Shown: positions 1-64,000 of the stretch, one piece after another
Layout: every line of letters begins with the position of its first letter
Position numbering within the stretch: position 1 is the first letter of the stretch
NCBI GenBank assembly: GCA_903859415.1
Contig: CAIOMN010000088.1
Coordinates: forward strand, 1-64,000
DNA from: an uncultured Methylococcaceae bacterium
GTDB lineage: Bacteria > Pseudomonadota > Gammaproteobacteria > Methylococcales > Methylomonadaceae
Direction: 5' to 3'
DNA: 64,000 nt
Notes under the pieces: generated by a model
Seen by the model: only the letters and a program-made list of their open reading frames with translations
Databases searched by the model: none
What the model was told of the DNA's origin: nothing
Translations under genes and position numbers: made by a program

Positions 1-342
1 ATTTCTTAAATTTAAGAAACAGCTAAGCCGTTTATCTTTAAAGTCACTGGCCGTTTTTTAATGGCTACGGTAGCTTGTTGTTAATTTTTTATTGACATCA
101 AAAGTGTCAACTACTTTTAGGCCGCTATGAAGGATGCCCATTTATGTAAGCTAATTGGAAAACTGAATTAAGTTAAACATGCATAACAGTCATTTTAAAC
201 TTTATATTAGAAGAGGCTATTGGTATTTAGTCCGAAGTCAATCATTTATTGTAAAGTTCTTCTGGCCTTATGACAGAAACTCTCTATCCAGTGTAAAATA
301 ATGTAAAATATAAATGCACATTACGCCAAACTAATCAATATA
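1..342. other. intergenic region upstream of nagZ
   Basis: No credible gene is seen in this stretch. It begins with a perfect 18-bp AT-rich palindrome at 2-19, whose left arm is TTTCTTAAA. The rest is AT-rich with no clear promoter. A short duplication of GTAAAATA-like sequence lies about 50 bp before nagZ. What lies to the left of the window cannot be seen, so the palindrome may belong to the end of a preceding gene. Confidence 0.5.
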
Positions 343-1353
343 ATGACAACTCCCTATCCTCTTGGTCCAGTCATGCTGGATGTTGAAGGTCTGACCCTTA
401 CCCCGTGTGAACATGAGAAAATAAACCATCCGAACACAGGCGCTGTTATCCTGTTTTCTCGAAATTACCAATCCCCACAACAGGTAACTGAACTTACAAA
501 GCAAATACGTGCTGCACGTAATGGTCCTATTTTAATTGCTGTCGATCAAGAGGGTGGTCGCGTTCAACGCTTTCGTGAGGGCTTTACCCGCTTACCTCCC
601 GCATCTGCTTACGAAAATAGTCCAGAACTGGCTGAGGCCACCGGTTGGCTCATGGCGACCGAATTATTATCGGTAGGAGTTGATTTTAGTTTTGCACCGG
701 TACTGGATATTGATTGCGGAGTTAGCCAAATTATTGGCGACCGCTCATTTTCCAGAGACCCTGGATTAACCTCAAAACTAGCCAGTTTATTTAGAAAAGG
801 TATGAATACTGCAGGTATGGCTGCAACTGGCAAACACTTCCCTGGACACGGCGCAGTGGCCCAGGATTCCCATTTAACATTACCCATCGATAATCGACAT
901 TTAGAGGCTCTACGCGCAAAAGATTTTCTGCCATTCAAACAATTAATCGAAGAAGGCCTGGAAGGCATTATGCCAGCTCATGTTTTATATCCCAATATTG
1001 ACGCGAATCCAGCCGGATTTTCATCCTTCTGGATACAACAAATTTTACGCCAAGAATTAAAGTTTAATGGCACAGTGTTCAGTGATGACTTAAGCATGAT
1101 GGGTGCCGCTTTTGCTGGTGGTTATCCAGAACGCGCCCAATTAGCACAGCAAGCTGGCTGCGATATGTTGCTAGTCTGTAATAATCCGCTTGCTGCCGAA
1201 CAAGTACTTGAGTCATTACCCATTACCCAAGACTCGGTTAGAGAAAAACGAATGATGCGTATGCAAGGTAAGCTCCAATTAGGGTTAAATTATAAGGTAA
1301 TGGAAAAATGGCAACAAACATCATTGCTTATTAAGGAATTAAGCCAACAATGA
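343..1353 (+). CDS. nagZ: beta-N-acetylhexosaminidase NagZ
   Basis: This glycoside hydrolase family 3 enzyme acts in the cytoplasm. It removes N-acetylglucosamine from anhydro-muropeptides during peptidoglycan recycling. The 336-residue length is normal for the single-domain proteobacterial NagZ. Visible signatures are the KHFPGHG loop near residue 164 and FSDDLSM near 246-252; the first Asp of the latter is the family nucleophile. There is no signal peptide, which fits a cytosolic enzyme. The stop overlaps the start of the following phosphoribosyltransferase gene by 4 bp, so the two are translationally coupled. The same nagZ/purine-salvage order is known from other gammaproteobacteria such as Pseudomonas. 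Confidence 0.95.
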   Translation: MTTPYPLGPVMLDVEGLTLTPCEHEKINHPNTGAVILFSRNYQSPQQVTELTKQIRAARNGPILIAVDQEGGRVQRFREGFTRLPPASAYENSPELAEATGWLMATELLSVGVDFSFAPVLDIDCGVSQIIGDRSFSRDPGLTSKLASLFRKGMNTAGMAATGKHFPGHGAVAQDSHLTLPIDNRHLEALRAKDFLPFKQLIEEGLEGIMPAHVLYPNIDANPAGFSSFWIQQILRQELKFNGTVFSDDLSMMGAAFAGGYPERAQLAQQAGCDMLLVCNNPLAAEQVLESLPITQDSVREKRMMRMQGKLQLGLNYKVMEKWQQTSLLIKELSQQ

Positions 1354-1901
1354 TTGATAAAATCAAAACTGTTCAGGAAACAGCAGAGTTAATTTACAGT
1401 GCGCAAGAAGTTGAAACAGCAATAGCCAAAATGGCTGCACAAATAAACACCTTATTAGCACAAACCAATCCACACGTGCTTTGTGTTATGAATGGGGGTA
1501 TTATAATCTCAGGTCAGTTAATTACTCACCTTTCTATGCCGTTAACTATTGAAGCCATCAATGCCAGTCGCTATCAAAATAAGACTTCTGGTGGCGCAAT
1601 CGAATGGTTATTGAAACCAGTGATGTCACTAAAAGAGAGAACAGTACTCATTATTGACGATATCTTGGATGAAGGCTTTACTCTTGAGGAGATTAAAAAA
1701 TACTGCGTTGAACAAGGTGCATCAGCCGTTTATAGTGCAGTACTACTCAACAAGAACTTAGGGTATACCAAACCAGTTTCGGCCGATTTTATAGGCTTGG
1801 AGGTAGAAAATCGTTATATATTTGGGTATGGTATGGATTATAAAGGTTATCTACGTAATGCCCCAGGCATCTATGCTTGCAATAAAAAGGAAATAGATTA
1901 A
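1350..1901 (+). CDS. hypoxanthine-guanine phosphoribosyltransferase
   Basis: A type I phosphoribosyltransferase of 183 residues. It should convert hypoxanthine and/or guanine plus PRPP into the nucleotide. The PRPP-binding signature VLIIDDILDEG is seen near residues 99-109, preceded by a conserved VMNGG segment near 48. It overlaps nagZ upstream by 4 bp and the phosphorylase downstream by 1 bp, so the three genes form one tight operon. The pairing makes sense: the next enzyme can release hypoxanthine from methylthioinosine, and this enzyme would recapture it. Substrate preference cannot be read from sequence alone. Confidence 0.88.
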   Translation: MIDKIKTVQETAELIYSAQEVETAIAKMAAQINTLLAQTNPHVLCVMNGGIIISGQLITHLSMPLTIEAINASRYQNKTSGGAIEWLLKPVMSLKERTVLIIDDILDEGFTLEEIKKYCVEQGASAVYSAVLLNKNLGYTKPVSADFIGLEVENRYIFGYGMDYKGYLRNAPGIYACNKKEID

Positions 1902-2656
1902 TGACCCAATTAGCTATTATTGGTGGTACAGGCTTAACCCAACTCAATGAGTTGAACATTATTAAACGGCATAAAATCAATACGCCTTATGGTTCACCCT
2001 CTGCAGATTTTATTGTCGGTGAACTCAACCAAATCGAGATTATTTTTCTTGCCAGGCACGGTAATCCGCATAAAGTACCTCCACATAAGATTAATTATCG
2101 CGCCAACCTTTGGGGACTTAAACAGTTAGGGGTAGATCAAATTATTGCAGTGGCGGCTGTCGGCGGCATTTCCCCATCAATGGTACCCGCACACATTGCT
2201 ATTCCAGAGCAGATAATAGATTACAGTTATGGTCGTCTGCATACTTTTTTTGAAGATAATGACTACCCGGTAACTCATATAGACTTCACTTATCCCTATA
2301 GTCAGAAGCTTCGGAGCCAATTAATTAACGCCGCTACGGAAATAGGCTTACCGATCACACCCTTTGGCACCTATGGTTGTACCCAAGGACCTCGTTTGGA
2401 AACAGCGGCAGAAATTAAACGCATGGAAAACGATGGTTGTGATGTAGTGGGAATGACTGGTATGCCTGAAGCTGCACTAGCCAAAGAGTTAAAAATAGAT
2501 TACGCTGCAGTCTCTGTCGTCGCTAATTGGGCCGCTGGTAAAACCGAAGGTGAAATTACTATGGTAGACATTGAACATAACCTGGAGGCGGGTATGGCAA
2601 ATGTTACCCTCTTACTCAAAAAATTTATCTCACTACATCACTCAAGTGTCAATTAA
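1901..2656 (+). CDS. mtnP: S-methyl-5'-thioinosine (or thioadenosine) phosphorylase
   Basis: A purine nucleoside phosphorylase of the MTAP family, 251 residues. Signatures are the N-terminal GGTGL phosphate loop (residues 8-12), the RHG...VPPHKINYRAN block near 51-68, and GMTGMPEA near 184-191. The family cleaves 5'-methylthio-nucleosides to the base and methylthioribose-1-phosphate. The neighbourhood (nagZ, hypoxanthine phosphoribosyltransferase) and the MTGMPE variant, where classical MTAPs have MTTVPE or MTTNPE, match the Pseudomonas methylthioinosine phosphorylase. I therefore favour the inosine form, by inference. It is the last gene of the three-gene operon, and hoxF follows after 83 bp. 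Confidence 0.85.
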   Translation: MTQLAIIGGTGLTQLNELNIIKRHKINTPYGSPSADFIVGELNQIEIIFLARHGNPHKVPPHKINYRANLWGLKQLGVDQIIAVAAVGGISPSMVPAHIAIPEQIIDYSYGRLHTFFEDNDYPVTHIDFTYPYSQKLRSQLINAATEIGLPITPFGTYGCTQGPRLETAAEIKRMENDGCDVVGMTGMPEAALAKELKIDYAAVSVVANWAAGKTEGEITMVDIEHNLEAGMANVTLLLKKFISLHHSSVN

Positions 2657-2719
2657 TTGATACGTGTCAGCAACGTGTCATAAGCATCCATTACAATCAC
2701 ACCAGAAAGTTTTCATAAA
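2644..2719 (+). promoter_or_regulatory. direct repeats before the hox operon, possible activator site
   Basis: Two exact copies of ACGTGTCA lie at 2662-2669 and 2673-2680, 11 bp apart (one helical turn). A third near-copy, AAGTGTCA, lies at 2644-2651 inside the end of the preceding gene. A weak sigma-70-like pair, TTACAA at 2691-2696 and CATAAA at 2714-2719 with 17 bp between, follows directly. The layout looks like a regulator site upstream of a hoxF promoter. The binding protein is unknown and the promoter call is weak. Confidence 0.35.
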
Positions 2720-2739
2720 GATCAGACGAAGGAAGTAAA

Positions 2740-4518
2740 ATGACCGCATTTATTCAAGATCTCGTAGAAAAAAACCATTATCAGCACACGCATTTATTGC
2801 ATATTCTTAGAGCCGTACAAGCTCATTATCATTACATTCCCAAAGATGCCATAGAACAAATAGCCCGTTTATTAGCTATTTCTCGCACACAGATTATGGG
2901 TGTCATTGAGTTCTATAGCTTTTTTCATCTGTCGCCACGCGGACACTATGAGATTTTAATCAGTGATTCCATTACTGATCATTTGCTAGGGAAGCATGAA
3001 CTCGCCGCTTATCTGGAAGAGAAATTAAACGTAAAGCTCGGTGAAGTGCGTGCAGATGGCCTAGTGAGTTTAGATAATACCTCTTGTACAGGACTATGTG
3101 ACCAAGGCCCCGCTGGCTTAGTGAATGGCTATGCCCTATCCCGTTTAGACAAAGCCAAAGTTGATCAAATAACTGATTTAATAAATCAACAAACGCCCCT
3201 AGAAGGCTGGCCTCAAGCACTATTTCAGGTTGATGATAATTTAATCAGGTCAGACTTATTATTAAGCGCCCCTATTCCCGCCGGTGCTGCCCTACAATCT
3301 GCTTTTAACAGAGGTTTAAAAGAAACCTTAAATGAGCTTGATATCTCTGGTTTACGTGGCCGTGGTGGCGCAGGCTTTAAAACAGCGACCAAATGGAAAT
3401 TCTGCTCTGAAGAACTCAATGATGAACACATTGTGGTTTGTAATGCCGACGAAGGAGAACCGGGGACTTTTAAAGACCGGGTCTTATTAAACTCTTACGC
3501 TCATCAAGTGTTTGAGGGGATGACCTTATGCGCCGCTTTAATTGGTGCCCAACAAGGCTTCTTATATTTACGCGGTGAATATTTACATCTTTATGACAAG
3601 TTAGAAGCTATTCTCGCTGAACGCCGTCAAGCCGGTCTATTAGGACAGAACATCGTTAATGCTGACTTTAATTTTGATATTGAAATCTGTCTGGGTGCAG
3701 GTGCTTATATCTGTGGCGAGGAGTCGGCTTTAATTGAATCATTGGAAGGTAAAATGGGCATTCCGCGTAACCGCCCCCCTTACCCCGTGACTCATGGATA
3801 CTTGGGTAAACCCACAGTTGTTAATAACGTTGAAACCTTTTTGGCTGCCGCTAGTATTGCTGTGAATGGCGGTAACTGGTTTGCTAACATTGGCACCGAC
3901 AAATCGAAAGGCACTAAAATCTTAAGTATCTGCGGAGACTGTGCCCAACCCGGTATTTATGAGTATCCTTTTGGTACTGATATTCAGACGATTTTAGATG
4001 ATTGTGGTGCCAGTGATGTGTTAGGTGTTCAAATAGGTGGCCCTTCAGGCACCTTTATTTCAAACAAAGAATTTTCAAGACTATTAGCCTTTGAAGATTT
4101 AGCGACTGGCGGTTCGTTTATTGTCTTTAATCAGCAACGCAATATTTTAGATGTTGTTAATAACTTTACGCACTTCTTTGCCCATGAAAGCTGTGGCTTT
4201 TGTACGCCTTGCCGCGTAGGTACGTCCTTATTAAAGAATCAACTCGATAAAATCGTTGACGGTCATGGTTCTGCGGGCGATGTTGTGGCTTTGGAAGAAC
4301 TCTGTCAAATCGTCAAAAAACAAAGTCATTGTGGCTTGGGACAAACCGCTGCTAATCCTATATTAACCACCCTGGAACGTTACCCAGAGCTTTATCAGGC
4401 CCAGTTAAAGAAGATCAGTTATGAACCAGGCTTTGATTTAGATGGTGCGCTAGAAACAGCCAGACGCTTAGCAAAGCGTGACGATGCCGGTGCGCACTTA
4501 GCGCAAGTTGAGGAATAA
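2740..4518 (+). CDS. hoxF: NAD-reducing hydrogenase diaphorase subunit HoxF
   Basis: The FMN- and NAD-binding subunit of the soluble bidirectional NiFe hydrogenase, 592 residues, close to the ~600 of the Ralstonia protein. Residues 1-160 are NuoE-like. Only the second Cys pair of the NuoE cluster is visible (C116 and C120 in SCTGLC). The rest is NuoF-like, with LRGRGGAGF and CNADEGEPGTFKDR for FMN/NAD binding, ICGEESALIE, and the 4Fe-4S ligands in SCGFCTPCR near 484-492 plus CGLG near 530. A GAAGGA ribosome site lies before the ATG. It is the first gene of hoxFUYHW, and hoxU follows 2 bp after the stop. No separate hoxE is present, as in the Ralstonia-type enzyme. Confidence 0.96.
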   Translation: MTAFIQDLVEKNHYQHTHLLHILRAVQAHYHYIPKDAIEQIARLLAISRTQIMGVIEFYSFFHLSPRGHYEILISDSITDHLLGKHELAAYLEEKLNVKLGEVRADGLVSLDNTSCTGLCDQGPAGLVNGYALSRLDKAKVDQITDLINQQTPLEGWPQALFQVDDNLIRSDLLLSAPIPAGAALQSAFNRGLKETLNELDISGLRGRGGAGFKTATKWKFCSEELNDEHIVVCNADEGEPGTFKDRVLLNSYAHQVFEGMTLCAALIGAQQGFLYLRGEYLHLYDKLEAILAERRQAGLLGQNIVNADFNFDIEICLGAGAYICGEESALIESLEGKMGIPRNRPPYPVTHGYLGKPTVVNNVETFLAAASIAVNGGNWFANIGTDKSKGTKILSICGDCAQPGIYEYPFGTDIQTILDDCGASDVLGVQIGGPSGTFISNKEFSRLLAFEDLATGGSFIVFNQQRNILDVVNNFTHFFAHESCGFCTPCRVGTSLLKNQLDKIVDGHGSAGDVVALEELCQIVKKQSHCGLGQTAANPILTTLERYPELYQAQLKKISYEPGFDLDGALETARRLAKRDDAGAHLAQVEE

Positions 4519-4520
4519 TT

Positions 4521-5240
4521 ATGAGTAAAACAATCACGATTGATGGCCAAGTCATTCCTTTTGAAGAAGGACAAACCATCATGGAAGCCGCAACAGAAGC
4601 GGGTGTTTATATCCCGCATTTATGTCACCATCCAGAATATACACCGCACGGCAGTTGTAAACTCTGTAACGTTAATGTCAATGGGCGGACCTGTTCTGCA
4701 TGTACTTTTCCAGCGATGGAAGGTCAGCAGATCCTTAATGACGCTAAAGACATTAATGAGGAGCGTAAAAAAATAACCCAAATGTTATTCGTTGAAGGCA
4801 ATCACTTCTGCCCTTCCTGTGAAAAAACAGGTAACTGCCAGTTACAAGCCGTGGCCTATCATTTGAATATGCTGGATGATCATTTCCCCCTGTTTTACCC
4901 ACACCGTGAAATGGATGCCTCTCATGCAAAGGTGCTAATTGATCATAACCGTTGTATCTTTTGTACGTTATGCGTGAGAGCCAGTCAACAAAAAGACGGT
5001 AAAGATGTCTTTGCCATCAGTGGACGCGGCATTAACAAACATTTAATTATTAATGCTGAAAGTGGCTTATTAAAAGACTCGGAACTTGAAGCAACTGATC
5101 AGGCCGCACACATTTGTCCGACTGGGGCTATTCTTATCAAACATACAGCTTATCAAGTGCCGATTGGAGAACGTATCTATGATCATACTCAAATCGATCA
5201 AGTCTCGCTAAACTCGGAGAATCTTCAGCATGACAACTAA
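4521..5240 (+). CDS. hoxU: NAD-reducing hydrogenase electron-transfer subunit HoxU
   Basis: The iron-sulfur subunit that links the hydrogenase to the HoxF diaphorase, homologous to the N-terminus of NuoG; 239 residues. A plant-type 2Fe-2S domain lies at the N-terminus (C35, C46, C49 and C58/C61). A His-Cys3 4Fe-4S motif follows near 95-106 (HFCPSCEKTGNC). Ferredoxin-like ligands lie near 142-148 (CIFCTLC), with a further ICPTGA motif near 198. A GAGGA ribosome site sits at the end of hoxF. Its last 11 bases overlap the start of hoxY, indicating coupled translation. Confidence 0.95.
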   Translation: MSKTITIDGQVIPFEEGQTIMEAATEAGVYIPHLCHHPEYTPHGSCKLCNVNVNGRTCSACTFPAMEGQQILNDAKDINEERKKITQMLFVEGNHFCPSCEKTGNCQLQAVAYHLNMLDDHFPLFYPHREMDASHAKVLIDHNRCIFCTLCVRASQQKDGKDVFAISGRGINKHLIINAESGLLKDSELEATDQAAHICPTGAILIKHTAYQVPIGERIYDHTQIDQVSLNSENLQHDN

Positions 5241-5769
5241 AATTAGAGTCGCTACCACATCACTTGCTGGCTGCTTCGGCTGCCACATGTCATTTCTTGA
5301 TATTGATGAACGTATGTTGCAATTAGTCGAAGTGGTTGAATTTGATCGCTCACCGATAACCGATATTGAGCATTGCACAAACTGTGATATTGGCTTGATT
5401 GAAGGGGGCGTTTGTAATTCTGAAAATGTGCATGTATTACGGGAGTTTAGAAAGAACTGCAAAATTCTTGTCGCTGTCGGAGCGTGTGCCATTAATGGTG
5501 GCTTACCGGCCATGCGAAACTTTATTCCATTGGAAGAATGCCTCAACGAAGCTTATATCAATGGCATTGGCGTGGAGAATGCGCAAATTCCCAGTGATCC
5601 TGAACTGCCTTTACTGTTGGATAAAGTACGCCCGATTCATGAAGTCGTAAAAATCGACTATTTCTTACCCGGTTGTCCGCCTTCGGCAGACGTGTTCTGG
5701 AAGTTCCTAACTGATTTGATTGAGGGGCGTGAACCTTCTTTGTCCTATGAATTAGTTCATTATGACTAA
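5230..5769 (+). CDS. hoxY: NAD-reducing hydrogenase small subunit HoxY
   Basis: The small subunit of the NiFe hydrogenase module, 179 residues. It carries the single proximal 4Fe-4S cluster. Ligand motifs are LAGCFGCHMSFLD (C15, C18), GACAINGG near 86-93 and PGCPPSA near 148-154. There is no Tat signal, which agrees with a cytoplasmic group 3d enzyme. It overlaps hoxU by 11 bp and is followed after 77 bp by hoxH. That gap is the longest in the operon and holds only a short open frame with no ribosome site. Confidence 0.95.
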   Translation: MTTKIRVATTSLAGCFGCHMSFLDIDERMLQLVEVVEFDRSPITDIEHCTNCDIGLIEGGVCNSENVHVLREFRKNCKILVAVGACAINGGLPAMRNFIPLEECLNEAYINGIGVENAQIPSDPELPLLLDKVRPIHEVVKIDYFLPGCPPSADVFWKFLTDLIEGREPSLSYELVHYD

Positions 5770-5846
5770 ATCATAATAATGATGAATAAAGAACTACGAT
5801 ACAAGCTGGACATGCCTGTTGTGCAAACTAACTTTAGAGAAATATC

Positions 5847-7349
5847 ATGTACGAACATTTAGAAACAGCCAAAAACCAAACTAATTTAAAACGCATCGTT
5901 GTTGATCCTGTCTCCCGCGTGGAAGGACACGGTAAAGTCACTTTATTATTGGATGCAGAAAACAAAGTCCAACAGGCACGCTTGCATATTGTGGAGTTTC
6001 GTGGCTTTGAGCGTTTTATTCAAGGCCGTCCTTATTGGGAACTTCCGGTATTGGTGCAACGTCTGTGCGGCATTTGCCCTGTCAGTCATCATCTAGCCGC
6101 TGCCAAAGCCATTGATCAATTAGTTGGTGTTGACCCCGTAAACTTACCGGTTGCCGCAGAGAAGCTAAGACGATTGCTGCATTTTGGACAAGTCTTTCAG
6201 TCTCATGCCTTACATTTCTTCCATTTATCCAGCCCTGATTTATTATTTGGCTTTGAAAGTGAAATCAGTAAACGCTCTGTCATTGCGGTCTTGGGCGCCT
6301 ATCCCGATCTTGGGGTTCAAGGCGTTATGATGCGTAAATACGGTCAAGAAGTGATTCGGATGATTTCAGGTAAGCGGGTTCACGGCACAGGTGCAATTGC
6401 TGGGGGTATGAATAAATCATTGACCATAGCCGAGCGCGATTATTTATTGAAAGACATTGATCAAATGATTGATTGGTCTGTAGCCTCAGTTGAACTCATC
6501 AAGAAAGTGCATTGCTCTAACCTGCCCTATTACGATGATTTTGGCACTATACGCTCCAACTATTTAGGCTTAACCAAACCTAATGGCGCTCTGGAACTCT
6601 ATCACGGTGGCCTACGCGCTAAAAACGATAAGGGTGAAACCATTATCGATCATGTCGATTATTGTCATTACAACGATTATATCCATGAAGAAGTCCGCTC
6701 TTGGACGTATATGAAATTCCCCTATCTCTTATCTATAGGTAAAGAGAATGGCTGGTATCGTGTCGGCCCTTTGGCTAGAGTGAATAACTGTGACTTCATT
6801 GACACACCGTTAGCTGAAGCCGCGCGTGTTGAATTTAAAGCTCATAGTGGTGAGGCGATGGTGCATAGCACCTTAGCATTCCACTGGGCACGTTTAATTG
6901 AAACATTACATTGCGCAGAAAGCATTAAATCGCTATTAAACGATCCTGATATTTTAAGTCATGATTTAGTCGCACAGGGTGAAAAGCGTTATGAAGGGGT
7001 GGGTGTTGTTGAAGCGCCTAGAGGCACCTTGTTCCACCATTATCAAGTTGATGAAAACGACATTGTTACCAAAGCTAATTTAATCGTTTCAACCACCAGT
7101 AACAATATGGCGATGAATGAATCTGTTCGTCAAGTGGCCGCTGAATATTTATCGGGACAAGAATTGACAGAGCCTTTGTTAAACAATCTGGAAGTGGCTA
7201 TTCGTGCCTATGATCCCTGCTTGTCCTGTGCAACTCATGCCATGGGAAAAATGCCCTTGCAACTTGAATTGATTAATGCCGAAGGTCAATTAATCGATAA
7301 ACTGGTTAAGCACAGTAACGGTGACATAGAACGCAATATCCATGATTAA
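5847..7349 (+). CDS. hoxH: NAD-reducing hydrogenase large subunit HoxH
   Basis: The catalytic subunit binding the NiFe(CN)2CO centre, 500 residues. The N-terminal RVEGHG signature is followed by the first ligand pair in RLCGICPVSHH (C74, C77). The second pair is in DPCLSCATH at 456-464. After that His comes a 36-residue tail, the removable extension cut by the maturation protease after nickel insertion. All four cysteine ligands are present, so the enzyme looks functional. The gene for the dedicated protease, hoxW, overlaps the 3' end by 8 bp. The group 3d assignment rests on the gene order and the HoxF/HoxU partners. Confidence 0.96.
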   Translation: MYEHLETAKNQTNLKRIVVDPVSRVEGHGKVTLLLDAENKVQQARLHIVEFRGFERFIQGRPYWELPVLVQRLCGICPVSHHLAAAKAIDQLVGVDPVNLPVAAEKLRRLLHFGQVFQSHALHFFHLSSPDLLFGFESEISKRSVIAVLGAYPDLGVQGVMMRKYGQEVIRMISGKRVHGTGAIAGGMNKSLTIAERDYLLKDIDQMIDWSVASVELIKKVHCSNLPYYDDFGTIRSNYLGLTKPNGALELYHGGLRAKNDKGETIIDHVDYCHYNDYIHEEVRSWTYMKFPYLLSIGKENGWYRVGPLARVNNCDFIDTPLAEAARVEFKAHSGEAMVHSTLAFHWARLIETLHCAESIKSLLNDPDILSHDLVAQGEKRYEGVGVVEAPRGTLFHHYQVDENDIVTKANLIVSTTSNNMAMNESVRQVAAEYLSGQELTEPLLNNLEVAIRAYDPCLSCATHAMGKMPLQLELINAEGQLIDKLVKHSNGDIERNIHD

Positions 7350-7821
7350 ACCGGTTCTTGTATTCGGCTATGGTAATTTAAGCCGGGGTGATGATGCACT
7401 GGGGCCGTTAGTATTAGAATACATCGAAAGCCATTGCAACCTGGAAGTCATTGAAATTCTGAGTGACTTTCAATTGCAGGTTGAACATGCCTTGGATCTT
7501 AAAAACAGAGCCTTGGTTTTGTTTGTCGATGCGTCTGTTGCCTGTGTTGATGCTTATGACTTTTATCGGCTTAAACCGGACAGAGACAAGAGTTACACCA
7601 CTCATGCCATGAGTCCGGCGGCGGTCTTGTCTGTTTATCAAGCGATTAATAAACAGACACCGCCACCGTGCTTTTTACTCAGCATCCGAGCTGAACAAAT
7701 GGAATTAGGCGAAGGTCTCAGTGAGCAGGCTAAAGCCCACTTGCATCAAGCCTGCTTATTTGCAGAGCAATTGCTTAAATTACCTAAGCTTGAAAATTGG
7801 CTATTACTGACTAATGGATAA
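7342..7821 (+). CDS. hoxW: hydrogenase maturation protease HoxW
   Basis: A peptidase of the HycI/HupD (M52) family, 159 residues. It opens with the family signature GYGNLSRGDDALGP. The first Asp/Glu position of the nickel-sensing site is at about residue 17, and the VDA segment near 54 carries another conserved acidic residue. It should trim the 36-residue C-terminal extension of HoxH. It overlaps hoxH by 8 bp and ends the operon. Its 3' end overlaps a convergent small gene by 11 bp, so no separate terminator fits between them. Confidence 0.92.
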   Translation: MIKPVLVFGYGNLSRGDDALGPLVLEYIESHCNLEVIEILSDFQLQVEHALDLKNRALVLFVDASVACVDAYDFYRLKPDRDKSYTTHAMSPAAVLSVYQAINKQTPPPCFLLSIRAEQMELGEGLSEQAKAHLHQACLFAEQLLKLPKLENWLLLTNG

Positions 7822-8053
7822 ACCATAGCCCCACCAAGGGCGCGAGATTAAGAAAATAAATCCCAATCTTGTAAATCATCATGCCTGTATAGTGCAGGGT
7901 ATCAAATTGAGAGGCTGTAATTTGAAACCAACGTGTATGCAGGCCATAGAGCCAATCATGCTTAAAGGTGAAAACCAAAAACCATAAAGTGACCACCGCA
8001 ATATTAAAAGCCAGGTTATAGAGTAAAAACGTTTTTAGCACGTCTGTTGTCAT
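7811..8053 (-). CDS. small two-helix membrane protein, DUF6868-like
   Basis: An 80-residue protein with two hydrophobic segments (about 8-29 and 57-78). Between them is a polar stretch reading KHDWLYGLHTRWF, then a conserved-looking FDTLHYTGM motif. The pattern fits my memory of DUF6868, small inner-membrane proteins of unknown function in proteobacteria. The gene is convergent with hoxW and overlaps it by 11 bp. Nothing ties it functionally to the hydrogenase. Confidence 0.7.
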   Translation of the reverse strand: MTTDVLKTFLLYNLAFNIAVVTLWFLVFTFKHDWLYGLHTRWFQITASQFDTLHYTGMMIYKIGIYFLNLAPLVGLWFIH

Positions 8054-8246
8054 TATTGTTTGGCTCCAGCATTATAAGCGTTGAGTACTTTGTGCTAATC
8101 TTCGAGATAAACACTCTCAGTATCAAATCACCGAATATTTTATATCATAAAAACCAATAGTTCCAACGATAACGATAGATGCCATTTTAGGAAACCAGGA
8201 ATCCCCCTTCCTTCAGGAAGCAGAGAATATCAATGGTCCATATATA

Positions 8247-8846
8247 TCAGTATGGGAGCCAGAATCGGTAAATCCAGGCCAGACTTTCAATGACCTCTTG
8301 CGCAAGCGCTTCGTTTTGTTCGGGTGTTTCAGTAAGCGCTTCTTCCTCTAAAGTGACATCGTCAGAACCCAGCAGATAGATAGGCCGCAATACATTCTGA
8401 CCATTTGGATCATCAAAAAAAGGCTGCCAATCATTTCGGCACAGTTCTATGCCCTGCAAAAAACCATGCGTCCACATAATGGCATCGGTGTACTCACGCG
8501 TATCATCGGGATAAGTTGAAATCACAAAAATCGGGGCAATATCATCAGGATCATCATTAAACTCCGTGACAATGCCATTCATCAGTCTAACGATTAGCTC
8601 AATGATATGCTCCGCTTCTTCAGGTGAATCAAAGTCTGGAGCATCATCAAATCCCCAAATACCGGGAAACCATTGATCAAAATTCAGCCGGGTTGGCCCG
8701 ATGACAATAGCCGTTAAATACCCATCCAGTTCATCAATCGACATAGTTTCGAATGACATAGCCCCTGACATAAGAAACCCATCAAGCTCTTCTATCTCCT
8801 CTTCTGACAAGGGTAATAATAGGTTGGTATCAGCAGGACTATTCAT
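8247..8846 (-). CDS. UPF0149/YecA family protein
   Basis: A 199-residue acidic protein matching the UPF0149 (YecA/YgfB) family. It has the N-terminal pattern EEIEELDGFLMS...MSIDELDGYLTAIVIGP, followed by FDQWFPGIWG and a C-terminal half rich in Asp and Glu. It lacks the SEC-C zinc tail found on longer YecA proteins. The biochemical role is unknown. It stands alone: no neighbour on the same strand is close enough for an operon. Confidence 0.85.
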   Translation of the reverse strand: MNSPADTNLLLPLSEEEIEELDGFLMSGAMSFETMSIDELDGYLTAIVIGPTRLNFDQWFPGIWGFDDAPDFDSPEEAEHIIELIVRLMNGIVTEFNDDPDDIAPIFVISTYPDDTREYTDAIMWTHGFLQGIELCRNDWQPFFDDPNGQNVLRPIYLLGSDDVTLEEEALTETPEQNEALAQEVIESLAWIYRFWLPY

Positions 8847-9490
8847 TATGAGGACCCATAAATTAAAACTGCCATTCTACTGATTAGGTTAATCAAATAA
8901 AAGCACCAAACTGTATTACTGCTTATGATTAAGATAGGATTATCATATTTTCAGTAGCTTAGAGGTTAAGTGGATACTGCAGAATTCAGCCATCCCTGAA
9001 CTTTCTTACCCAAGAATGCTGCATTGCATGTATCCGAAGCTCCATTGCATACATGCTTTAGTCCATTTCATGTATCCGAAGCTTCAATGCATAGTTGCTT
9101 TACGCCATCGCATGTATCCGAAGCTCTAATGCATAAATGCTTTACGCCATTTCATGTATCCGTAGATCTAATGCATACCTGCTTTACTCCATTGCATGTA
9201 TCCGAAGCGCCAAGGCATAACTACTTTATACCATTGCATGCATCCTAAGTTCTAATTCCAATAGGCTTTGCTACAGTGCATTCTCTCTATTATTTCTGGC
9301 AAAGTGCTTTTAAAAACTAGATGGTCCGAACTGAATTTAACTCATTTGAAATTAAACCATAATTAAAGTGTATTTTTTGTAAAAGGGGCTATACTCAAAT
9401 CGCTAACATTCAAATTGTACTGACTGTTGCAAGAATTTTGAATTGGATTTCAACATTTAATGCCCATTAATGGGCGCATTCGAGGGAATT
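8847..9490. other. intergenic region holding a 42-bp repeat array
   Basis: About 640 bp without a convincing gene. It runs between the divergent UPF0149 gene and the gene beginning at 9491. The middle is occupied by the six-copy tandem repeat at 9022-9273, listed separately. The stretch from 9274 to 9490 is AT-rich. It contains no clear -10/-35 pair, but a good GAGGG ribosome site lies at 9482-9486. Confidence 0.7.
9022..9273. repeat. six-copy tandem repeat, 42-bp unit
   Basis: Six head-to-tail units of exactly 42 bp start at 9022, 9064, 9106, 9148, 9190 and 9232. The last is the most degenerate. Each starts CAT(T/C)(G/T)CATGTATCCGAAGC or close to it and ends with GCTTTA and a variable CCATT junction. 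In the first unit the arms GCATGTAT and ATACATGC are perfect reverse complements 15 nt apart, and later units keep imperfect versions. Because 42 is a multiple of three, a 74-codon frame from a TTG at 9024 stays open, giving a 14-residue repeat containing HVSEA. Changes between units fall at all codon positions and there is no ribosome site, so a non-coding array is more likely. Confidence 0.85.
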
Positions 9491-10123
9491 ATGAGAGCAC
9501 AAAAGGCACGAATCCATTTTAGTAAGATTAAAGATAATGAGCTTGTCAGCTACGCTCAAAAAATCGTACTAAAAATGACCAACAACCCTAACTTTACAAC
9601 GCCTCATCCTGAATTATCTAGAATTCAAGAGGCCATTACGCTTTATTCGACGGCTTTAATCAAGTCTAAAGATGGCTCAAAAGAAGATACCGCAAATAAA
9701 GTCGCTACACGCCTCGTTCTAGAAAACCTGCTGAGCACTTTAGGGGGTTACGTCAATCAAACTTCAGCAAACGACCTGATCAAGCTAGATAGCTCTGGCT
9801 TTAATATCTCAAAAACACCCTCGGTGATCGGTATATTAGATGCACCCACCTTAGACGTTTATTACGGTAAAAACCCGGGAGAAATGATTATTGAGATTGG
9901 CTTTGTTCCCAATTCAACTGAATATTTGTTGCTATTTACACCCTCCCCCGCACCAGCGGACGATGCAGAATATTACACCAAACTATTTTCTAAAACCAAA
10001 GGGACGATCTCAAACTTAACCAGCGGCATTAAATATATTTTTAAAGCCACTGCCACCAGTTCGGAAGCGAATAAAATGGGCACTTATAATTTCTCAAATC
10101 CCGTTGAGAAGTTTGTTCCCTAA
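9491..10123 (+). CDS. hypothetical protein with a fibronectin III-like C-terminus
   Basis: A 210-residue protein of unknown function. I chose the ATG at 9491 because GAGGG lies 4 bp before it; an upstream in-frame start at 9470 has none. Residues 1-100 look helical, with a motif like ITLYSTALIKSK. Residues 105-205 look like a beta-sandwich of fibronectin type III kind, with a typical NLTSGIKYIFKATATS strand-turn. Similar two-part hypothetical proteins occur in Bacteroidetes and some proteobacteria, which hints at transfer. No signal peptide is seen. It stands alone between the repeat array and a convergent gene. Confidence 0.75.
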   Translation: MRAQKARIHFSKIKDNELVSYAQKIVLKMTNNPNFTTPHPELSRIQEAITLYSTALIKSKDGSKEDTANKVATRLVLENLLSTLGGYVNQTSANDLIKLDSSGFNISKTPSVIGILDAPTLDVYYGKNPGEMIIEIGFVPNSTEYLLLFTPSPAPADDAEYYTKLFSKTKGTISNLTSGIKYIFKATATSSEANKMGTYNFSNPVEKFVP

Positions 10124-10136
10124 GTTTGTTTGACTC

Positions 10137-10175
10137 AGTTTGGGAGAACCCATATCTTTTATGCTCTCCCAAACT
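10137..10175. terminator. hairpin between convergent genes
   Basis: An 11-bp perfect stem (AGTTTGGGAGA paired with TCTCCCAAACT) with a 17-nt loop. It lies just after the gene ending at 10123 and before the 3' end of the convergent dehydratase gene. There is no T-run on either strand, so terminator function is a guess from position. Confidence 0.45.
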
Positions 10176-10211
10176 TGAAACTCAAAATAATTTAATGGCT
10201 ACGCTATCACG

Positions 10212-10595
10212 CTAATCGTATTTAATATATTTAAACTTGGGATCATCCGGGGTTCCAACCAAAGACCCGCCTTCTTTACCCGGTTGCCACATAATGACCT
10301 CTTCGATCTTACGGGCTAATTCAAAATCTTTGTTGGTAATGCCTTTCGCAGCATGGTTCACCAGCTTAACGATGACAAACGCATAAGATACCGATAGATC
10401 AGGATGATGGAAGGCGGCTTCAGCAAGATGCCCGACCGTATTAACGACCATTAAGGTGCCTTTCCAGCCACTGGTTTTATATTTCCGTCTTATCCAACCG
10501 TTTTCAAGATACCAATGGGGTAACTCTTCTTTTAACCGGACCTCAACTTCCTCATCAGAATAGACGTATTCGTGTGTTCGCTCTCTCCATCCCAT
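10212..10595 (-). CDS. 4a-hydroxytetrahydrobiopterin dehydratase-like protein (PCD)
   Basis: A 127-residue protein of the pterin-4a-carbinolamine dehydratase family. The active-site region reads AAFHHPDLSVSY, then LVNHAAKGIT and a following Asp, the classic H-H-P...H...G-[LI]-T...D pattern. Known members dehydrate the carbinolamine formed by aromatic amino acid hydroxylases; others act as molybdopterin-linked or regulatory proteins. No phenylalanine hydroxylase gene lies nearby, so its partner is unknown. A charged N-terminal 15 residues and a short C-terminal tail flank the domain. Confidence 0.85.
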   Translation of the reverse strand: MGWRERTHEYVYSDEEVEVRLKEELPHWYLENGWIRRKYKTSGWKGTLMVVNTVGHLAEAAFHHPDLSVSYAFVIVKLVNHAAKGITNKDFELARKIEEVIMWQPGKEGGSLVGTPDDPKFKYIKYD

Positions 10596-10780
10596 AGTCG
10601 CTCACCATTTTTAATTGTAGGCATTCAACGCACTAGTTAATACCTCTAAATAATTAGAAACCTATTAAATATTTTGGTTTTTTTCATTGCCCCATAAACT
10701 CTAGAATATCTGACGCTGACAGTCAATCAATTGTTGATAGGTTATTACCCGGCATGTATTAATAAGAGAGTCATTCAGAT

Positions 10781-10809
10781 TTGTTAGATGCAGTGAATAA
10801 TGGTATAAA
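10781..10809 (+). promoter_or_regulatory. sigma-70-like promoter for nudF
   Basis: TTGTTA at 10781-10786 and TATAAA at 10804-10809 are separated by 17 bp, about 40 bp before the nudF ATG. Four of six and five of six positions match the consensus. Confidence 0.5.
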
Positions 10810-10847
10810 ACCCGCAACTATTAAATGCGTTTTACCTAAACTCCCTC

Positions 10848-11447
10848 ATGAAAAAAGAATTTGAGATTGTCGATAAAGAAATTGTGTATTCAGGGTTTTT
10901 CCGTATGGAGAAATACCAATTAAAACACACACTCTTTGCAGGTGGGTGGAGTAATGTATTCAGTCGGGAGTTATTTGTCAGAGGTAGTTGCATAGCCGTC
11001 CTGCTCTATGATCCACACACTGATCAGGTCATCCTGATTGAACAGTTTCGTGCAGGTGCATTGATCATACCTGAGAGAGCCTGGTTGATTGAAATTGTTG
11101 CCGGTGCCATAGAAGAAGGTGAAACCGCTGCAGAAGTAGCCTACCGTGAATCATTAGAAGAAGCCGGTTGTGAAATTCAGGATCTCATCGTGATCAGTGA
11201 ATTTTACACAACCCCAGGCGGTGCGTCTGAACGGATTACCCTGTTTTGTGGAAAAGTTGATAGCACTACCGTAGGTGGAATTCATGGTTTGGATCATGAA
11301 GATGAAGATATCCTGGTACATACCGTCAGTTCTGATGAAGCTTATCGAATGGTTGAAAACAATGAAATTGAATCCGCCATTCCGATTATTGCAATTCAAT
11401 GGCTGGCTTTAAACAAACACAAGCTAAAAGAAAAATGGCTTAAATAA
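10848..11447 (+). CDS. nudF: ADP-ribose pyrophosphatase (Nudix)
   Basis: A Nudix hydrolase of 199 residues expected to cleave ADP-ribose to AMP and ribose-5-phosphate. The Nudix box G-x5-E-x7-REUxEEAG is complete near residues 86-108 (GAIEEGETAAEVAYRESLEEAG), with the metal-binding REsLEE core intact. A conserved FYTTPGGASE segment follows, as in ADP-ribose pyrophosphatases. The N-terminal part forms the usual dimerisation sheet. The gene has its own promoter-like sequence, and the NlpC/P60 lipoprotein gene follows after 26 bp. Confidence 0.9.
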   Translation: MKKEFEIVDKEIVYSGFFRMEKYQLKHTLFAGGWSNVFSRELFVRGSCIAVLLYDPHTDQVILIEQFRAGALIIPERAWLIEIVAGAIEEGETAAEVAYRESLEEAGCEIQDLIVISEFYTTPGGASERITLFCGKVDSTTVGGIHGLDHEDEDILVHTVSSDEAYRMVENNEIESAIPIIAIQWLALNKHKLKEKWLK

Positions 11448-11473
11448 CAAGTATCACCCCGTTTACCCAATCA

Positions 11474-11968
11474 ATGAAGTTATCTAACAACACTCGCTAT
11501 TTAAATCAATTTTCTTTACTGGTTTCTATTTTAGTATTAACTGGGTGTGCCAGTACTCCTGAAATAAAACCGGTTACTCAAACTCAGAGCCCCTCCTCTG
11601 CAGTTACTTATGCCCTTAGCTTACAAGGTACACCCTATGTCTATGGGCAAAGCTCTCCTAAAAAAGGCTTTGATTGTAGCGGCTTTGTAAAACACGTGTA
11701 TGAAACGCAGGGTATCAATTTACCACGTTCATCCTTTGAGATGGCTCAAACCTTACCCAGGGTTGCTAAAAAGGATGTTCACTCAGGTGATCTGGTTTTC
11801 TTTGATGTGAATGGTCAGGCATTTTCCCATGTGGGTATTTATGTGGATCACGATAAATTTGTGCACGCCCCCAGTCATAAAACCGGTAAAGTGTTGGTCT
11901 CCAGCCTTAAAAACAAATACTGGACTCAACACTATTCGGGGGTTAGACGCCCTAATCAACCCCATTAA
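11474..11968 (+). CDS. NlpC/P60 family lipoprotein peptidase
   Basis: A 164-residue cell-wall cysteine peptidase (family C40) of the Spr/NlpC kind. A lipoprotein signal ends in LTGC near residue 25. The catalytic domain follows, with GFDCSGFV near 64-71 (nucleophile Cys), SHVGIYV near 116-122 (catalytic His) and a third polar residue in FVHAPSH. Such proteins cut stem peptides or cross-links of murein at the outer-membrane side. The gene lies 26 bp after nudF and may be co-transcribed with it. Confidence 0.9.
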   Translation: MKLSNNTRYLNQFSLLVSILVLTGCASTPEIKPVTQTQSPSSAVTYALSLQGTPYVYGQSSPKKGFDCSGFVKHVYETQGINLPRSSFEMAQTLPRVAKKDVHSGDLVFFDVNGQAFSHVGIYVDHDKFVHAPSHKTGKVLVSSLKNKYWTQHYSGVRRPNQPH

Positions 11969-11972
11969 ATGA

Positions 11973-12001
11973 CCGACAACTGTTAATAATTTCAGTATAA
12001 T
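11973..12001 (+). promoter_or_regulatory. sigma-70 promoter for trhO
   Basis: CCGACA at 11973-11978 and a perfect TATAAT at 11996-12001 are 17 bp apart, 50 bp before the trhO start codon. Confidence 0.6.
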
Positions 12002-12050
12002 AGCGTTTTTTGCCCTGGATTTACGTTCCAGTTTGCAGTGTGGATGTTAA

Positions 12051-13034
12051 ATGACCAAAATAGTAGTTTGTGCTCTATACAAATTTGTTACCCTCGAAAA
12101 TTTTCAATCTTTACGCCAACCTTTACATGATGTCATGGAGACCAATCAGGTTCGCGGTACTTTATTACTCGCCAATGAGGGCATTAACGGCACTATCGCG
12201 GGTAACCGAACAGGCATTGATAAGGTATTAACCTGGTTGCGTACCGATAACCGTCTGGCTGATATAGACACTAAAGAGTCTTTCACCGATACATTGCCCT
12301 TCAATCGGACTAAAGTTAAGCTTAAAAAAGAGATCGTTACCCTGGGTATTGAAGGCATCGATCCGAAACGGGTGGTCGGTACGTATGTGGAGCCTGCTGA
12401 CTGGAACCAACTCATCTCTGATCCTGAGGTTATTCTGATTGATACCCGTAATGACTATGAGTATCAGGTGGGCACCTTTAAAAACGCGATCAACCCTAAT
12501 ACTGAAAGCTTTAGGGAGTTTCCGGCTTATGTGAGTGAGCATCTTGATCCTGAAAAACACAAGAAAGTCGCTATGTTTTGTACCGGTGGCATTCGTTGTG
12601 AAAAATCAACTGCGTTTTTAAAAGAGCAAGGTTTTGAAGAAGTCTATCACCTAAAAGGCGGCATTTTAAAATACCTTGAACAGGTGCCTGCAGAGGAAAC
12701 CTTGTGGGAAGGTGAATGCTTTGTCTTTGATGAACGGGTAACCGTTAATCTTCAACTTGAAAAGGGCCAGTATGATCAATGTAATGCCTGTCGTTTACCG
12801 ATTACTGAAGCAGACAAAGCCAGTCCTCACTATGAAAAAGGCGTGAGTTGTCCGCATTGCTTTGGCAAAGTGAGCGAGTCCCAGAAGATTCGGTTTATGG
12901 AACGTGAAAAGCAAATAGAATTAGCCAAACGACGCGGTGAATCCCATATTGGAGCGGATGCGGCTAAAGCGTTAATTGCCAAACGTGAAGCAAAAATCAA
13001 ACGCCTGCAAGCACAACAACAGCAGCAACAGTAA
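12051..13034 (+). CDS. trhO: tRNA uridine(34) hydroxylase TrhO (YceA)
   Basis: A rhodanese-domain enzyme of 327 residues. TrhO proteins hydroxylate uridine 34 of certain tRNAs, the first step to 5-oxyacetyl-uridine. The N-terminal ferredoxin-like domain contains ANEGINGT, and the central rhodanese domain carries the active-site loop [11 protein letters not shown] (Cys near 179). The C-terminus has a Cys4 zinc-type site in CNACR...CPHC and ends in a run of glutamines. It is a single gene with its own promoter; miaB, another tRNA-modifying gene, follows after 134 bp. Confidence 0.92.
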
Positions 13035-13087
13035 ATTAATTTATCAAGATTAAATTAACGTTTTTCTTGCTTAATGCCTGTTCAGGT

Positions 13088-13093
13088 TATAAT
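13088..13093 (+). promoter_or_regulatory. -10 element, likely miaB promoter
   Basis: A perfect TATAAT lies 75 bp before miaB. TTGCTT at 13067-13072 could be its -35 but the 15-bp gap is short, so only the -10 is marked. Confidence 0.4.
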
Positions 13094-13168
13094 GACAGTG
13101 AATAATGACTTTTTTATAACGCTTTCAGCGGGGTATTTTGCAGTACTTATGAGTTATCCAGAAAAAAT

Positions 13169-14521
13169 ATGACACAAAAACTTTATATTCAAACCAACGG
13201 TTGCCAAATGAACGAGTATGATTCCGACAAAATGCGGGATGTACTTCAAGCATCACACGGCTTTGAATTGATTGATGATCCAAAATTAGCCGATGTTCTT
13301 TTGTTAAATACCTGTTCAATCCGCGAAAAAGCCCAGGAAAAGGTTTTTTCAGCACTCGGTAAATGGCGCAAGATTAAAGATAAGCGCCCCGACGTTATCA
13401 TTGGTGTAGGCGGTTGTGTAGCCAGTCAGGAAGGTGCAGCCATTCAAAAGCGTGCGCCGTATGTTGACATGGTATTTGGTCCCCAAACTTTGCATCGCTT
13501 ACCCCAACTGCTCGACCAAGTGCGTAATCAGCATAAATCAGTGGTTGATATTTCTTTTCCTGAAATTGAAAAGTTTGACGCCCTTCCCGAGCCCCGTGCC
13601 GAAGGTCCAAAGGCCTTTGTTTCAGTGATGGAAGGTTGCAGTAAATATTGTTCATTTTGCGTAGTACCCTACACACGTGGTGAAGAAATTAGCCGTCCTC
13701 TGAATGATGTGGTAGCCGAAATCAATTCTCTGGCAAAACAGGGTGTTCGTGAAATCAATTTGTTAGGACAAAATGTTAATGCCTATCGCGGTGAAATGGA
13801 GGATGGTGACATCGCCGATTTTTCACTGTTATTACATTATGTGGCTGCAATTGATGGCATTGACCGTTTACGCTTTACGACCTCTCATCCGGTTGAGTTT
13901 ACGGATAGTTTGATTGAAGCATTTGCAGAGATTCCGCAATTGGTTGATCATTTACATTTACCGGTTCAAAGCGGGAGTGATTCAATTCTTAAAATGATGA
14001 AGCGGGGGCATACTGTCGCTGAATATAAAGAAACCATTCGTAAACTCCGTGCAGTGCGTCCTAATATCAGTTTATCTTCTGACTTTATTATTGGTTTTCC
14101 CGGCGAAACTGATGCTGAATTTGAAGAAACAATGGCTTTTATTAATGAAGTGGGTTTTGATTTGTCGTTTAGTTTTGTCTATAGTCAACGTCCAGGAACA
14201 CCCGCGGCTGAATTACCCGATGATGTATCTGCTGAAGTAAAAAAACACCGACTTGAACGTTTCCAGAATCGCATTAATGAAATGGCTACTGAAATTTCTA
14301 ATCAAATGATTGGTACCGTTCAAACTGTTTTGGTTGAAGGCCAATCTAAAAAGAATCCTCTGCAGATGCAAGGTAGAACGGAAAATAACCGGGTTGTTAA
14401 CTTTATCGGTCATCCCCGTTTAGCCGGTCAGTTTGTTGATGTACATATTGCCGAAGCCTTGCCAAATTCTTTGCGAGGCAGAATGGTTGAATCTTCCCTT
14501 GAAAAATTTATTACCAATTAA
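13169..14521 (+). CDS. miaB: tRNA-2-methylthio-N6-isopentenyladenosine synthase MiaB
   Basis: A radical-SAM methylthiotransferase of 450 residues that modifies A37 of tRNAs reading UNN codons. The N-terminal UPF0004 domain starts with [11 protein letters not shown] and holds the first cluster cysteines. The radical-SAM motif CSKYCSFC places C157, C161 and C164 as in the E. coli protein. A TRAM domain forms the C-terminus. It heads the conserved miaB-phoH-ybeY-corC order, with phoH starting 10 bp later. Confidence 0.96.
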
Positions 14522-14530
14522 TGGCTCATA

Positions 14531-15514
14531 ATGACGACATCCCAGGAAATTTCTTTACTCCCTGCCGATAATGAAAGATTATCAAACTTTTGTGGTGAAC
14601 TTGATACCCATCTAAAACAAATTGAAAAGAGACTACAGGTTGAAATAGCTAATCGTGGTAATCAATTTAAAGTAACCGGTCTGGAGTGTTCAGTTAAAGC
14701 CGCTTGTGCTGTCATGCAAAAACTCTTTGAAAGCACGGCTTATGAAGAGTTAACCGCTGAATTGATTCATCTGGCTATGCAAGACTCTTCTATTGATCTG
14801 ATCTTGGAAGCACCCAAGACCGAAGTAGACATTGAAAAACCGATTGCCATCAAAACAAAGTTTGGTTTGATTAAAGGTCGTGGCCCCAATCAACAGGCCT
14901 ACTTAAAGAAAATCACCACACACGACATTAACTTTGGCGTCGGTCCAGCTGGAACAGGTAAAACCTATCTGGCGGTTGCTTGCGCAATTGAAGCATTGCA
15001 AACTGAACAGGTCAGAAAAATCATTCTGGTTCGTCCAGCGGTTGAAGCCGGTGAAAAGCTCGGCTTCTTGCCGGGTGATATGGCTCAAAAGGTTGACCCC
15101 TATTTACGCCCGCTTTATGATGCCTTATATGAAATGCTGGGCTTTGAACGGGTTGAGAAAATGATTGATAAAGGTATTATCGAAGTTGCACCATTAGCCT
15201 TTATGCGTGGTCGCACCTTGAATGACGCATTTATCATTTTGGATGAAGCACAAAATACCACGACTGAACAGATTAAAATGTTTCTTACCCGCGTAGGTTT
15301 TGGTTCTACTGCAGTGATTACGGGGGACATCACTCAGATCGATCTCCCCTCAGAAAAAATGTCCGGTTTAAGACACGTTATTGAAGTACTTAAAGATATT
15401 GAAGGCATCAGCTTTACTTATTTTGCGGTTCGTGATGTGGTTAGGCATCCTCTCGTTCAACGCATTGTTTCGGCTTATGAAGCCTATGAGAACAAGAACA
15501 AAACCGAACTATGA
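14531..15514 (+). CDS. ybeZ: PhoH family ATPase (YbeZ)
   Basis: A PhoH-like nucleotide-binding protein of 327 residues. The Walker A motif is GPAGTGKTYLA near 136-146, and the Walker B-like segment is FIILDEAQN near 235-243. The family is linked to RNA and ribosome metabolism through its partner YbeY. It lies in the miaB-ybeZ-ybeY-corC operon and overlaps ybeY by 4 bp. Confidence 0.94.
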   Translation: MTTSQEISLLPADNERLSNFCGELDTHLKQIEKRLQVEIANRGNQFKVTGLECSVKAACAVMQKLFESTAYEELTAELIHLAMQDSSIDLILEAPKTEVDIEKPIAIKTKFGLIKGRGPNQQAYLKKITTHDINFGVGPAGTGKTYLAVACAIEALQTEQVRKIILVRPAVEAGEKLGFLPGDMAQKVDPYLRPLYDALYEMLGFERVEKMIDKGIIEVAPLAFMRGRTLNDAFIILDEAQNTTTEQIKMFLTRVGFGSTAVITGDITQIDLPSEKMSGLRHVIEVLKDIEGISFTYFAVRDVVRHPLVQRIVSAYEAYENKNKTEL

Positions 15515-15972
15515 ATCTTGTCGAAATTCAAACTATCCATCCCTCACCCGGTCAACCCACAGAAACACAAATCCAACTTTGGGTTGATACCGCGTTAACA
15601 GACTATCCTGACGATACCGAAATAGTAGTGCGTATTGTCGATGCAAAAGAAAGTACTGAGCTTAATGAAATATACCGTTTAAAATCAGGCCCAACGAATA
15701 TACTCAGCTTTCCTGTTGAAATACCTGAAGAAATTGAACTCAATTTGCTGGGAGATCTGGTCATCTGTGCACCCGTTTTAGAAAAAGAAGCTTTAGATCA
15801 AAATAAAGCCTTACAAGATCATTGGGCACACATTGTCATCCATGGCGTTTTACATTTATTGGGTTACGACCATATTGAGGATGATGAAGCCGAGCTGATG
15901 GAAACTAAAGAGATAACGATTTTAAGTCACTTAGGTATAAAAAACCCTTATATACAGGAACAAAGCGCATGA
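15511..15972 (+). CDS. ybeY: endoribonuclease YbeY
   Basis: A 153-residue metallo-endoribonuclease for 16S rRNA 3'-end maturation and ribosome quality control. The zinc site HGVLHLLGYDH (H3 pattern HxxxHxxxxxH) is complete near 110-120. It overlaps the PhoH gene upstream and the corC gene downstream by 4 bp each, so translation is coupled. Confidence 0.95.
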   Translation: MNLVEIQTIHPSPGQPTETQIQLWVDTALTDYPDDTEIVVRIVDAKESTELNEIYRLKSGPTNILSFPVEIPEEIELNLLGDLVICAPVLEKEALDQNKALQDHWAHIVIHGVLHLLGYDHIEDDEAELMETKEITILSHLGIKNPYIQEQSA

Positions 15973-16811
15973 GCGATGATCAACCTCCGAGTAGAACCGC
16001 CCCCCGTAAACGTTGGGTAGAAAGAATTAGCCAACTTTTTTCTGGGGAGCCTCACGACTTGGACGATCTTCTCGATATTTTAAGAGAAGCGAGAGAAAAC
16101 CAATTATTGGATACCGATGCCTTATCCATGATTGAAGGTGTTTTGCAGGTATCTCAGATGCGGGTGCGGGATATTATGATTCCTCGCGTACAAATGGTTG
16201 TCTTACCTAAAGATGCAGAACTTGAGACTATTTTTCCACTGGTCATTGAGTTTTGTCATTCCCGTTATCCTGTTATTGATGGAGATCGCTGTAAAGTGGT
16301 CGGTATTTTACTGGCCAAAGATCTGCTCGCACGCGTTTTGCAAAACAAAACCATGACGGTTCAGGACATCATGCGTCCTGCCTGTGTTGTTCCTGAAAGC
16401 AAGCGTCTTAATGTCTTGCTTAAAGAGTTGCGTACCAATGGTAATCATATGGCGATTGTCGTGGATGAATACGGTCAGGCATCCGGTCTGGTCACGATTG
16501 AGGATGTCCTGGAAGAAATCGTGGGCGAGATTGAAGATGAACACGATGACCATGAAGACGAGGGCTACATCTTTCAGCGCAACTCGAACGAGTATATGAT
16601 TAAAGCGCTGCTACCGATTGAAGAATTTGACGAATATTTTTCTACTCATTTCACCACCGATGAATATGACACCATCGGCGGCTTTATCTTAAGCCAACTT
16701 GAACATATGCCAAAAAAAGGCGAAAGTGTGGTTGTTGACAACATGCGCTTTGAAGTTATCCGAGCGGACAATAGACGCTTACACCTTATTAAACTTAAAA
16801 TCAGCAAATAG
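15969..16811 (+). CDS. corC: CorC/HlyC family CBS-domain protein
   Basis: A 280-residue cytoplasmic protein with two CBS domains (about 70-190) and a CorC_HlyC C-terminal domain (about 205-280). It contains MRVRDIMIPR, DEYGQASGLVTIEDVLEEIVGEIEDE and YDTIGGF signatures. It has been linked to magnesium/cobalt efflux. In many gammaproteobacteria lnt (apolipoprotein N-acyltransferase) follows; here galE follows instead after 12 bp. Confidence 0.93.
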   Translation: MSDDQPPSRTAPRKRWVERISQLFSGEPHDLDDLLDILREARENQLLDTDALSMIEGVLQVSQMRVRDIMIPRVQMVVLPKDAELETIFPLVIEFCHSRYPVIDGDRCKVVGILLAKDLLARVLQNKTMTVQDIMRPACVVPESKRLNVLLKELRTNGNHMAIVVDEYGQASGLVTIEDVLEEIVGEIEDEHDDHEDEGYIFQRNSNEYMIKALLPIEEFDEYFSTHFTTDEYDTIGGFILSQLEHMPKKGESVVVDNMRFEVIRADNRRLHLIKLKISK

Positions 16812-16823
16812 AGGAAAGCCTTA

Positions 16824-17873
16824 ATGAGTCACCAAACAATACTCGTCACCGGAGGAGCCGGTTATATTGGCAGCCATGCTTGTGTCGAATTATTACAAGC
16901 CGGCTTTAATGTGGCGGTGGTTGACAATTTAGGTAACAGTAAGTATGAATCCCTCCGAAGAGTTCAGCAAATCACTGGTAAAACCTTAACTTTCTATCAA
17001 GCTGACATTCGTGATAAAGCGGCTCTAACTGAGATTTTTGCTAAAGAATCCCCCTCAACAGTGATGCATTTTGCAGGATTAAAGGCAGTCGGTGAATCAT
17101 GCGAAAAACCACTGCTTTATTATAATAATAATGTGTATGGCACCATGATACTCCTCGAAGTCATGGACGAATCCAATGTCAGACAGTTAGTATTCAGTTC
17201 TTCTGCAACCGTTTATGGGCAAACCAGCCTAACACAATACAGTGAAGATTTCCCACTCGGCCCAATTAATCCTTATGGTCGCTCAAAGGCAATGATTGAA
17301 GATATTTTAAGAGATCTTTCAGCCTCAGATAAGATTAATCCCAATAGATCCCCTTGGAAGGTAGCACTTTTACGTTACTTTAATCCTATTGGCGCCCATG
17401 AAAGCGGTTTGATCGGTGAAGATCCTAATGGCATTCCCAATAATCTGATGCCTTATGTTGCTCAAGTCGCTATTGGTAAATTACCGCAATTATCGGTATT
17501 TGGTGATGATTACCCAACACCCGATGGAACCGGTATCCGGGATTATATTCATGTCGTTGATCTGGTTAAAGGCCACATTAATGCCATCACAGCATTAAAC
17601 AGTGATGCATTTAAAGACGGTGGTTGCAAAGCTTATAATCTAGGCGCAGGTAAAGGCTACAGTGTACTTGAAATCATTGCTGCTTTTGAAAGTGTGACCG
17701 GACAAAAAATCAATTACAAGATTTCTCCTCGCCGTGCAGGTGATCTTGCGGAGTATTTTGCTAATCCTGCTTTGGCATTTAAAGAACTCAATTGGAAAGT
17801 TGAGAAAAGTTTGAACGATATTGTTGCAGATACCTGGAATTGGCAATCAAAAAATCCTCAAGGTTATAATTAA
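16824..17873 (+). CDS. galE: UDP-glucose 4-epimerase GalE
   Basis: A short-chain dehydrogenase/reductase-type epimerase, 349 residues. It interconverts UDP-glucose and UDP-galactose for polysaccharide synthesis. The NAD-binding GGAGYIGSH motif starts near residue 9, and the catalytic pair is Y-x3-K in NPYGRSK near 152-158, with an SSSATVYG block before it. It carries a strong GAGGAAAG ribosome site, 12 bp after corC and 15 bp before dnaQ, so it may be read with both. No other sugar-nucleotide gene is nearby. Confidence 0.95.
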   Translation: MSHQTILVTGGAGYIGSHACVELLQAGFNVAVVDNLGNSKYESLRRVQQITGKTLTFYQADIRDKAALTEIFAKESPSTVMHFAGLKAVGESCEKPLLYYNNNVYGTMILLEVMDESNVRQLVFSSSATVYGQTSLTQYSEDFPLGPINPYGRSKAMIEDILRDLSASDKINPNRSPWKVALLRYFNPIGAHESGLIGEDPNGIPNNLMPYVAQVAIGKLPQLSVFGDDYPTPDGTGIRDYIHVVDLVKGHINAITALNSDAFKDGGCKAYNLGAGKGYSVLEIIAAFESVTGQKINYKISPRRAGDLAEYFANPALAFKELNWKVEKSLNDIVADTWNWQSKNPQGYN

Positions 17874-17888
17874 GCGATTTAATACACC

Positions 17889-18614
17889 ATGGATAATCGT
17901 ACCTTTACTAATCGTATCGTTGTTCTTGATACTGAAACCACGGGTTTAAGTCCACAAGACGGCCATCGGATTATTGAAATCGGTTGTGTAGAAATGATTA
18001 AACGCCGTTTAACCGGCAAACGTTTTCATGTCTACATTAATCCTAATAGGTCAATTGATGAGGGTGCGATTGCGGTTCATGGTATTACTAATGAGTTTTT
18101 AAAAGATAAACCTGTCTTTGAGGATATTGTTGAAGAGTTTCTAGACTTTATTAAAGACACAGAGTTAGTGATTCATAATGCCCCATTTGATATTGGTTTT
18201 TTAAATTACGAACTGTCTTTACTTAAACAGAAAGGCGGTGCTATAAAAGACTATAGTGCCGTATTTGATACACTAGCCTATGCCAGAAAGAAACATCCGG
18301 GGCAACGCAACAGTCTGGATGCTCTTTGTAAGCGTTATGGTATAGATAATAGTCACCGTGATTTACATGGTGCCTTACTGGATTCTGAAATTCTCTCTGA
18401 TGTCTTTCTATCAATGACGGGAGGGCAGTCCTCGTTATTAGATGATTTGCATTCTGACATGGATTCAGCCAATACTAACAAGGTTGCTAAACAACTGAAT
18501 CCAGATCGCCCTGCCTTAAAAGTTATTCACTGTACAGATGAAGAGTTATTAGCCCATCAAACCCGTTTGATTGAACTTGAAAAAGCGGGCGGTATCTGTA
18601 TGTGGCTGCAATAA
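17889..18614 (+). CDS. dnaQ: DNA polymerase III epsilon subunit
   Basis: The 3'-5' proofreading exonuclease, 241 residues, of the DEDDh class. Exo I is LDTETTGL near 13-20, Exo II includes NAPFDIGFLN near 97-106, and Exo III is HRDLHGALLDSEIL near 156-169. The C-terminal part that contacts the polymerase alpha subunit is present. In E. coli dnaQ is next to rnhA; here rnhA lies some 9 kb away on the other strand. A strong hairpin terminator follows immediately. Confidence 0.95.
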   Translation: MDNRTFTNRIVVLDTETTGLSPQDGHRIIEIGCVEMIKRRLTGKRFHVYINPNRSIDEGAIAVHGITNEFLKDKPVFEDIVEEFLDFIKDTELVIHNAPFDIGFLNYELSLLKQKGGAIKDYSAVFDTLAYARKKHPGQRNSLDALCKRYGIDNSHRDLHGALLDSEILSDVFLSMTGGQSSLLDDLHSDMDSANTNKVAKQLNPDRPALKVIHCTDEELLAHQTRLIELEKAGGICMWLQ

Positions 18615-18645
18615 AAAAGGGTTAGTTTTTTAAACTAACCCTTTT
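18615..18645. terminator. bidirectional terminator between dnaQ and deaD
   Basis: A perfect 14-bp stem (AAAAGGGTTAGTTT with its complement) and a TTT loop. It starts right after the dnaQ stop and ends before the convergent deaD stop. The A-run and T-run on the two sides make it suitable in both directions. Confidence 0.9.
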
Positions 18646-18681
18646 GTTTACCTGTAGTGTCTAGCTGTAGCTAGTACTGAC

Positions 18682-20490
18682 TTACTCTTCTTTTGGTTTT
18701 GCACGACGAGAAGTAGAGCTAATCCTTTTTTTACTCTTATCCACACGCTTAACAGTATCATCTGTTGCAGCTCTTCTACTGTTTTCATCCAGCTTTGATA
18801 TATTAAGCTGCTGCCCAGCGACTCTAATCTTCTTTAATTCTTCAATTAATTCTTTGGGCATGCCGGCAGGTAACTCAACGGTACTGTAATTTTCTTCAAT
18901 TCTTATACGGGCAATATGATCACCATCAATGCCGGTCTCATTAGCAATGGCTCCAACGATATTCCCTGGTTTTACACCATGTGTATGACCCACTTCGATA
19001 CGGAAAGTTTCCATTTCGATATTGGCTCCAGTGCCAAAGGTACGCTTAGGTTTGCGTTCTCTATCTGGGCGATCTTCTCTTCCTGCACGATCTTCTCTTC
19101 TAGGACGATCATCTCTGTCTCTTTGCGGTCTATCTTCTCTACTATCGAAGACTTTCTTAGGTAGATTTTGCAATAATAATGGCGTATCACCCTGAACCAA
19201 TTTTGCCAAAGCAGAAGCAATTTCTAATGCTGATACGTTATGCTCCTGTTGGTACTGCTCTATCAACTGGGTAAAAAAACTTAACTCTTGTACCGCTAAG
19301 GTATCGGTAATATTTTGTTTAAAGCGTGAAATACGTTTGTTATTGATCACTTCAGTTGAAGGCAAGCCCATCTCTTCAACTTTTTGTTTGGTGGCCTTTT
19401 CAATATTGCCTAACAATTTTCTTTCTCTGGGCGCAATAAACAAAATCGCATCACCCGTACGGCCAGCCCGACCTGTTCTACCAATTCGATGAACATAAGA
19501 CTCGGTATCATAAGGAATGTCATAGTTAACAACGTGGGTAATACGATCAACGTCTAAACCACGAGCGGCAACGTCAGTTGCAATCAAGATATCTAACTTG
19601 CCATTTTTTAAATGTGCAATGGTGCGTTCTCTCAGAGCTTGTGACATATCACCGTTAATAGCCGCTGCTGAATAACCGCGTGCTTCTAACTTTTCTGCTA
19701 ATTCAATGGTAGCGGTTTTTGTACGGACAAAGATAATCATGCCGTCAAATGTTTCTGCTTCAAGGATACGGGTCAATGCATCTAATTTATGAACCCCGCT
19801 GACCATCCAGAAACGTTGACGAATATTTTCCGCTGATGCAGTAGTTACTTTAATCGTGATTTGTTCTGGATCAGTTAAATATTCTTGAGCAATCTTACGA
19901 ATAACCGAAGGCATTGTTGCCGAGAACAAAGCAATTTGAATATCATCCGGGGTTTGTTCTAAAACCCATTCGACATCATCAATAAAGCCCATGCGCAGCA
20001 TTTCATCCGCTTCATCAAGCACTAAGACTTTAAGCGTATCAAGATTCAACGTGCCTTTACGCATGTGATCCATAACTCGGCCAGGAGTACCCACAACGAC
20101 ATGAGCGCCTCTTTTAAGCTGACGTAATTGAGTACTATAGTCTTGACCACCATAAATGGGCAGCACATGAAACCCTTTCATGTGTGCAGCATAACGCTGA
20201 AAAGCTTCTGCTACTTGAATGGCAAGTTCACGTGTTGGCGCTAAAACCAAGACTTGAGGATCTTTTTGCCGAAGATCTATTCTAGAAAGTATAGGTAATG
20301 CGAAAGCAGCTGTTTTACCTGTACCGGTTTGTGCTTGTCCCAAAACATCTTTGCCTTGCAGCATATAGGGAATAACTTGTGCCTGAATTGGCGAAGGTGT
20401 TTCATAACCAACATCGTCCAGTGCTTTTAACACAGGGTCTATCAGTGCTAATTCACGGAAAGTGGGTAATGTAGAAACATCATTGGACAT
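18682..20490 (-). CDS. deaD: DEAD-box RNA helicase DeaD/CsdA
   Basis: An ATP-dependent RNA helicase of 602 residues used in ribosome assembly and cold adaptation. Visible motifs are the Q-motif region, AQTGTGKT (motif I), PTRELA, DEADEML (II), SATMP (III) and HRIGRTGR (VI). Next comes a basic Arg/Asp-rich linker of repeated RxDRPRRED type near 450-480. A DbpA-type RNA-binding domain (TFRIEVG...GIDGDHIARI) and a lysine/arginine-rich tail complete it. It is a single gene, convergent with dnaQ. A TATAAT on the minus strand lies at 20556-20561. Confidence 0.95.
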   Translation of the reverse strand: MSNDVSTLPTFRELALIDPVLKALDDVGYETPSPIQAQVIPYMLQGKDVLGQAQTGTGKTAAFALPILSRIDLRQKDPQVLVLAPTRELAIQVAEAFQRYAAHMKGFHVLPIYGGQDYSTQLRQLKRGAHVVVGTPGRVMDHMRKGTLNLDTLKVLVLDEADEMLRMGFIDDVEWVLEQTPDDIQIALFSATMPSVIRKIAQEYLTDPEQITIKVTTASAENIRQRFWMVSGVHKLDALTRILEAETFDGMIIFVRTKTATIELAEKLEARGYSAAAINGDMSQALRERTIAHLKNGKLDILIATDVAARGLDVDRITHVVNYDIPYDTESYVHRIGRTGRAGRTGDAILFIAPRERKLLGNIEKATKQKVEEMGLPSTEVINNKRISRFKQNITDTLAVQELSFFTQLIEQYQQEHNVSALEIASALAKLVQGDTPLLLQNLPKKVFDSREDRPQRDRDDRPRREDRAGREDRPDRERKPKRTFGTGANIEMETFRIEVGHTHGVKPGNIVGAIANETGIDGDHIARIRIEENYSTVELPAGMPKELIEELKKIRVAGQQLNISKLDENSRRAATDDTVKRVDKSKKRISSTSRRAKPKEE

Positions 20491-20555
20491 GGATTTACCT
20501 GTTTGGAGTATTTGGAATGCGCGTAGAGCGCGGGGAACTATTTGTTTATAAAGCC

Positions 20556-20561
20556 ATTATA
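20556..20561 (-). promoter_or_regulatory. -10 element upstream of deaD
   Basis: A perfect TATAAT on the minus strand, about 65 bp before the deaD start; no convincing -35 is seen. The leader between them contains a short GCGC hairpin. Confidence 0.35.
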
Positions 20562-20731
20562 CCTGATATTATTTAATTTTGCAGTAATTAATGATATCCT
20601 CATTCACTTTGCATCACCATTTTATGGTTCTTCAGACATTGAATTTGGCTACGATGAACACCGTCATGCAAACCTTAGAAAAGTACATTATCACGATTAA
20701 TAGGCAGTACCTTTTTTATCAATTTGCTTGT

Positions 20732-20737
20732 TATAAT
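20732..20737 (+). promoter_or_regulatory. -10 element, likely dapA promoter
   Basis: A perfect TATAAT lies 42 bp before the dapA ATG in the context GTTATAATGAC, the same 11 bases seen before miaB. The -35 region is weak. Confidence 0.45.
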
Positions 20738-20779
20738 GACCCCTGTTTGTAATTGCACCCATTCTGATCGAGAGAGTTC

Positions 20780-21658
20780 ATGATTCAAGGTAGTATCGTA
20801 GCGCTAGTCACACCGATGTTTGAAGACGGTGCTGTAGACAAAGAAAGTCTAAAAGGATTAGTTCAATTCCATATTGATGAAGGCACAGATGCATTAGTCG
20901 CCGTTGGAACAACGGGAGAATCTGCAACTTTAAGTGAAGAGGAACACTGCGACCTGATGGAATCTATTGTTAACTATGCGGCTGGAAAGATCCCTGTTAT
21001 TGCTGGTACAGGTGCAAATTCAACCACTGAAGCCATTAACTTAACCCGTAGAGCGAAAGAACTGGGAGCAGATGCCTGTTTAATTGTAACGCCTTACTAT
21101 AACAAGCCAACTCAGGAAGGTTTGTACTTACACCATAAAGCGATTGCTGAAGCGGTAGATATACCGCAGATTTTGTACAATGTTCCCAGCAGAACTGCGT
21201 GTGATATGCTACCTGTAACTGTGGGACGACTTTCTAAAATACCCAATATTGTTGGTGTGAAAGAGGCTACCGGTGACTTGTCAAGAGTTAATAAAATACG
21301 TGAATTAGCCGGTGATGATTTTGCAATTTATACAGGTGATGATGCAACCAGTCTTGAGTTCTGTCTTTTGGGCGGTAATGGTACTATCACAGTAACCGGT
21401 AATGTTGCTCCGCGCCTTGTTCACGATATGATTTTAGCGGCTATGGCAGGTGATAAAAAGACTGCTCTGGCAATCAATAGTAAACTCACTGACTTACATG
21501 AATATTTATTTATTCAATCAAACCCTATCCCTGTTAAATGGGCTGTTGCTGAAATGGGCTTAATGAAACGTGGCATTCGCTTACCTTTAACCTGGTTATC
21601 TGAAGAATGTTTTACAGCAGTTCACGATGCAATGCGCAAGGCTGAAGTTATAAAATGA
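20780..21658 (+). CDS. dapA: 4-hydroxy-tetrahydrodipicolinate synthase DapA
   Basis: The first enzyme of the lysine/diaminopimelate branch, condensing pyruvate with aspartate semialdehyde; 292 residues, TIM barrel. Signatures are GTTGESATL near 43-51, YNVPSRT near 133-139, and the Schiff-base lysine in GVKEATG near 160-166. A GAGAGA ribosome site precedes the ATG. It overlaps bamC by 4 bp, the usual dapA-bamC pairing in gammaproteobacteria. Confidence 0.97.
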   Translation: MIQGSIVALVTPMFEDGAVDKESLKGLVQFHIDEGTDALVAVGTTGESATLSEEEHCDLMESIVNYAAGKIPVIAGTGANSTTEAINLTRRAKELGADACLIVTPYYNKPTQEGLYLHHKAIAEAVDIPQILYNVPSRTACDMLPVTVGRLSKIPNIVGVKEATGDLSRVNKIRELAGDDFAIYTGDDATSLEFCLLGGNGTITVTGNVAPRLVHDMILAAMAGDKKTALAINSKLTDLHEYLFIQSNPIPVKWAVAEMGLMKRGIRLPLTWLSEECFTAVHDAMRKAEVIK

Positions 21659-22428
21659 CATTAAACATACGCAGTATTTTTATGGCAGCATTGGTGCTGC
21701 TTAATGTATCCGGTTGCACCTATATAAAAAGCCTATTTCCTGACAAAGAAAAGGACTATCAGTATACGACTGAGATTCCACCGCTTATCATTCCTGAAGA
21801 CTTAAAGAAAAGCCAAATCCCTAGCTTGACTTCTTCAAAACCTGCTTCTGCAACTGCGATGTCAGATCTTCCTGTCGAAGAATCGAGTTACGTCAGCACA
21901 AAGCCAGAAGCACAGGCCAAAGCTATTCTACCCCCTAAATCCGCTGTTGAGTCTGAAAGCACACCTGAATCCGTAGCTATTTCACCAGAAAACCTGGCCG
22001 ACAATATTGATACGCCGATTACTGTCGAGCCTATCAAGATTAATGACAAAAATGCTATACGTCTCAATGCTCCAGCAACAAAATCCTGGCGCCTGATTAA
22101 TAAAGCTTTAAGTCGGAATGCGATTGAAGTCATCGATCGTAACTTGGAAACAAAAATCTTCACTGTCCGCTATAAGGCCGAAGCTGAACCTACAGAAAAA
22201 GACACTTCATATTGGCATGACATAACATCGACACTTGATGAAATTAAATCTGTATTGGGCACCCTTAAGGAAACTGAACACGTCTATCTAATCAAGCTTG
22301 ATGAAAGCAATCAACAAACAGTTGTTAGCGTGCTAGATGAAAATAAAAACCTTATCTCGGATCCTGACAGTGTTAAGTTGTTGAGTGTTCTAGAGAATAC
22401 GCTTAAAAAAGAACAGACCGTTAAATAA
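21655..22428 (+). CDS. bamC: outer membrane assembly lipoprotein BamC
   Basis: A lipoprotein of the BAM outer-membrane protein insertion complex, 257 residues. A lipobox VSGC lies near residue 21. It is followed by the conserved unstructured segment with YQYTTEIPPLIIPEDL that contacts BamD. A Ser/Pro/Glu-rich linker and a helix-grip domain (SWRLINKALSRN...) follow. It overlaps dapA. The C-terminal domain seems shorter than in E. coli (344 residues), as in many non-enteric versions. Confidence 0.88.
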   Translation: MTLNIRSIFMAALVLLNVSGCTYIKSLFPDKEKDYQYTTEIPPLIIPEDLKKSQIPSLTSSKPASATAMSDLPVEESSYVSTKPEAQAKAILPPKSAVESESTPESVAISPENLADNIDTPITVEPIKINDKNAIRLNAPATKSWRLINKALSRNAIEVIDRNLETKIFTVRYKAEAEPTEKDTSYWHDITSTLDEIKSVLGTLKETEHVYLIKLDESNQQTVVSVLDENKNLISDPDSVKLLSVLENTLKKEQTVK

Positions 22429-22533
22429 CCTATCTTAATTTATATTGAGTTGATACAGCGTAACCCGATTAATATAACCACTTATATTTTTTGGTGATGC
22501 TGCTCTAACCTAATTCAACAACACGTTATTCTC

Positions 22534-25500
22534 ATGTTAAAAATCTCTGGTACATTTGCTTTATCTGACTTCCGCATAAAAAAGCTACTCGCTGAACTAA
22601 GTGCAATAGAGCCAAACACAGTCGCTGTTTCTGCGAAGTTTATTCACTTTGTCGATATTGAACATAATTTTAACGATCAGCATGGATCAATATTAGAGCA
22701 ATTATTAACTGATGGCAATAAGCGCACTTCTGATCAAAATATAGAGAGCAGATGCGTTGAAATCCTCTTGGTTGTTCCTAGAGCTGGCACGATTTCACCT
22801 TGGTCAAGCAAAGCGACAGAAATCGCCCAGCGGTGTGGACTATCTTCTGTCAAACGTATCGAGCGAGGCATTGAATACACACTAACCTTCACAACAACAG
22901 TAAGCCCTGCTGTTAAGGTTAAACTATCTACAATGTTACATGACCGAATGACCCAGTCAGTTATACTTGATGCGACTGAACCCGAATTATTTATTCAACA
23001 CACACCAAAACCTTTAGTTAGTGTCAAAATTATTGAAGAAGGACGCCCTGCGTTGGTTGCCGCCAATAGCGAACTCGGCATGGCTTTATCAGACGATGAA
23101 ATTGATTATTTAACCACCAGCTTTACTCAATTGGGCAGAAACCCAACCGATGTTGAGTTAATGATGTTTGCTCAAGCGAACTCAGAACATTGCCGCCATA
23201 AGATCTTTAATGCGGATTGGACCATTGATGGCGTTGAACAAGCGCAATCTTTATTCAGCATGATTCGTAATACCGCCACCCAAAGCCCTGAAGGCATTTT
23301 ATCGGCGTATCACGACAATGCCTCTGTTGCTGTAGGGTCTGAAGCACAAGTCTTTATTCGTAATGCCATCACTGGCGAATATAGCTATGTACAAGAAGAC
23401 GCACACTTCTTGATGAAAGTCGAAACACACAATCATCCTACCGCTATCTCACCGTTTCCTGGCGCAGCAACCGGTTCGGGTGGTGAAATCAGAGATGAGG
23501 GCGCCACAGGACGCGGTTCTTCAACTAAAGCAGGCTTAACAGGCTTTTCTGTCTCACATTTAAAAATCCCTGAGTTTATTCAACCTTGGGAACAAGACAA
23601 TGGCAAACCCGAGCGCATTGCCTCTGCCTTAGACATCATGCTGCAAGGTCCTATAGGCGGTGCAGCTTTTAATAATGAATTTGGCAGACCTAACTTAGCG
23701 GGCTATTTCCGTAGTTTTGAGCAACCTGCGCCCGGCAATGCGACTAATGAATTTAAAGGCTATCATAAGCCTATTATGATTGCTGGCGGCATGGGTAATA
23801 TTCGCCCCATGCTGATTGACAAACACCCTATTCCTGCTGGCTCCTTGATTATTATCTTAGGTGGACCTGCCATGCTAATTGGCTTAGGCGGGGGCGCTGC
23901 TTCATCACAAGCCTCTGGCTCTAGCTCTGAAGATCTTGATTTTGCCTCAGTACAACGTGAAAATCCAGAAATGGAACGTCGTTGCCAAGAAGTCATTAAC
24001 CACTGTAACTCACTAGGCGACAATACTCCGATTATCTCAATCCATGATATTGGTGCCGGTGGTTTATCAAACGCAGTTCCTGAAATTATTCATGATTGCG
24101 ATCGCGGCGGCCGCTTTGAATTGCGCAATGTTAATATTGCAGATAAAGGCATGTCGCCCATGCAAATCTGGTGTAATGAAGCCCAAGAACGCTATGTAAT
24201 TGCGATCAAACCAGAATCATTAGACCTTTTTGCGTCTTTCTGTGAACGCGAACATTGTTTATATGCCGTCATCGGTGAAGCGACCGAAGCAGAGCATTTA
24301 ACGCTCAACGATAACTTGTTAGAGTCTCAACCCGTTGATATCCCGATGTCGGTTTTATTTGGCAAGCCGCCTAAAATGCATCGCCAAGCTCAACATCAAG
24401 TGCCTGATACAAAAAAACTAGACTTTGCGGGCGTTGATCTTCAAGAAGCAGTTAAGCGAGTACTCTCTTTTCCAGCGGTAGCTGACAAAAGCTTTCTAAT
24501 TCATATTGGCGATCGCTCTGTCACCGGCTTGGTTGCTCGTGATCAAATGGTAGGCCCTTGGCAAGTTCCTGTGGCTGACGTGGCAGTCACCGCGTCAGGG
24601 TTTTATGCGCTGACGGGCGAAGCAATGGCTATGGGTGAACGTACCCCACTTGCTGTCATTAACGCGGCCGCATCAGGTCGTATGGCAATAGGTGAAGCGG
24701 TTACTAATATTGCAGCGGCCAGTATAGACTCACTGGGTAAACTTAAGATTTCTGCTAACTGGATGGCGGCGGCGGGTTTTCAAGGTGAAGATGCCGCTCT
24801 TTTTGATACCGTTAAAACAGTCGGCCTAGACTTATGCCCTGCCCTTGGGATTGCAATACCGGTAGGAAAAGACTCTCTATCCATGAAAACAGTCTGGCAA
24901 GATAATGGCATTGAAAAAACCATGTCATCGCCACTCTCATTGATAGTCACTGCCTTTGCCCCCGTTGTTAACGTTGCACAGACGTTGACTCCACAATTAA
25001 AATGGCTAGACGATGAAGAAAGCCTGTTATTGATCATAGACTTGGGGCAAGCTCGCTTGGGCGGTTCTGTCTTAGCTCAAGTTTACAATCAGATCGGGCA
25101 CATTGATGAATGTCCCGATTTAGACAGCCCAGACTTATTAATCGCATTCTTTAAAGCAATCCAATCCTTAAACAGTCAACAAAAGATTCTAAGCTATCAT
25201 GACCGTTCAGACGGCGGTGTTTTAGCAACCTTGGCTGAAATGATGTTTGCTAGTCGCTTAGGTGTTAACTTAACACTAGACACATTGGGCAATGATGAAT
25301 TATCAGCTTTATTCAATGAAGAACTAGGGGCCGTCATACAAATTCGCGCCACTGATTATGACGCCGTCATAACTGAACTGAACGCACTTGGCTTAGGTCA
25401 TCATAATCATTTAATCGGCTCAGTCACAAAAGCACAAAAACTAAGCATTACCTCTAAAGAAACGCTCATTTATTCTGCAAGTCGAGCCGAGTTACAAAGC

Positions 25501-26430
25501 ATCTGGTCTGAAGTCAGCTATAGAATGCAAGCTTTACGGGATAACCCTGACTGTGCAAAGCAACAATTTGAGCGCATTACCGAGGATAATGATCCAGGAT
25601 TATCTGCCTCATTAACATATGATATTAATGAAGACATCACGCTACCTTATGCGGATATTCGCCCTAGAGTGGCAATCTTACGCGAACAGGGCGTTAATGG
25701 TCATGTAGAAATGGCCGCTGCTTTTGATCGCGCAGGCTTCACGAGTATCGACGTACACATGACGGATATTATTCACGGTCGAGTGAGTTTACGTGACTTT
25801 ACCGGCTTAGTCGCTTGTGGTGGCTTCTCGTATGGTGACGTATTAGGTGCGGGCGGTGGTTGGGCTAAATCTATTCTGTTTAACACTCGTGCCAGAGAAG
25901 AGTTTAGTGCTTTCTTCCAACGTCCCGATACCTTTGGCTTGGGTGTTTGTAACGGCTGTCAGATGATGTCAGGTTTAAAAGAGATCATTCCAGGCGCCGA
26001 TCATTGGCCACGCTTTATGCGCAACACCTCAGAACAATTTGAGGCCAGAGTCGCCATGGTTGAAGTCAAAAAATCACCCTCGATCTTTTTCACGGGCATG
26101 GAAGGCTCTAAAATGCCAGTCGCCATTGCACATGGCGAAGGTAGAGCCGAGTTCAGTTTTGACCCTCAACAGGCTTTTGATGCAAATGCGGTTGCTTTAG
26201 GTTATATTGACAATTATGGTTCTGCGACCACTGATTTTCCTGCAAATCCAAATGGCTCACCATTTGGAATTACCGGTCTAACGACACTTGATGGACGCTT
26301 CACTATTATGATGCCACATCCTGAGCGTTGCTTTAGATCGGTACAAAACTCATGGTATCCTGATGATTGGAGTGATTATGGTGCGTGGATGAGGATGTTT
26401 AGAAACGCTAAAGTGTGGTCACAAAGTTAA
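22534..26430 (+). CDS. purL: phosphoribosylformylglycinamidine synthase PurL
   Basis: The large single-chain FGAM synthase of purine synthesis, 1298 residues, the normal size in proteobacteria. The order is an N-terminal PurS-like region, two AIR synthase-like halves (with [11 protein letters not shown] near 211 and [16 protein letters not shown] near 294), and a C-terminal glutamine amidotransferase. The nucleophile Cys of the last lies in [11 protein letters not shown] near 1137-1147, and PHPER near the end carries the His. The 105-bp gap after bamC suggests separate transcription. Confidence 0.97.
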
Positions 26431-26494
26431 AAATGAATATAATTTGATAAATAATTTAATCTTGCTACTTTCAAAATCAACGACCGGATGACGA

Positions 26495-26944
26495 ATGATT
26501 TTAAATAGACGTACCTATATTTTCAGATCTCTTGTAATTCTTGTCATTATTACAACAATTACTATTCCAGATATTCTAATGGAATTAGCGACTGAACTAA
26601 TCCATTTAATTCTTGAGGTGCTGGGTGAAGTTGCTCATATCGGTTTTGAATGGATTGAGTCTATGCTTGACCACTTGATCGAACATGAATTACATACTGA
26701 ACTTCACGAGACACAAACAATTGTTTTCTACATAATTGTTAGTATCTTAGCAGGACCACTCTATTTATTGGCTCGGCAAGTACCGCGATTTTATTTATTC
26801 TTAAAAGATAAGATACAAGTTTCCTGGGCCTTTAACAAAGCCGAATTGGCTCTCTACTGGCATAGCTTATCTCTCAATGAAAGAATAAAACTGGGCTTAA
26901 TCGCTTTAAGCGGCCTTTATGTTGCTTCCTTTTTCATTATGTAA
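26495..26944 (+). CDS. hypothetical three-helix membrane protein
   Basis: An unrecognised 149-residue protein. Hydrophobic segments at about 11-30, 76-93 and 131-148 suggest three transmembrane helices. Between the first two is an amphipathic region rich in His and Glu (about 45-72: repeated EH, HE and LHTELHET). A metal-binding or oligomeric role is possible but not shown. It sits between purL (64 bp) and yajD (28 bp) on the same strand and could be read with yajD. Confidence 0.7.
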   Translation: MILNRRTYIFRSLVILVIITTITIPDILMELATELIHLILEVLGEVAHIGFEWIESMLDHLIEHELHTELHETQTIVFYIIVSILAGPLYLLARQVPRFYLFLKDKIQVSWAFNKAELALYWHSLSLNERIKLGLIALSGLYVASFFIM

Positions 26945-26972
26945 CTAAACTATTATTTGAATCGTTTATATT

Positions 26973-27359
26973 ATGACCCTAAGAAAGACTGTACCCAATA
27001 AAGAAAAGCTAAACCAGATTGTTACTGAAGCCAGACGCAATCAAGAGCTTAGAGAGCAATCTTATCGTGGCCAAGCGCTTAAGCTCTATCCTTGGATATG
27101 TGGCCGTTGTGCACGTGAATTCACTCACACCAATCTGACGGAACTGACTGTGCATCATAAAAACCATAACCACGATGACAACCCTTCTGATGGAAGTAAC
27201 TGGGAATTACTTTGCCTTTATTGCCATGATAATGAACATTCCCGGTATGAAGAGACAAGATTTAGCAGCAACACTCAATCAACTAAAACGATCACTAATA
27301 ATGTTGCTACCCACAATCCTTTTGCAGACCTAAAGAGCTTATTGGGTAATAAAAAATAA
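26973..27359 (+). CDS. yajD: YajD family HNH nuclease
   Basis: A 128-residue HNH-type protein of the YajD family. Zinc cysteines are in CGRCAREF near 45-52 and CLYCHDNEH near 86-94. The central HNH core is LTVHHKNHNHDDNP...NWELLC. The 3' part (about 95-128) is low-complexity and ends in KSLLGNKK. The biological role of YajD is not established. It lies 28 bp after the three-helix membrane protein gene. Confidence 0.88.
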   Translation: MTLRKTVPNKEKLNQIVTEARRNQELREQSYRGQALKLYPWICGRCAREFTHTNLTELTVHHKNHNHDDNPSDGSNWELLCLYCHDNEHSRYEETRFSSNTQSTKTITNNVATHNPFADLKSLLGNKK

Positions 27360-27383
27360 CATCCAAAACTGGCATTCGTTGGG

Positions 27384-27821
27384 CTAAATTAATGAGTCAA
27401 TACCCAAATTAGCTAAAGCATCGGCTTTTTCATTGCCAGTGTTACCCGAATGCCCTTTTACCCATTTCCACTCTATCCTATGTTTTTCTATAGCTATTTC
27501 TAAGCGACGCCACAGATCTTCATTTTTTACCGGTGTTTTAGCCGCAGTCTTCCAATCTCTTTTCTTCCAGTTAGGCAACCAATCGGTAATACCTTTCAGG
27601 ACATAACTTGAGTCACTGTTGAGTTGTACAGAACAGGGTTTTGTTAGAGCCTCCAAAGCTTGTATCGCCGCCATTAACTCCATACGGTTATTGGTCGTCA
27701 GCTTTTCTCCCCCATACATTTCTTTATGTATACCGTTATAACTGAGTATTACACCCCATCCACCAGGACCAGGATTTCCGCGACAAGCGCCGTCGGTATG
27801 AATCACTACTACATTAATCAT
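27384..27821 (-). CDS. rnhA: ribonuclease HI
   Basis: A 145-residue RNase H cutting RNA in RNA-DNA hybrids. The catalytic acids are in [11 protein letters not shown] (Asp near 9), NRMELMAAI (Glu near 47), NSDSSYV (Asp near 69) and the C-terminal EKADALAN (Asp near 133), so the DEDD set is complete. It overlaps the upstream methyltransferase gene by 8 bp. The order mltD / methyltransferase-rnhA matches the E. coli mltD-gloB-yafS-rnhA region, without gloB. Confidence 0.96.
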
Positions 27822-28530
27822 GTTTTTCTATTTGGGCGACAGAATTTAATGAATTAACTAATGTTAATCTAGAATTTGCATTTTTGACTGGCGTCAATGG
27901 AATGATATTATAACGGCGTTTTATCGCCTTAATAGCATAAGCGGTAAAGAAATAAGAGTAACCTTCATTGATAAATTTGCCTTGTTTAGACGTGACCGTA
28001 TCTAAATTAAACTTTGAAGATAAAGTCACTTCAAAATTTAGTAATTTTAGCCAATCCATAATTCTTGACCGAAAAATAAAATGCCCACGCCAAGAATCCG
28101 ACATTTTCTTATCCCATAAAAATTGATACCTTACCCAAAAACTTAGAGGATTAAAGTTTAATACAACCAAGACACCTTCTGGTTTTAATATCCGCTCAAT
28201 TTCCCTCATTGTTTGAAATCTATGGGTATCAAACTCTAATAAATGCGGTACGATCACCATATCCATACTGTTGGTTTGTATTGGCAAACAATAGGCTTTA
28301 GCTCTTATTTTTCTAGCGCTTTCACAACCGAAACCTTTGGTATCAAGTATCGTATAATTCTTGTATAAGGTGCAATCGATAAAATCACTTTCCCAGCCTA
28401 AACCACCGAGTTGCAATATATTTTGTCGACAACTCACGGTAATGGATTTTTTTAAATAATCCGCCTCTAGCTCTTTTAATAGTTTACCTCTAGGTGTTTG
28501 ATACCAAGCAAACAAAAAATTACGTTTCAT
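27814..28530 (-). CDS. YafS-like SAM-dependent methyltransferase
   Basis: A class I methyltransferase of about 238 residues. Its N-terminal [10 protein letters not shown] block resembles YafS. A degraded-looking SAM loop ([12 protein letters not shown]), a [11 protein letters not shown] segment and [14 protein letters not shown] follow, typical of the Methyltransf_11 family. The substrate is unknown. I prefer the ATG at 28530 over a GTG at 28539 because homologues begin at the aromatic WYQTP region. It is divergent from mltD, as in E. coli. Confidence 0.82.
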
Positions 28531-28630
28531 TAAACTCACTCACTATAATGTTGATTACGCTAATGATCTTTACTAAAAAAAATGGTATCATTAAACTAAT
28601 AGAAAGAAACCATATACTTAGGCTTAAAAA

Positions 28631-30415
28631 ATGATACGTGTTAATTTTAACAGGTTCGTTAATTTATTATTAATCACACTATCGTTAATTATCATTGGCT
28701 GTACTGAAGCACCCAAATTACCTTTAAACTTAAGCCAGGAACCCCCTGTTAAACCTACCCAGAATAATGAAGCTGTCAACCAGCATACCTATAAATTTAA
28801 TAAAACAGCTTCTAATCATAAGAATACTGTTTGGGAACGCTTAATTTCACTCTATTCATTACCAGAAATTGATAACCCACGCATCAACAGAGAATTATAC
28901 TGGTATTTGGAGCACCCCACCTCTCTTGCTATTATTCAGCAGCGCGCTGAACCCTATCTTAACCATATCCTCGATGAAATTGAAGCCAGGAACATGCCTG
29001 GAGAACTTGCGTTGCTGCCGGTTGTTGAAAGTGCCTTTGTGCCTGATGCCTATTCAAAAGCGGATGCTTCTGGACTCTGGCAATTTGTACCTTCGACTGG
29101 AAGAGAATACGGTCTTGAACAAAATGACTGGTATGACGGTCGTAGGGATATTTTTGATTCAACGAGGGCCGCAACTAATTATTTAAAAGAGCTGAGTGAA
29201 GATTTTAATGGAGACTGGTTATTAGCACTTGCCTCTTACAATTGTGGAAAAGGCCGTGTTAGAAAATCCATTGATAAAAATACCAACCTTAACCTACCTA
29301 CAGACTATTGGTCGCTAGATCTACCAGAAGAAACTGAAGACTATGTGCCCCGTTTATTAGCAATTGCCCGCATATTTGCCCATGCCGACGAATACAATAT
29401 TCATCTGCAACACATCCCTAATAGACCTTATTTTGAAGTCGTTGACATTCAATCGCCCCTGGATTTACACAAGGCTGCAGAACTGGCAAATACACCGCTA
29501 CACACTTTCTTGAAGTTAAACCCTGGATTTAACCGCAAGAGCACTGCCCCTCAAGGCCCTCACAGATTATTAGTACCGGTAGCTCATGCGCAAACATTTA
29601 AAGAAAACCTGGCATTATTGCCACCCTCAGAAAGAGTAACCCCAATCCAATATGAGGAAGATCGTGCGGATGAGCCGGTTCGTCAAGAGAAACATCAAGA
29701 ACCCAACACACCTGTTAATGACAAAACAGCTAAGGCAGCAATCAATAGCTCTAACACCAAAACCAAACCGACTGAGAATTTAGTAGCCAACGCTAAAAAC
29801 ATACCTACTAAACAAAATGCAGAAAAAAATAAATCACCCGAAAGCAACGTTAAAGGTAAAGCCACTGAAACCATAGTAGCGGCTACAAAATACAGTGAAA
29901 TAGCTACACATCTGTCCCGTACAAATAACAAAATAAGTGCCAATAATGTAAATGATGAGATTTTGCAACCCAAGAATAATACTGGGAAACCACAAAGCAC
30001 TCATGACAATAAATCAACCCCCAAAGCAGCAGTGGTTGCTTTGGCAGAAAGTAAGCAGCTAAAAGCAAAAACATCAGACTCACAAAGCTACGAAATCAAA
30101 AAAGGTGATACCTTTTATAATATTTCCCAACGCTTTTCTGTGACTCCAAAAGATCTGGCTAGCTGGAATAATATCACTATAAATACGGCCCTATTACCTG
30201 GTAAAAAACTGACCATCAAATCCTTAAGTTCGCCGTTTGTTACTGCTCCAACCGTTCACATGATCAGTTATACTGTAGGCAAGAACGAGTCACTCACTCA
30301 AATATGTAAAAAATTCAAAGTAAGTGAAGCCGAATTGCGTAAAACAAATGCGTCTACACTTGTTAAAGGTCTTAGCCCAGGACAAAAATTAAAAATATCT
30401 GTTGAAAACAGTTGA
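28631..30415 (+). CDS. mltD: membrane-bound lytic transglycosylase D
   Basis: A murein lytic transglycosylase lipoprotein, 594 residues. The lipobox IIGC lies near residue 24. The SLT domain (about 105-260) has the catalytic Glu in PVVESAFVPDA, followed by ASGLWQFVPSTG and a LASYNCGKG motif. After a long Lys/Asn/Thr-rich linker (about 340-480) come two LysM domains (about 488-530 and 548-590). The linker is longer and more low-complexity than in E. coli MltD. It is transcribed away from the yafS-like gene. Confidence 0.93.
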   Translation: MIRVNFNRFVNLLLITLSLIIIGCTEAPKLPLNLSQEPPVKPTQNNEAVNQHTYKFNKTASNHKNTVWERLISLYSLPEIDNPRINRELYWYLEHPTSLAIIQQRAEPYLNHILDEIEARNMPGELALLPVVESAFVPDAYSKADASGLWQFVPSTGREYGLEQNDWYDGRRDIFDSTRAATNYLKELSEDFNGDWLLALASYNCGKGRVRKSIDKNTNLNLPTDYWSLDLPEETEDYVPRLLAIARIFAHADEYNIHLQHIPNRPYFEVVDIQSPLDLHKAAELANTPLHTFLKLNPGFNRKSTAPQGPHRLLVPVAHAQTFKENLALLPPSERVTPIQYEEDRADEPVRQEKHQEPNTPVNDKTAKAAINSSNTKTKPTENLVANAKNIPTKQNAEKNKSPESNVKGKATETIVAATKYSEIATHLSRTNNKISANNVNDEILQPKNNTGKPQSTHDNKSTPKAAVVALAESKQLKAKTSDSQSYEIKKGDTFYNISQRFSVTPKDLASWNNITINTALLPGKKLTIKSLSSPFVTAPTVHMISYTVGKNESLTQICKKFKVSEAELRKTNASTLVKGLSPGQKLKISVENS

Positions 30416-30639
30416 TATTGAGCTCCTCACCCTGATCAATAACACTAAGAAGCAACTGAAGCTCTAAATCTTTTTTTATGCCCCCCATTAGCTCCTAAGT
30501 ATGTTTTTATACATACTCTAGCTGTATAGCCAAGATATTGGTTGTATAATTCATCATCAACAACAGCTAATCCTGATTAGGTTGATCATTACACCTGACA
30601 TGAAAAGATTATTAAACAGTGAATATTACGAGTTAAATT

Positions 30640-32127
30640 ATGGAATATGCTATAGAAACCGCTCCTCTAGAAACTATACAAAGTGATTGTCTTATTGTTG
30701 GTGTTTATTTGGATCATCAACTGACGGCATCAGCAACTTCAGTTGACCAAAGTACCCAAGGACTTATTAGCAAATTCCTAAAGCGTGGTGATATCAGCGG
30801 AAAACCCGGGGAAACTGTTTTAATCAATGCGATGCCTGAAAGTTCTATAGAACGTATTTTATTAGTCGGTCTGGGCAATAACAAAGTACTCACGGGAAAA
30901 AGTTATATTAAAGCCTTACTCGCTGCCATCAATAGCTTAAAAAAGACATCCATAAAAAATGTTGTTGTTGCACTGGCTGATGCAGATGTTATCGCCCAAA
31001 GTCGTCAATGGAAAACTCGCCAAATTGTGGAAGTTTTCAGTGATGCTATCTATCAATTCACAGCGTTAAAATCAAACAAAGAAACCGACAGTAACATTGA
31101 AAAAATTATTATTAGCTCACCTGAAGCAGAGCTTAATTTTGCAGAATTAGGTTTACGCCAAGGCAAAGCGATTGCCGAAGGCATTAATTTAACTAAGCAT
31201 CTTGGCGACTTACCCGGCAATATCTGCACACCTACCTACCTGGCTGAACAAGCCTTTGAGTTGGGTAACCAATATCCAAGTCTTCAGGTAAGCGTTCTTG
31301 AAGAAGCCGATATGGCACAATTAGGCATGGGTGCTTTATTATCGGTATCACGAGGCAGTCGACAACCTGCCAAATTGATCACACTGGACTATCGTGGCGG
31401 TGAGAAAAATACTAAGCCTATCGTATTAATTGGCAAAGGTCTTACTTTTGATGCGGGTGGTATTTCGCTTAAACCCGGTCTCGGCATGGATGAGATGAAA
31501 TACGATATGTGTGGAGGTGCCTCTGTTCTGGGTACTTTACTGGCAGCCGCTCAAATGCAGTTACCTCTTAATATTGTCGGGTTAATTCCCTCGTCTGAAA
31601 ACATGCCTGATGGTGATGCCAACAAACCCGGTGATATTCTAACCAGTATGTCAGGTAAAACCATTGAAGTTTTAAACACCGATGCAGAAGGCCGCCTACT
31701 ACTTTGCGATACCCTAACCTATGCAGAACGCTTTAATCCTGATGTGGTCATCGACATGGCTACATTAACAGGCGCGTGCCTCGTGGCATTAGGCAGAATA
31801 CCTAGTGGATTATTAGGTAACAGTGATGCTTTATGCAACGACTTACTCGCTGCCAGTGAAACAGCAAATGATAGCTTATGGCGTTTACCGTTATGGGAAG
31901 AATATCAGGAACAGTTAAAATCCAATTTTGCCGACCTGGCTAATATCGGCGGTAAAGATGCAGGTACGATTACTGCGGCCTGTTTCCTGTCTCAATTCGC
32001 AGAAAGTTTTAATTGGGCTCATCTGGATATTGCTGGTACTGCCTGGCGAACTGGAAATAACAAAGGTGCAACCGGACGCCCCGTACCTTTATTAAGCCAA
32101 TATCTACTTAACCGAGCGTATGGCTGA
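30640..32127 (+). CDS. pepA: leucyl aminopeptidase PepA
   Basis: A cytosolic M17 zinc aminopeptidase of 495 residues. The metal site signature [10 protein letters not shown] lies near 346-355, and upstream [15 protein letters not shown] near 264-278 holds the metal-binding Lys and Asp. In E. coli PepA also binds DNA. A perfect TATAAT at 30545-30550 and an inverted repeat (AGTATGT / ACATACT) at 30498-30517 lie in its leader. It starts the conserved pepA-holC-valS order and overlaps holC by 8 bp. Confidence 0.96.
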
Positions 32128-32554
32128 AGTCAGCTTCTATATCCTACCGTCAGAATCGAAACAAGAACGCGATGAGTTTGCTTGCAAACTCATCGAAAAA
32201 GCGTATCGAAGCCAATGCTTTTGCTATGTACTTACCGATAACATCGAACAGAGTCAAATACTGGATACCCTACTCTGGACTTTTAGAGCAGGTAGTTTCA
32301 TTCCGCACCAAATTTATATCGGTCAATTGCCAGCTATTGAGAAAGTCATTTTGATTGGCTCGTTAGAGGTGCCAGGACAATGGAAACATACCCTCATTAA
32401 CTTGTCGTCGTATTGCCCTAATGACATCGAACACAGCGAACGTATCCTTGAAATTTTAGACAATAGCGAAGCGACTAAAACATTGGGCAGGCAACGTTAT
32501 CGACACTACCAACAAGCGGGCATCAACATAACGACTCATAAGATCGGGCATTAA
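32120..32554 (+). CDS. holC: DNA polymerase III chi subunit
   Basis: A 144-residue clamp-loader accessory subunit that contacts SSB. The N-terminal AEVSFYIL and the central [17 protein letters not shown] match the family, and its place between pepA and valS supports the call. It overlaps pepA by 8 bp and is followed by valS after 65 bp. Confidence 0.9.
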
Positions 32555-32619
32555 AAAAATAAAACCCCCTCATCATCCTGCTAAAATGCAGTTAACTTCA
32601 CAAATACAGACAGCTTTAC

Positions 32620-35430
32620 ATGGAAAAAACATACGCACCCCATTCTATAGAACAACGTTGGTATCAAACGTGGGAAGAGAAAGGCTATTTTGCCGCTAAA
32701 TCAGAAGGTGAATCTTATTGCATTATGATTCCTCCTCCTAATGTCACAGGTAGTCTACACATGGGTCATGCTTTTCAGGATACCATTATGGACGCTCTGA
32801 CCCGTTATCACCGCATGAAAGGCTTCAGCACGTTATGGCAACCGGGTACAGACCATGCCGGAATTGCAACCCAAATGGTGGTCGAACGCCTGTGTAACGC
32901 CGAAGGCAAAACCCGTCATGATTATGGACGGGAACCCTTTCTTGAAAAAGTCTGGCAATGGAAAGAAGAATCGGGCGGCACCATTACTCGCCAGTTAAGA
33001 CGTATGGGTTCGTCTCTGGATTGGGAGAAAGAACGTTTTACCATGGACAAAGGCATGTCGGATGCCGTTCAGGAAGTCTTTATCCAATTGTATGAAGAAG
33101 GTCTGATTTATAGAGGCAAACGTCTTGTCAATTGGGACCCTGTTTTACACACCGCTGTTTCTGATCTGGAGGTTTTATCAGAAGAAGAAAATGGTTCTAT
33201 GTGGCATTTACGTTATCCCTTATCCAATGGTCAAGGACATTTAATTGTTGCCACAACACGACCCGAAACTCTATTGGGTGATGCTGCGGTGGCTATCCAT
33301 CCCGATGATGACCGATATAAACATTTACTCGGCGAGTTTGTCGTCCTGCCCTTAAGTGGTCGGTTAATTCCTATTATTGCTGATGAATATGTAGACCCCG
33401 AGTTTGGAACAGGTTGCGTTAAGATTACACCTGCTCATGACTTTAATGACTATGAAGTCTGGACTCGTCATCGGCATACCTCCGTTATTCAAGCTTTACC
33501 TCATGGTGGTTTGATTAATATTTTAACCGTTGATGCAGCGATTCGAAGCAACACTGATGATGAAGACAATCTCATCCCGGCAAAATATTCTGGGCTTGAT
33601 CGTTTTGAAGCCCGTAAACAGATGGTGGCTGATCTGGATGCTGCCGGTTTACTGGAAAAAATTGCTGATCATAAATTAATGGTGCCCCGTGGTGATCGTA
33701 CCAATAGCGTCATCGAACCCCTATTAACTGACCAATGGTATGTCAAAGTAGCTCCCTTGGCTGAACCAGCTATTGCAGCGGTTGAAAATGGCGACATCAA
33801 ATTCGTTCCAGACAATTGGAAGAACACCTATTTTGAATGGATGCGTAATATCCAGGACTGGTGTATTTCCCGTCAAATCTGGTGGGGACACCGCATTCCT
33901 GCCTGGTATGATGAATTAGGCAATACTTATGTAGGAAACTCTGAAGCCGCTATTCGTGAGAAACACAACCTACCTGCGGACTATGCGCTCAAACAAGACG
34001 AAGATGTCCTGGACACCTGGTTTTCTTCTGCCTTATGGCCATTCTCGACCTTAGGCTGGCCGGAAAAAACACCTGAGTTAGCTAAACATTATCCCACCAG
34101 TGTACTGGTAACAGGCTTTGACATCATCTTCTTTTGGGTCGCCCGGATGATTATGATGGGGCTTAAATTTCAAGGCGAAGTGCCTTTTAAAGAAGTCTAT
34201 ATTCATGGCTTGGTACGTGATGCTGAAGGTCAAAAAATGTCCAAGTCAAAAGGCAACGTCCTTGACCCTATCGATATTATTGACGGTATAGAATTGGATG
34301 CTCTGGTTGCTAAACGCATCTCTGGCATGATGCAACCCCATTTAGCCAAGAAAATTGAACAGGATACGCGCAAGCATTTCCCGGATGGCATTCAATCTTA
34401 TGGTACCGATGCGTTACGCTTTACTTTTGCGTCTCTGGCCTCTACCGGTCGTGATATTCGCTTTGATCTTGCGCGTACCGAAGGCTATCGCAACTTCTGT
34501 AATAAACTCTGGAATGCAGCGCGTTATGTGCTGATGAATACAGAAGAGTTTGATAATGGCTTAAGTGACGCACCATGTTCTTACACCCAAGTGGATCGCT
34601 GGATTATTTCCAGACTTCATCAAGTCATAGCGACTACCAGCACTGCCATTGATAACTATCGTTTTGATTTAGCCGCACAAGCTATTTATGAATTTACCTG
34701 GAATGAATACTGCGACTGGTACTTAGAATTAGCTAAAATTTCATTGCAATCAGAAGATGTAGACTTACAACGCGGTACTCGCAAAACTTTGTTGACTGTT
34801 TTGGAAACTGTGTTAAAGCTAGCACATCCTATAATGCCTTTTATCACCGAAGAAATATGGCAACGGGTTGCACCGTTGGCGGGTATTAATGCTGAAACAA
34901 TTATGTTGCAGGCCTACCCTGTTAGCGATGAAGCACATATAGACAATGATGCGATTGCAGAAACTAATTTGGTAATGAACTTCATTTTGGGTGTGCGTAG
35001 GATTCGCGGAGAAATGAACATTGCTCCTGGTAAACCATTGCCCGTATTATTACAAAATGGCTCAACCAGTGACCAAGCTTTTCTAACAAACAACACCTCG
35101 TATTTAAAAAAGCTAGGCCGTTTAGAATCCATCACTTGGTTAAATCCGGCTGATACAACTCCAGAATCAGCGATTGCTTTAGTCGGTGAGTTGAAGATAT
35201 TAATCCCAATGGCAGGTCTAATTGATAAAGATGCTGAACTTGCCCGATTGGACAAAGAAATTCAAAAAATCTTCAACGATTTGCCACGAATTGAAGGAAA
35301 ATTGAGCAACCCAACCTTTATTGATAAAGCACCTTCTGAGGTCATTGATAAAGAAAAAGCTAAACTGGCTGACCTACGTTCAATATTGAATAACCTTGAG
35401 CAACAAAAAGCCAAGATTCAAGCGCTGTAA
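32620..35430 (+). CDS. valS: valyl-tRNA synthetase
   Basis: A class I aminoacyl-tRNA synthetase of 936 residues. The HIGH-type motif is GSLHMGHAF near 43-51 and the KMSKS loop is [10 protein letters not shown] near 538-547. An editing domain with [10 protein letters not shown] lies near 211-220. The anticodon-binding domain and a C-terminal coiled coil (about 860-936) are complete. A hairpin terminator follows. Confidence 0.97.
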
Positions 35431-35449
35431 ATTAACCGTTAACCCTAGC

Positions 35450-35486
35450 CAGATGATAACCTTGAGTGCCTAAACGTTATCATCTG
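35450..35486 (+). terminator. hairpin terminator after valS
   Basis: A perfect 11-bp stem, CAGATGATAAC with GTTATCATCTG, and a 15-nt loop. It starts 20 bp after the valS stop. The downstream T-rich part is short (CCTTTT about 10 bp later), so termination strength is uncertain. Confidence 0.6.
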
Positions 35487-35542
35487 TGCTGTCCTTTTAG
35501 AGTTATCTTTTATTAATGCTAATGACCCAATAAGATCCGCTT

Positions 35543-37261
35543 ATGTCGCCTTCCGCGCAAACAGGCTGTCAACACAGCGGTTTTACTAAATATCTCATTG
35601 CTGAAGGACATCTTACTGAAAATCAAGCTAGCAGCTATTGTCAGGATGCTGAAAGAAAAAACCAGTCACTACTAAGTTATCTGGCAACTAATAAACTTAT
35701 TAATTGTAAAGTAGTCGCTTCAACAGCTTCTATCGAATATGGCATTCCATTTTTAGATCTTGATTCAATAAATCTCCTGACGCTGCCTATTCATTTAATT
35801 AGCGAAAAATTAATTCGTAAACACAAAGCCATACCGCTCTATTGTCGTGGAAAGACGCTCTTTATTGCAATGTCTGATCCAACTAATCTGCAAGCCCTGG
35901 ATGAAATAAAGTTCCATAACCAACTGCATCCAGAAACCATCCTGGTTGAAGAAGATAAGCTCACTAAAGCGATTGAAGTTATTCTAGAAATCGCTGACAC
36001 CTCAATGGCCGAACTGATTGAAGAAAATTTAGAGAATCAGGTCCGCCCTATAGGCCGTCAAGGACTTACCTCTAATTCTAAAATCAAAACCGATATTGAT
36101 GATGCACCCATCGTTCGATTTGTTAACAAAATATTACTGGATGCCATCAAGCAAGGTGCGTCAGATATACACATGGAGCCCTATGAAAATAACTTCCGCA
36201 TTCGCTTTAGATCCGACGGAATGCTTCATCAAATCTCTAACCCACCTATTAACACAGCTAATAGAATCATTTCTAGAATAAAAGTCATGGCCAAAATGGA
36301 TATTGCCGAGCGCCGTATTCCACAAGATGGTCGTATAAAAATCGCCTTATCCAAGTCTCATGATTTTGATTTTCGAGTGAATAGCTGCCCCACACTATTT
36401 GGAGAAAAAATTGTATTACGCCTATTGGACCCTACCAGCGCACAAATTGGTATAGAAAAATTAGGATTTGAACCTGAACAAGAAGCTGTTTTTCTCAATG
36501 CGATTAATCGACCTTACGGCATGATTTTGGTTACCGGCCCCACGGGAAGCGGTAAAACCGTCACACTCTATACTGCGCTAAACTTACTCAATAAGGTTGA
36601 GCGCAATATCTGCACCGCAGAGGACCCCGTTGAAATCACCGTAGAAGGTATCAACCAGGTTAATGTGAACGTTAAGGCAGGCTTAACCTTTGCTAATGCT
36701 TTAAGAGCGTTTTTACGTCAAGATCCCGACATCATAATGGTCGGTGAAATTCGTGATCTGGAAACAGCGGATATTGCAGTCAAGGCAGCGCAAACCGGTC
36801 ATTTAGTTTTATCTACCCTACATACCAACGATGCCCCACAGACATTGAACCGGCTCATGCAAATGGGAATTGAACCCTTCAACCTGGTCTCTGCCATTAT
36901 TCTTATTATAGCTCAGCGTTTGGCCAGATGCTTATGCGAACAGTGTAAAACTAGTGTCCACTACCCAGATAACGTGCTTATCTCTGCCGGCTTTAAAGCA
37001 GAAGAATTAAGTAATCTCAAACTCTATGGGTCTGTTGGCTGTGATCATTGTACGGCGGGTTATAAAGGTCGTATCGGCATTTTTCAGGTATTAACACTTA
37101 GTAATAACATGAGAACACTCATCCTGGAAGGTGGAAATGCTTTACAAATAGCAGCATTAGCCAAAGCTGAAGGCATCAATGATCTTCGAGCATCAGGTTT
37201 AAATAAGATCCGCCTGGGCATTACCAGTTTGGAAGAAGTCGATCGGGTTACTAAGGAATAG
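35543..37261 (+). CDS. pilB: type IV pilus assembly ATPase PilB
   Basis: The hexameric secretion ATPase that powers pilus extension, 572 residues. An N-terminal GspE-II domain (about 10-150) is followed by the ATPase core. The core has the Asp box, Walker A GPTGSGKTVT near 332-341, a His box (TGHLVLSTLHTNDAP) and a tetracysteine zinc site (CEQC near 470 and CDHC near 502). It is followed 2 bp later by pilC. The usual pilBCD cluster is split here: pilD is 1.8 kb further on. Confidence 0.94.
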   Translation: MSPSAQTGCQHSGFTKYLIAEGHLTENQASSYCQDAERKNQSLLSYLATNKLINCKVVASTASIEYGIPFLDLDSINLLTLPIHLISEKLIRKHKAIPLYCRGKTLFIAMSDPTNLQALDEIKFHNQLHPETILVEEDKLTKAIEVILEIADTSMAELIEENLENQVRPIGRQGLTSNSKIKTDIDDAPIVRFVNKILLDAIKQGASDIHMEPYENNFRIRFRSDGMLHQISNPPINTANRIISRIKVMAKMDIAERRIPQDGRIKIALSKSHDFDFRVNSCPTLFGEKIVLRLLDPTSAQIGIEKLGFEPEQEAVFLNAINRPYGMILVTGPTGSGKTVTLYTALNLLNKVERNICTAEDPVEITVEGINQVNVNVKAGLTFANALRAFLRQDPDIIMVGEIRDLETADIAVKAAQTGHLVLSTLHTNDAPQTLNRLMQMGIEPFNLVSAIILIIAQRLARCLCEQCKTSVHYPDNVLISAGFKAEELSNLKLYGSVGCDHCTAGYKGRIGIFQVLTLSNNMRTLILEGGNALQIAALAKAEGINDLRASGLNKIRLGITSLEEVDRVTKE

Positions 37262-37263
37262 GA

Positions 37264-38481
37264 ATGACATCTAGTAAACAACTCGACTTTATCTGGAGTG
37301 GTGAAGACCAGAATAGCAAAAAATTAAACGGCGTTATTACTGCAAGAAGTGCACTCATTGCAAAAGCAGAATTAAGACGTCAAGGGTATCGAGTAACTAC
37401 AATAAAAGAACACTCGAAGCCGTTATTTAGTCCAAGAACGAGAAGCATCACTTCAGGCGAGATTGCCACATTTTCCAGGCAATTAGCAACATTAATCAGT
37501 GCTGGCATTCCCTTGGTACAAGCAGTAGGTATTATTAGTAACGGCCATGAGAATCCCGGCATGCAAACCTTACTATCCACTATAAAAGCTAACCTTGAAA
37601 ACGGGGATAGCCTAGCAAATGCATTGAAAAACCATCCACAACATTTTGACGAATTATTCTGTAACCTCATCGCCGCTGGTGAACAAGCCGGCATATTAGA
37701 AACACTTCTGGATAAGGTAGCCACTTACAAAGAAAAAACAGAGTCTTTAAAAAAGAAAATCAAAAAAGCGCTGACTTATCCCATCGCGGTCATTGTGGTT
37801 GCTTTTATTGTCACCACTATACTACTGTTATTCGTTGTCCCTGTCTTTGAAGATATGTTCAAGAGCTTTGGTGCCGAGTTACCCCTTTTTACTCAAATCG
37901 TTGTTAGTATTTCAAAATGGGTAGCCAGTGATTGGTGGCTTATCCTCGGCATAATAAGTATTGGCGTTTTCTGCTTCTGCTATTTCAAAAAACACTCCCC
38001 ACCCTTCAATCATTTCCTGGATAATTTTTTACTCCAATTACCACTCGTTGGTTTGATTCTAAACAAATCGGCTGTTGCCCGATTTTCAAGGACACTTTCT
38101 ACCATGTCAGCAGCCGGTGTACCTTTAGTCGATGCTTTACAAGCAGTCGCAGGTGCTTGCGGCAATATAATCTATAAAGAAGCTGTTTTAAATATGCGAG
38201 AACAAGTCGCAACCGGTCAAAGACTTCAATATGCCATGCAACAAACCAACCTGTTTCCAAACATGGTTCAACAAATGATAGCTGTCGGTGAAGAATCGGG
38301 GTCGATGGATATGATGCTGGCTAAAGTCGCAGACTTTTATGAAGAAGAAGTAGACAATCTGGTCAACAATTTAAGTAGCTTACTAGAGCCCATTATCATG
38401 GTAATCTTAGGCGTTCTTATTGGAGGATTAATTATTGCCATGTATTTACCTATCTTTAAGATGGGCGCAGCAATTGGTTAA
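37264..38481 (+). CDS. pilC: type IV pilus inner membrane platform protein PilC
   Basis: A GspF-family platform protein of 405 residues. It has two repeated T2SSF domains (about 70-190 and 272-395), each ending in a long hydrophobic helix (VAFIVTTILLLFVVP; IMVILGVLIGGLIIAMYLPIF). Signatures FSRQLATLISAGIPL and FSRTLSTMSAAGVPL begin the two halves. It is coupled to pilB by a 2-bp gap. No pilin gene lies next to it. Confidence 0.94.
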   Translation: MTSSKQLDFIWSGEDQNSKKLNGVITARSALIAKAELRRQGYRVTTIKEHSKPLFSPRTRSITSGEIATFSRQLATLISAGIPLVQAVGIISNGHENPGMQTLLSTIKANLENGDSLANALKNHPQHFDELFCNLIAAGEQAGILETLLDKVATYKEKTESLKKKIKKALTYPIAVIVVAFIVTTILLLFVVPVFEDMFKSFGAELPLFTQIVVSISKWVASDWWLILGIISIGVFCFCYFKKHSPPFNHFLDNFLLQLPLVGLILNKSAVARFSRTLSTMSAAGVPLVDALQAVAGACGNIIYKEAVLNMREQVATGQRLQYAMQQTNLFPNMVQQMIAVGEESGSMDMMLAKVADFYEEEVDNLVNNLSSLLEPIIMVILGVLIGGLIIAMYLPIFKMGAAIG

Positions 38482-38545
38482 GTTCAGTGACAGATCGTTA
38501 GAAGGGGAAAAGTAGCTATGATAAAGGCGACCATTGAGTAAACAC

Positions 38546-38577
38546 GGTGATTTTGCATCAAATAATACAAAATCACC
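38546..38577. terminator. hairpin between pilC and smbP
   Basis: A perfect 10-bp stem, GGTGATTTTG with CAAAATCACC, and a 12-nt loop. It lies between two convergent genes. No clear T-run follows on either strand, so function is inferred from position. Confidence 0.45.
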
Positions 38578-38625
38578 TGAGTAAATTTACTATTCAAAAC
38601 TTAGGAACAAATCCTAACGCTTAAG

Positions 38626-38964
38626 TTATTTCTTTGGTTGACTCGCTAATTCCAGATGCTTTAACGCTGCTTTAGCATGAGTAACACCACCGGCAGCATC
38701 ACCTTTTTTTCCAACATCAATGGCAGCTTTTAGATGCGTAATGCCTTCTTCTGTGTGCTGATTTACTTCAGCTTTCTCAGAAGCTTCGGCATGAGTTAGT
38801 GCAGTCGATGCGTGTTCAACCAGGACAGGGGCATGACCCGCTTCACCGTGAGTGATTGCTGCATTGGTATGCTCAATTGCTTGCGGAAGGTGAACTGATT
38901 CAGCGAAAGCAAATGAGCCGCCCAACAAGGAAATAGTAGCTAGAAGGATAATTTTGATATTCAT
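38626..38964 (-). CDS. smbP: SmbP-like small periplasmic metal-binding protein
   Basis: A 112-residue secreted protein with a signal peptide ending SFAFA near residue 21. The mature part is made of helical repeats carrying ten histidines, mostly seven residues apart (patterns EHTNAAITH, EHASTALTH, QHTEEGITH, THAKAALKH). This matches SmbP of Nitrosomonas europaea, which binds copper and other metals in the periplasm. AGAGG lies before the ATG. With OmpA it interrupts the pil cluster. Metal storage or buffering for copper-dependent metabolism is an inference. Confidence 0.85.
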   Translation of the reverse strand: MNIKIILLATISLLGGSFAFAESVHLPQAIEHTNAAITHGEAGHAPVLVEHASTALTHAEASEKAEVNQHTEEGITHLKAAIDVGKKGDAAGGVTHAKAALKHLELASQPKK

Positions 38965-39389
38965 GACAAACCTCTATAATTGATTATTGTTGACTAAGGC
39001 CCAAATATATTTATCATTTCGAACTATAAATTGATAATATGCATTGAGTCCTAAAGTATTTTTCCGTGCTATTCTTTTGGTAGATCGCTTCTACTCTATC
39101 TAGAAAAACCGAGCACCTGACGGCTCTAATTTAATAAGTTTAAACCACCAAGAACTAAAGACATTATCTAGACTTTAAATATAAATTATGATTTTTCTAG
39201 TTTTTATTATGTTGCTAGTAATAAAAAACCTCCCAACCAGCATTTTTTTATTACATAAAATAACTTAACACATTTAAATAAAAACACAATTACTTTATTA
39301 CATGTTTTGTAGGTTATGTATCATTGAGTGTTACCATTAGCAACGAAGCAACAATTCTTAACCAATCACACTGTTTTTAGGATATTTTT
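38965..39389. other. AT-rich divergent intergenic region
   Basis: A 425-bp spacer between the divergent smbP and OmpA-like genes. It is strongly AT-rich, with no open frame of interest. It probably holds the promoters of both genes, but no element stands out clearly. A long run of A/T blocks lies at 39170-39310. Confidence 0.5.
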
Positions 39390-39998
39390 ATGAAAACACT
39401 ACAACTATTATTTTGTTCTTTTGGCTTCATGGTGTTAACTGAAATGGTTAATGCTGGGGAAGTTAACTTTGGTAAAGAAACACCAACAGCAAGTCAAGTG
39501 ATTGACGCATTAGATCCAGGATCAGCTATTCAGGGGGACGGTCAACCGCAGGTAAAATCACGATCAATTGATATGAGTGTTTTCTCATCATCACCTGAAG
39601 CAGGTAAAAAGAAACTTAAAAAATCTATCAATCATGAACTTCAGAAAGCAAATTCTGAAGTCGCATTGTCAATGGAAATCTTTTTTGACTTTAAATCAGC
39701 AGAACTGACACAAAAGGCTCAAGATCAATTAAAACCTGTCGGTGAGGCGTTAGCATCTGAAAAATTAAAAAACTTAGGCTTTATCGTCGAAGGTCATACC
39801 GATGCAGTAGGCGGTGATGTATACAACAAAAGTCTTTCAGAGCAGAGAGCAGATTCAGTAAAACGCTTTTTGGTTGAGTCGTTCAATATCAATCCCGCCC
39901 GAGTCCAAATTGTCGGGAAAGGTAAAAGTGGTTTACTTGATGCAAAAAATCCAGGCAGTGAAGTTAATCGGCGAGTACGAATTGTCGCTATCAAATAG
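39390..39998 (+). CDS. OmpA family peptidoglycan-binding protein
   Basis: A 202-residue secreted protein. An N-terminal signal (about 1-22, ending VNAGE) is followed by a short linker with two adjacent low-complexity parts. A C-terminal OmpA domain (about 95-200) follows, with FDFKSAELTQKA, the signature GHTDAVGGDVYN and LSEQRADSVKRFL. Arg near 146-149 and Asp near 138 match the residues that hold diaminopimelate. There is no beta-barrel, so it is a periplasmic or lipoprotein-less cell-wall anchor. It stands alone between smbP and pilD. Confidence 0.88.
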   Translation: MKTLQLLFCSFGFMVLTEMVNAGEVNFGKETPTASQVIDALDPGSAIQGDGQPQVKSRSIDMSVFSSSPEAGKKKLKKSINHELQKANSEVALSMEIFFDFKSAELTQKAQDQLKPVGEALASEKLKNLGFIVEGHTDAVGGDVYNKSLSEQRADSVKRFLVESFNINPARVQIVGKGKSGLLDAKNPGSEVNRRVRIVAIK

Positions 39999-40302
39999 CA
40001 TAGACTTCAATCCAATTTATTATTGTTGAAATTTTTTTAACAATTAACCCGGTAATTTTAGCAGCAATATTCAACCTCAGATATATGTACCTCTTAGAAA
40101 AGATATAAGGGATGATAAGGGGGGGATATAGCAAATTACATCAATACCAAAATAGCTGTTCAGTCATCTGATTATGTCGAGGCGCTAAATATTCTGGGTT
40201 GTAACTGAATGAATTGCGGGGCGTTACAAACTTGAATATTTATATTAGCAAGCCCCATTTTTGTGAAATTAATTGATACAGACCTAGACAATCAAAATAA
40301 TC
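39999..40302. other. intergenic region before pilD
   Basis: A 304-bp spacer. A weak hairpin with TTGTT/AACAA arms lies at about 40023-40046 after the OmpA-like gene. The rest shows no gene and no strong promoter. Confidence 0.45.
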
Positions 40303-41181
40303 ATGGAACAAATTAACACCCTATTAAACACACCCTCATTGTTCATTCCATTAATAGGTGTCATTGGGTTAATGGTCGGTAGCTTTCTAAATGTGGTTAT
40401 TTATCGATTACCTCTAATGATGCAAAGAACCTGGAAAATCGAGTGTCAAGAATTCTTAGAGATAGATACCAGCAATACGGCACAAAAAACTGAACCATTT
40501 AATCTGGCTTTGCCGTTATCGCACTGCCCAAAGTGCAACGCTGCTATTAAGCCTTATCAAAATATCCCCGTCCTCAGTTATCTTTTTCTGAAAGGCAAAT
40601 GTGCAAACTGCAAAACATCCATTTCGTTACGATATCCTGCTATAGAGGCATTAACTGCAATCATGTCTATCATTGTGGCTCAGCACTTTGGTGCCACAAC
40701 AACCACTTTTTTTGCGTTAATATTGACATGGTCACTGATAACCTTAAGCTTTGTTGATATTGACCATCAGTTATTACCTGATAATATTACGCTCCCCATA
40801 CTGTGGCTGGGCTTATTCTTAAGCCTGTTTACTGTCTTTGCTGATTCTGATGCGAGTATCATTGGGGCTATTGCAGGCTACTTAAGCCTCTGGATTGTCT
40901 ATCATGTCTTTAAATTGATAACAGGCAAGGAAGGCATGGGGTTTGGCGACTTTAAATTACTAGCGCTATTAGGTGCCTGGCTAGGCTGGGAATATTTACC
41001 CCTCATTGTGCTATTATCCTCTTTGGTTGGCGCATTGTTTGGATTCTCAATGATTATATTTGCTAATCGTGATCACGCCCAGCCGATACCTTTTGGTCCT
41101 TACTTAGCAACCGCTGGATGGTTAGCCCTATTATGGGGTCATAGCCTTAACCAGTTTTATTTTAGTGCATTTGGTTTGTAG
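40303..41181 (+). CDS. pilD: prepilin peptidase / N-methyltransferase PilD
   Basis: A membrane aspartic peptidase (family A24) that cuts and methylates type IV pilins and pseudopilins, 292 residues. The cytoplasmic loop has the four cysteines of the zinc motif (CPKCNAAI near 70-77 and CANC near 101-104). The catalytic aspartates are in FVDIDHQLLPD near 149-159 and GMGFGDFK near 213-220. About eight hydrophobic helices follow. It begins the conserved pilD-coaE-zapD-yacG string, with the coaE start 4 bp after the stop. Confidence 0.95.
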   Translation: MEQINTLLNTPSLFIPLIGVIGLMVGSFLNVVIYRLPLMMQRTWKIECQEFLEIDTSNTAQKTEPFNLALPLSHCPKCNAAIKPYQNIPVLSYLFLKGKCANCKTSISLRYPAIEALTAIMSIIVAQHFGATTTTFFALILTWSLITLSFVDIDHQLLPDNITLPILWLGLFLSLFTVFADSDASIIGAIAGYLSLWIVYHVFKLITGKEGMGFGDFKLLALLGAWLGWEYLPLIVLLSSLVGALFGFSMIIFANRDHAQPIPFGPYLATAGWLALLWGHSLNQFYFSAFGL

Positions 41182-41185
41182 TTGT

Positions 41186-41803
41186 ATGCTGAAAATTGGT
41201 CTAACGGGTGGCATCGGTAGTGGCAAAAGTACTGTATCAACCTTATTTGAACAACTGAACACTCCGGTCATTGATGCTGATATAATTGCTCATCAGCTGG
41301 TTGCGGTTGGCCAACCGGCACTGGCTAAAATTCAACAAACATTTGGCAGTGATATTCTTCAACCAGAAGGATCACTGGATCGAAAAAAGCTACGTGAACT
41401 GGTTTTTTCCAATCCTTTAGAAAAACAAAAGCTCGAAGCTATTATTCACCCTTTGGTTTATCAAACAATACAAACTGAAATTAAACGCTTAATAGCACCC
41501 TACTGTATTATCAGTATTCCCTTGTTATTTGAATCTAATATGACCTCGCTTGTCGACCGCATATTAGTGGTTGACTGCCCGGAAGAACAACAAATTGAGC
41601 GTTTACTAAAACGAGATGATATGACTACAAAACGCATACAATCAATTATTAACAGCCAAATCTCTAGAGATTTCAGGAATTCAAAGGCTAATGATCTGAT
41701 TGATAACTCTGGAAGTAATGATAGACTTGCAGAACAGGTTAAAACATTGCACAATTTCTATATCTCAATAAGCATTTGCCAGGATACACTTTTCTGTGAC
41801 TAA
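41186..41803 (+). CDS. coaE: dephospho-CoA kinase
   Basis: The last enzyme of coenzyme A synthesis, 205 residues. I start it at the ATG at 41186, directly before IGLTGGIGSGKST. A GTG further upstream would overlap pilD. The Walker A is complete. The lid and CoA-binding segments (VIDADIIAHQLV; HPLVYQTI) are visible. Its end overlaps the zapD GTG start by 8 bp. Confidence 0.94.
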   Translation: MLKIGLTGGIGSGKSTVSTLFEQLNTPVIDADIIAHQLVAVGQPALAKIQQTFGSDILQPEGSLDRKKLRELVFSNPLEKQKLEAIIHPLVYQTIQTEIKRLIAPYCIISIPLLFESNMTSLVDRILVVDCPEEQQIERLLKRDDMTTKRIQSIINSQISRDFRNSKANDLIDNSGSNDRLAEQVKTLHNFYISISICQDTLFCD

Positions 41804-42566
41804 CACTATTACTTATGAATTTCCACTCAATGAAAAAATCCGTACTTTCATAAGGCTCGAAAATCTATTCCAACAGTTCATTCATTTTTCAGAAGCTGAT
41901 TCTGTTATCGATAAACGTGCAGCCATCTCTTGTCTGCTAGATATTATTGCCATTTTTAAACGTACAGACCTAAGAGCTGAAGTTCTTAAAGAACTCAATC
42001 ATCAATCTTCTGTACTTAAAAAAATTGCCTCTCACGAGGGCGTCAATACAGGTAAGTTGCATGAAATACTGGACCAACTCGAAGACATCTCGAATAAGCT
42101 TTATGCCTACAATGGAAAAGTAGGCTCGCAGACAGAAGAAAATGAACTATTGCAAAGCATCGCCCAACGCAGTTCAATTCCTGGGGGAGCGTTCTCTTTT
42201 GATTTACCTGAATATCATCATTGGCTTAATCAGGATGAATCTGTTCGGGCACAAGACTTGCAAAACTGGAGCCAACCTTATATCGAGGTCAATACGGCTT
42301 TAGAATTTATACTAAACTTTATTCGTAACAGCCGCCCTCCCAAACATGAATTAGCTGAGGCAGGTTTTTTTCAGGTTTCACTGGATAAAGCCCAACCCTT
42401 TCAACTGCTCAAAGTTACATTGGATAAGTCTTTAGGCTGCTTTGCAGAAATTAGTGGTGGAAAACACCGCTGCAATATACGGTTCATGGAACCCACCCAA
42501 GATAGTAAACGCGCAAGACAAAGCGTGAATGACATTCCCTTTTCCGTAACACGCTGCTTTTTCTAA
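41796..42566 (+). CDS. zapD: cell division protein ZapD
   Basis: The FtsZ-crosslinking protein, 256 residues, starting with GTG inside the coaE end. The N-terminal [18 protein letters not shown] and the middle [20 protein letters not shown] match the family, and so does the place between coaE and yacG. It overlaps yacG by 1 bp. Confidence 0.94.
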
Positions 42567-42772
42567 TGTCGTCTCCCATCAATATCGTCACAGTCAAATG
42601 TCCAACTTGCAAACGTGCTGTTGCCTGGCTACCTGAAAATGAGTTTAAGCCTTTTTGTTGCGAGCGCTGTCGATTAATTGATTTAGGCGAATGGATAATG
42701 GAAGAAAAAAGAATCCCCGGCGAAGCCATTGACCTAGATGTTGAGGATAACGAAGATCACTTTTTTCAATAA
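42566..42772 (+). CDS. yacG: DNA gyrase inhibitor YacG
   Basis: A 68-residue zinc protein that binds GyrB and blocks DNA binding. The four cysteines are in [10 protein letters not shown] and CCERCRLID, with the [13 protein letters not shown] tail of the family. It is coupled to zapD. hypC follows after 37 bp, so the hydrogenase genes may be read through from here. Confidence 0.93.
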
Positions 42773-42808
42773 GCTGTATTTCATACCCATCATTCTGGAG
42801 AAAATCTA

Positions 42809-43048
42809 ATGTGTCTAGCCGTGCCCATGCAAATTACAAAAATCGAGGGCCACACTGCACACTGTGCTAGCCACGGTATAGAAAGAGAAGTCAGCTTATT
42901 CTTATTGGATGATGAAACAATCAATGTAGGCGACCACCTGTTAATCCATGTCGGCTATGCCATTCAAAAAATAACTGAGGAAGAGGCACTCTCAACCTGG
43001 GAGTTACTCGACCAAATGTTAGCAGAGGATGCAGAAAGTGCATTATAA
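42809..43048 (+). CDS. hypC: hydrogenase assembly chaperone HypC
   Basis: A 79-residue HypC/HupF chaperone starting with the characteristic MCLAVPMQI, whose Cys2 carries the Fe(CN)2CO unit during cofactor assembly with HypD. A HVGYAIQKI motif near 46-54 is also typical. A GGAG ribosome site precedes it. It forms a hypC-hypD-hypF group, which would serve the HoxH enzyme encoded 35 kb away; no other hydrogenase is in the window. Confidence 0.95.
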   Translation: MCLAVPMQITKIEGHTAHCASHGIEREVSLFLLDDETINVGDHLLIHVGYAIQKITEEEALSTWELLDQMLAEDAESAL

Positions 43049-43099
43049 AGCTAATTATAGTCAGCTTTATCCAGTGACCGACAAACTGAAGTCACACTG

Positions 43100-44197
43100 A
43101 TGGAATCACAGCAACTACTCGAAAAAATCCGCGCACTACCGCTGTCTGGAACGGTGCGCATCATGAATGTGTGTGGCGGCCATGAACGCTCTATCTCAAT
43201 GGCGGGATTACGTACAGCACTTCCCTCGACTATTGAACTCATCCCTGGCCCTGGCTGTCCGGTCTGTATCTGCCCTGAAGAGGACATTTATCAAGCCATA
43301 CAGATCGGTCTTAATGAAGAGGTTGTGGTATTGGCTTTCGGTGATATGTTACGGGTTCCGGTTAATGCGCCCAAGCAGGCCATACGGACTCTGGAACAGG
43401 CCAAAGCGGCCGGCGCTGATATCAGGCCCATCGCCTCACCTACTGAAGCCGTCATCATAGCCCGAGCCAACCCAGAAAAAACCATTGTGTTTTTTGTCGC
43501 CGGTTTTGAAACTACCTGCGCTCCCGTTGCTGCAATGCTTGAAGAAGGCATTCCCAAAAATTTACTGTTATTGATGAGTGGTCGCTTAACATGGCCAGCG
43601 GTCGCTTTGTTATTAAGTTCGGATACACCCACCTTCGACGCACTCATTGCACCCGGCCATGTCGCTACCATTATGGGAACAGAAGAATGGCGCTTCGTTG
43701 TCGGTCAATATAGGATGCCCACCGCAGTTGCCGGTTTTAACAGCACTAGTTTATTGGCGGCTATTTACTCAGTGCTCCGACAAGGTTTAGAACACCATCA
43801 GTTTCTTGATAATTGTTATACCCAAGTCGTCACCCCTAGCGGCAATAAAAGAGCAAAACAACTATTGAATGCAGCATTTGATATTATTGATGCGCCGTGG
43901 CGAGGGATAGGTATCATTCCACAATCAGGTTTTGAACTTAAAGAAAAGTTTTCCTCACACAATGCGCGACTTCGTTTTCCTAGTTATGCCGATGAAGCCA
44001 GAAAAAAAGCGGGTATGATGCCTCCCGGTTGTGACTGCGCAAAAGTTATCTTGGGACAGATAAAACCCACCGATTGTCGCTTATACGGTGAACTCTGTGT
44101 ACCTAGAAATCCAGTTGGGCCTTGTATGGTCTCAGATGAAGGTGCTTGTCGAATCTGGTGGGCTTCGGGTATTAAGAACAGCCACTCAGCGCATTAA
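43100..44197 (+). CDS. hypD: hydrogenase formation protein HypD
   Basis: The scaffold on which the Fe(CN)2CO group is built, 365 residues. Conserved cysteines are visible in NVCGGHERS near 24-32, GPGCPVC near 51-57, and the C-terminal cluster region (CDCAKV, CRLYGELC, GPCMVSDEGAC). The motif after Cys26 reads GGHER where most HypD proteins have GGHTH, and the N-terminus is shorter than usual. No hypE follows; hypF begins 5 bp later. Confidence 0.94.
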   Translation: MESQQLLEKIRALPLSGTVRIMNVCGGHERSISMAGLRTALPSTIELIPGPGCPVCICPEEDIYQAIQIGLNEEVVVLAFGDMLRVPVNAPKQAIRTLEQAKAAGADIRPIASPTEAVIIARANPEKTIVFFVAGFETTCAPVAAMLEEGIPKNLLLLMSGRLTWPAVALLLSSDTPTFDALIAPGHVATIMGTEEWRFVVGQYRMPTAVAGFNSTSLLAAIYSVLRQGLEHHQFLDNCYTQVVTPSGNKRAKQLLNAAFDIIDAPWRGIGIIPQSGFELKEKFSSHNARLRFPSYADEARKKAGMMPPGCDCAKVILGQIKPTDCRLYGELCVPRNPVGPCMVSDEGACRIWWASGIKNSHSAH

Positions 44198-44202
44198 CAC
44201 GC

Positions 44203-46473
44203 TTGACTAACCGACCTCTTCAAGCCAGACAACTCACTGTCACTGGGCGTGTGCAAGGGGTTGGGTTCAGGCCCTTTGTCAGCCGACTGGCTCATCATTT
44301 AAACCTGTCCGGCTGGGTGCGTAATCAATCCGGTCAAGTAGAAATATGGATACAAGGTAACAATGAAGAACTGGATCAATTTGAACACGACCTCATAAGC
44401 GAAGCGCCACCGCTAGCGAGACCACAGCAGCTTAACTCACACACAGTCATCCCCATTGAGATTGACAGTTTTACCATACGGCAGAGTTTAAGCGGTGAAT
44501 TAAACCAGGCACATATCCCGCCTGATTATTTTATATGTGCTGATTGCCTAGCAGAAATGCATGATAAACGGGAACGTCGATACCATTACCCTTTTATCAA
44601 TTGCACCCAATGTGGCCCCCGCTATACCTTAATCAACCGACTTCCCTATGATCGCCCGAACACCAGCATGGCTGACTTTCCTTTATGTCCTGAATGCCTT
44701 GCAGACTATGAAAATCCGATAGATCGGCGCTTCCATGCCCAACCCTTAGCCTGCCCGGCTTGCGGCCCTATACTTACGTTTAGACAACCCGAACAGAATG
44801 ATATTAATGATAATAACGCCGCCATTAAAGCCACGGTTGCCGCACTGCGTGCGGGCTTAATTGTCGCTGTGAAAGGCATTGGAGGCTATCATTTGTTGTG
44901 TTCGGCAACGTCAGAAGAAGCCATTTCAAAACTACGCTTACGTAAGCAACGGCACGTTAAACCCTTAGCAGTCATGTTACCCTGGCAAGGTATCGATGGT
45001 TTAGATCAAGTAAGATTGTATGCGAATGCCACACCAGAGGAACAAGCTCTTCTGATTGACACAATGCGTCCTATTGTTCTGGTTAAAAAATTACTCAACA
45101 CCCCACTGGCAGAAACCATAGCGCCTAATATGCAAGAGTATGGACTCATGCTGCCCTATAGTCCGTTACATCACTTGATCCTTGAGGACTATGCAGCCCC
45201 GTTGATTGCGACTTCAGCCAATATCAGTGGCGAACCTATATTAACTGATGCCCACCCAGTTGAAGCACGTTTAGCCACTATTGCAGATGCTTTTTTACAT
45301 CATAACCGGCCTATTCTAAGACCCGCTGATGACAGTGTTTACAAAATTATTGCCCACAAAGCACAAGCTCTCAGAATCGGACGCGGCGTTGCCCCTCTTG
45401 AAATAGACCTGCCCTTTTGCTTAAAAAGTCCACTCCTCGCAGTGGGCGGACAAATGAAAAACACGATTGCTTTAGCTTGGGATAACCGATTAGTTATGTC
45501 TCCCCATATTGGTGATTTAGGTTCTCTACGAAGCCAACAGGTCTTTGAACAAACGATTACTGATCTTAGCCAACTTTACGGTATCAACATAAAACACTGT
45601 GTTTGTGATGCCCATCCTGATTACAGCGCCACGCGCTGGGCAGAACAATCAGGACTGATAGTCCATAAAGTATTTCATCATCATGCTCACGCTTCCGCCT
45701 TAGCAGCTGAACACACCAGCACTGAGCCACTGCTTGTTTTTACCTGGGATGGCACGGGTTATGGTGAAGATGGTACCCTCTGGGGCGGCGAAGGACTCTT
45801 AGGTCAACCAGGACATTGGCACCGGGTTAGTTCTTTTAAACCCTTTCGGTTACCGGGTGGTGATAAAGCCAGTCGAGAACCCTGGCGTAGTGCTTTGGCA
45901 TTGCTCTGGGAACAAAATCAGGATTGGCCTGACTGCCCCGTTGATACTTTCTTACTTAAACAGGCTTGGCAGCGTCAAATCAACAGTCCACAAACTAGCT
46001 CTGTTGGTCGATTATTTGATGCTGCCGCTGCACTTACAGGAATCGTTCAACACGCTGATTTTGAAGGACACGCGCCGATGTGGTTAGAAGCAGCAAGCAA
46101 TATATCCGGTCATATCAGCATATTCCCTTCGATTGATTTACCTCTAAGCCGAGACAACAATGGCTTATGGTTAAGTGATTGGGCACCTTTATTACCCATG
46201 CTAACAAACACTGATTTAGCCCCTTCAACACGAGGCCAGTGCTTTCATGCAAGTCTGGCATTGGCTTTACTCACCCAAGCCAGACAAATCCAAAAGGAAC
46301 ATCATTTTGTTGCGATTGGCTTAACAGGGGGTGTCTTTCAGAATCGTCTGTTAACCGAACAGATTATCGCCTTACTTGAAACAGAGGGTTATAAGGTGTT
46401 ACTACCCGAACGGATTCCAGGCAATGATGCCGGTATCAGCTTTGGACAGATTATAGAAGCAGGTAATCAATAG
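44203..46473 (+). CDS. hypF: carbamoyltransferase HypF
   Basis: Makes the thiocarbamate on HypE that becomes the cyanide ligands, 756 residues. The order is an acylphosphatase domain (GRVQGVGFRPF near 16-26), two zinc-finger motifs (CADC...CTQC and CPEC...CPAC, about 108-185), a YrdC-like domain (about 200-385) and a Kae1-like carbamoyltransferase domain with HHHAHASALAAEH near 492-504. It starts with TTG 5 bp after hypD. HypE, its obligatory partner, must be encoded elsewhere. Confidence 0.95.
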   Translation: MTNRPLQARQLTVTGRVQGVGFRPFVSRLAHHLNLSGWVRNQSGQVEIWIQGNNEELDQFEHDLISEAPPLARPQQLNSHTVIPIEIDSFTIRQSLSGELNQAHIPPDYFICADCLAEMHDKRERRYHYPFINCTQCGPRYTLINRLPYDRPNTSMADFPLCPECLADYENPIDRRFHAQPLACPACGPILTFRQPEQNDINDNNAAIKATVAALRAGLIVAVKGIGGYHLLCSATSEEAISKLRLRKQRHVKPLAVMLPWQGIDGLDQVRLYANATPEEQALLIDTMRPIVLVKKLLNTPLAETIAPNMQEYGLMLPYSPLHHLILEDYAAPLIATSANISGEPILTDAHPVEARLATIADAFLHHNRPILRPADDSVYKIIAHKAQALRIGRGVAPLEIDLPFCLKSPLLAVGGQMKNTIALAWDNRLVMSPHIGDLGSLRSQQVFEQTITDLSQLYGINIKHCVCDAHPDYSATRWAEQSGLIVHKVFHHHAHASALAAEHTSTEPLLVFTWDGTGYGEDGTLWGGEGLLGQPGHWHRVSSFKPFRLPGGDKASREPWRSALALLWEQNQDWPDCPVDTFLLKQAWQRQINSPQTSSVGRLFDAAAALTGIVQHADFEGHAPMWLEAASNISGHISIFPSIDLPLSRDNNGLWLSDWAPLLPMLTNTDLAPSTRGQCFHASLALALLTQARQIQKEHHFVAIGLTGGVFQNRLLTEQIIALLETEGYKVLLPERIPGNDAGISFGQIIEAGNQ

Positions 46474-46587
46474 ATTTTGCTTTAGTGTCAGGGCGTTAAT
46501 TCACTCTACCCCACTCAATATATTATAGACTCCATAAAGGATGCTTTATATACAGCTAACTATATACTACGACAAAACAACTTACCT

Positions 46588-47838
46588 TTAAGATAAATCA
46601 ACACTCTGCATCAGCTCTACCCTGACTTTATCGCCTACCTGCACTCCTTGGCAATCAACCGGCAACACAATATAACAATTAGCCTGACTCATTGATTTTA
46701 ATATATTTGAACCCTGCCGCCCCGCAGAGGCCACAAAAAACTCACCCTGACTATCTTGAGTCAGAATCCCTCGTTGATACTCCTGACGCCCTTTAGATTT
46801 CTTTAATAGTGATGTACAGGTCGCGGTTAAAAATAAGGGCTTTGACGCTAGTACACTGGAAACTTGCTTAAGTGCGGGCTTAACAAAATAGTGATAGGTC
46901 ACAACAACGGCAACGGGATTACCGGGTAAACCAAAAAAATAGCACCCCCCTATTTTTCCGAAAGCCAAAGGCTTCCCGGGTTTTATTGCTAACTTCCAGA
47001 AATTGACCTCACCACAACGTGACAATATTTCATTAATATAATCCGCCTCACCCACTGATGCGCCACCCGTAGTTATGATCACATCATGACTTTTTGCTGC
47101 TTCAATAAAACTCGCTTCCAACAAACTCGGGTCATCTGCAATCACTCCAAAATCAGTGACTGAATACGCTGGATCAGATAATAAGCCCTTTAACAGATGA
47201 CGATTACTGTCATATATCTGTCCTGAAGCTAGTGGCTTACCTAACTCAACCAGCTCATCCCCCGTTGAAAAAATAGCCACTCTGACGGATCGTTTAACCG
47301 TGACTTCAGTAACACCGGCTGAAGCCAGAAAGCCCAAGTCAATAGCAGTTAGTTTTTTTGGAGGATCAAACAATAAACCACCCTGTTTTATATCTTCACC
47401 CACTTCTCTGACATGCTGCTTAACCGTGGTCTGCTCAGGAAAATGAATCCTTAAATCATCAACCGTTACCTGCTCCTGCATCATGACTGAATCCAGTTCA
47501 GGCGGCAGTACCGCTCCGGTGAAAATGCGAATACACTGCCCTGCTTTTAATTGTCCCGTATAAGGACGACCGGCCCAAGATGTACCGATACACTCTAAAC
47601 TAAAAGATTGCCCCGGCTTAACATCGGCACTAAAAAATGCATACCCATCCATAGCCGCATTTCTATCCGGTGGGCTATTGATTGTTGAATAAGCCGGTTC
47701 TGCTAAAACTCGTCCTAAGGCATTTTGTAAAGCGACGGCTTCTGTTTCGACAATAGGCCGAATAGTCGCTCTAATTCTTTCCAGCGCCTCGTCAATCGAG
47801 AGCAATGGTTTACGCTCCTGGCTACAGACATCAATCAT
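46588..47838 (-). CDS. moeA: molybdopterin molybdotransferase MoeA
   Basis: Inserts molybdenum into molybdopterin, 416 residues. Signatures are the N-terminal SIDEALERI and PDRNAAMDGYAF near 57-68, and the MoCF domain with IFSTGDELVE, TTGGASVGEADY near 255-266 and FGLPGNPVAVVVTY. The ATGA overlap with mobB shows coupled translation. It is convergent with hypF. The reading direction and the mobB partner indicate a small molybdenum-cofactor operon, not a hydrogenase gene. Confidence 0.95.
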   Translation of the reverse strand: MIDVCSQERKPLLSIDEALERIRATIRPIVETEAVALQNALGRVLAEPAYSTINSPPDRNAAMDGYAFFSADVKPGQSFSLECIGTSWAGRPYTGQLKAGQCIRIFTGAVLPPELDSVMMQEQVTVDDLRIHFPEQTTVKQHVREVGEDIKQGGLLFDPPKKLTAIDLGFLASAGVTEVTVKRSVRVAIFSTGDELVELGKPLASGQIYDSNRHLLKGLLSDPAYSVTDFGVIADDPSLLEASFIEAAKSHDVIITTGGASVGEADYINEILSRCGEVNFWKLAIKPGKPLAFGKIGGCYFFGLPGNPVAVVVTYHYFVKPALKQVSSVLASKPLFLTATCTSLLKKSKGRQEYQRGILTQDSQGEFFVASAGRQGSNILKSMSQANCYIVLPVDCQGVQVGDKVRVELMQSVDLS

Positions 47839-48359
47839 AATTTCTCCATAAATCTTTTTAAAATAAAATCGACAATCATCTCTGGCTGATTGATGTCTAA
47901 ATTTGGTAAATGTTCAGGTAACTCCAATAACTCATCACTGGCGATTGCTATGATATCGGGATCAGTTGGATAAAGTAACGGTTGCTTAAGTGAAGGTCGG
48001 TGTAATTCAATTTTTGGAAATCGCTCGGCTTTAAAGCCTTCCACTAAAACCAGATCAAGCTGACTTTGATCAAATAGCTTTAACTCCTCATCCAGATTAG
48101 GTTCTTGAGTAGGCACTATTTCAGTGATGATTGCCCGACGATGCGTTGAGACTAACATAACCGGTGAAGCGCCTGCAGCGCGTAAGCGAAAACTATCTTT
48201 TCCCGGCTGATCAATCTGGAAATTATGATGACTGTGCTTAATTAACCCCACTCGTATCCCCTGCTGTTTCAAAATCGGAATAAGTTGTTCAATCAAGGTG
48301 GTTTTACCCGTTCCGCTAGCGGCGGCAAAACCTAATAAAGGCACATGAGCATGTTGCAT
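47835..48359 (-). CDS. mobB: molybdopterin-guanine dinucleotide biosynthesis protein MobB
   Basis: A P-loop GTP-binding protein of 174 residues that assists nucleotide attachment to the molybdenum cofactor. Walker A is AASGTGKTTL near 14-23, followed by the family motif IKHSHHNFQID. I start at the ATG at 48359; an upstream TTG at 48368 adds three residues. It is the first gene of a mobB-moeA pair. Confidence 0.93.
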   Translation of the reverse strand: MQHAHVPLLGFAAASGTGKTTLIEQLIPILKQQGIRVGLIKHSHHNFQIDQPGKDSFRLRAAGASPVMLVSTHRRAIITEIVPTQEPNLDEELKLFDQSQLDLVLVEGFKAERFPKIELHRPSLKQPLLYPTDPDIIAIASDELLELPEHLPNLDINQPEMIVDFILKRFMEKL

Positions 48360-48443
48360 AGTTATCAAATAAGAAGACGGTTATCGTAGGATGGCTTATT
48401 CTAAGGTATTATTAACCGAGGATCATTAACAGAGGAGAAAACT

Positions 48444-48938
48444 TTGATTCGAATTTATCTTATTATCCTATTAGGCGTCATTGTATATTTTGGTTTACGT
48501 TCATTTCTTAAAGCCTCACCGTCTGTCCTGGCAAAATACTGCCGTACAGCATTAATCTGGTTGATTGGCGTTGTGTTTGTTTTTTTAGCCGTCACCGGCA
48601 AACTCAATGGCATCTTTGCATTGGTCGGTTTGGCAATTGCGTTTATCTTACGGTCAATCCCGTTATTGCTCAACTATGCACCTTCGATTCAAAAACTATG
48701 GCAGCAGTATACTGGCGCCCAGCAATCCAGCTCACAACGACAAAACGAGGCCAGTGCAAAAGGCAAAATGTCCGTTGAAGAAGCCTATGAGGTATTAGGA
48801 CTTAAACCCGGAGCTTCAGAGGAAGAGATAATTGCCGCACATCGAAAGCTGATGCAAAAGATTCATCCCGATCGAGGCGGTTCAGATTATTTAGCCGCAA
48901 AAATAAATTTGGCAAAAAAGATATTGATCAATAAATAA
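48444..48938 (+). CDS. membrane-anchored J-domain protein
   Basis: A 164-residue protein with up to three N-terminal hydrophobic segments (about 2-17, 33-51, 53-71). A C-terminal J domain (about 111-164) carries the HPD tripeptide in KIHPDRGGS. The topology resembles the DnaJ-related Pam18/TIM14 type, recruiting an Hsp70 to the membrane. It starts with TTG after a strong GAGGAG at 48433-48438. It is divergent from mobB and convergent with mutM, whose stop lies immediately after. Confidence 0.85.
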   Translation: MIRIYLIILLGVIVYFGLRSFLKASPSVLAKYCRTALIWLIGVVFVFLAVTGKLNGIFALVGLAIAFILRSIPLLLNYAPSIQKLWQQYTGAQQSSSQRQNEASAKGKMSVEEAYEVLGLKPGASEEEIIAAHRKLMQKIHPDRGGSDYLAAKINLAKKILINK

Positions 48939-49754
48939 TTAACGCTGACAGGTTTTACAAAACACGGTTGAACGGTCAGCCAATCTGACTTCAATCAACA
49001 CCTGTTGACAGTCAACACAAGGTAGGTCTTTACGACCATACACTTTCAATTGTTGTTTAAAATAACCCGGCTTTCCTGCTTCATTCACAAAATCGCGTAA
49101 GGTTGTCCCGCCTTGTTGAATCGCGTGTTGTAAAATTAACTTAATGCACTCAGCCAGTTTTTGATAACGCGCTAATGAAATAGCGCCTGCTTGCCGGGTC
49201 GGTAAAATACCCGCCATAAAGAGCGCTTCATTGGCATAGATATTCCCTACTCCCACCACAATATGACTATCCATAATAAACGTCTTAACCGGCACCTTTC
49301 GATTTCTGGAAAGCTGATACAGTAACTCACCATTAAAGTCATCCAATAAAGGCTCTGGCCCTAAGTCTTTAAGCAGTGAATGCTCGCCAATAGGTTCAGT
49401 AGTCCAAAGTACCGAACCAAAGCGACGTTGATCATTAAAACGTAACACAATAGTGTCGTTAAATATAAAATCAATATGGTCGTGTTTCTTGGGCTCTTGC
49501 TCAGCCGTCATAATCCTTAGACTACCGGACATTCCCAAATGAATTATCAACGTACCGTTCGCAGTCTTTAACAAAAGATACTTGGCCCTACGCGTCACCG
49601 CGTCAATACGCTGCCCGATTAAACTTTCTGCCAGGGTTTCAGGAACCGGCCAACGTAACTTAGGTTGACGAACAATAACCTGTTTAAACACGCGACCGAC
49701 AATATGCGGCGCAATGCCTCGACAGGTGGTTTCAACTTCAGGTAACTCAGGCAT
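48939..49754 (-). CDS. mutM: formamidopyrimidine-DNA glycosylase
   Basis: The base-excision enzyme removing 8-oxoguanine and formamidopyrimidines, 271 residues. The N-terminus MPELPEVET gives Pro2 (nucleophile) and Glu3 after Met removal. The helix-two-turn-helix region VGVGNIYANEALF lies near 169-181. The zinc finger CVDC...CKTCQR ends the protein. All key residues are present. Confidence 0.96.
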   Translation of the reverse strand: MPELPEVETTCRGIAPHIVGRVFKQVIVRQPKLRWPVPETLAESLIGQRIDAVTRRAKYLLLKTANGTLIIHLGMSGSLRIMTAEQEPKKHDHIDFIFNDTIVLRFNDQRRFGSVLWTTEPIGEHSLLKDLGPEPLLDDFNGELLYQLSRNRKVPVKTFIMDSHIVVGVGNIYANEALFMAGILPTRQAGAISLARYQKLAECIKLILQHAIQQGGTTLRDFVNEAGKPGYFKQQLKVYGRKDLPCVDCQQVLIEVRLADRSTVFCKTCQR

Positions 49755-50086
49755 AGTTCTTTCGCTGCTTATTTATATATAACAACCGAAAGTTTAGCAT
49801 GAATTGTAGTTTTTAAAGCATTGTGCACAGCATCTATATGACCTACACTCTATAGCGACTAAAATCGATATTGGGTGATCGGCATAGCTATTTTTACTCT
49901 GGCTTAATAGTGAATCAGGGCATCCAGACTAACTTGAAAGCCAACTTAACAGGATTGATACGAGATTACTTCTGTCGATGGGCTTGCTGAGGGAAGAATA
50001 TGTGGTGTTACTAAAAATCAAATAGAAGTTGGATAGATCGGTAAAATCCGATCTATCCAACCCAGAAAATTTAATATTTAAATCAA
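49755..50086. other. intergenic region between mutM and the VPEID-CTERM gene
   Basis: A 332-bp spacer without a convincing gene. It holds a 13-bp perfect hairpin at 50029-50060, listed separately. The rest is moderately AT-rich and featureless. Confidence 0.5.
50029..50060 (-). terminator. hairpin after the VPEID-CTERM gene
   Basis: A perfect 13-bp stem, TTGGATAGATCGG with its complement, and a TAAAAT loop. On the minus strand it comes 27 bp after the stop of the small gene at 50087. A T-rich but interrupted stretch follows on that strand. It probably ends that transcript. Confidence 0.65.
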
Positions 50087-50332
50087 TTATTCTTCTGATT
50101 TAGTATCATCTGATTTAGATTTGCGGCCTTTTCTAATCAGCAGAATAACACCGGTTAACAACGCAATTGCAGCGGCGCCTGAAGCAGCATCAATTTCTGG
50201 AGCTGAAGTACAACCAGCAGCAATGCCACCACTGTTTGCACAGCCTGTCGCCGAAGCTTGAGCCCAAACATTACCCGTTGCAAGTAACATAATCGTTGCG
50301 CCCATCAAAAATTTTTGTTTTAAATTCATCAT
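50087..50332 (-). CDS. small VPEID-CTERM-type sorting-signal protein
   Basis: An 81-residue secreted protein. Its signal peptide spans about residues 1-25 (ending VWAQA). Then comes a short Gly/Ser/Cys-rich mature part of about 20 residues, and a tripartite C-terminal sorting tail. The tail is the APEIDAASG motif, a hydrophobic stretch (about 52-67) and the basic patch RKGRKSK. That is the layout of VPEID-CTERM substrates of the exosortase E system. The ending KSDDTKSEE after the basic patch is longer than usual. The protease half of an exosortase E fusion lies on the other strand 340 bp away. Confidence 0.75.
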   Translation of the reverse strand: MMNLKQKFLMGATIMLLATGNVWAQASATGCANSGGIAAGCTSAPEIDAASGAAAIALLTGVILLIRKGRKSKSDDTKSEE

Positions 50333-50674
50333 ATCACCTTCTTTAAAAGCTGTTTTACTGCTGGAAAGCTGGGTTATTACACATACCCAAGTATATTTCC
50401 GATTAGAACTATATGCTTATTTTTTTAAAGTCAATTAAAAATAAATACCTATGCCATAATTAATGTGGCATTATAAATGATGGTTAAAATTTATATCATC
50501 GAGCTTTTATGTCAGATTATCAAATCCCTGTAATCCCTGCCTGTTCTTCGATAATGTTTTATGTGAGATTAACGCAAAATTCTTCCGGCTTCGAGCCATC
50601 ACATTATCTCGTCTTTTGATTCGTCCACTCCCACTGAAGCAAAATGGTTTGTAGGTTGGTTTGCCTTAGGTGGT
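50333..50674. other. intergenic region before the truncated exosortase E gene
   Basis: A 342-bp spacer between divergent genes. Its last third (from 50573) is open in the frame of the following protease and reads FDSSTPTEAKWFVGWFALGG, with no ATG or GTG start. A short frame from an ATG at 50481 (beginning MVKIYIIELLC) stops after under 20 codons. Both could be decayed pieces of the exosortase N-terminus. Confidence 0.45.
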
Positions 50675-51316
50675 TTGACCCTGACTTCGTGGCTATTAGC
50701 CTTTGCATCCTGGCGTTCCTGGATGGCTTTAATGATGATAACGTCTGCGCTTAGTCATGGTTTTGAGACGCTGTATCCCATCCGTATTGGGATTGTCGCT
50801 GTTGTAATAGGGTATTACAGGTCTATCTATCGAACTCTGGCTTGGGGTGGGTCATGGCAGGCTGTCATGACTGGGGTATTGGTATTTGTTATGTGGATTC
50901 TACTGGAGCCTACCCAAACCGATAACGATAAAGTGGCCAGCCTGACTGATCAGTTGGCAAAATTGCCGGAAGTATGGATGATCACTTGGGTAGTATTTCG
51001 GGTACTGGGTTCCGTTATCGTCATACCTATTGTTGAAGAATTTGCGTTTCGTGGTTACTTGCTCCGCAAATTGATTGACCACGAGATTGTAAAGGTCTCC
51101 CCCACGCAGTTTACCTGGCTGTCATTTATTGTTTCTTCAGTCTTGTTCGGATTATTGCATGGTCGTTGGCTTGCGGGTACTCTAGCCGGCATGGCTTTTG
51201 CTGTAGCCGTGTATCGAAGAGGCAAAATCGGTGACGCCATACTGGCCCATGGGGTCGCTAACGCCTTAATTGCAGCAAGTGTATTAATCTTGGGTAAATG
51301 GTCATTATGGGCATAG
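50675..51316 (+). pseudogene. truncated exosortase E/protease: CPBP metalloprotease half only
   Basis: A 213-residue frame from a TTG (open upstream to 50573 without a good start). It matches the C-terminal part of exosortase E/protease fusions: LYPIRI, SWQAV...WILLEP, EEFAFRGYLLRK near 123-134, FGLLHGRWLAGTLAG near 158-172 and AILAHGVANALIAA. The CPBP (CAAX protease/bacteriocin-processing) motifs EExxxR, FxxxH and HxxxN are intact, so the protease domain may still work. The N-terminal exosortase transpeptidase domain, normally some 250-300 residues, is missing and does not fit in the 340 bp upstream. I read this as a truncated fusion gene. A free-standing CPBP protease is the alternative. 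Confidence 0.65.
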
Positions 51317-51443
51317 TATAGTCATAACGCTCAAAGAATTTTTGATTTCGGTTTGAGGCAGTGATTTAAGGAACTATTTGTTCTTAACGTAACTTGACCA
51401 GGACTTTTAAGACAAATTATAGACAACACAGGTAGTTAGCCGT

Positions 51444-54200
51444 ATGCACCAAACCCCAGCTGAAAAGCAATTGAACCGACTTTTTCTAGCCTCATTGCTT
51501 CGTATCAGCTTTTTTATTGGCCTGGTTGATGGACTGATCATATTCTTATTACACAAAGTAGCCGTATTAAACCAATTTCAAGGCGATGTAATTTCAATTT
51601 CACTCCTGGTCCTGATAAGTTCCCCAATACTTTTGTTTGTGGTTTTACGGCCCCTGGTTGAAAGAATTACTCAGCAGCAAAAAATAACCACCGAACAGAT
51701 CCGGGTAAACGCTGAATTACGGATTGGACTGGATGCTCATGCATTGGTGAGTATTACCGATGCAAACGGGCGTATTATTTACGCAAACGAAAAGTTTTGT
51801 AAACTTTCAGGTTATTCTAACGAAGAATTGCTTGGCAAAGATCATCGCATAATTAGTTCAGGCTATCACAACAAAGCCTTTATGGCCAGTATATGGGAGA
51901 CGATTACTCAAGGACATATCTGGCAAGGTCAGCTCTGTAATCGAAGCAAAAGTGGGCAGTTATATTGGGTGGATAGCACCATTATGCCCTTGCTGGATGA
52001 AATGGACGCACCGTACCAATACATTTCAATCCGCCATGACATTACGGCACAGGTCGATCGAGAAGCCCTTGAACAGAGAGATCAAGAAGATACTCAGGCC
52101 CGTTTAGCTATTGCCAATACACTGTATCAGCCCGCCCCTTTTAAAGAGCGTTGCCTGTCAACATTGTCCATTCTTTTTAACATCCAGTCTCTACAGTTAC
52201 AACAGAAAGGTGGTTTATTTCTCAAAACTGAAGATGAACATAAATTGCATCTTTTTGCGTTACAAGGGAATTTTAGCGACGAATTCATCGAAAAAGAACA
52301 ATGTGTTAATTTTGGTGATTGTTTATGCGGTCGGGCAGCCTTATCAGGTGAGATACTGATATCTGACGACTGTTTCTGTGATCCCCGTCATGAGCATCAA
52401 TTCACTAACATGAAAGCGCATGGCCATTACATCATTCCGCTTGTCGTCAGTGGAAATACGCTGGGTGTTCTATTTCTTTTTACCGATCCATACCCCGTCA
52501 AAAACGAGTCTCGCTTGACCATGCTAAAACAGGTAGGCGACATGTTGGCTCTGGCCATACTCCAGGAACAGACCAAGAAGGAGCTTGAGCAGGCACGTGA
52601 CCTGGCTTTGCAAGCGGCTTTAGTAAAAAACGAGTTTTTAGCCAATATGAGTCACGAAATCCGTACACCCATGAATGGTGTACTGGGTATGTTAGATATA
52701 CTCCGCGATTCCGAAATGTCGAGTGACCAATCTGAACTGGTTGAAACAGCTTACACTTCGACTGAAGCTTTGTTGGCGATCCTGAACGATATTTTAGATT
52801 TCTCCAAACTGGAAGCGGGCAGAGTTGAAATAGAAACCATCGATTTTAATCTTGTTACCCTTATTGAAGAGGTGTGCAGCTTACTAGCCGTCCCCGCTTT
52901 CGCCAAGGGGCTAGAATTAAATTGTTTTGTACCGATTGAATTACCGAATTACTGGATGGGGGACCCTAACCGTATTCGACAAGTGCTCACAAATTTAATC
53001 AGTAATGCCATTAAGTTTACAGAACTGGGGGATGTTTCAGTAACCGTCAGTTATGAAACTGACCCGGATGGCAAGGCAACTCTATTTTTTAAAGTACAAG
53101 ACACGGGTATCGGGATAAGTCCTGAAACACAGGCGCGTTTGTTTCAAACCTTTACTCAAGCCGATAGTTCTACATCACGCCGCTTTGGTGGTACAGGGCT
53201 TGGCTTATCGATCAGTAAAATTCTTGTCGAACTGATGAACGGTACGATAGGCGTGGACAGTGAACTTGGAAAAGGTGCTTGCTTCTGGTTTAGCCTGCCG
53301 CTAGAACCTATAAAAGATGAGATACTCTTGCCCGCACTGATTAATCTTAAGGATAAGCGGGCTTTAGTCGTTGACGATAATGCTAATAACCGGATGATTC
53401 TGGAGCACTATGTATCAAGTTGGGGGATGACGGTATCGTCAGTTGATCATGCTTCTGCTGCATTAGTTACCTTAATTGACGCCTCACAAGGCGCGAAGCC
53501 TTTTGATATCCTACTTTCGGATTTGCAAATGCCGTTTATGGATGGTCTGTCTCTAGCCCGTATGATCTGTGAAATCCCTACCATTGCAAAGACGCCTCGA
53601 TTGCTTTTGTCATCAGGGGGGATTGGATCAGAAGCAAATTATAAGGCATTAGGCTTTTCACAATGTCTGATAAAACCGGTGCGACAAACACAGCTTTTTG
53701 ACGCCATCGTTAAGGCATTACAACCCGTTAAACCACTATCTGAGACACCAGTCAATACTGAAACTGAGGCTACATCCAATAAGGAAGTGTGGTCTGATTA
53801 CAGTAACAAGCGGGTGCTGGTCGCTGAAGATAATAGTGTTAACCGGAAAGTTATACTGGCAATGCTAGCCAGGTTTAATTTAAAACCTGATTTAGTTGAG
53901 AATGGACAATTAGCACTAGACCGATTGGCTCAGCAAAACTATGATTTGGTGCTAATGGATTGCCAGATGCCAATAATGGGCGGCTATGAAGCTACAACCA
54001 AACTCCGGGAGAAGGAGCAATCGACTAATAGTACTCGGACACCGGTGATTGCTCTTACCGCCCATGCAACTCTGGAAGCGCGTGAAACCAGTTTAGCTTC
54101 AGGAATGGATGGGCATCTCAGTAAGCCTATTAGCCGAACCGAATTAGCAGATGTTCTGGCTCGCTGGTTAGAACCCGTAGCGACCGACAAAAGCAGTTGA
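51444..54200 (+). CDS. hybrid sensor histidine kinase (PAS, GAF, two receiver domains)
   Basis: A 918-residue membrane sensor. Two N-terminal transmembrane helices (about 15-35 and 45-68) leave almost no periplasmic loop. Then come a PAS domain with PAC motif (about 95-195) and a GAF domain (about 215-385, with several cysteines, CLCGRAAL...[10 protein letters not shown]). The HisKA His is in [12 protein letters not shown] near 405. The HATPase has [19 protein letters not shown] and GGTGLGLSI. Two receivers follow: Asp near 693 (LLSDLQMP) and Asp near 839 (LMDCQMP). A final phosphotransfer domain is absent, so phosphate must go to a separate HPt protein. The ligand is unknown. Confidence 0.93.
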
Positions 54201-54558
54201 ACTCAATACTTACTGCCCAGCAGATATTACAGATCCAGTAACCAAGAAAGTCTACCCTGCCAATGCGCCATTAGTTAATGTATCCGGTGTTGATGGTCTG
54301 ACTCCAGGTCAAGTGGCACCCTTTAATGCAGCGTCTTATCCTGGTTATGTTACAAACTTCTTCAGTGGTCGAGTCTATGATCCTCAAGCAGTTATCACTG
54401 ACAGCAAAACTGTTTCTGTGATTTTTGCTGGCTACAATACGTCACAACCCAGTCAAAATCTAGGTGATTACAGATCTATTGGTCGCGTTCAGTTAAACTT
54501 CCCTGAAGGTTACCTTAAATCTGCAAGAGATGAAGATTCTGACAGAAAAGATAGATAG
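54201..54558 (+). pseudogene. C-terminal fragment of an unrecognised protein
   Basis: A frame open across the hybrid kinase stop, coding for about 115 residues (TYCPADITDPVTKKVYPANA ... up to a stop at 54556-54558), with no start codon or ribosome site. The sequence is protein-like: VTKKVYPAN, SYPGYVTNFFSGRVYDP, TVSVIFAGYNTSQPSQN and LGDYRSIGRVQL, ending in an Asp/Lys-rich tail. It looks like the end of a larger secreted or calcium-binding protein whose front part was lost, perhaps when the kinase gene was placed here. A proper terminator still follows it. A GTG at 54313 could start an 81-residue product but has no ribosome site. Confidence 0.6.
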
Positions 54559-54587
54559 TTTTTTAAAATTTCAAGACTAAGCTTTAT

Positions 54588-54618
54588 AAGCCACCTCATT
54601 TGAGGTGGCTTTTTTTTT
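54588..54618 (+). terminator. rho-independent terminator
   Basis: An 11-bp perfect stem (AAGCCACCTCA with TGAGGTGGCTT), a two-base loop and a run of nine T. It lies 30 bp after the remnant's stop codon. Confidence 0.92.
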
Positions 54619-54806
54619 GGCATTGCCAAAGATCGTTGTTTAAATATATTTTTTACTTTTGGTATATAATTTTCCTGTTTTATTGCTATTGGAGCAGTAA
54701 TACTTTCCTATCCAAAGAAGGTGTAAATGAGCATTTTAGTTGGTAAATCAAGGCGATCTATCTTAGCTTTGACAAACATCAAGTCTAACAGTTTCAGATA
54801 GTTAAC

Positions 54807-55325
54807 TTATAAGCCCAGTCTTTCCAAAAAAGGGCGCATATCTTGTAAAAACTCATCCTTTATAAAATAATTATGTAGGCGGTCAAAAGCGTTATGGGCT
54901 ATTCGCATCCGCTCTGCTGTATTTGTAAGGTAATATTCCACTTTTTCATCAAAATCACTTAAGTCCCAAGCCAAAGGCACGTACGTTTCATAAGGTATAA
55001 ATATATCAGGACTACTAATTACATGGGACATGTCCTGTTTGAACAACAAACTTCCTGTACATATTGCTTCAAAATCTCGCCAACAGACTTCACCATAGCC
55101 AAAAGGACTAAAACAAATCTTGGCGTCCAAAAGCTCATGTAAAAAAACATCTATAGAAACTCGATCTTGAGTAACCAGCTTACTTTTAGCCGCACAATTT
55201 TGCACTATATCAAAACACTCCTGACGCATCCCTTGATACCAAGGGGTACCTGAAACAGCCATTCGCGCATGAATATCAACACTACGATTTTCATTCTCAG
55301 GAAATGGTGAAAGAAACATCGGCAC
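54807..55325 (-). pseudogene. truncated glycosyltransferase (C-terminal part)
   Basis: A frame of 172 residues from a GTG (open to about 55358, no ATG). It encodes the C-terminal half of a glycosyltransferase of the exostosin/GT1-like kind. The diagnostic segment is CFSPFGYGEVCWRDFEA followed by CTGSLLFKQDMSH, PDIFIPYETYVPLAWDLSDF and a helical end. Full family members are usually about twice as long; the N-terminal acceptor domain is missing, and a stop precedes the frame. No other sugar-transfer gene is near. It might be a pseudogene or a remnant of a lost polysaccharide cluster. Confidence 0.6.
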
Positions 55326-55521
55326 GAGATATCTGGCAAAAGCAAAACTAGACCCTATTCAAGATTCTGATTATCGATCTAAGTAGCTTGAACACTAATT
55401 TTAAAGTATTTGTGTTTATGTTAATTGGCCTATTGATGCTCTATATTTCATATGTCGCCAATAAAAAAACCGACCCCATGCTAAACTAATAAATATTTAT
55501 CAAGCCCTTTTATTATTCAGA

Positions 55522-56574
55522 ATGCATACTCGCCCTATCTATGAACGCATTGACTGGCTTTTTGAAATCGCCGCCCAGCATGCTACGACTTTTACAAGCC
55601 CCGAAGCCTGGTTGGCAAGACAACGATATCTCGCTAACCACCCAACCGCTATTGCCGTACTCAAATGCATGGATGGCCGTATAAACATACCCATTGCCAC
55701 CCGCACACCTCCGGGTATCATTGCTCCTTTTCGTAACCTGGGCGGCATGTTTAATCTGGGATGGCCACATCTGGGTGAAGTTCTTGCCCATCACGTACAA
55801 CTCATGGTCGGCCAAGGCCGCCAAATCCTTGTACTGGTAACCTATCATTTCTCTAAAGGTGACCCATCTCGTGGCTGCGCGGGTTTCCATTATGATACCG
55901 ATGCCGCACGCAGTCACACCGAGGAAATTCAAGCTCAAATGGAACATACCTTTGGTCGTGGTCACGCAAGTGTTTACCCCTTGGTTTGCGGATTTGAAAC
56001 CGATGAAGATGCACTGATTCTGCACGGTTGCGAAAATAACTCACTTAACGTTGCTGAACTGAATGACAACGACCGGGATACCCTGAGTTTGCGTTTAGCT
56101 AGACTTTTACCTGACATGCCAGAACGCATGCGTATGGATCTGATTCCACTTATTCTGGGTAATCTTGATCACATTAACGAAATACGCAAAAATCCACGTG
56201 CTTTGGAGATCGAACATCGTGAATGGGCTATCTGTATAGGTCGAGGCTTTGACTTCATGCATATACCCAATTTGGCCTTGATCATCGGTCCTTATAGTCC
56301 AGATCTTGCCGACCCGGTCCGCAAGGCAGCGGGTATTATTGAAAATAACATGCGTTCTGGCCGCATCCCTGATGACGGTTTTCTTTTGTTAGCCTCTGCA
56401 CCTTATGAGGAAGTTGGGGTAGATCGGGCAAGAGCTGAATTAAAGGCGCGTTTTATGTCTAAATTTACCGCAGAAGTTATAGGGCAGGTACACCCTGAAT
56501 TGGCTAAAAAAATGCATGTACGAACAGCGGTGCTTGATTGGCGTACCCGAGTTTTAGAAACTCTTCCTGAATAA
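55522..56574 (+). CDS. CsoSCA-like beta-type carbonic anhydrase, stand-alone
   Basis: A 350-residue protein. Residues 46-53 read AVLKCMDGR, the C-x-D-x-R zinc and Asp/Arg dyad motif of beta-carbonic anhydrases (C49, D51, R53). H109 and C119 in TYHFSKGDPSRGC would complete the zinc site. The order C-x-D-x-R, about 60 residues, then H and C ten apart, resembles CsoSCA of carboxysomes (C173, H242, C253), not the H-x2-C of ordinary beta enzymes. The visible protein is shorter than CsoSCA (about 500), and no Rubisco or carboxysome shell gene is near. No signal peptide is seen. Activity is inferred, not shown. Confidence 0.6.
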   Translation: MHTRPIYERIDWLFEIAAQHATTFTSPEAWLARQRYLANHPTAIAVLKCMDGRINIPIATRTPPGIIAPFRNLGGMFNLGWPHLGEVLAHHVQLMVGQGRQILVLVTYHFSKGDPSRGCAGFHYDTDAARSHTEEIQAQMEHTFGRGHASVYPLVCGFETDEDALILHGCENNSLNVAELNDNDRDTLSLRLARLLPDMPERMRMDLIPLILGNLDHINEIRKNPRALEIEHREWAICIGRGFDFMHIPNLALIIGPYSPDLADPVRKAAGIIENNMRSGRIPDDGFLLLASAPYEEVGVDRARAELKARFMSKFTAEVIGQVHPELAKKMHVRTAVLDWRTRVLETLPE

Positions 56575-56649
56575 TAGAATATTTGCCATTTTGGCTTCCC
56601 AGTCAATACCAACAGTTAAAAATAGCTTATTTAAAAAGCTAAAGCTGTT

Positions 56650-58761
56650 TTACGCCATAAACCCCGAAAACTGACCAAAACCTGTTATCGCACAAAACCG
56701 TTTAGCCCGTGTAATAGCCACATAAAGCAAAGAGCGTTCTTTTTGCTCATGCTCCCTAATAACCGTTACATCATCAGACTCTAAATAATTTAACGGCACT
56801 ACACCCTCATTTACTCCGGCAACATACATATAATCAAACTCTAAACCTTTCACACGATGCATGGTTGCGATTCTGACCCCCGGGTGCTTAGCATTATCCA
56901 CGGTATTTTGTTCAATCTGATAATAAGGAATATGAGCGTCAGTCAAAGCCGCTTTATAACGCTCCATATCTTTTAATCTTCTGACAGTAATACAGGCATT
57001 AAGCCACGATTGCTCAGGGCGTTCTTGCAAAGAAGCCACAATAAAATCGGTTTCAGCTTTCGCATTATCAAAACAGTGAATAACCGGTTCTGCACCCGTC
57101 ATCAGCGAGCGATATCCCGATTGATCATCTTGCTTGTCATCTAAATCATCAAAAGCAATACCCTTTAATAAAGACACGGCAGACTGTCTAATCTGTTCAG
57201 TGGTGCGATAATTGATACGTAGCTTATGACTACGACCGGTAATTTTAATCCCACATTGACCCAACACCACTTTACTGCCATAAATACGCTGATGCGCATC
57301 ACCTACAATAAACAAATCGTTTTTATCTTCAGCCACTAAACGACGCAGTAACCGAAACGCATTCATCCCAAAATCTTGAGCCTCATCCACCAAGATATGC
57401 GTATAAGGTGCTTGGAGTTGATCATTTTCTATTAAAGTCAATGCATCCCTATACACATCCTCTGCCTCTTTTAAGCCTGCATCATTTAAGGCGACCCGAT
57501 AATTTTCAAAGACATCCCAAACGGCTTTACGCATAGATCGACTTAACTGCACACCACGCCCGACTCGTCTGGCCTGCAAATAACTTTCTAAGCTATTGAT
57601 ATTTTGCGGTTGAATGACCTTATTCCATTCTTCACGAAAAAAAGACTCCGATAAATCCCCTTCACTGGGTTTTAGAGTTAAGGCATTGTCCCAAAGTTCT
57701 TCAGTTTTCTTTTCATTCCAAAACGTATAATTAATTTTATAACCGTGTTTCTCCATAAAACGTTTAACCAACGCATCTAGGTTAATCACTTCAATTTTAC
57801 GCAACACTTCTGGCGCACAGATATGTTTTAAATTTTGCTCTATATCCAACGCCAAGTTTTTAGTAAAGGTGGTCAATAAAACTTTAGTCTCTCGCGACTC
57901 ATGTACTTGTTCCGCTGACCACTTCGCACGATGCATCGCAACCACTGTTTTACCCGTCCCTGCGCCACCTAAAACGCGCACAGGGCCATTCCAATCCCTG
58001 AAAATTAACTTCCGTTGCAAGGGATGTAAAAAGACCCGCCATTTCTCTAAAGGCGCATCCAGCATTGCTTGTAATGCTTCATCATCAGACGCCAATAAGA
58101 ACCGTCGTTTAGAATCTGGGGTATCCAAAGCACTGGCAAAATCATTGGTATCAATCGGGGTAGGCGCATCGTGTAAGCTCACATCATAAACAGACATGAC
58201 TTCTTCTAAACTAATGCCATCGGCTAACAGCGCTAAGGCCTCATACGCTTCATCAGGTAATTTAACTTTTAAGTCATCTAAATCTAAAGGACTAATGACT
58301 TGCCGAACCAACGGTAACAAATCTTCTGGCACCCCTAAACGCACCAAATAACGATCCCTTATAGACGCATATAAGCCCACCTGAGCAACCACTGATTGCT
58401 GTAATTTCTGAGCCTCATCGACATATTGCGTATCTAATATTTGCAAGACACCATTTTCAGGATTGACTTTAAATATCCTATCACTCGCCCATTGATAAGC
58501 ATCATCATGTAAATCTGCCCATAATAGAATATACACATCGCCTTTTTCGGGGGCTAACACAATGGCTCGATACGCCTGATCAATACGAATTGAGCGAAGA
58601 TTTTTATCTCGTGCTACTTGAATGGTTTCGTAGTTAATGCCTGGGGATTTAGGGTTTTGCCTAAAGGTCTCCATTAACTTAACCGCCTTATCCTGTTGAG
58701 CACGCGGTAACTTTAAAACACTGTTAAAAAAGTCAGACGATATAGCGACTTTGGGTTGCAT
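56650..58761 (-). CDS. UvrD/Rep-like SF1 helicase with RelE/ParE-like N-terminus
   Basis: A 703-residue protein. Residues 1-105 resemble a RelE/ParE toxin fold (FFNSVLKLPRAQQDKAVKLM, RSIRIDQAYRAIVL, LLWADLHDDAYQWA). The SF1A helicase begins with Walker A GGAGTGKTVVAMHRAKW near 265-281. It continues with LVDEAQDFG near 456-464, VGDAHQRIYG, a MHRVKGLEFDYMYV motif and a LLYVAITRAKRF signature near the end. A linker of some 130 residues separates the toxin-like part from the helicase. It starts 8 bp after the stop of the giant helicase gene, so the two are co-transcribed. The role is probably nucleic-acid processing in defence, by inference. Confidence 0.85.
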   Translation of the reverse strand: MQPKVAISSDFFNSVLKLPRAQQDKAVKLMETFRQNPKSPGINYETIQVARDKNLRSIRIDQAYRAIVLAPEKGDVYILLWADLHDDAYQWASDRIFKVNPENGVLQILDTQYVDEAQKLQQSVVAQVGLYASIRDRYLVRLGVPEDLLPLVRQVISPLDLDDLKVKLPDEAYEALALLADGISLEEVMSVYDVSLHDAPTPIDTNDFASALDTPDSKRRFLLASDDEALQAMLDAPLEKWRVFLHPLQRKLIFRDWNGPVRVLGGAGTGKTVVAMHRAKWSAEQVHESRETKVLLTTFTKNLALDIEQNLKHICAPEVLRKIEVINLDALVKRFMEKHGYKINYTFWNEKKTEELWDNALTLKPSEGDLSESFFREEWNKVIQPQNINSLESYLQARRVGRGVQLSRSMRKAVWDVFENYRVALNDAGLKEAEDVYRDALTLIENDQLQAPYTHILVDEAQDFGMNAFRLLRRLVAEDKNDLFIVGDAHQRIYGSKVVLGQCGIKITGRSHKLRINYRTTEQIRQSAVSLLKGIAFDDLDDKQDDQSGYRSLMTGAEPVIHCFDNAKAETDFIVASLQERPEQSWLNACITVRRLKDMERYKAALTDAHIPYYQIEQNTVDNAKHPGVRIATMHRVKGLEFDYMYVAGVNEGVVPLNYLESDDVTVIREHEQKERSLLYVAITRAKRFCAITGFGQFSGFMA

Positions 58762-58769
58762 AAAAATTC

Positions 58770-61700
58770 CTAGTTCGAAGCAAACGCATTTAATAAGGGT
58801 TGCATATCCTTATCCAGCTCAGTATTTATAAAAACTTGCCAACCTTTTTCGGTAAAGGTCACAGTATCCGACTCATATCCCTCATAAACAATAGCTACTT
58901 TATCATCTTGCCACGCTAAAAAGGCCTCGGCGATAATTTCACCCGATTCATCTAACCATTCAAAACCGCATTTCGGTACCGGAAGATTTAAAGGAATCAA
59001 TTGCTTAATAAACTCGATCTCTGCACCTACTGCATCGGCTAAGAGTAACTCCCAAGCCGACTCAATAATCGTATCCATAGAACCCGTGGTCGTGGAAGTC
59101 GTTCTGACTATTAACTGATCATAGGCAAGGCTCTCGATGCCTTTTTGAGTATAAAAACCGCTATACGGCTGAAACTGTATGACATTAATCAATCTTAAAA
59201 AACTTTGCCATTGCTTAAGATCACCTTCAAAATCAATTAAATCAGCACTATCATCAAATACCAGGTTTGAACTTAACTGGGTAAAGTCTTTCTGATTAAA
59301 AGCGACTTTATCAAGACGAACTGATAACTTAAGACGTTGATAACTATCACCCCATAAAATCCCCAATCGATCAGTCTTAGTTATTGCTGAGTCAAGGATA
59401 CAATCTAGTTTTAACTGTGCATATTCAGGTAAAGCTTGACCCAAAGTAAGATCAAAAGCAGCCGTCATTTGATTAAACCAAATAAACCCTAACAACGCCG
59501 AATAGCGTTGCCAAACCGATTCACACCCTTGAAGCAATAAAGCCATTAACCAAGAAAAACTGGATTGATCCTGTAAGCCCAACAAATCAACACAGGAAAA
59601 ATGCTCAGCTAACTTTCTCAAATTTATATTAGGCATTCCCAACAACAAATCAATCGGCAAGGCCACTTGGTCATCCAGCACATTTTGCACATCTTCATAC
59701 GTTAACGACCACACCCAATACTGATTAGACGCGACAATCGCCATTCTTTGCGCGGTATCTAAAGCCACTCGATCCTTATGATACTTAAAACCATCCGTAA
59801 AAATGACAATCGGTTTCAACTCAGGATTACCTAAAGGCACCATCACAAAATCAGCTCTGGATTGAATCGCTACCTGCTGTTCAGCACCCAATTCAACTTG
59901 GCGACGAATAAAATACCGTTGCTTTCCTAAACGTAAATACCAGCCCGCTTCTCCGGCATAAAACTCAGCACGCCACTCGAAATCAGATATCTTATTCTCC
60001 ATTTTAAGTGCCTTGCCGATTTTACGTAAGGCCTCAAGAAACCGAGCTTCTAACTCACTTTCGACTAACGGCGATAACTTAACCTCACGTAACCCGGCCA
60101 CCGGCACCATTTTGTCGGCATTTTCTTTAAGGGTCTGAATAAAGTCACGGGCTTTCTTACGAGAAATACTCGAAATATTACGGCTGTTTTTATAAACATA
60201 AAGACAACGATAACAACCATCGGCCTGTTCTTTTTGTACACAACGACACTGCTCTAAAACCGGCATAGCATAATCGGTTAACACTTGTATTAGATCATCT
60301 TGATGACTGGTTAATTGTTTTAAATACCCCGTACCACCCGGTACTGAATCATAAATCACCAAATACCGTTTACTGAGTTCGCTATCTTCTGGATCAGGTT
60401 CCACATTCTGAGCCACACGCAAATGATCAATACTGCCACCAAACTTTTTCTTTAAGCCCAGTTGTAAAGCCGCAATAAAAGACAACTCAGCACTGTCAGC
60501 ATCCATACCAGAGGTAATAGGTAATAAGATACGAATAGCTTCTGACTGAAACTCCCGATATAAAAACAAGCCACTGATGATATTATTTTCATTGTCTTTG
60601 TTTTTAGCCGTACAACTAATCGTATGCACTTGCTCTTTAGACTGGGTTGCATTGGGTTGCACCGTGCCACAGTTCTGGCACAACTTAAAACCGGTACGCT
60701 TTGATTCTTTACCTGCAATGGTAATTTCAGAAGAATTCTCGTCACTGTGTCCGGTATTAATCTCCCTAAAATCCGCCTTAGAAATAAACTCAAATCCAAA
60801 CGGCCAATCTGCTTTATCGACTTTATAGGCCGCTGTTATCGCGGTATTTTCAAAATCTATTAATAATTGTCTGGTAAAGAACTGGCTATCCCTATCATCT
60901 TTATCATCCGATATTCGGCTATTTCGATCTGGAGTCGTGGCATACACTTGTTTTAAGCGCAACATAGTTTGTTTTTGAGACACGTTCACCCACATTGCAT
61001 CACCACAACGCGGACATGTTTGATAATTATCTCCGGTATCAATACATTCAGAATGATGACAGGCCGGACAAAACCGCCAACTCTCTTGTTGAGAAACCCT
61101 TAAATCAACCCGATTAACCTGTACACGCCGACCACCGGCATAAAATACACTGGAGGGCGCTAATTCAGATAATGCCGAAGCAGCAGGACGCTCATATTTA
61201 TACGTCCAACGTTCTGATTCTTTATCAACGCCTGCCGCTTTTACCGCACTGTCATTATCCTTTTTGGAGCGATAGATCACCGAATGTAAAATAACGCCCT
61301 GCTCAGGAAAAGCATAATTAGGAATCAAACCTTCATCGGTCAAAAACTGTAAGGTATCCTGATTTTTAAGACTGCTCACTAAGGCTTGTAAGGCGGTTAA
61401 CTCAATCTCTAAATCTTCAATTTCCTTTTCATCTTGTTGAGATTTAGTTTCGATAGTCTTCTTAGTTTTTAAGACCGTATTAACCCGTTTGGCTTCCTTA
61501 GTCATTGACTCAACTTCTAAGGCTTGTTGCATCAATATTTCTTGAATCCGAAAACTTAAACTGCCCTGAGTTTTAAAATCACCTTCGGCAAAACGCTTTA
61601 TCCACTCCACAGAGAAAGTACTTAAACCTGCACCCAACCCCGAATTAAATAGCTCTAAAAACTGCGCTAATAAATCATCTCTATGAAGTTCAACTTCCGT

Positions 61701-64000
61701 TAAGAATGAATACGGAAACAAATTAACATTTATTTCCTTTTTAGAAATCGTGTTTAATACATCTTTTAACTTATGCGGGATAACCGCACGTTCGGCATAT
61801 TTCTTAACCCACTGATCCAAACAAAAAGCCGTGTATTGGCGCTCTAAAACCGCAGACGCATCCAGAAACACCCCGGGTGCTTCAACATCACCCGCCATCA
61901 TTTCGATAGGATCACTGTAAAAATACAGATCATGGGCATTGGCGTTGGCCAAGGTTATATTTAAGGCATTGCCATCACGTCGACCGGCTCGACCAATACG
62001 TTGCAGATAATTAGCTTGCGCCGGTGGAACCGAACACAACAAAACAGACGACAAATCGCCAATATCCACCCCCATCTCTAAAGTCGGTGTTGCAGACAAC
62101 AAATTGATATCCCAAGGATACCGATTTTCAGCCGTCTTTTTAAAAGAGGCTTCAACATGAGCCCGCTCATCACGGGTTAATAAGCCAGTGTGTTCTGCCG
62201 CCACCACTCGATTAACGTCACCATCCCGATATAAGCGCCCATAAAAATCTAAAGCGTCAGTGACTGCCTTATGTAACTGATAATGTCCAAAACAATTTTT
62301 TTGTAAGCACTTTGAAGACAGCCAACTCTCTAATTCACGCTCAGCCACACTATAAGTGTGCTTACATTTATCACAACAGACACTTGCCACCTGTGTGCTG
62401 AGTAATAAACACTCTGGATTAATGCCCCAAACGGTATCTTGAGTTTTAGTAGCTCTATCCACTAAGATTTGTGCCTTAACTAAATGCGTCAGTACAAGAC
62501 TGTAAATATCCGCCGTTAAATCACCGGTCGGTTGCAAATTATCAGCCGCTAACAAGGCTTTAATTAACCAGGTTTGATACCAACTATTAGACGATTTCGC
62601 GGCTGAAGAGATCGTTTCTAAACCCTTCCCTTTTACCGTGCCTAAAAAGGTAGGAATACGAGCACTATAAGCAAAATTAGGTAAAGCGATTTGATTAATA
62701 AATACGTTCGGATCACCGTTATTATGAATATAGCCCTCTAAGTCTGGATAATAAATCCCACCCATTAAACGTAAATGCGCCAAGAAACCTAAAACAAAGC
62801 GGTGTAAACGCTCATAAGATAAATCTCTTAAGGTGCCAATATTTTCCTGCAAGGCACTTAATAGCCCGTTTAAACACGGTTCTAATTCTGCCTGAGAATA
62901 ATAACTGGCCACCGCACCACTGCGTTCTAAAGAACGCCCAATGCGCGACTTAAAGCCTAACTCACTTAAAATATCAAAGGCTAAGCGCCGTTGTAACAAA
63001 GCCGCTAGATTAGAGCCTTCTGGTAAAATATCGGTGTTTTTTAACACTGAATAATCCCGCAACCACTCCATGTTAAGCGGTAAAAAAGTACCTATAAAAG
63101 CCGCCTCACCTAAGGCATCAAACCAATACTGATTAAACTGCTGAATCACTTCACTTAACGAAGTGTCCACTTTAGCTTGATCCAGCACCTTTCTTAAAGC
63201 CACCCGAAAACCATAAGACCGGGTTCTAGCGGCAATAAAACCGGCACGATGTGCGGTATCTTGAACGCCATCAGAAAAGGCGATTAATTGTTTATCCCGA
63301 TTAAAGCGAGAGGTGCTTAACTGCCCCACCATGACAGAAGACAAGCTGGTAGAACGCGCACCCACAATTAATAAACTGTCTTTACTTTGACAAAAAGGAC
63401 AATCGTTATCGCTTTTATGTTTTGATTCTCCGGTCTGTTTATTGATTTCAGTTTTAGAATTATTGGCAACATGCACCCACACCAAACTGTCTTCACCACA
63501 ATTCTGGCAACTGTGTTGCGAACGACTATTTAAATACCCACAGCCTGTACATAAATTTCTGTCTAAACTACTCGCAAAGTTCCAAGGCGTCTCAACCTTA
63601 TCCATAGGAAACAACAAAATCGACTTGGCTGAATGCGCAAAATAACTGTTATAAATCTGAAGTAAATCAGTATCTATTTTTGACTGATCCGTTTCTTTAT
63701 GCGCCACAAACCCCATAGCCCCACAATCACGACAATGAATCGCCGGTAAGGCAACACGATCTTTAGGCACTAAACCATCATCGGCAAATAATAATGTCGG
63801 TTGCTGTTCAATAGCCGGTAATAAAACCAATAACCGACTCAGTTCCCTAAGCCATAATTGCATCCGCACATCTAATAACGGCGCCAAATAACCAGCCTGA
63901 TTTTCTCTCGCTACCGAAATCAAAGACACCAAACTGATTAATAACTGCTCAACCCACTCATCCGTTAACTCAGGCTGAGAACCCAAACACTTTTTAAATC
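58770..64000 (-). CDS. giant SF2 helicase with DUF1998 and nuclease-like C-terminus (partial)
   Basis: The last 1740 or so residues of a protein whose N-terminus, with helicase motif I, lies beyond the window; the frame is open to the edge. Visible parts, counted from 63986, are: zinc motifs CRDC near 85, CTGC/CQNC near 141-162, CPFC near 197. An AFSDGVQDTAHRAGF block follows near 233. The SF2 lobe 2 has LLSATPTLEMGVDIGDL near 632 and QRIGRAGRRDG near 665. A coiled linker near 855-905 precedes CPAC/CPRC near 967-988. The DUF1998 end has CRCVQKEQADGCYRCLY near 1248-1265. A PD-(D/E)xK-like stretch with SRADFVMVP...IVIFTDGFKYH lies near 1373-1400. Its family resembles COG1205-type helicases such as DISARM, Druantia and MrfA relatives. 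Confidence 0.82.
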   Translation of the reverse strand, partial: FKKCLGSQPELTDEWVEQLLISLVSLISVARENQAGYLAPLLDVRMQLWLRELSRLLVLLPAIEQQPTLLFADDGLVPKDRVALPAIHCRDCGAMGFVAHKETDQSKIDTDLLQIYNSYFAHSAKSILLFPMDKVETPWNFASSLDRNLCTGCGYLNSRSQHSCQNCGEDSLVWVHVANNSKTEINKQTGESKHKSDNDCPFCQSKDSLLIVGARSTSLSSVMVGQLSTSRFNRDKQLIAFSDGVQDTAHRAGFIAARTRSYGFRVALRKVLDQAKVDTSLSEVIQQFNQYWFDALGEAAFIGTFLPLNMEWLRDYSVLKNTDILPEGSNLAALLQRRLAFDILSELGFKSRIGRSLERSGAVASYYSQAELEPCLNGLLSALQENIGTLRDLSYERLHRFVLGFLAHLRLMGGIYYPDLEGYIHNNGDPNVFINQIALPNFAYSARIPTFLGTVKGKGLETISSAAKSSNSWYQTWLIKALLAADNLQPTGDLTADIYSLVLTHLVKAQILVDRATKTQDTVWGINPECLLLSTQVASVCCDKCKHTYSVAERELESWLSSKCLQKNCFGHYQLHKAVTDALDFYGRLYRDGDVNRVVAAEHTGLLTRDERAHVEASFKKTAENRYPWDINLLSATPTLEMGVDIGDLSSVLLCSVPPAQANYLQRIGRAGRRDGNALNITLANANAHDLYFYSDPIEMMAGDVEAPGVFLDASAVLERQYTAFCLDQWVKKYAERAVIPHKLKDVLNTISKKEINVNLFPYSFLTEVELHRDDLLAQFLELFNSGLGAGLSTFSVEWIKRFAEGDFKTQGSLSFRIQEILMQQALEVESMTKEAKRVNTVLKTKKTIETKSQQDEKEIEDLEIELTALQALVSSLKNQDTLQFLTDEGLIPNYAFPEQGVILHSVIYRSKKDNDSAVKAAGVDKESERWTYKYERPAASALSELAPSSVFYAGGRRVQVNRVDLRVSQQESWRFCPACHHSECIDTGDNYQTCPRCGDAMWVNVSQKQTMLRLKQVYATTPDRNSRISDDKDDRDSQFFTRQLLIDFENTAITAAYKVDKADWPFGFEFISKADFREINTGHSDENSSEITIAGKESKRTGFKLCQNCGTVQPNATQSKEQVHTISCTAKNKDNENNIISGLFLYREFQSEAIRILLPITSGMDADSAELSFIAALQLGLKKKFGGSIDHLRVAQNVEPDPEDSELSKRYLVIYDSVPGGTGYLKQLTSHQDDLIQVLTDYAMPVLEQCRCVQKEQADGCYRCLYVYKNSRNISSISRKKARDFIQTLKENADKMVPVAGLREVKLSPLVESELEARFLEALRKIGKALKMENKISDFEWRAEFYAGEAGWYLRLGKQRYFIRRQVELGAEQQVAIQSRADFVMVPLGNPELKPIVIFTDGFKYHKDRVALDTAQRMAIVASNQYWVWSLTYEDVQNVLDDQVALPIDLLLGMPNINLRKLAEHFSCVDLLGLQDQSSFSWLMALLLQGCESVWQRYSALLGFIWFNQMTAAFDLTLGQALPEYAQLKLDCILDSAITKTDRLGILWGDSYQRLKLSVRLDKVAFNQKDFTQLSSNLVFDDSADLIDFEGDLKQWQSFLRLINVIQFQPYSGFYTQKGIESLAYDQLIVRTTSTTTGSMDTIIESAWELLLADAVGAEIEFIKQLIPLNLPVPKCGFEWLDESGEIIAEAFLAWQDDKVAIVYEGYESDTVTFTEKGWQVFINTELDKDMQPLLNAFASN

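Follow-up and report, generated by a model that had tools for sequence, protein, structure and literature searches.

The long N-terminal region of carboxysomal CsoSCA, a carbonic anhydrase of the beta type (beta-CA), binds Rubisco. Homologues of CsoSCA outside carboxysomes were named CsoSCA2 in 2022, when they were reported from autotrophs and heterotrophs and called extremely widespread (PMC9164163). The same paper described a second, compact variant with a 40-residue N-terminus and shortened loops, termed the second half of the protein defunct, and raised the questions of what makes CsoSCA2 so frequent and which partner it has; methanotrophs are not mentioned in it (PMC9164163). Elsewhere in the literature searched, a 2025 structural paper uses CsoSCA2 as an outgroup only, the name occurs in no other relevant paper, and no measured activity is reported for any CsoSCA2 protein.

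Here, we analysed a stretch of 64,000 nucleotides (the window) from the genome of an uncultured Methylococcaceae bacterium, in which a gene at 55522..56574 on the forward strand encodes a protein of 350 aa. We consider it very probable that this protein is a compact, cytosolic carbonic anhydrase of the CsoSCA2 type with a Cys/His zinc site, which was most likely gained laterally and would supplement the other carbonic anhydrases of the host. The compact stand-alone group has thus been described before, under the name CsoSCA2, and the methanotroph-type host group is new to it. An ORF of 170 aa (55513-56025, reverse strand) overlaps the gene and reads the same DNA in the antisense direction.

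Family assignment, predicted fold and zinc-site residues

A preliminary description of the locus had proposed a stand-alone CsoSCA-like beta-CA, and sequence, predicted fold and active-site conservation together support membership of the CsoSCA2 family. In the Pfam search, the protein matched the CsoSCA catalytic domain (PF20686, CsoSCA_cat) with E=4.9e-7 and 29.9 bits, above the curated cut-off of 21.5. No other Pfam family matched, including Pro_CA (PF00484) at E<=10. The same pattern was seen in 34 relatives of the window protein, among which PF20686 matched 29 at E<=1 and Pro_CA matched one (E 0.2). PF08936, the family named earlier for an HMM check, is the C-terminal domain; it found no match in the genome or in any control genome and is thus uninformative here. 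CsoSCA proteins are the only sequence matches in the PDB. The score against TIGR02701, the equivalog model of carboxysomal CsoSCA, was 43.3 bits, below its cut-off of 241.05, and no Rubisco or shell genes lie alongside, so the protein is by these tests not a carboxysomal CsoSCA.

An AlphaFold2 model built with 34 sequences had a mean pLDDT of 89.9 and a pTM of 0.86. Foldseek placed the Cyanobium and Halothiobacillus CsoSCA structures on top (E about 1e-15), and VIA-align matched the model to 2fgy, 9g4t and 8thm with Z 29.8-30.6 over 328-333 residues at ~20% identity, so that the beta-CA catalytic fold expected at the outset is present in the model. The next match was the two-domain beta-CA of Porphyridium (1ddz, Z 20), followed by single-domain beta-CAs with Z about 10. 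Because the PF20686 score lies above its cut-off and the fold match is of this strength, the window protein is related to CsoSCA beyond chance.

The fold match spans the whole chain, residues 1-350, which indicates that both CsoSCA halves are predicted to be present and the N-terminus is short. The product is thus laid out as an N-terminus of ~40 residues with two helices (predicted at residues 6-25 and 27-39), a catalytic beta-CA half and a degenerate second beta-CA half. This N-terminus is like that of the second CsoSCA2 variant, and the combination of an active and a degenerate half, the complete set of catalytic residues and the lack of carboxysome genes nearby are likewise shared with CsoSCA2, whereas the window protein sits on a branch of its own without firm placement by the tree and is no more than 76% identical to the other members. 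With the carboxysomal enzymes of Halothiobacillus neapolitanus (2FGY/9G4T) and Cyanobium (8THM) it shares the two-half fold, but it does not have their long N-terminal region: 48 residues precede the first Cys, as compared to 165-196 in carboxysomal homologues, a range counted from the preceding stop codon and hence an upper bound. The two predicted helices replace the Rubisco-binding region, and the window protein is therefore not built for encapsulation. Canonical beta-CAs (E. coli Can, CcaA and Porphyridium 1ddz) have the catalytic fold of the first half in common with it, while most of them carry one repeat per chain instead of two halves.

The residues of the zinc site had been recognized earlier from their order and nearly CsoSCA-like spacing, and all of them are present. 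The motif CMDGR (55666..55680, forward strand) carries C49, a putative ligand of the zinc ion, together with the D51/R53 dyad, and HFSKGDPSRGC (55846..55878, forward strand), which matches YHFS..GCA of CsoSCA, contains the putative ligands H109 and C119. These five residues are invariant in all 81 aligned CsoSCA2 sequences and in 61 of 61 sequences of a set including more divergent, phylum-level members, so that the ligands are kept in homologues, and the same alignment columns hold identical residues in three carboxysomal CsoSCAs. The His-to-Cys spacing is 10 in the window protein and 11 in CsoSCA (YHFSKGDPSR-GCA vs YHFSTSDPTHSGCA); the spacing in the zinc site of canonical beta-CAs is His-x-x-Cys. 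C49, H109 and C119 would bind one zinc ion per chain, and the D51-R53 dyad would work as it does in beta-CAs.

The second half holds no counterparts of H109 and C119 in the alignment. It contains the segment C238-I-G-R241-G-F-D244-F-M-H247 (56233..56262, forward strand), in which CsoSCA2 proteins show no variation at C238, R241, D244 and H247, whereas the three carboxysomal proteins have G, I, E and Q or R at these positions; C156 is specific to CsoSCA2 in the same way. This invariance suggests that the second half has kept some role. These residues could also belong to a beta-CA fold with a different activity, which would not act as a carbonic anhydrase in vivo; CS2 and COS hydrolases are known among other beta-CA relatives, one of the lower-ranking fold matches is a carbon disulfide hydrolase (3ten), and the literature searched reports no carbonic anhydrase activity for CsoSCA2. 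However, 3ten reached Z 9.0, not above other beta-CAs, the complete set of carbonic anhydrase active-site residues, D-R dyad included, is conserved without exception, and the CsoSCA proteins, which are the nearest homologues whose activity has been measured, are carbonic anhydrases. We therefore regard a different activity as quite improbable.

Distribution and the synteny break

Relatives of the window protein were found in 251 stretches of GTDB contigs, and the best 80 of these 251 belong mostly to Betaproteobacteria and Gammaproteobacteria; Desulfobulbaceae and Magnetococcales are among the further groups represented. The distribution was scored with the protein query and alignment A1 instead of PF20686, which was set aside because it is weak for CsoSCA2 at class level, where most of its matches, in 68 other genomes, were CsoSCA genes with open frames of ~500-540 residues, the length of the carboxysomal form. 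In an evenly drawn phylum sample, 12 of 398 genomes were carriers, and among 311 sampled genomes of its own order the window genome was the only one. In the tree, the window protein occupies a separate branch with a length of 0.39, which is not firmly placed and points to no particular donor lineage.

For the comparison of gene order, we used the relative with the best match to Fpg (94%; genome G017), since the histidine kinase gene at 51444-54200 has many paralogues and is a poor anchor. The genes for MoeA, MobB, DnaJ and Fpg are collinear between the window and this relative, and conservation extends to the genes for a CAAX-protease-like and a glycosyltransferase-like protein. By blastn, positions 14467-15051 of the relative's locus (L156) match 54771-55355 of the window, and the match ends within the glycosyltransferase-like gene. 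This gene has 379 codons in the relative (L156:14503-15642), as compared to a 3' remnant of 172 codons in the window (54807..55325, reverse strand). Synteny ends at ~55355, and an intergenic stretch (55355..55521) leads from there to the 5' end of the CsoSCA2 gene. On the same side, the relative has the intact glycosyltransferase-like gene followed by genes for PEP carboxylase and a beta-CA, both of which the host carries on another contig (C92). In the window, the CsoSCA2 gene beyond the break is followed by a UvrD-type helicase gene (56650..58761, reverse strand) and a defence-type, DruE-like/MrfA-like helicase gene (58770..63986, reverse strand), the 5' end of which reaches the contig end at 64670.

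The break in synteny and the defence-type helicases nearby point to lateral acquisition, and the simplest and most likely reading is a gain at a variable site that bears defence genes. Differential loss is another possible explanation for the absence of CsoSCA2 elsewhere in the order, and a chimeric or misjoined contig is possible at the ~55355 break. The third-position GC content (GC3) of the CsoSCA2 gene is 0.40, like that of the host, while the five high-GC relatives compared have values of 0.82-0.86; a transfer would thus not be recent, or the donor would be AT-rich.

The position of the gene at a break that truncates its neighbour, beside the UvrD and DruE-like helicases, and its absence from the 310 other genomes of the order could also mean that a mobile or defence island carries it as a passenger that does nothing for the host. 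Yet the ORF is intact, the catalytic residues have all been kept despite the long branch (0.39), and the third-position composition is host-like, which together suggest persistence under selection and make a mere passenger unlikely. The UvrD-type gene and the very long, contig-cut DruE-like (Druantia-type) helicase gene (56650-63986) form a possible defence island.

Host genome and proposed role

The assembly comprises 3.7 Mb in 280 contigs and is 99.9% complete. It contains two genes of the pmoA/amoA family, and on the evidence of this family the host is a probable methane oxidiser and less likely an ammonia oxidiser. The Rubisco large subunit (PF00016) and the BMC shell domain (PF00936) were detected nowhere in the assembly, while both models found matches in control genomes. 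The absence of Rubisco and shell genes, previously claimed for the 64 kb, therefore holds for the whole assembly, and the genome fits the heterotrophic or methanotrophic host without a carboxysome that had been envisaged.

Two canonical beta-CAs are encoded in the assembly, one of which is adjoined by the PEP carboxylase gene on contig C92, together with two DabA homologues. The DabA loci of this genome, in which no Rubisco is detectable, are L164:4575-9136 (G000:C58), a simple dabB-dabA pair, and L165 (G000:C29).

As a carbonic anhydrase, the window protein would interconvert CO2 and bicarbonate while free in the cytosol. CO2 released by C1 oxidation would be hydrated, and the bicarbonate would be available to enzymes such as PEP carboxylase; we infer this supply of bicarbonate as the role. 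The activity would add to those of the two canonical beta-CAs and the two DAB pumps, and given the two other beta-CAs the CsoSCA2 gene may be dispensable. In Methylococcus capsulatus, growth is impaired by the loss of single carbonic anhydrase isoforms (PMC11423575).

The dabA-antiporter neighbourhood of CsoSCA2

Among 81 CsoSCA2 loci, we found 14 in which an operon of dabA and antiporter-like genes is encoded on the opposite strand beyond the 3' end of CsoSCA2, so that the two are convergent (L002, L005, L013, L021, L033, L034, L040, L048, L053, L054, L066, L073, L075 and L079). The strand and side are constant in these 14 loci, and dabA is located 4.6-5.6 kb from CsoSCA2. Most of the operons contain three antiporter-like genes; in L034, for example, a scan found three Proton_antipo_M proteins in between and DabA last. 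The carriers belong to several classes of Pseudomonadota, including Thiodiazotropha, Hydrogenophilales, Rhodocyclaceae and other gammaproteobacteria. On the tree, the presence of a dabA neighbour changes seven times, and at least five of these changes are forced by well-supported branches. The seven changes indicate that the arrangement is not the accident of one clade, although transfer as a block is possible. We found no mention of the arrangement in the literature searched, and it is absent from the window genome. Other neighbour families, such as the SpoU methylase in Accumulibacter, look lineage-specific.

This recurrent, one-sided neighbourhood raises the possibility that CsoSCA2 is a partner of DAB-type inorganic carbon pumps and re-equilibrates the bicarbonate they deliver with CO2 in the cytosol for carboxylases, and that the window copy has been parted from its pump genes. 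Such a partnership would agree with the dabA operons beside some of the nearest homologues of the window protein (L002, L005 and L013) and with the two DabA proteins of the host. However, CsoSCA2 and dabA are convergent and not one operon, most loci are without dabA, both DAB loci of the host lie on other contigs and encode proteins ~37-38% identical to the linked DabA, and a free cytosolic carbonic anhydrase can dissipate a bicarbonate pool. We hold the partnership to be a tentative possibility, less probable than its absence; it is compatible with our best explanation, a supplementary cytosolic carbonic anhydrase, and specifies the role.

A wider and rather doubtful proposal would make CsoSCA2 the dedicated cytosolic partner of a three-antiporter DAB pump in carboxysome-free carbon supply. 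Its second half would then not be defunct but form a conserved, family-specific site (C238, R241, D244, H247 and possibly C156) with a regulatory or tethering function, and the window gene would have been laterally acquired in a methane oxidiser.

The occurrence of CsoSCA2 in a host without detectable Rubisco means that this fold can persist in the absence of Rubisco-based carbon fixation, and the repeated occurrence of DAB genes nearby provides a testable lead on the partner of CsoSCA2.
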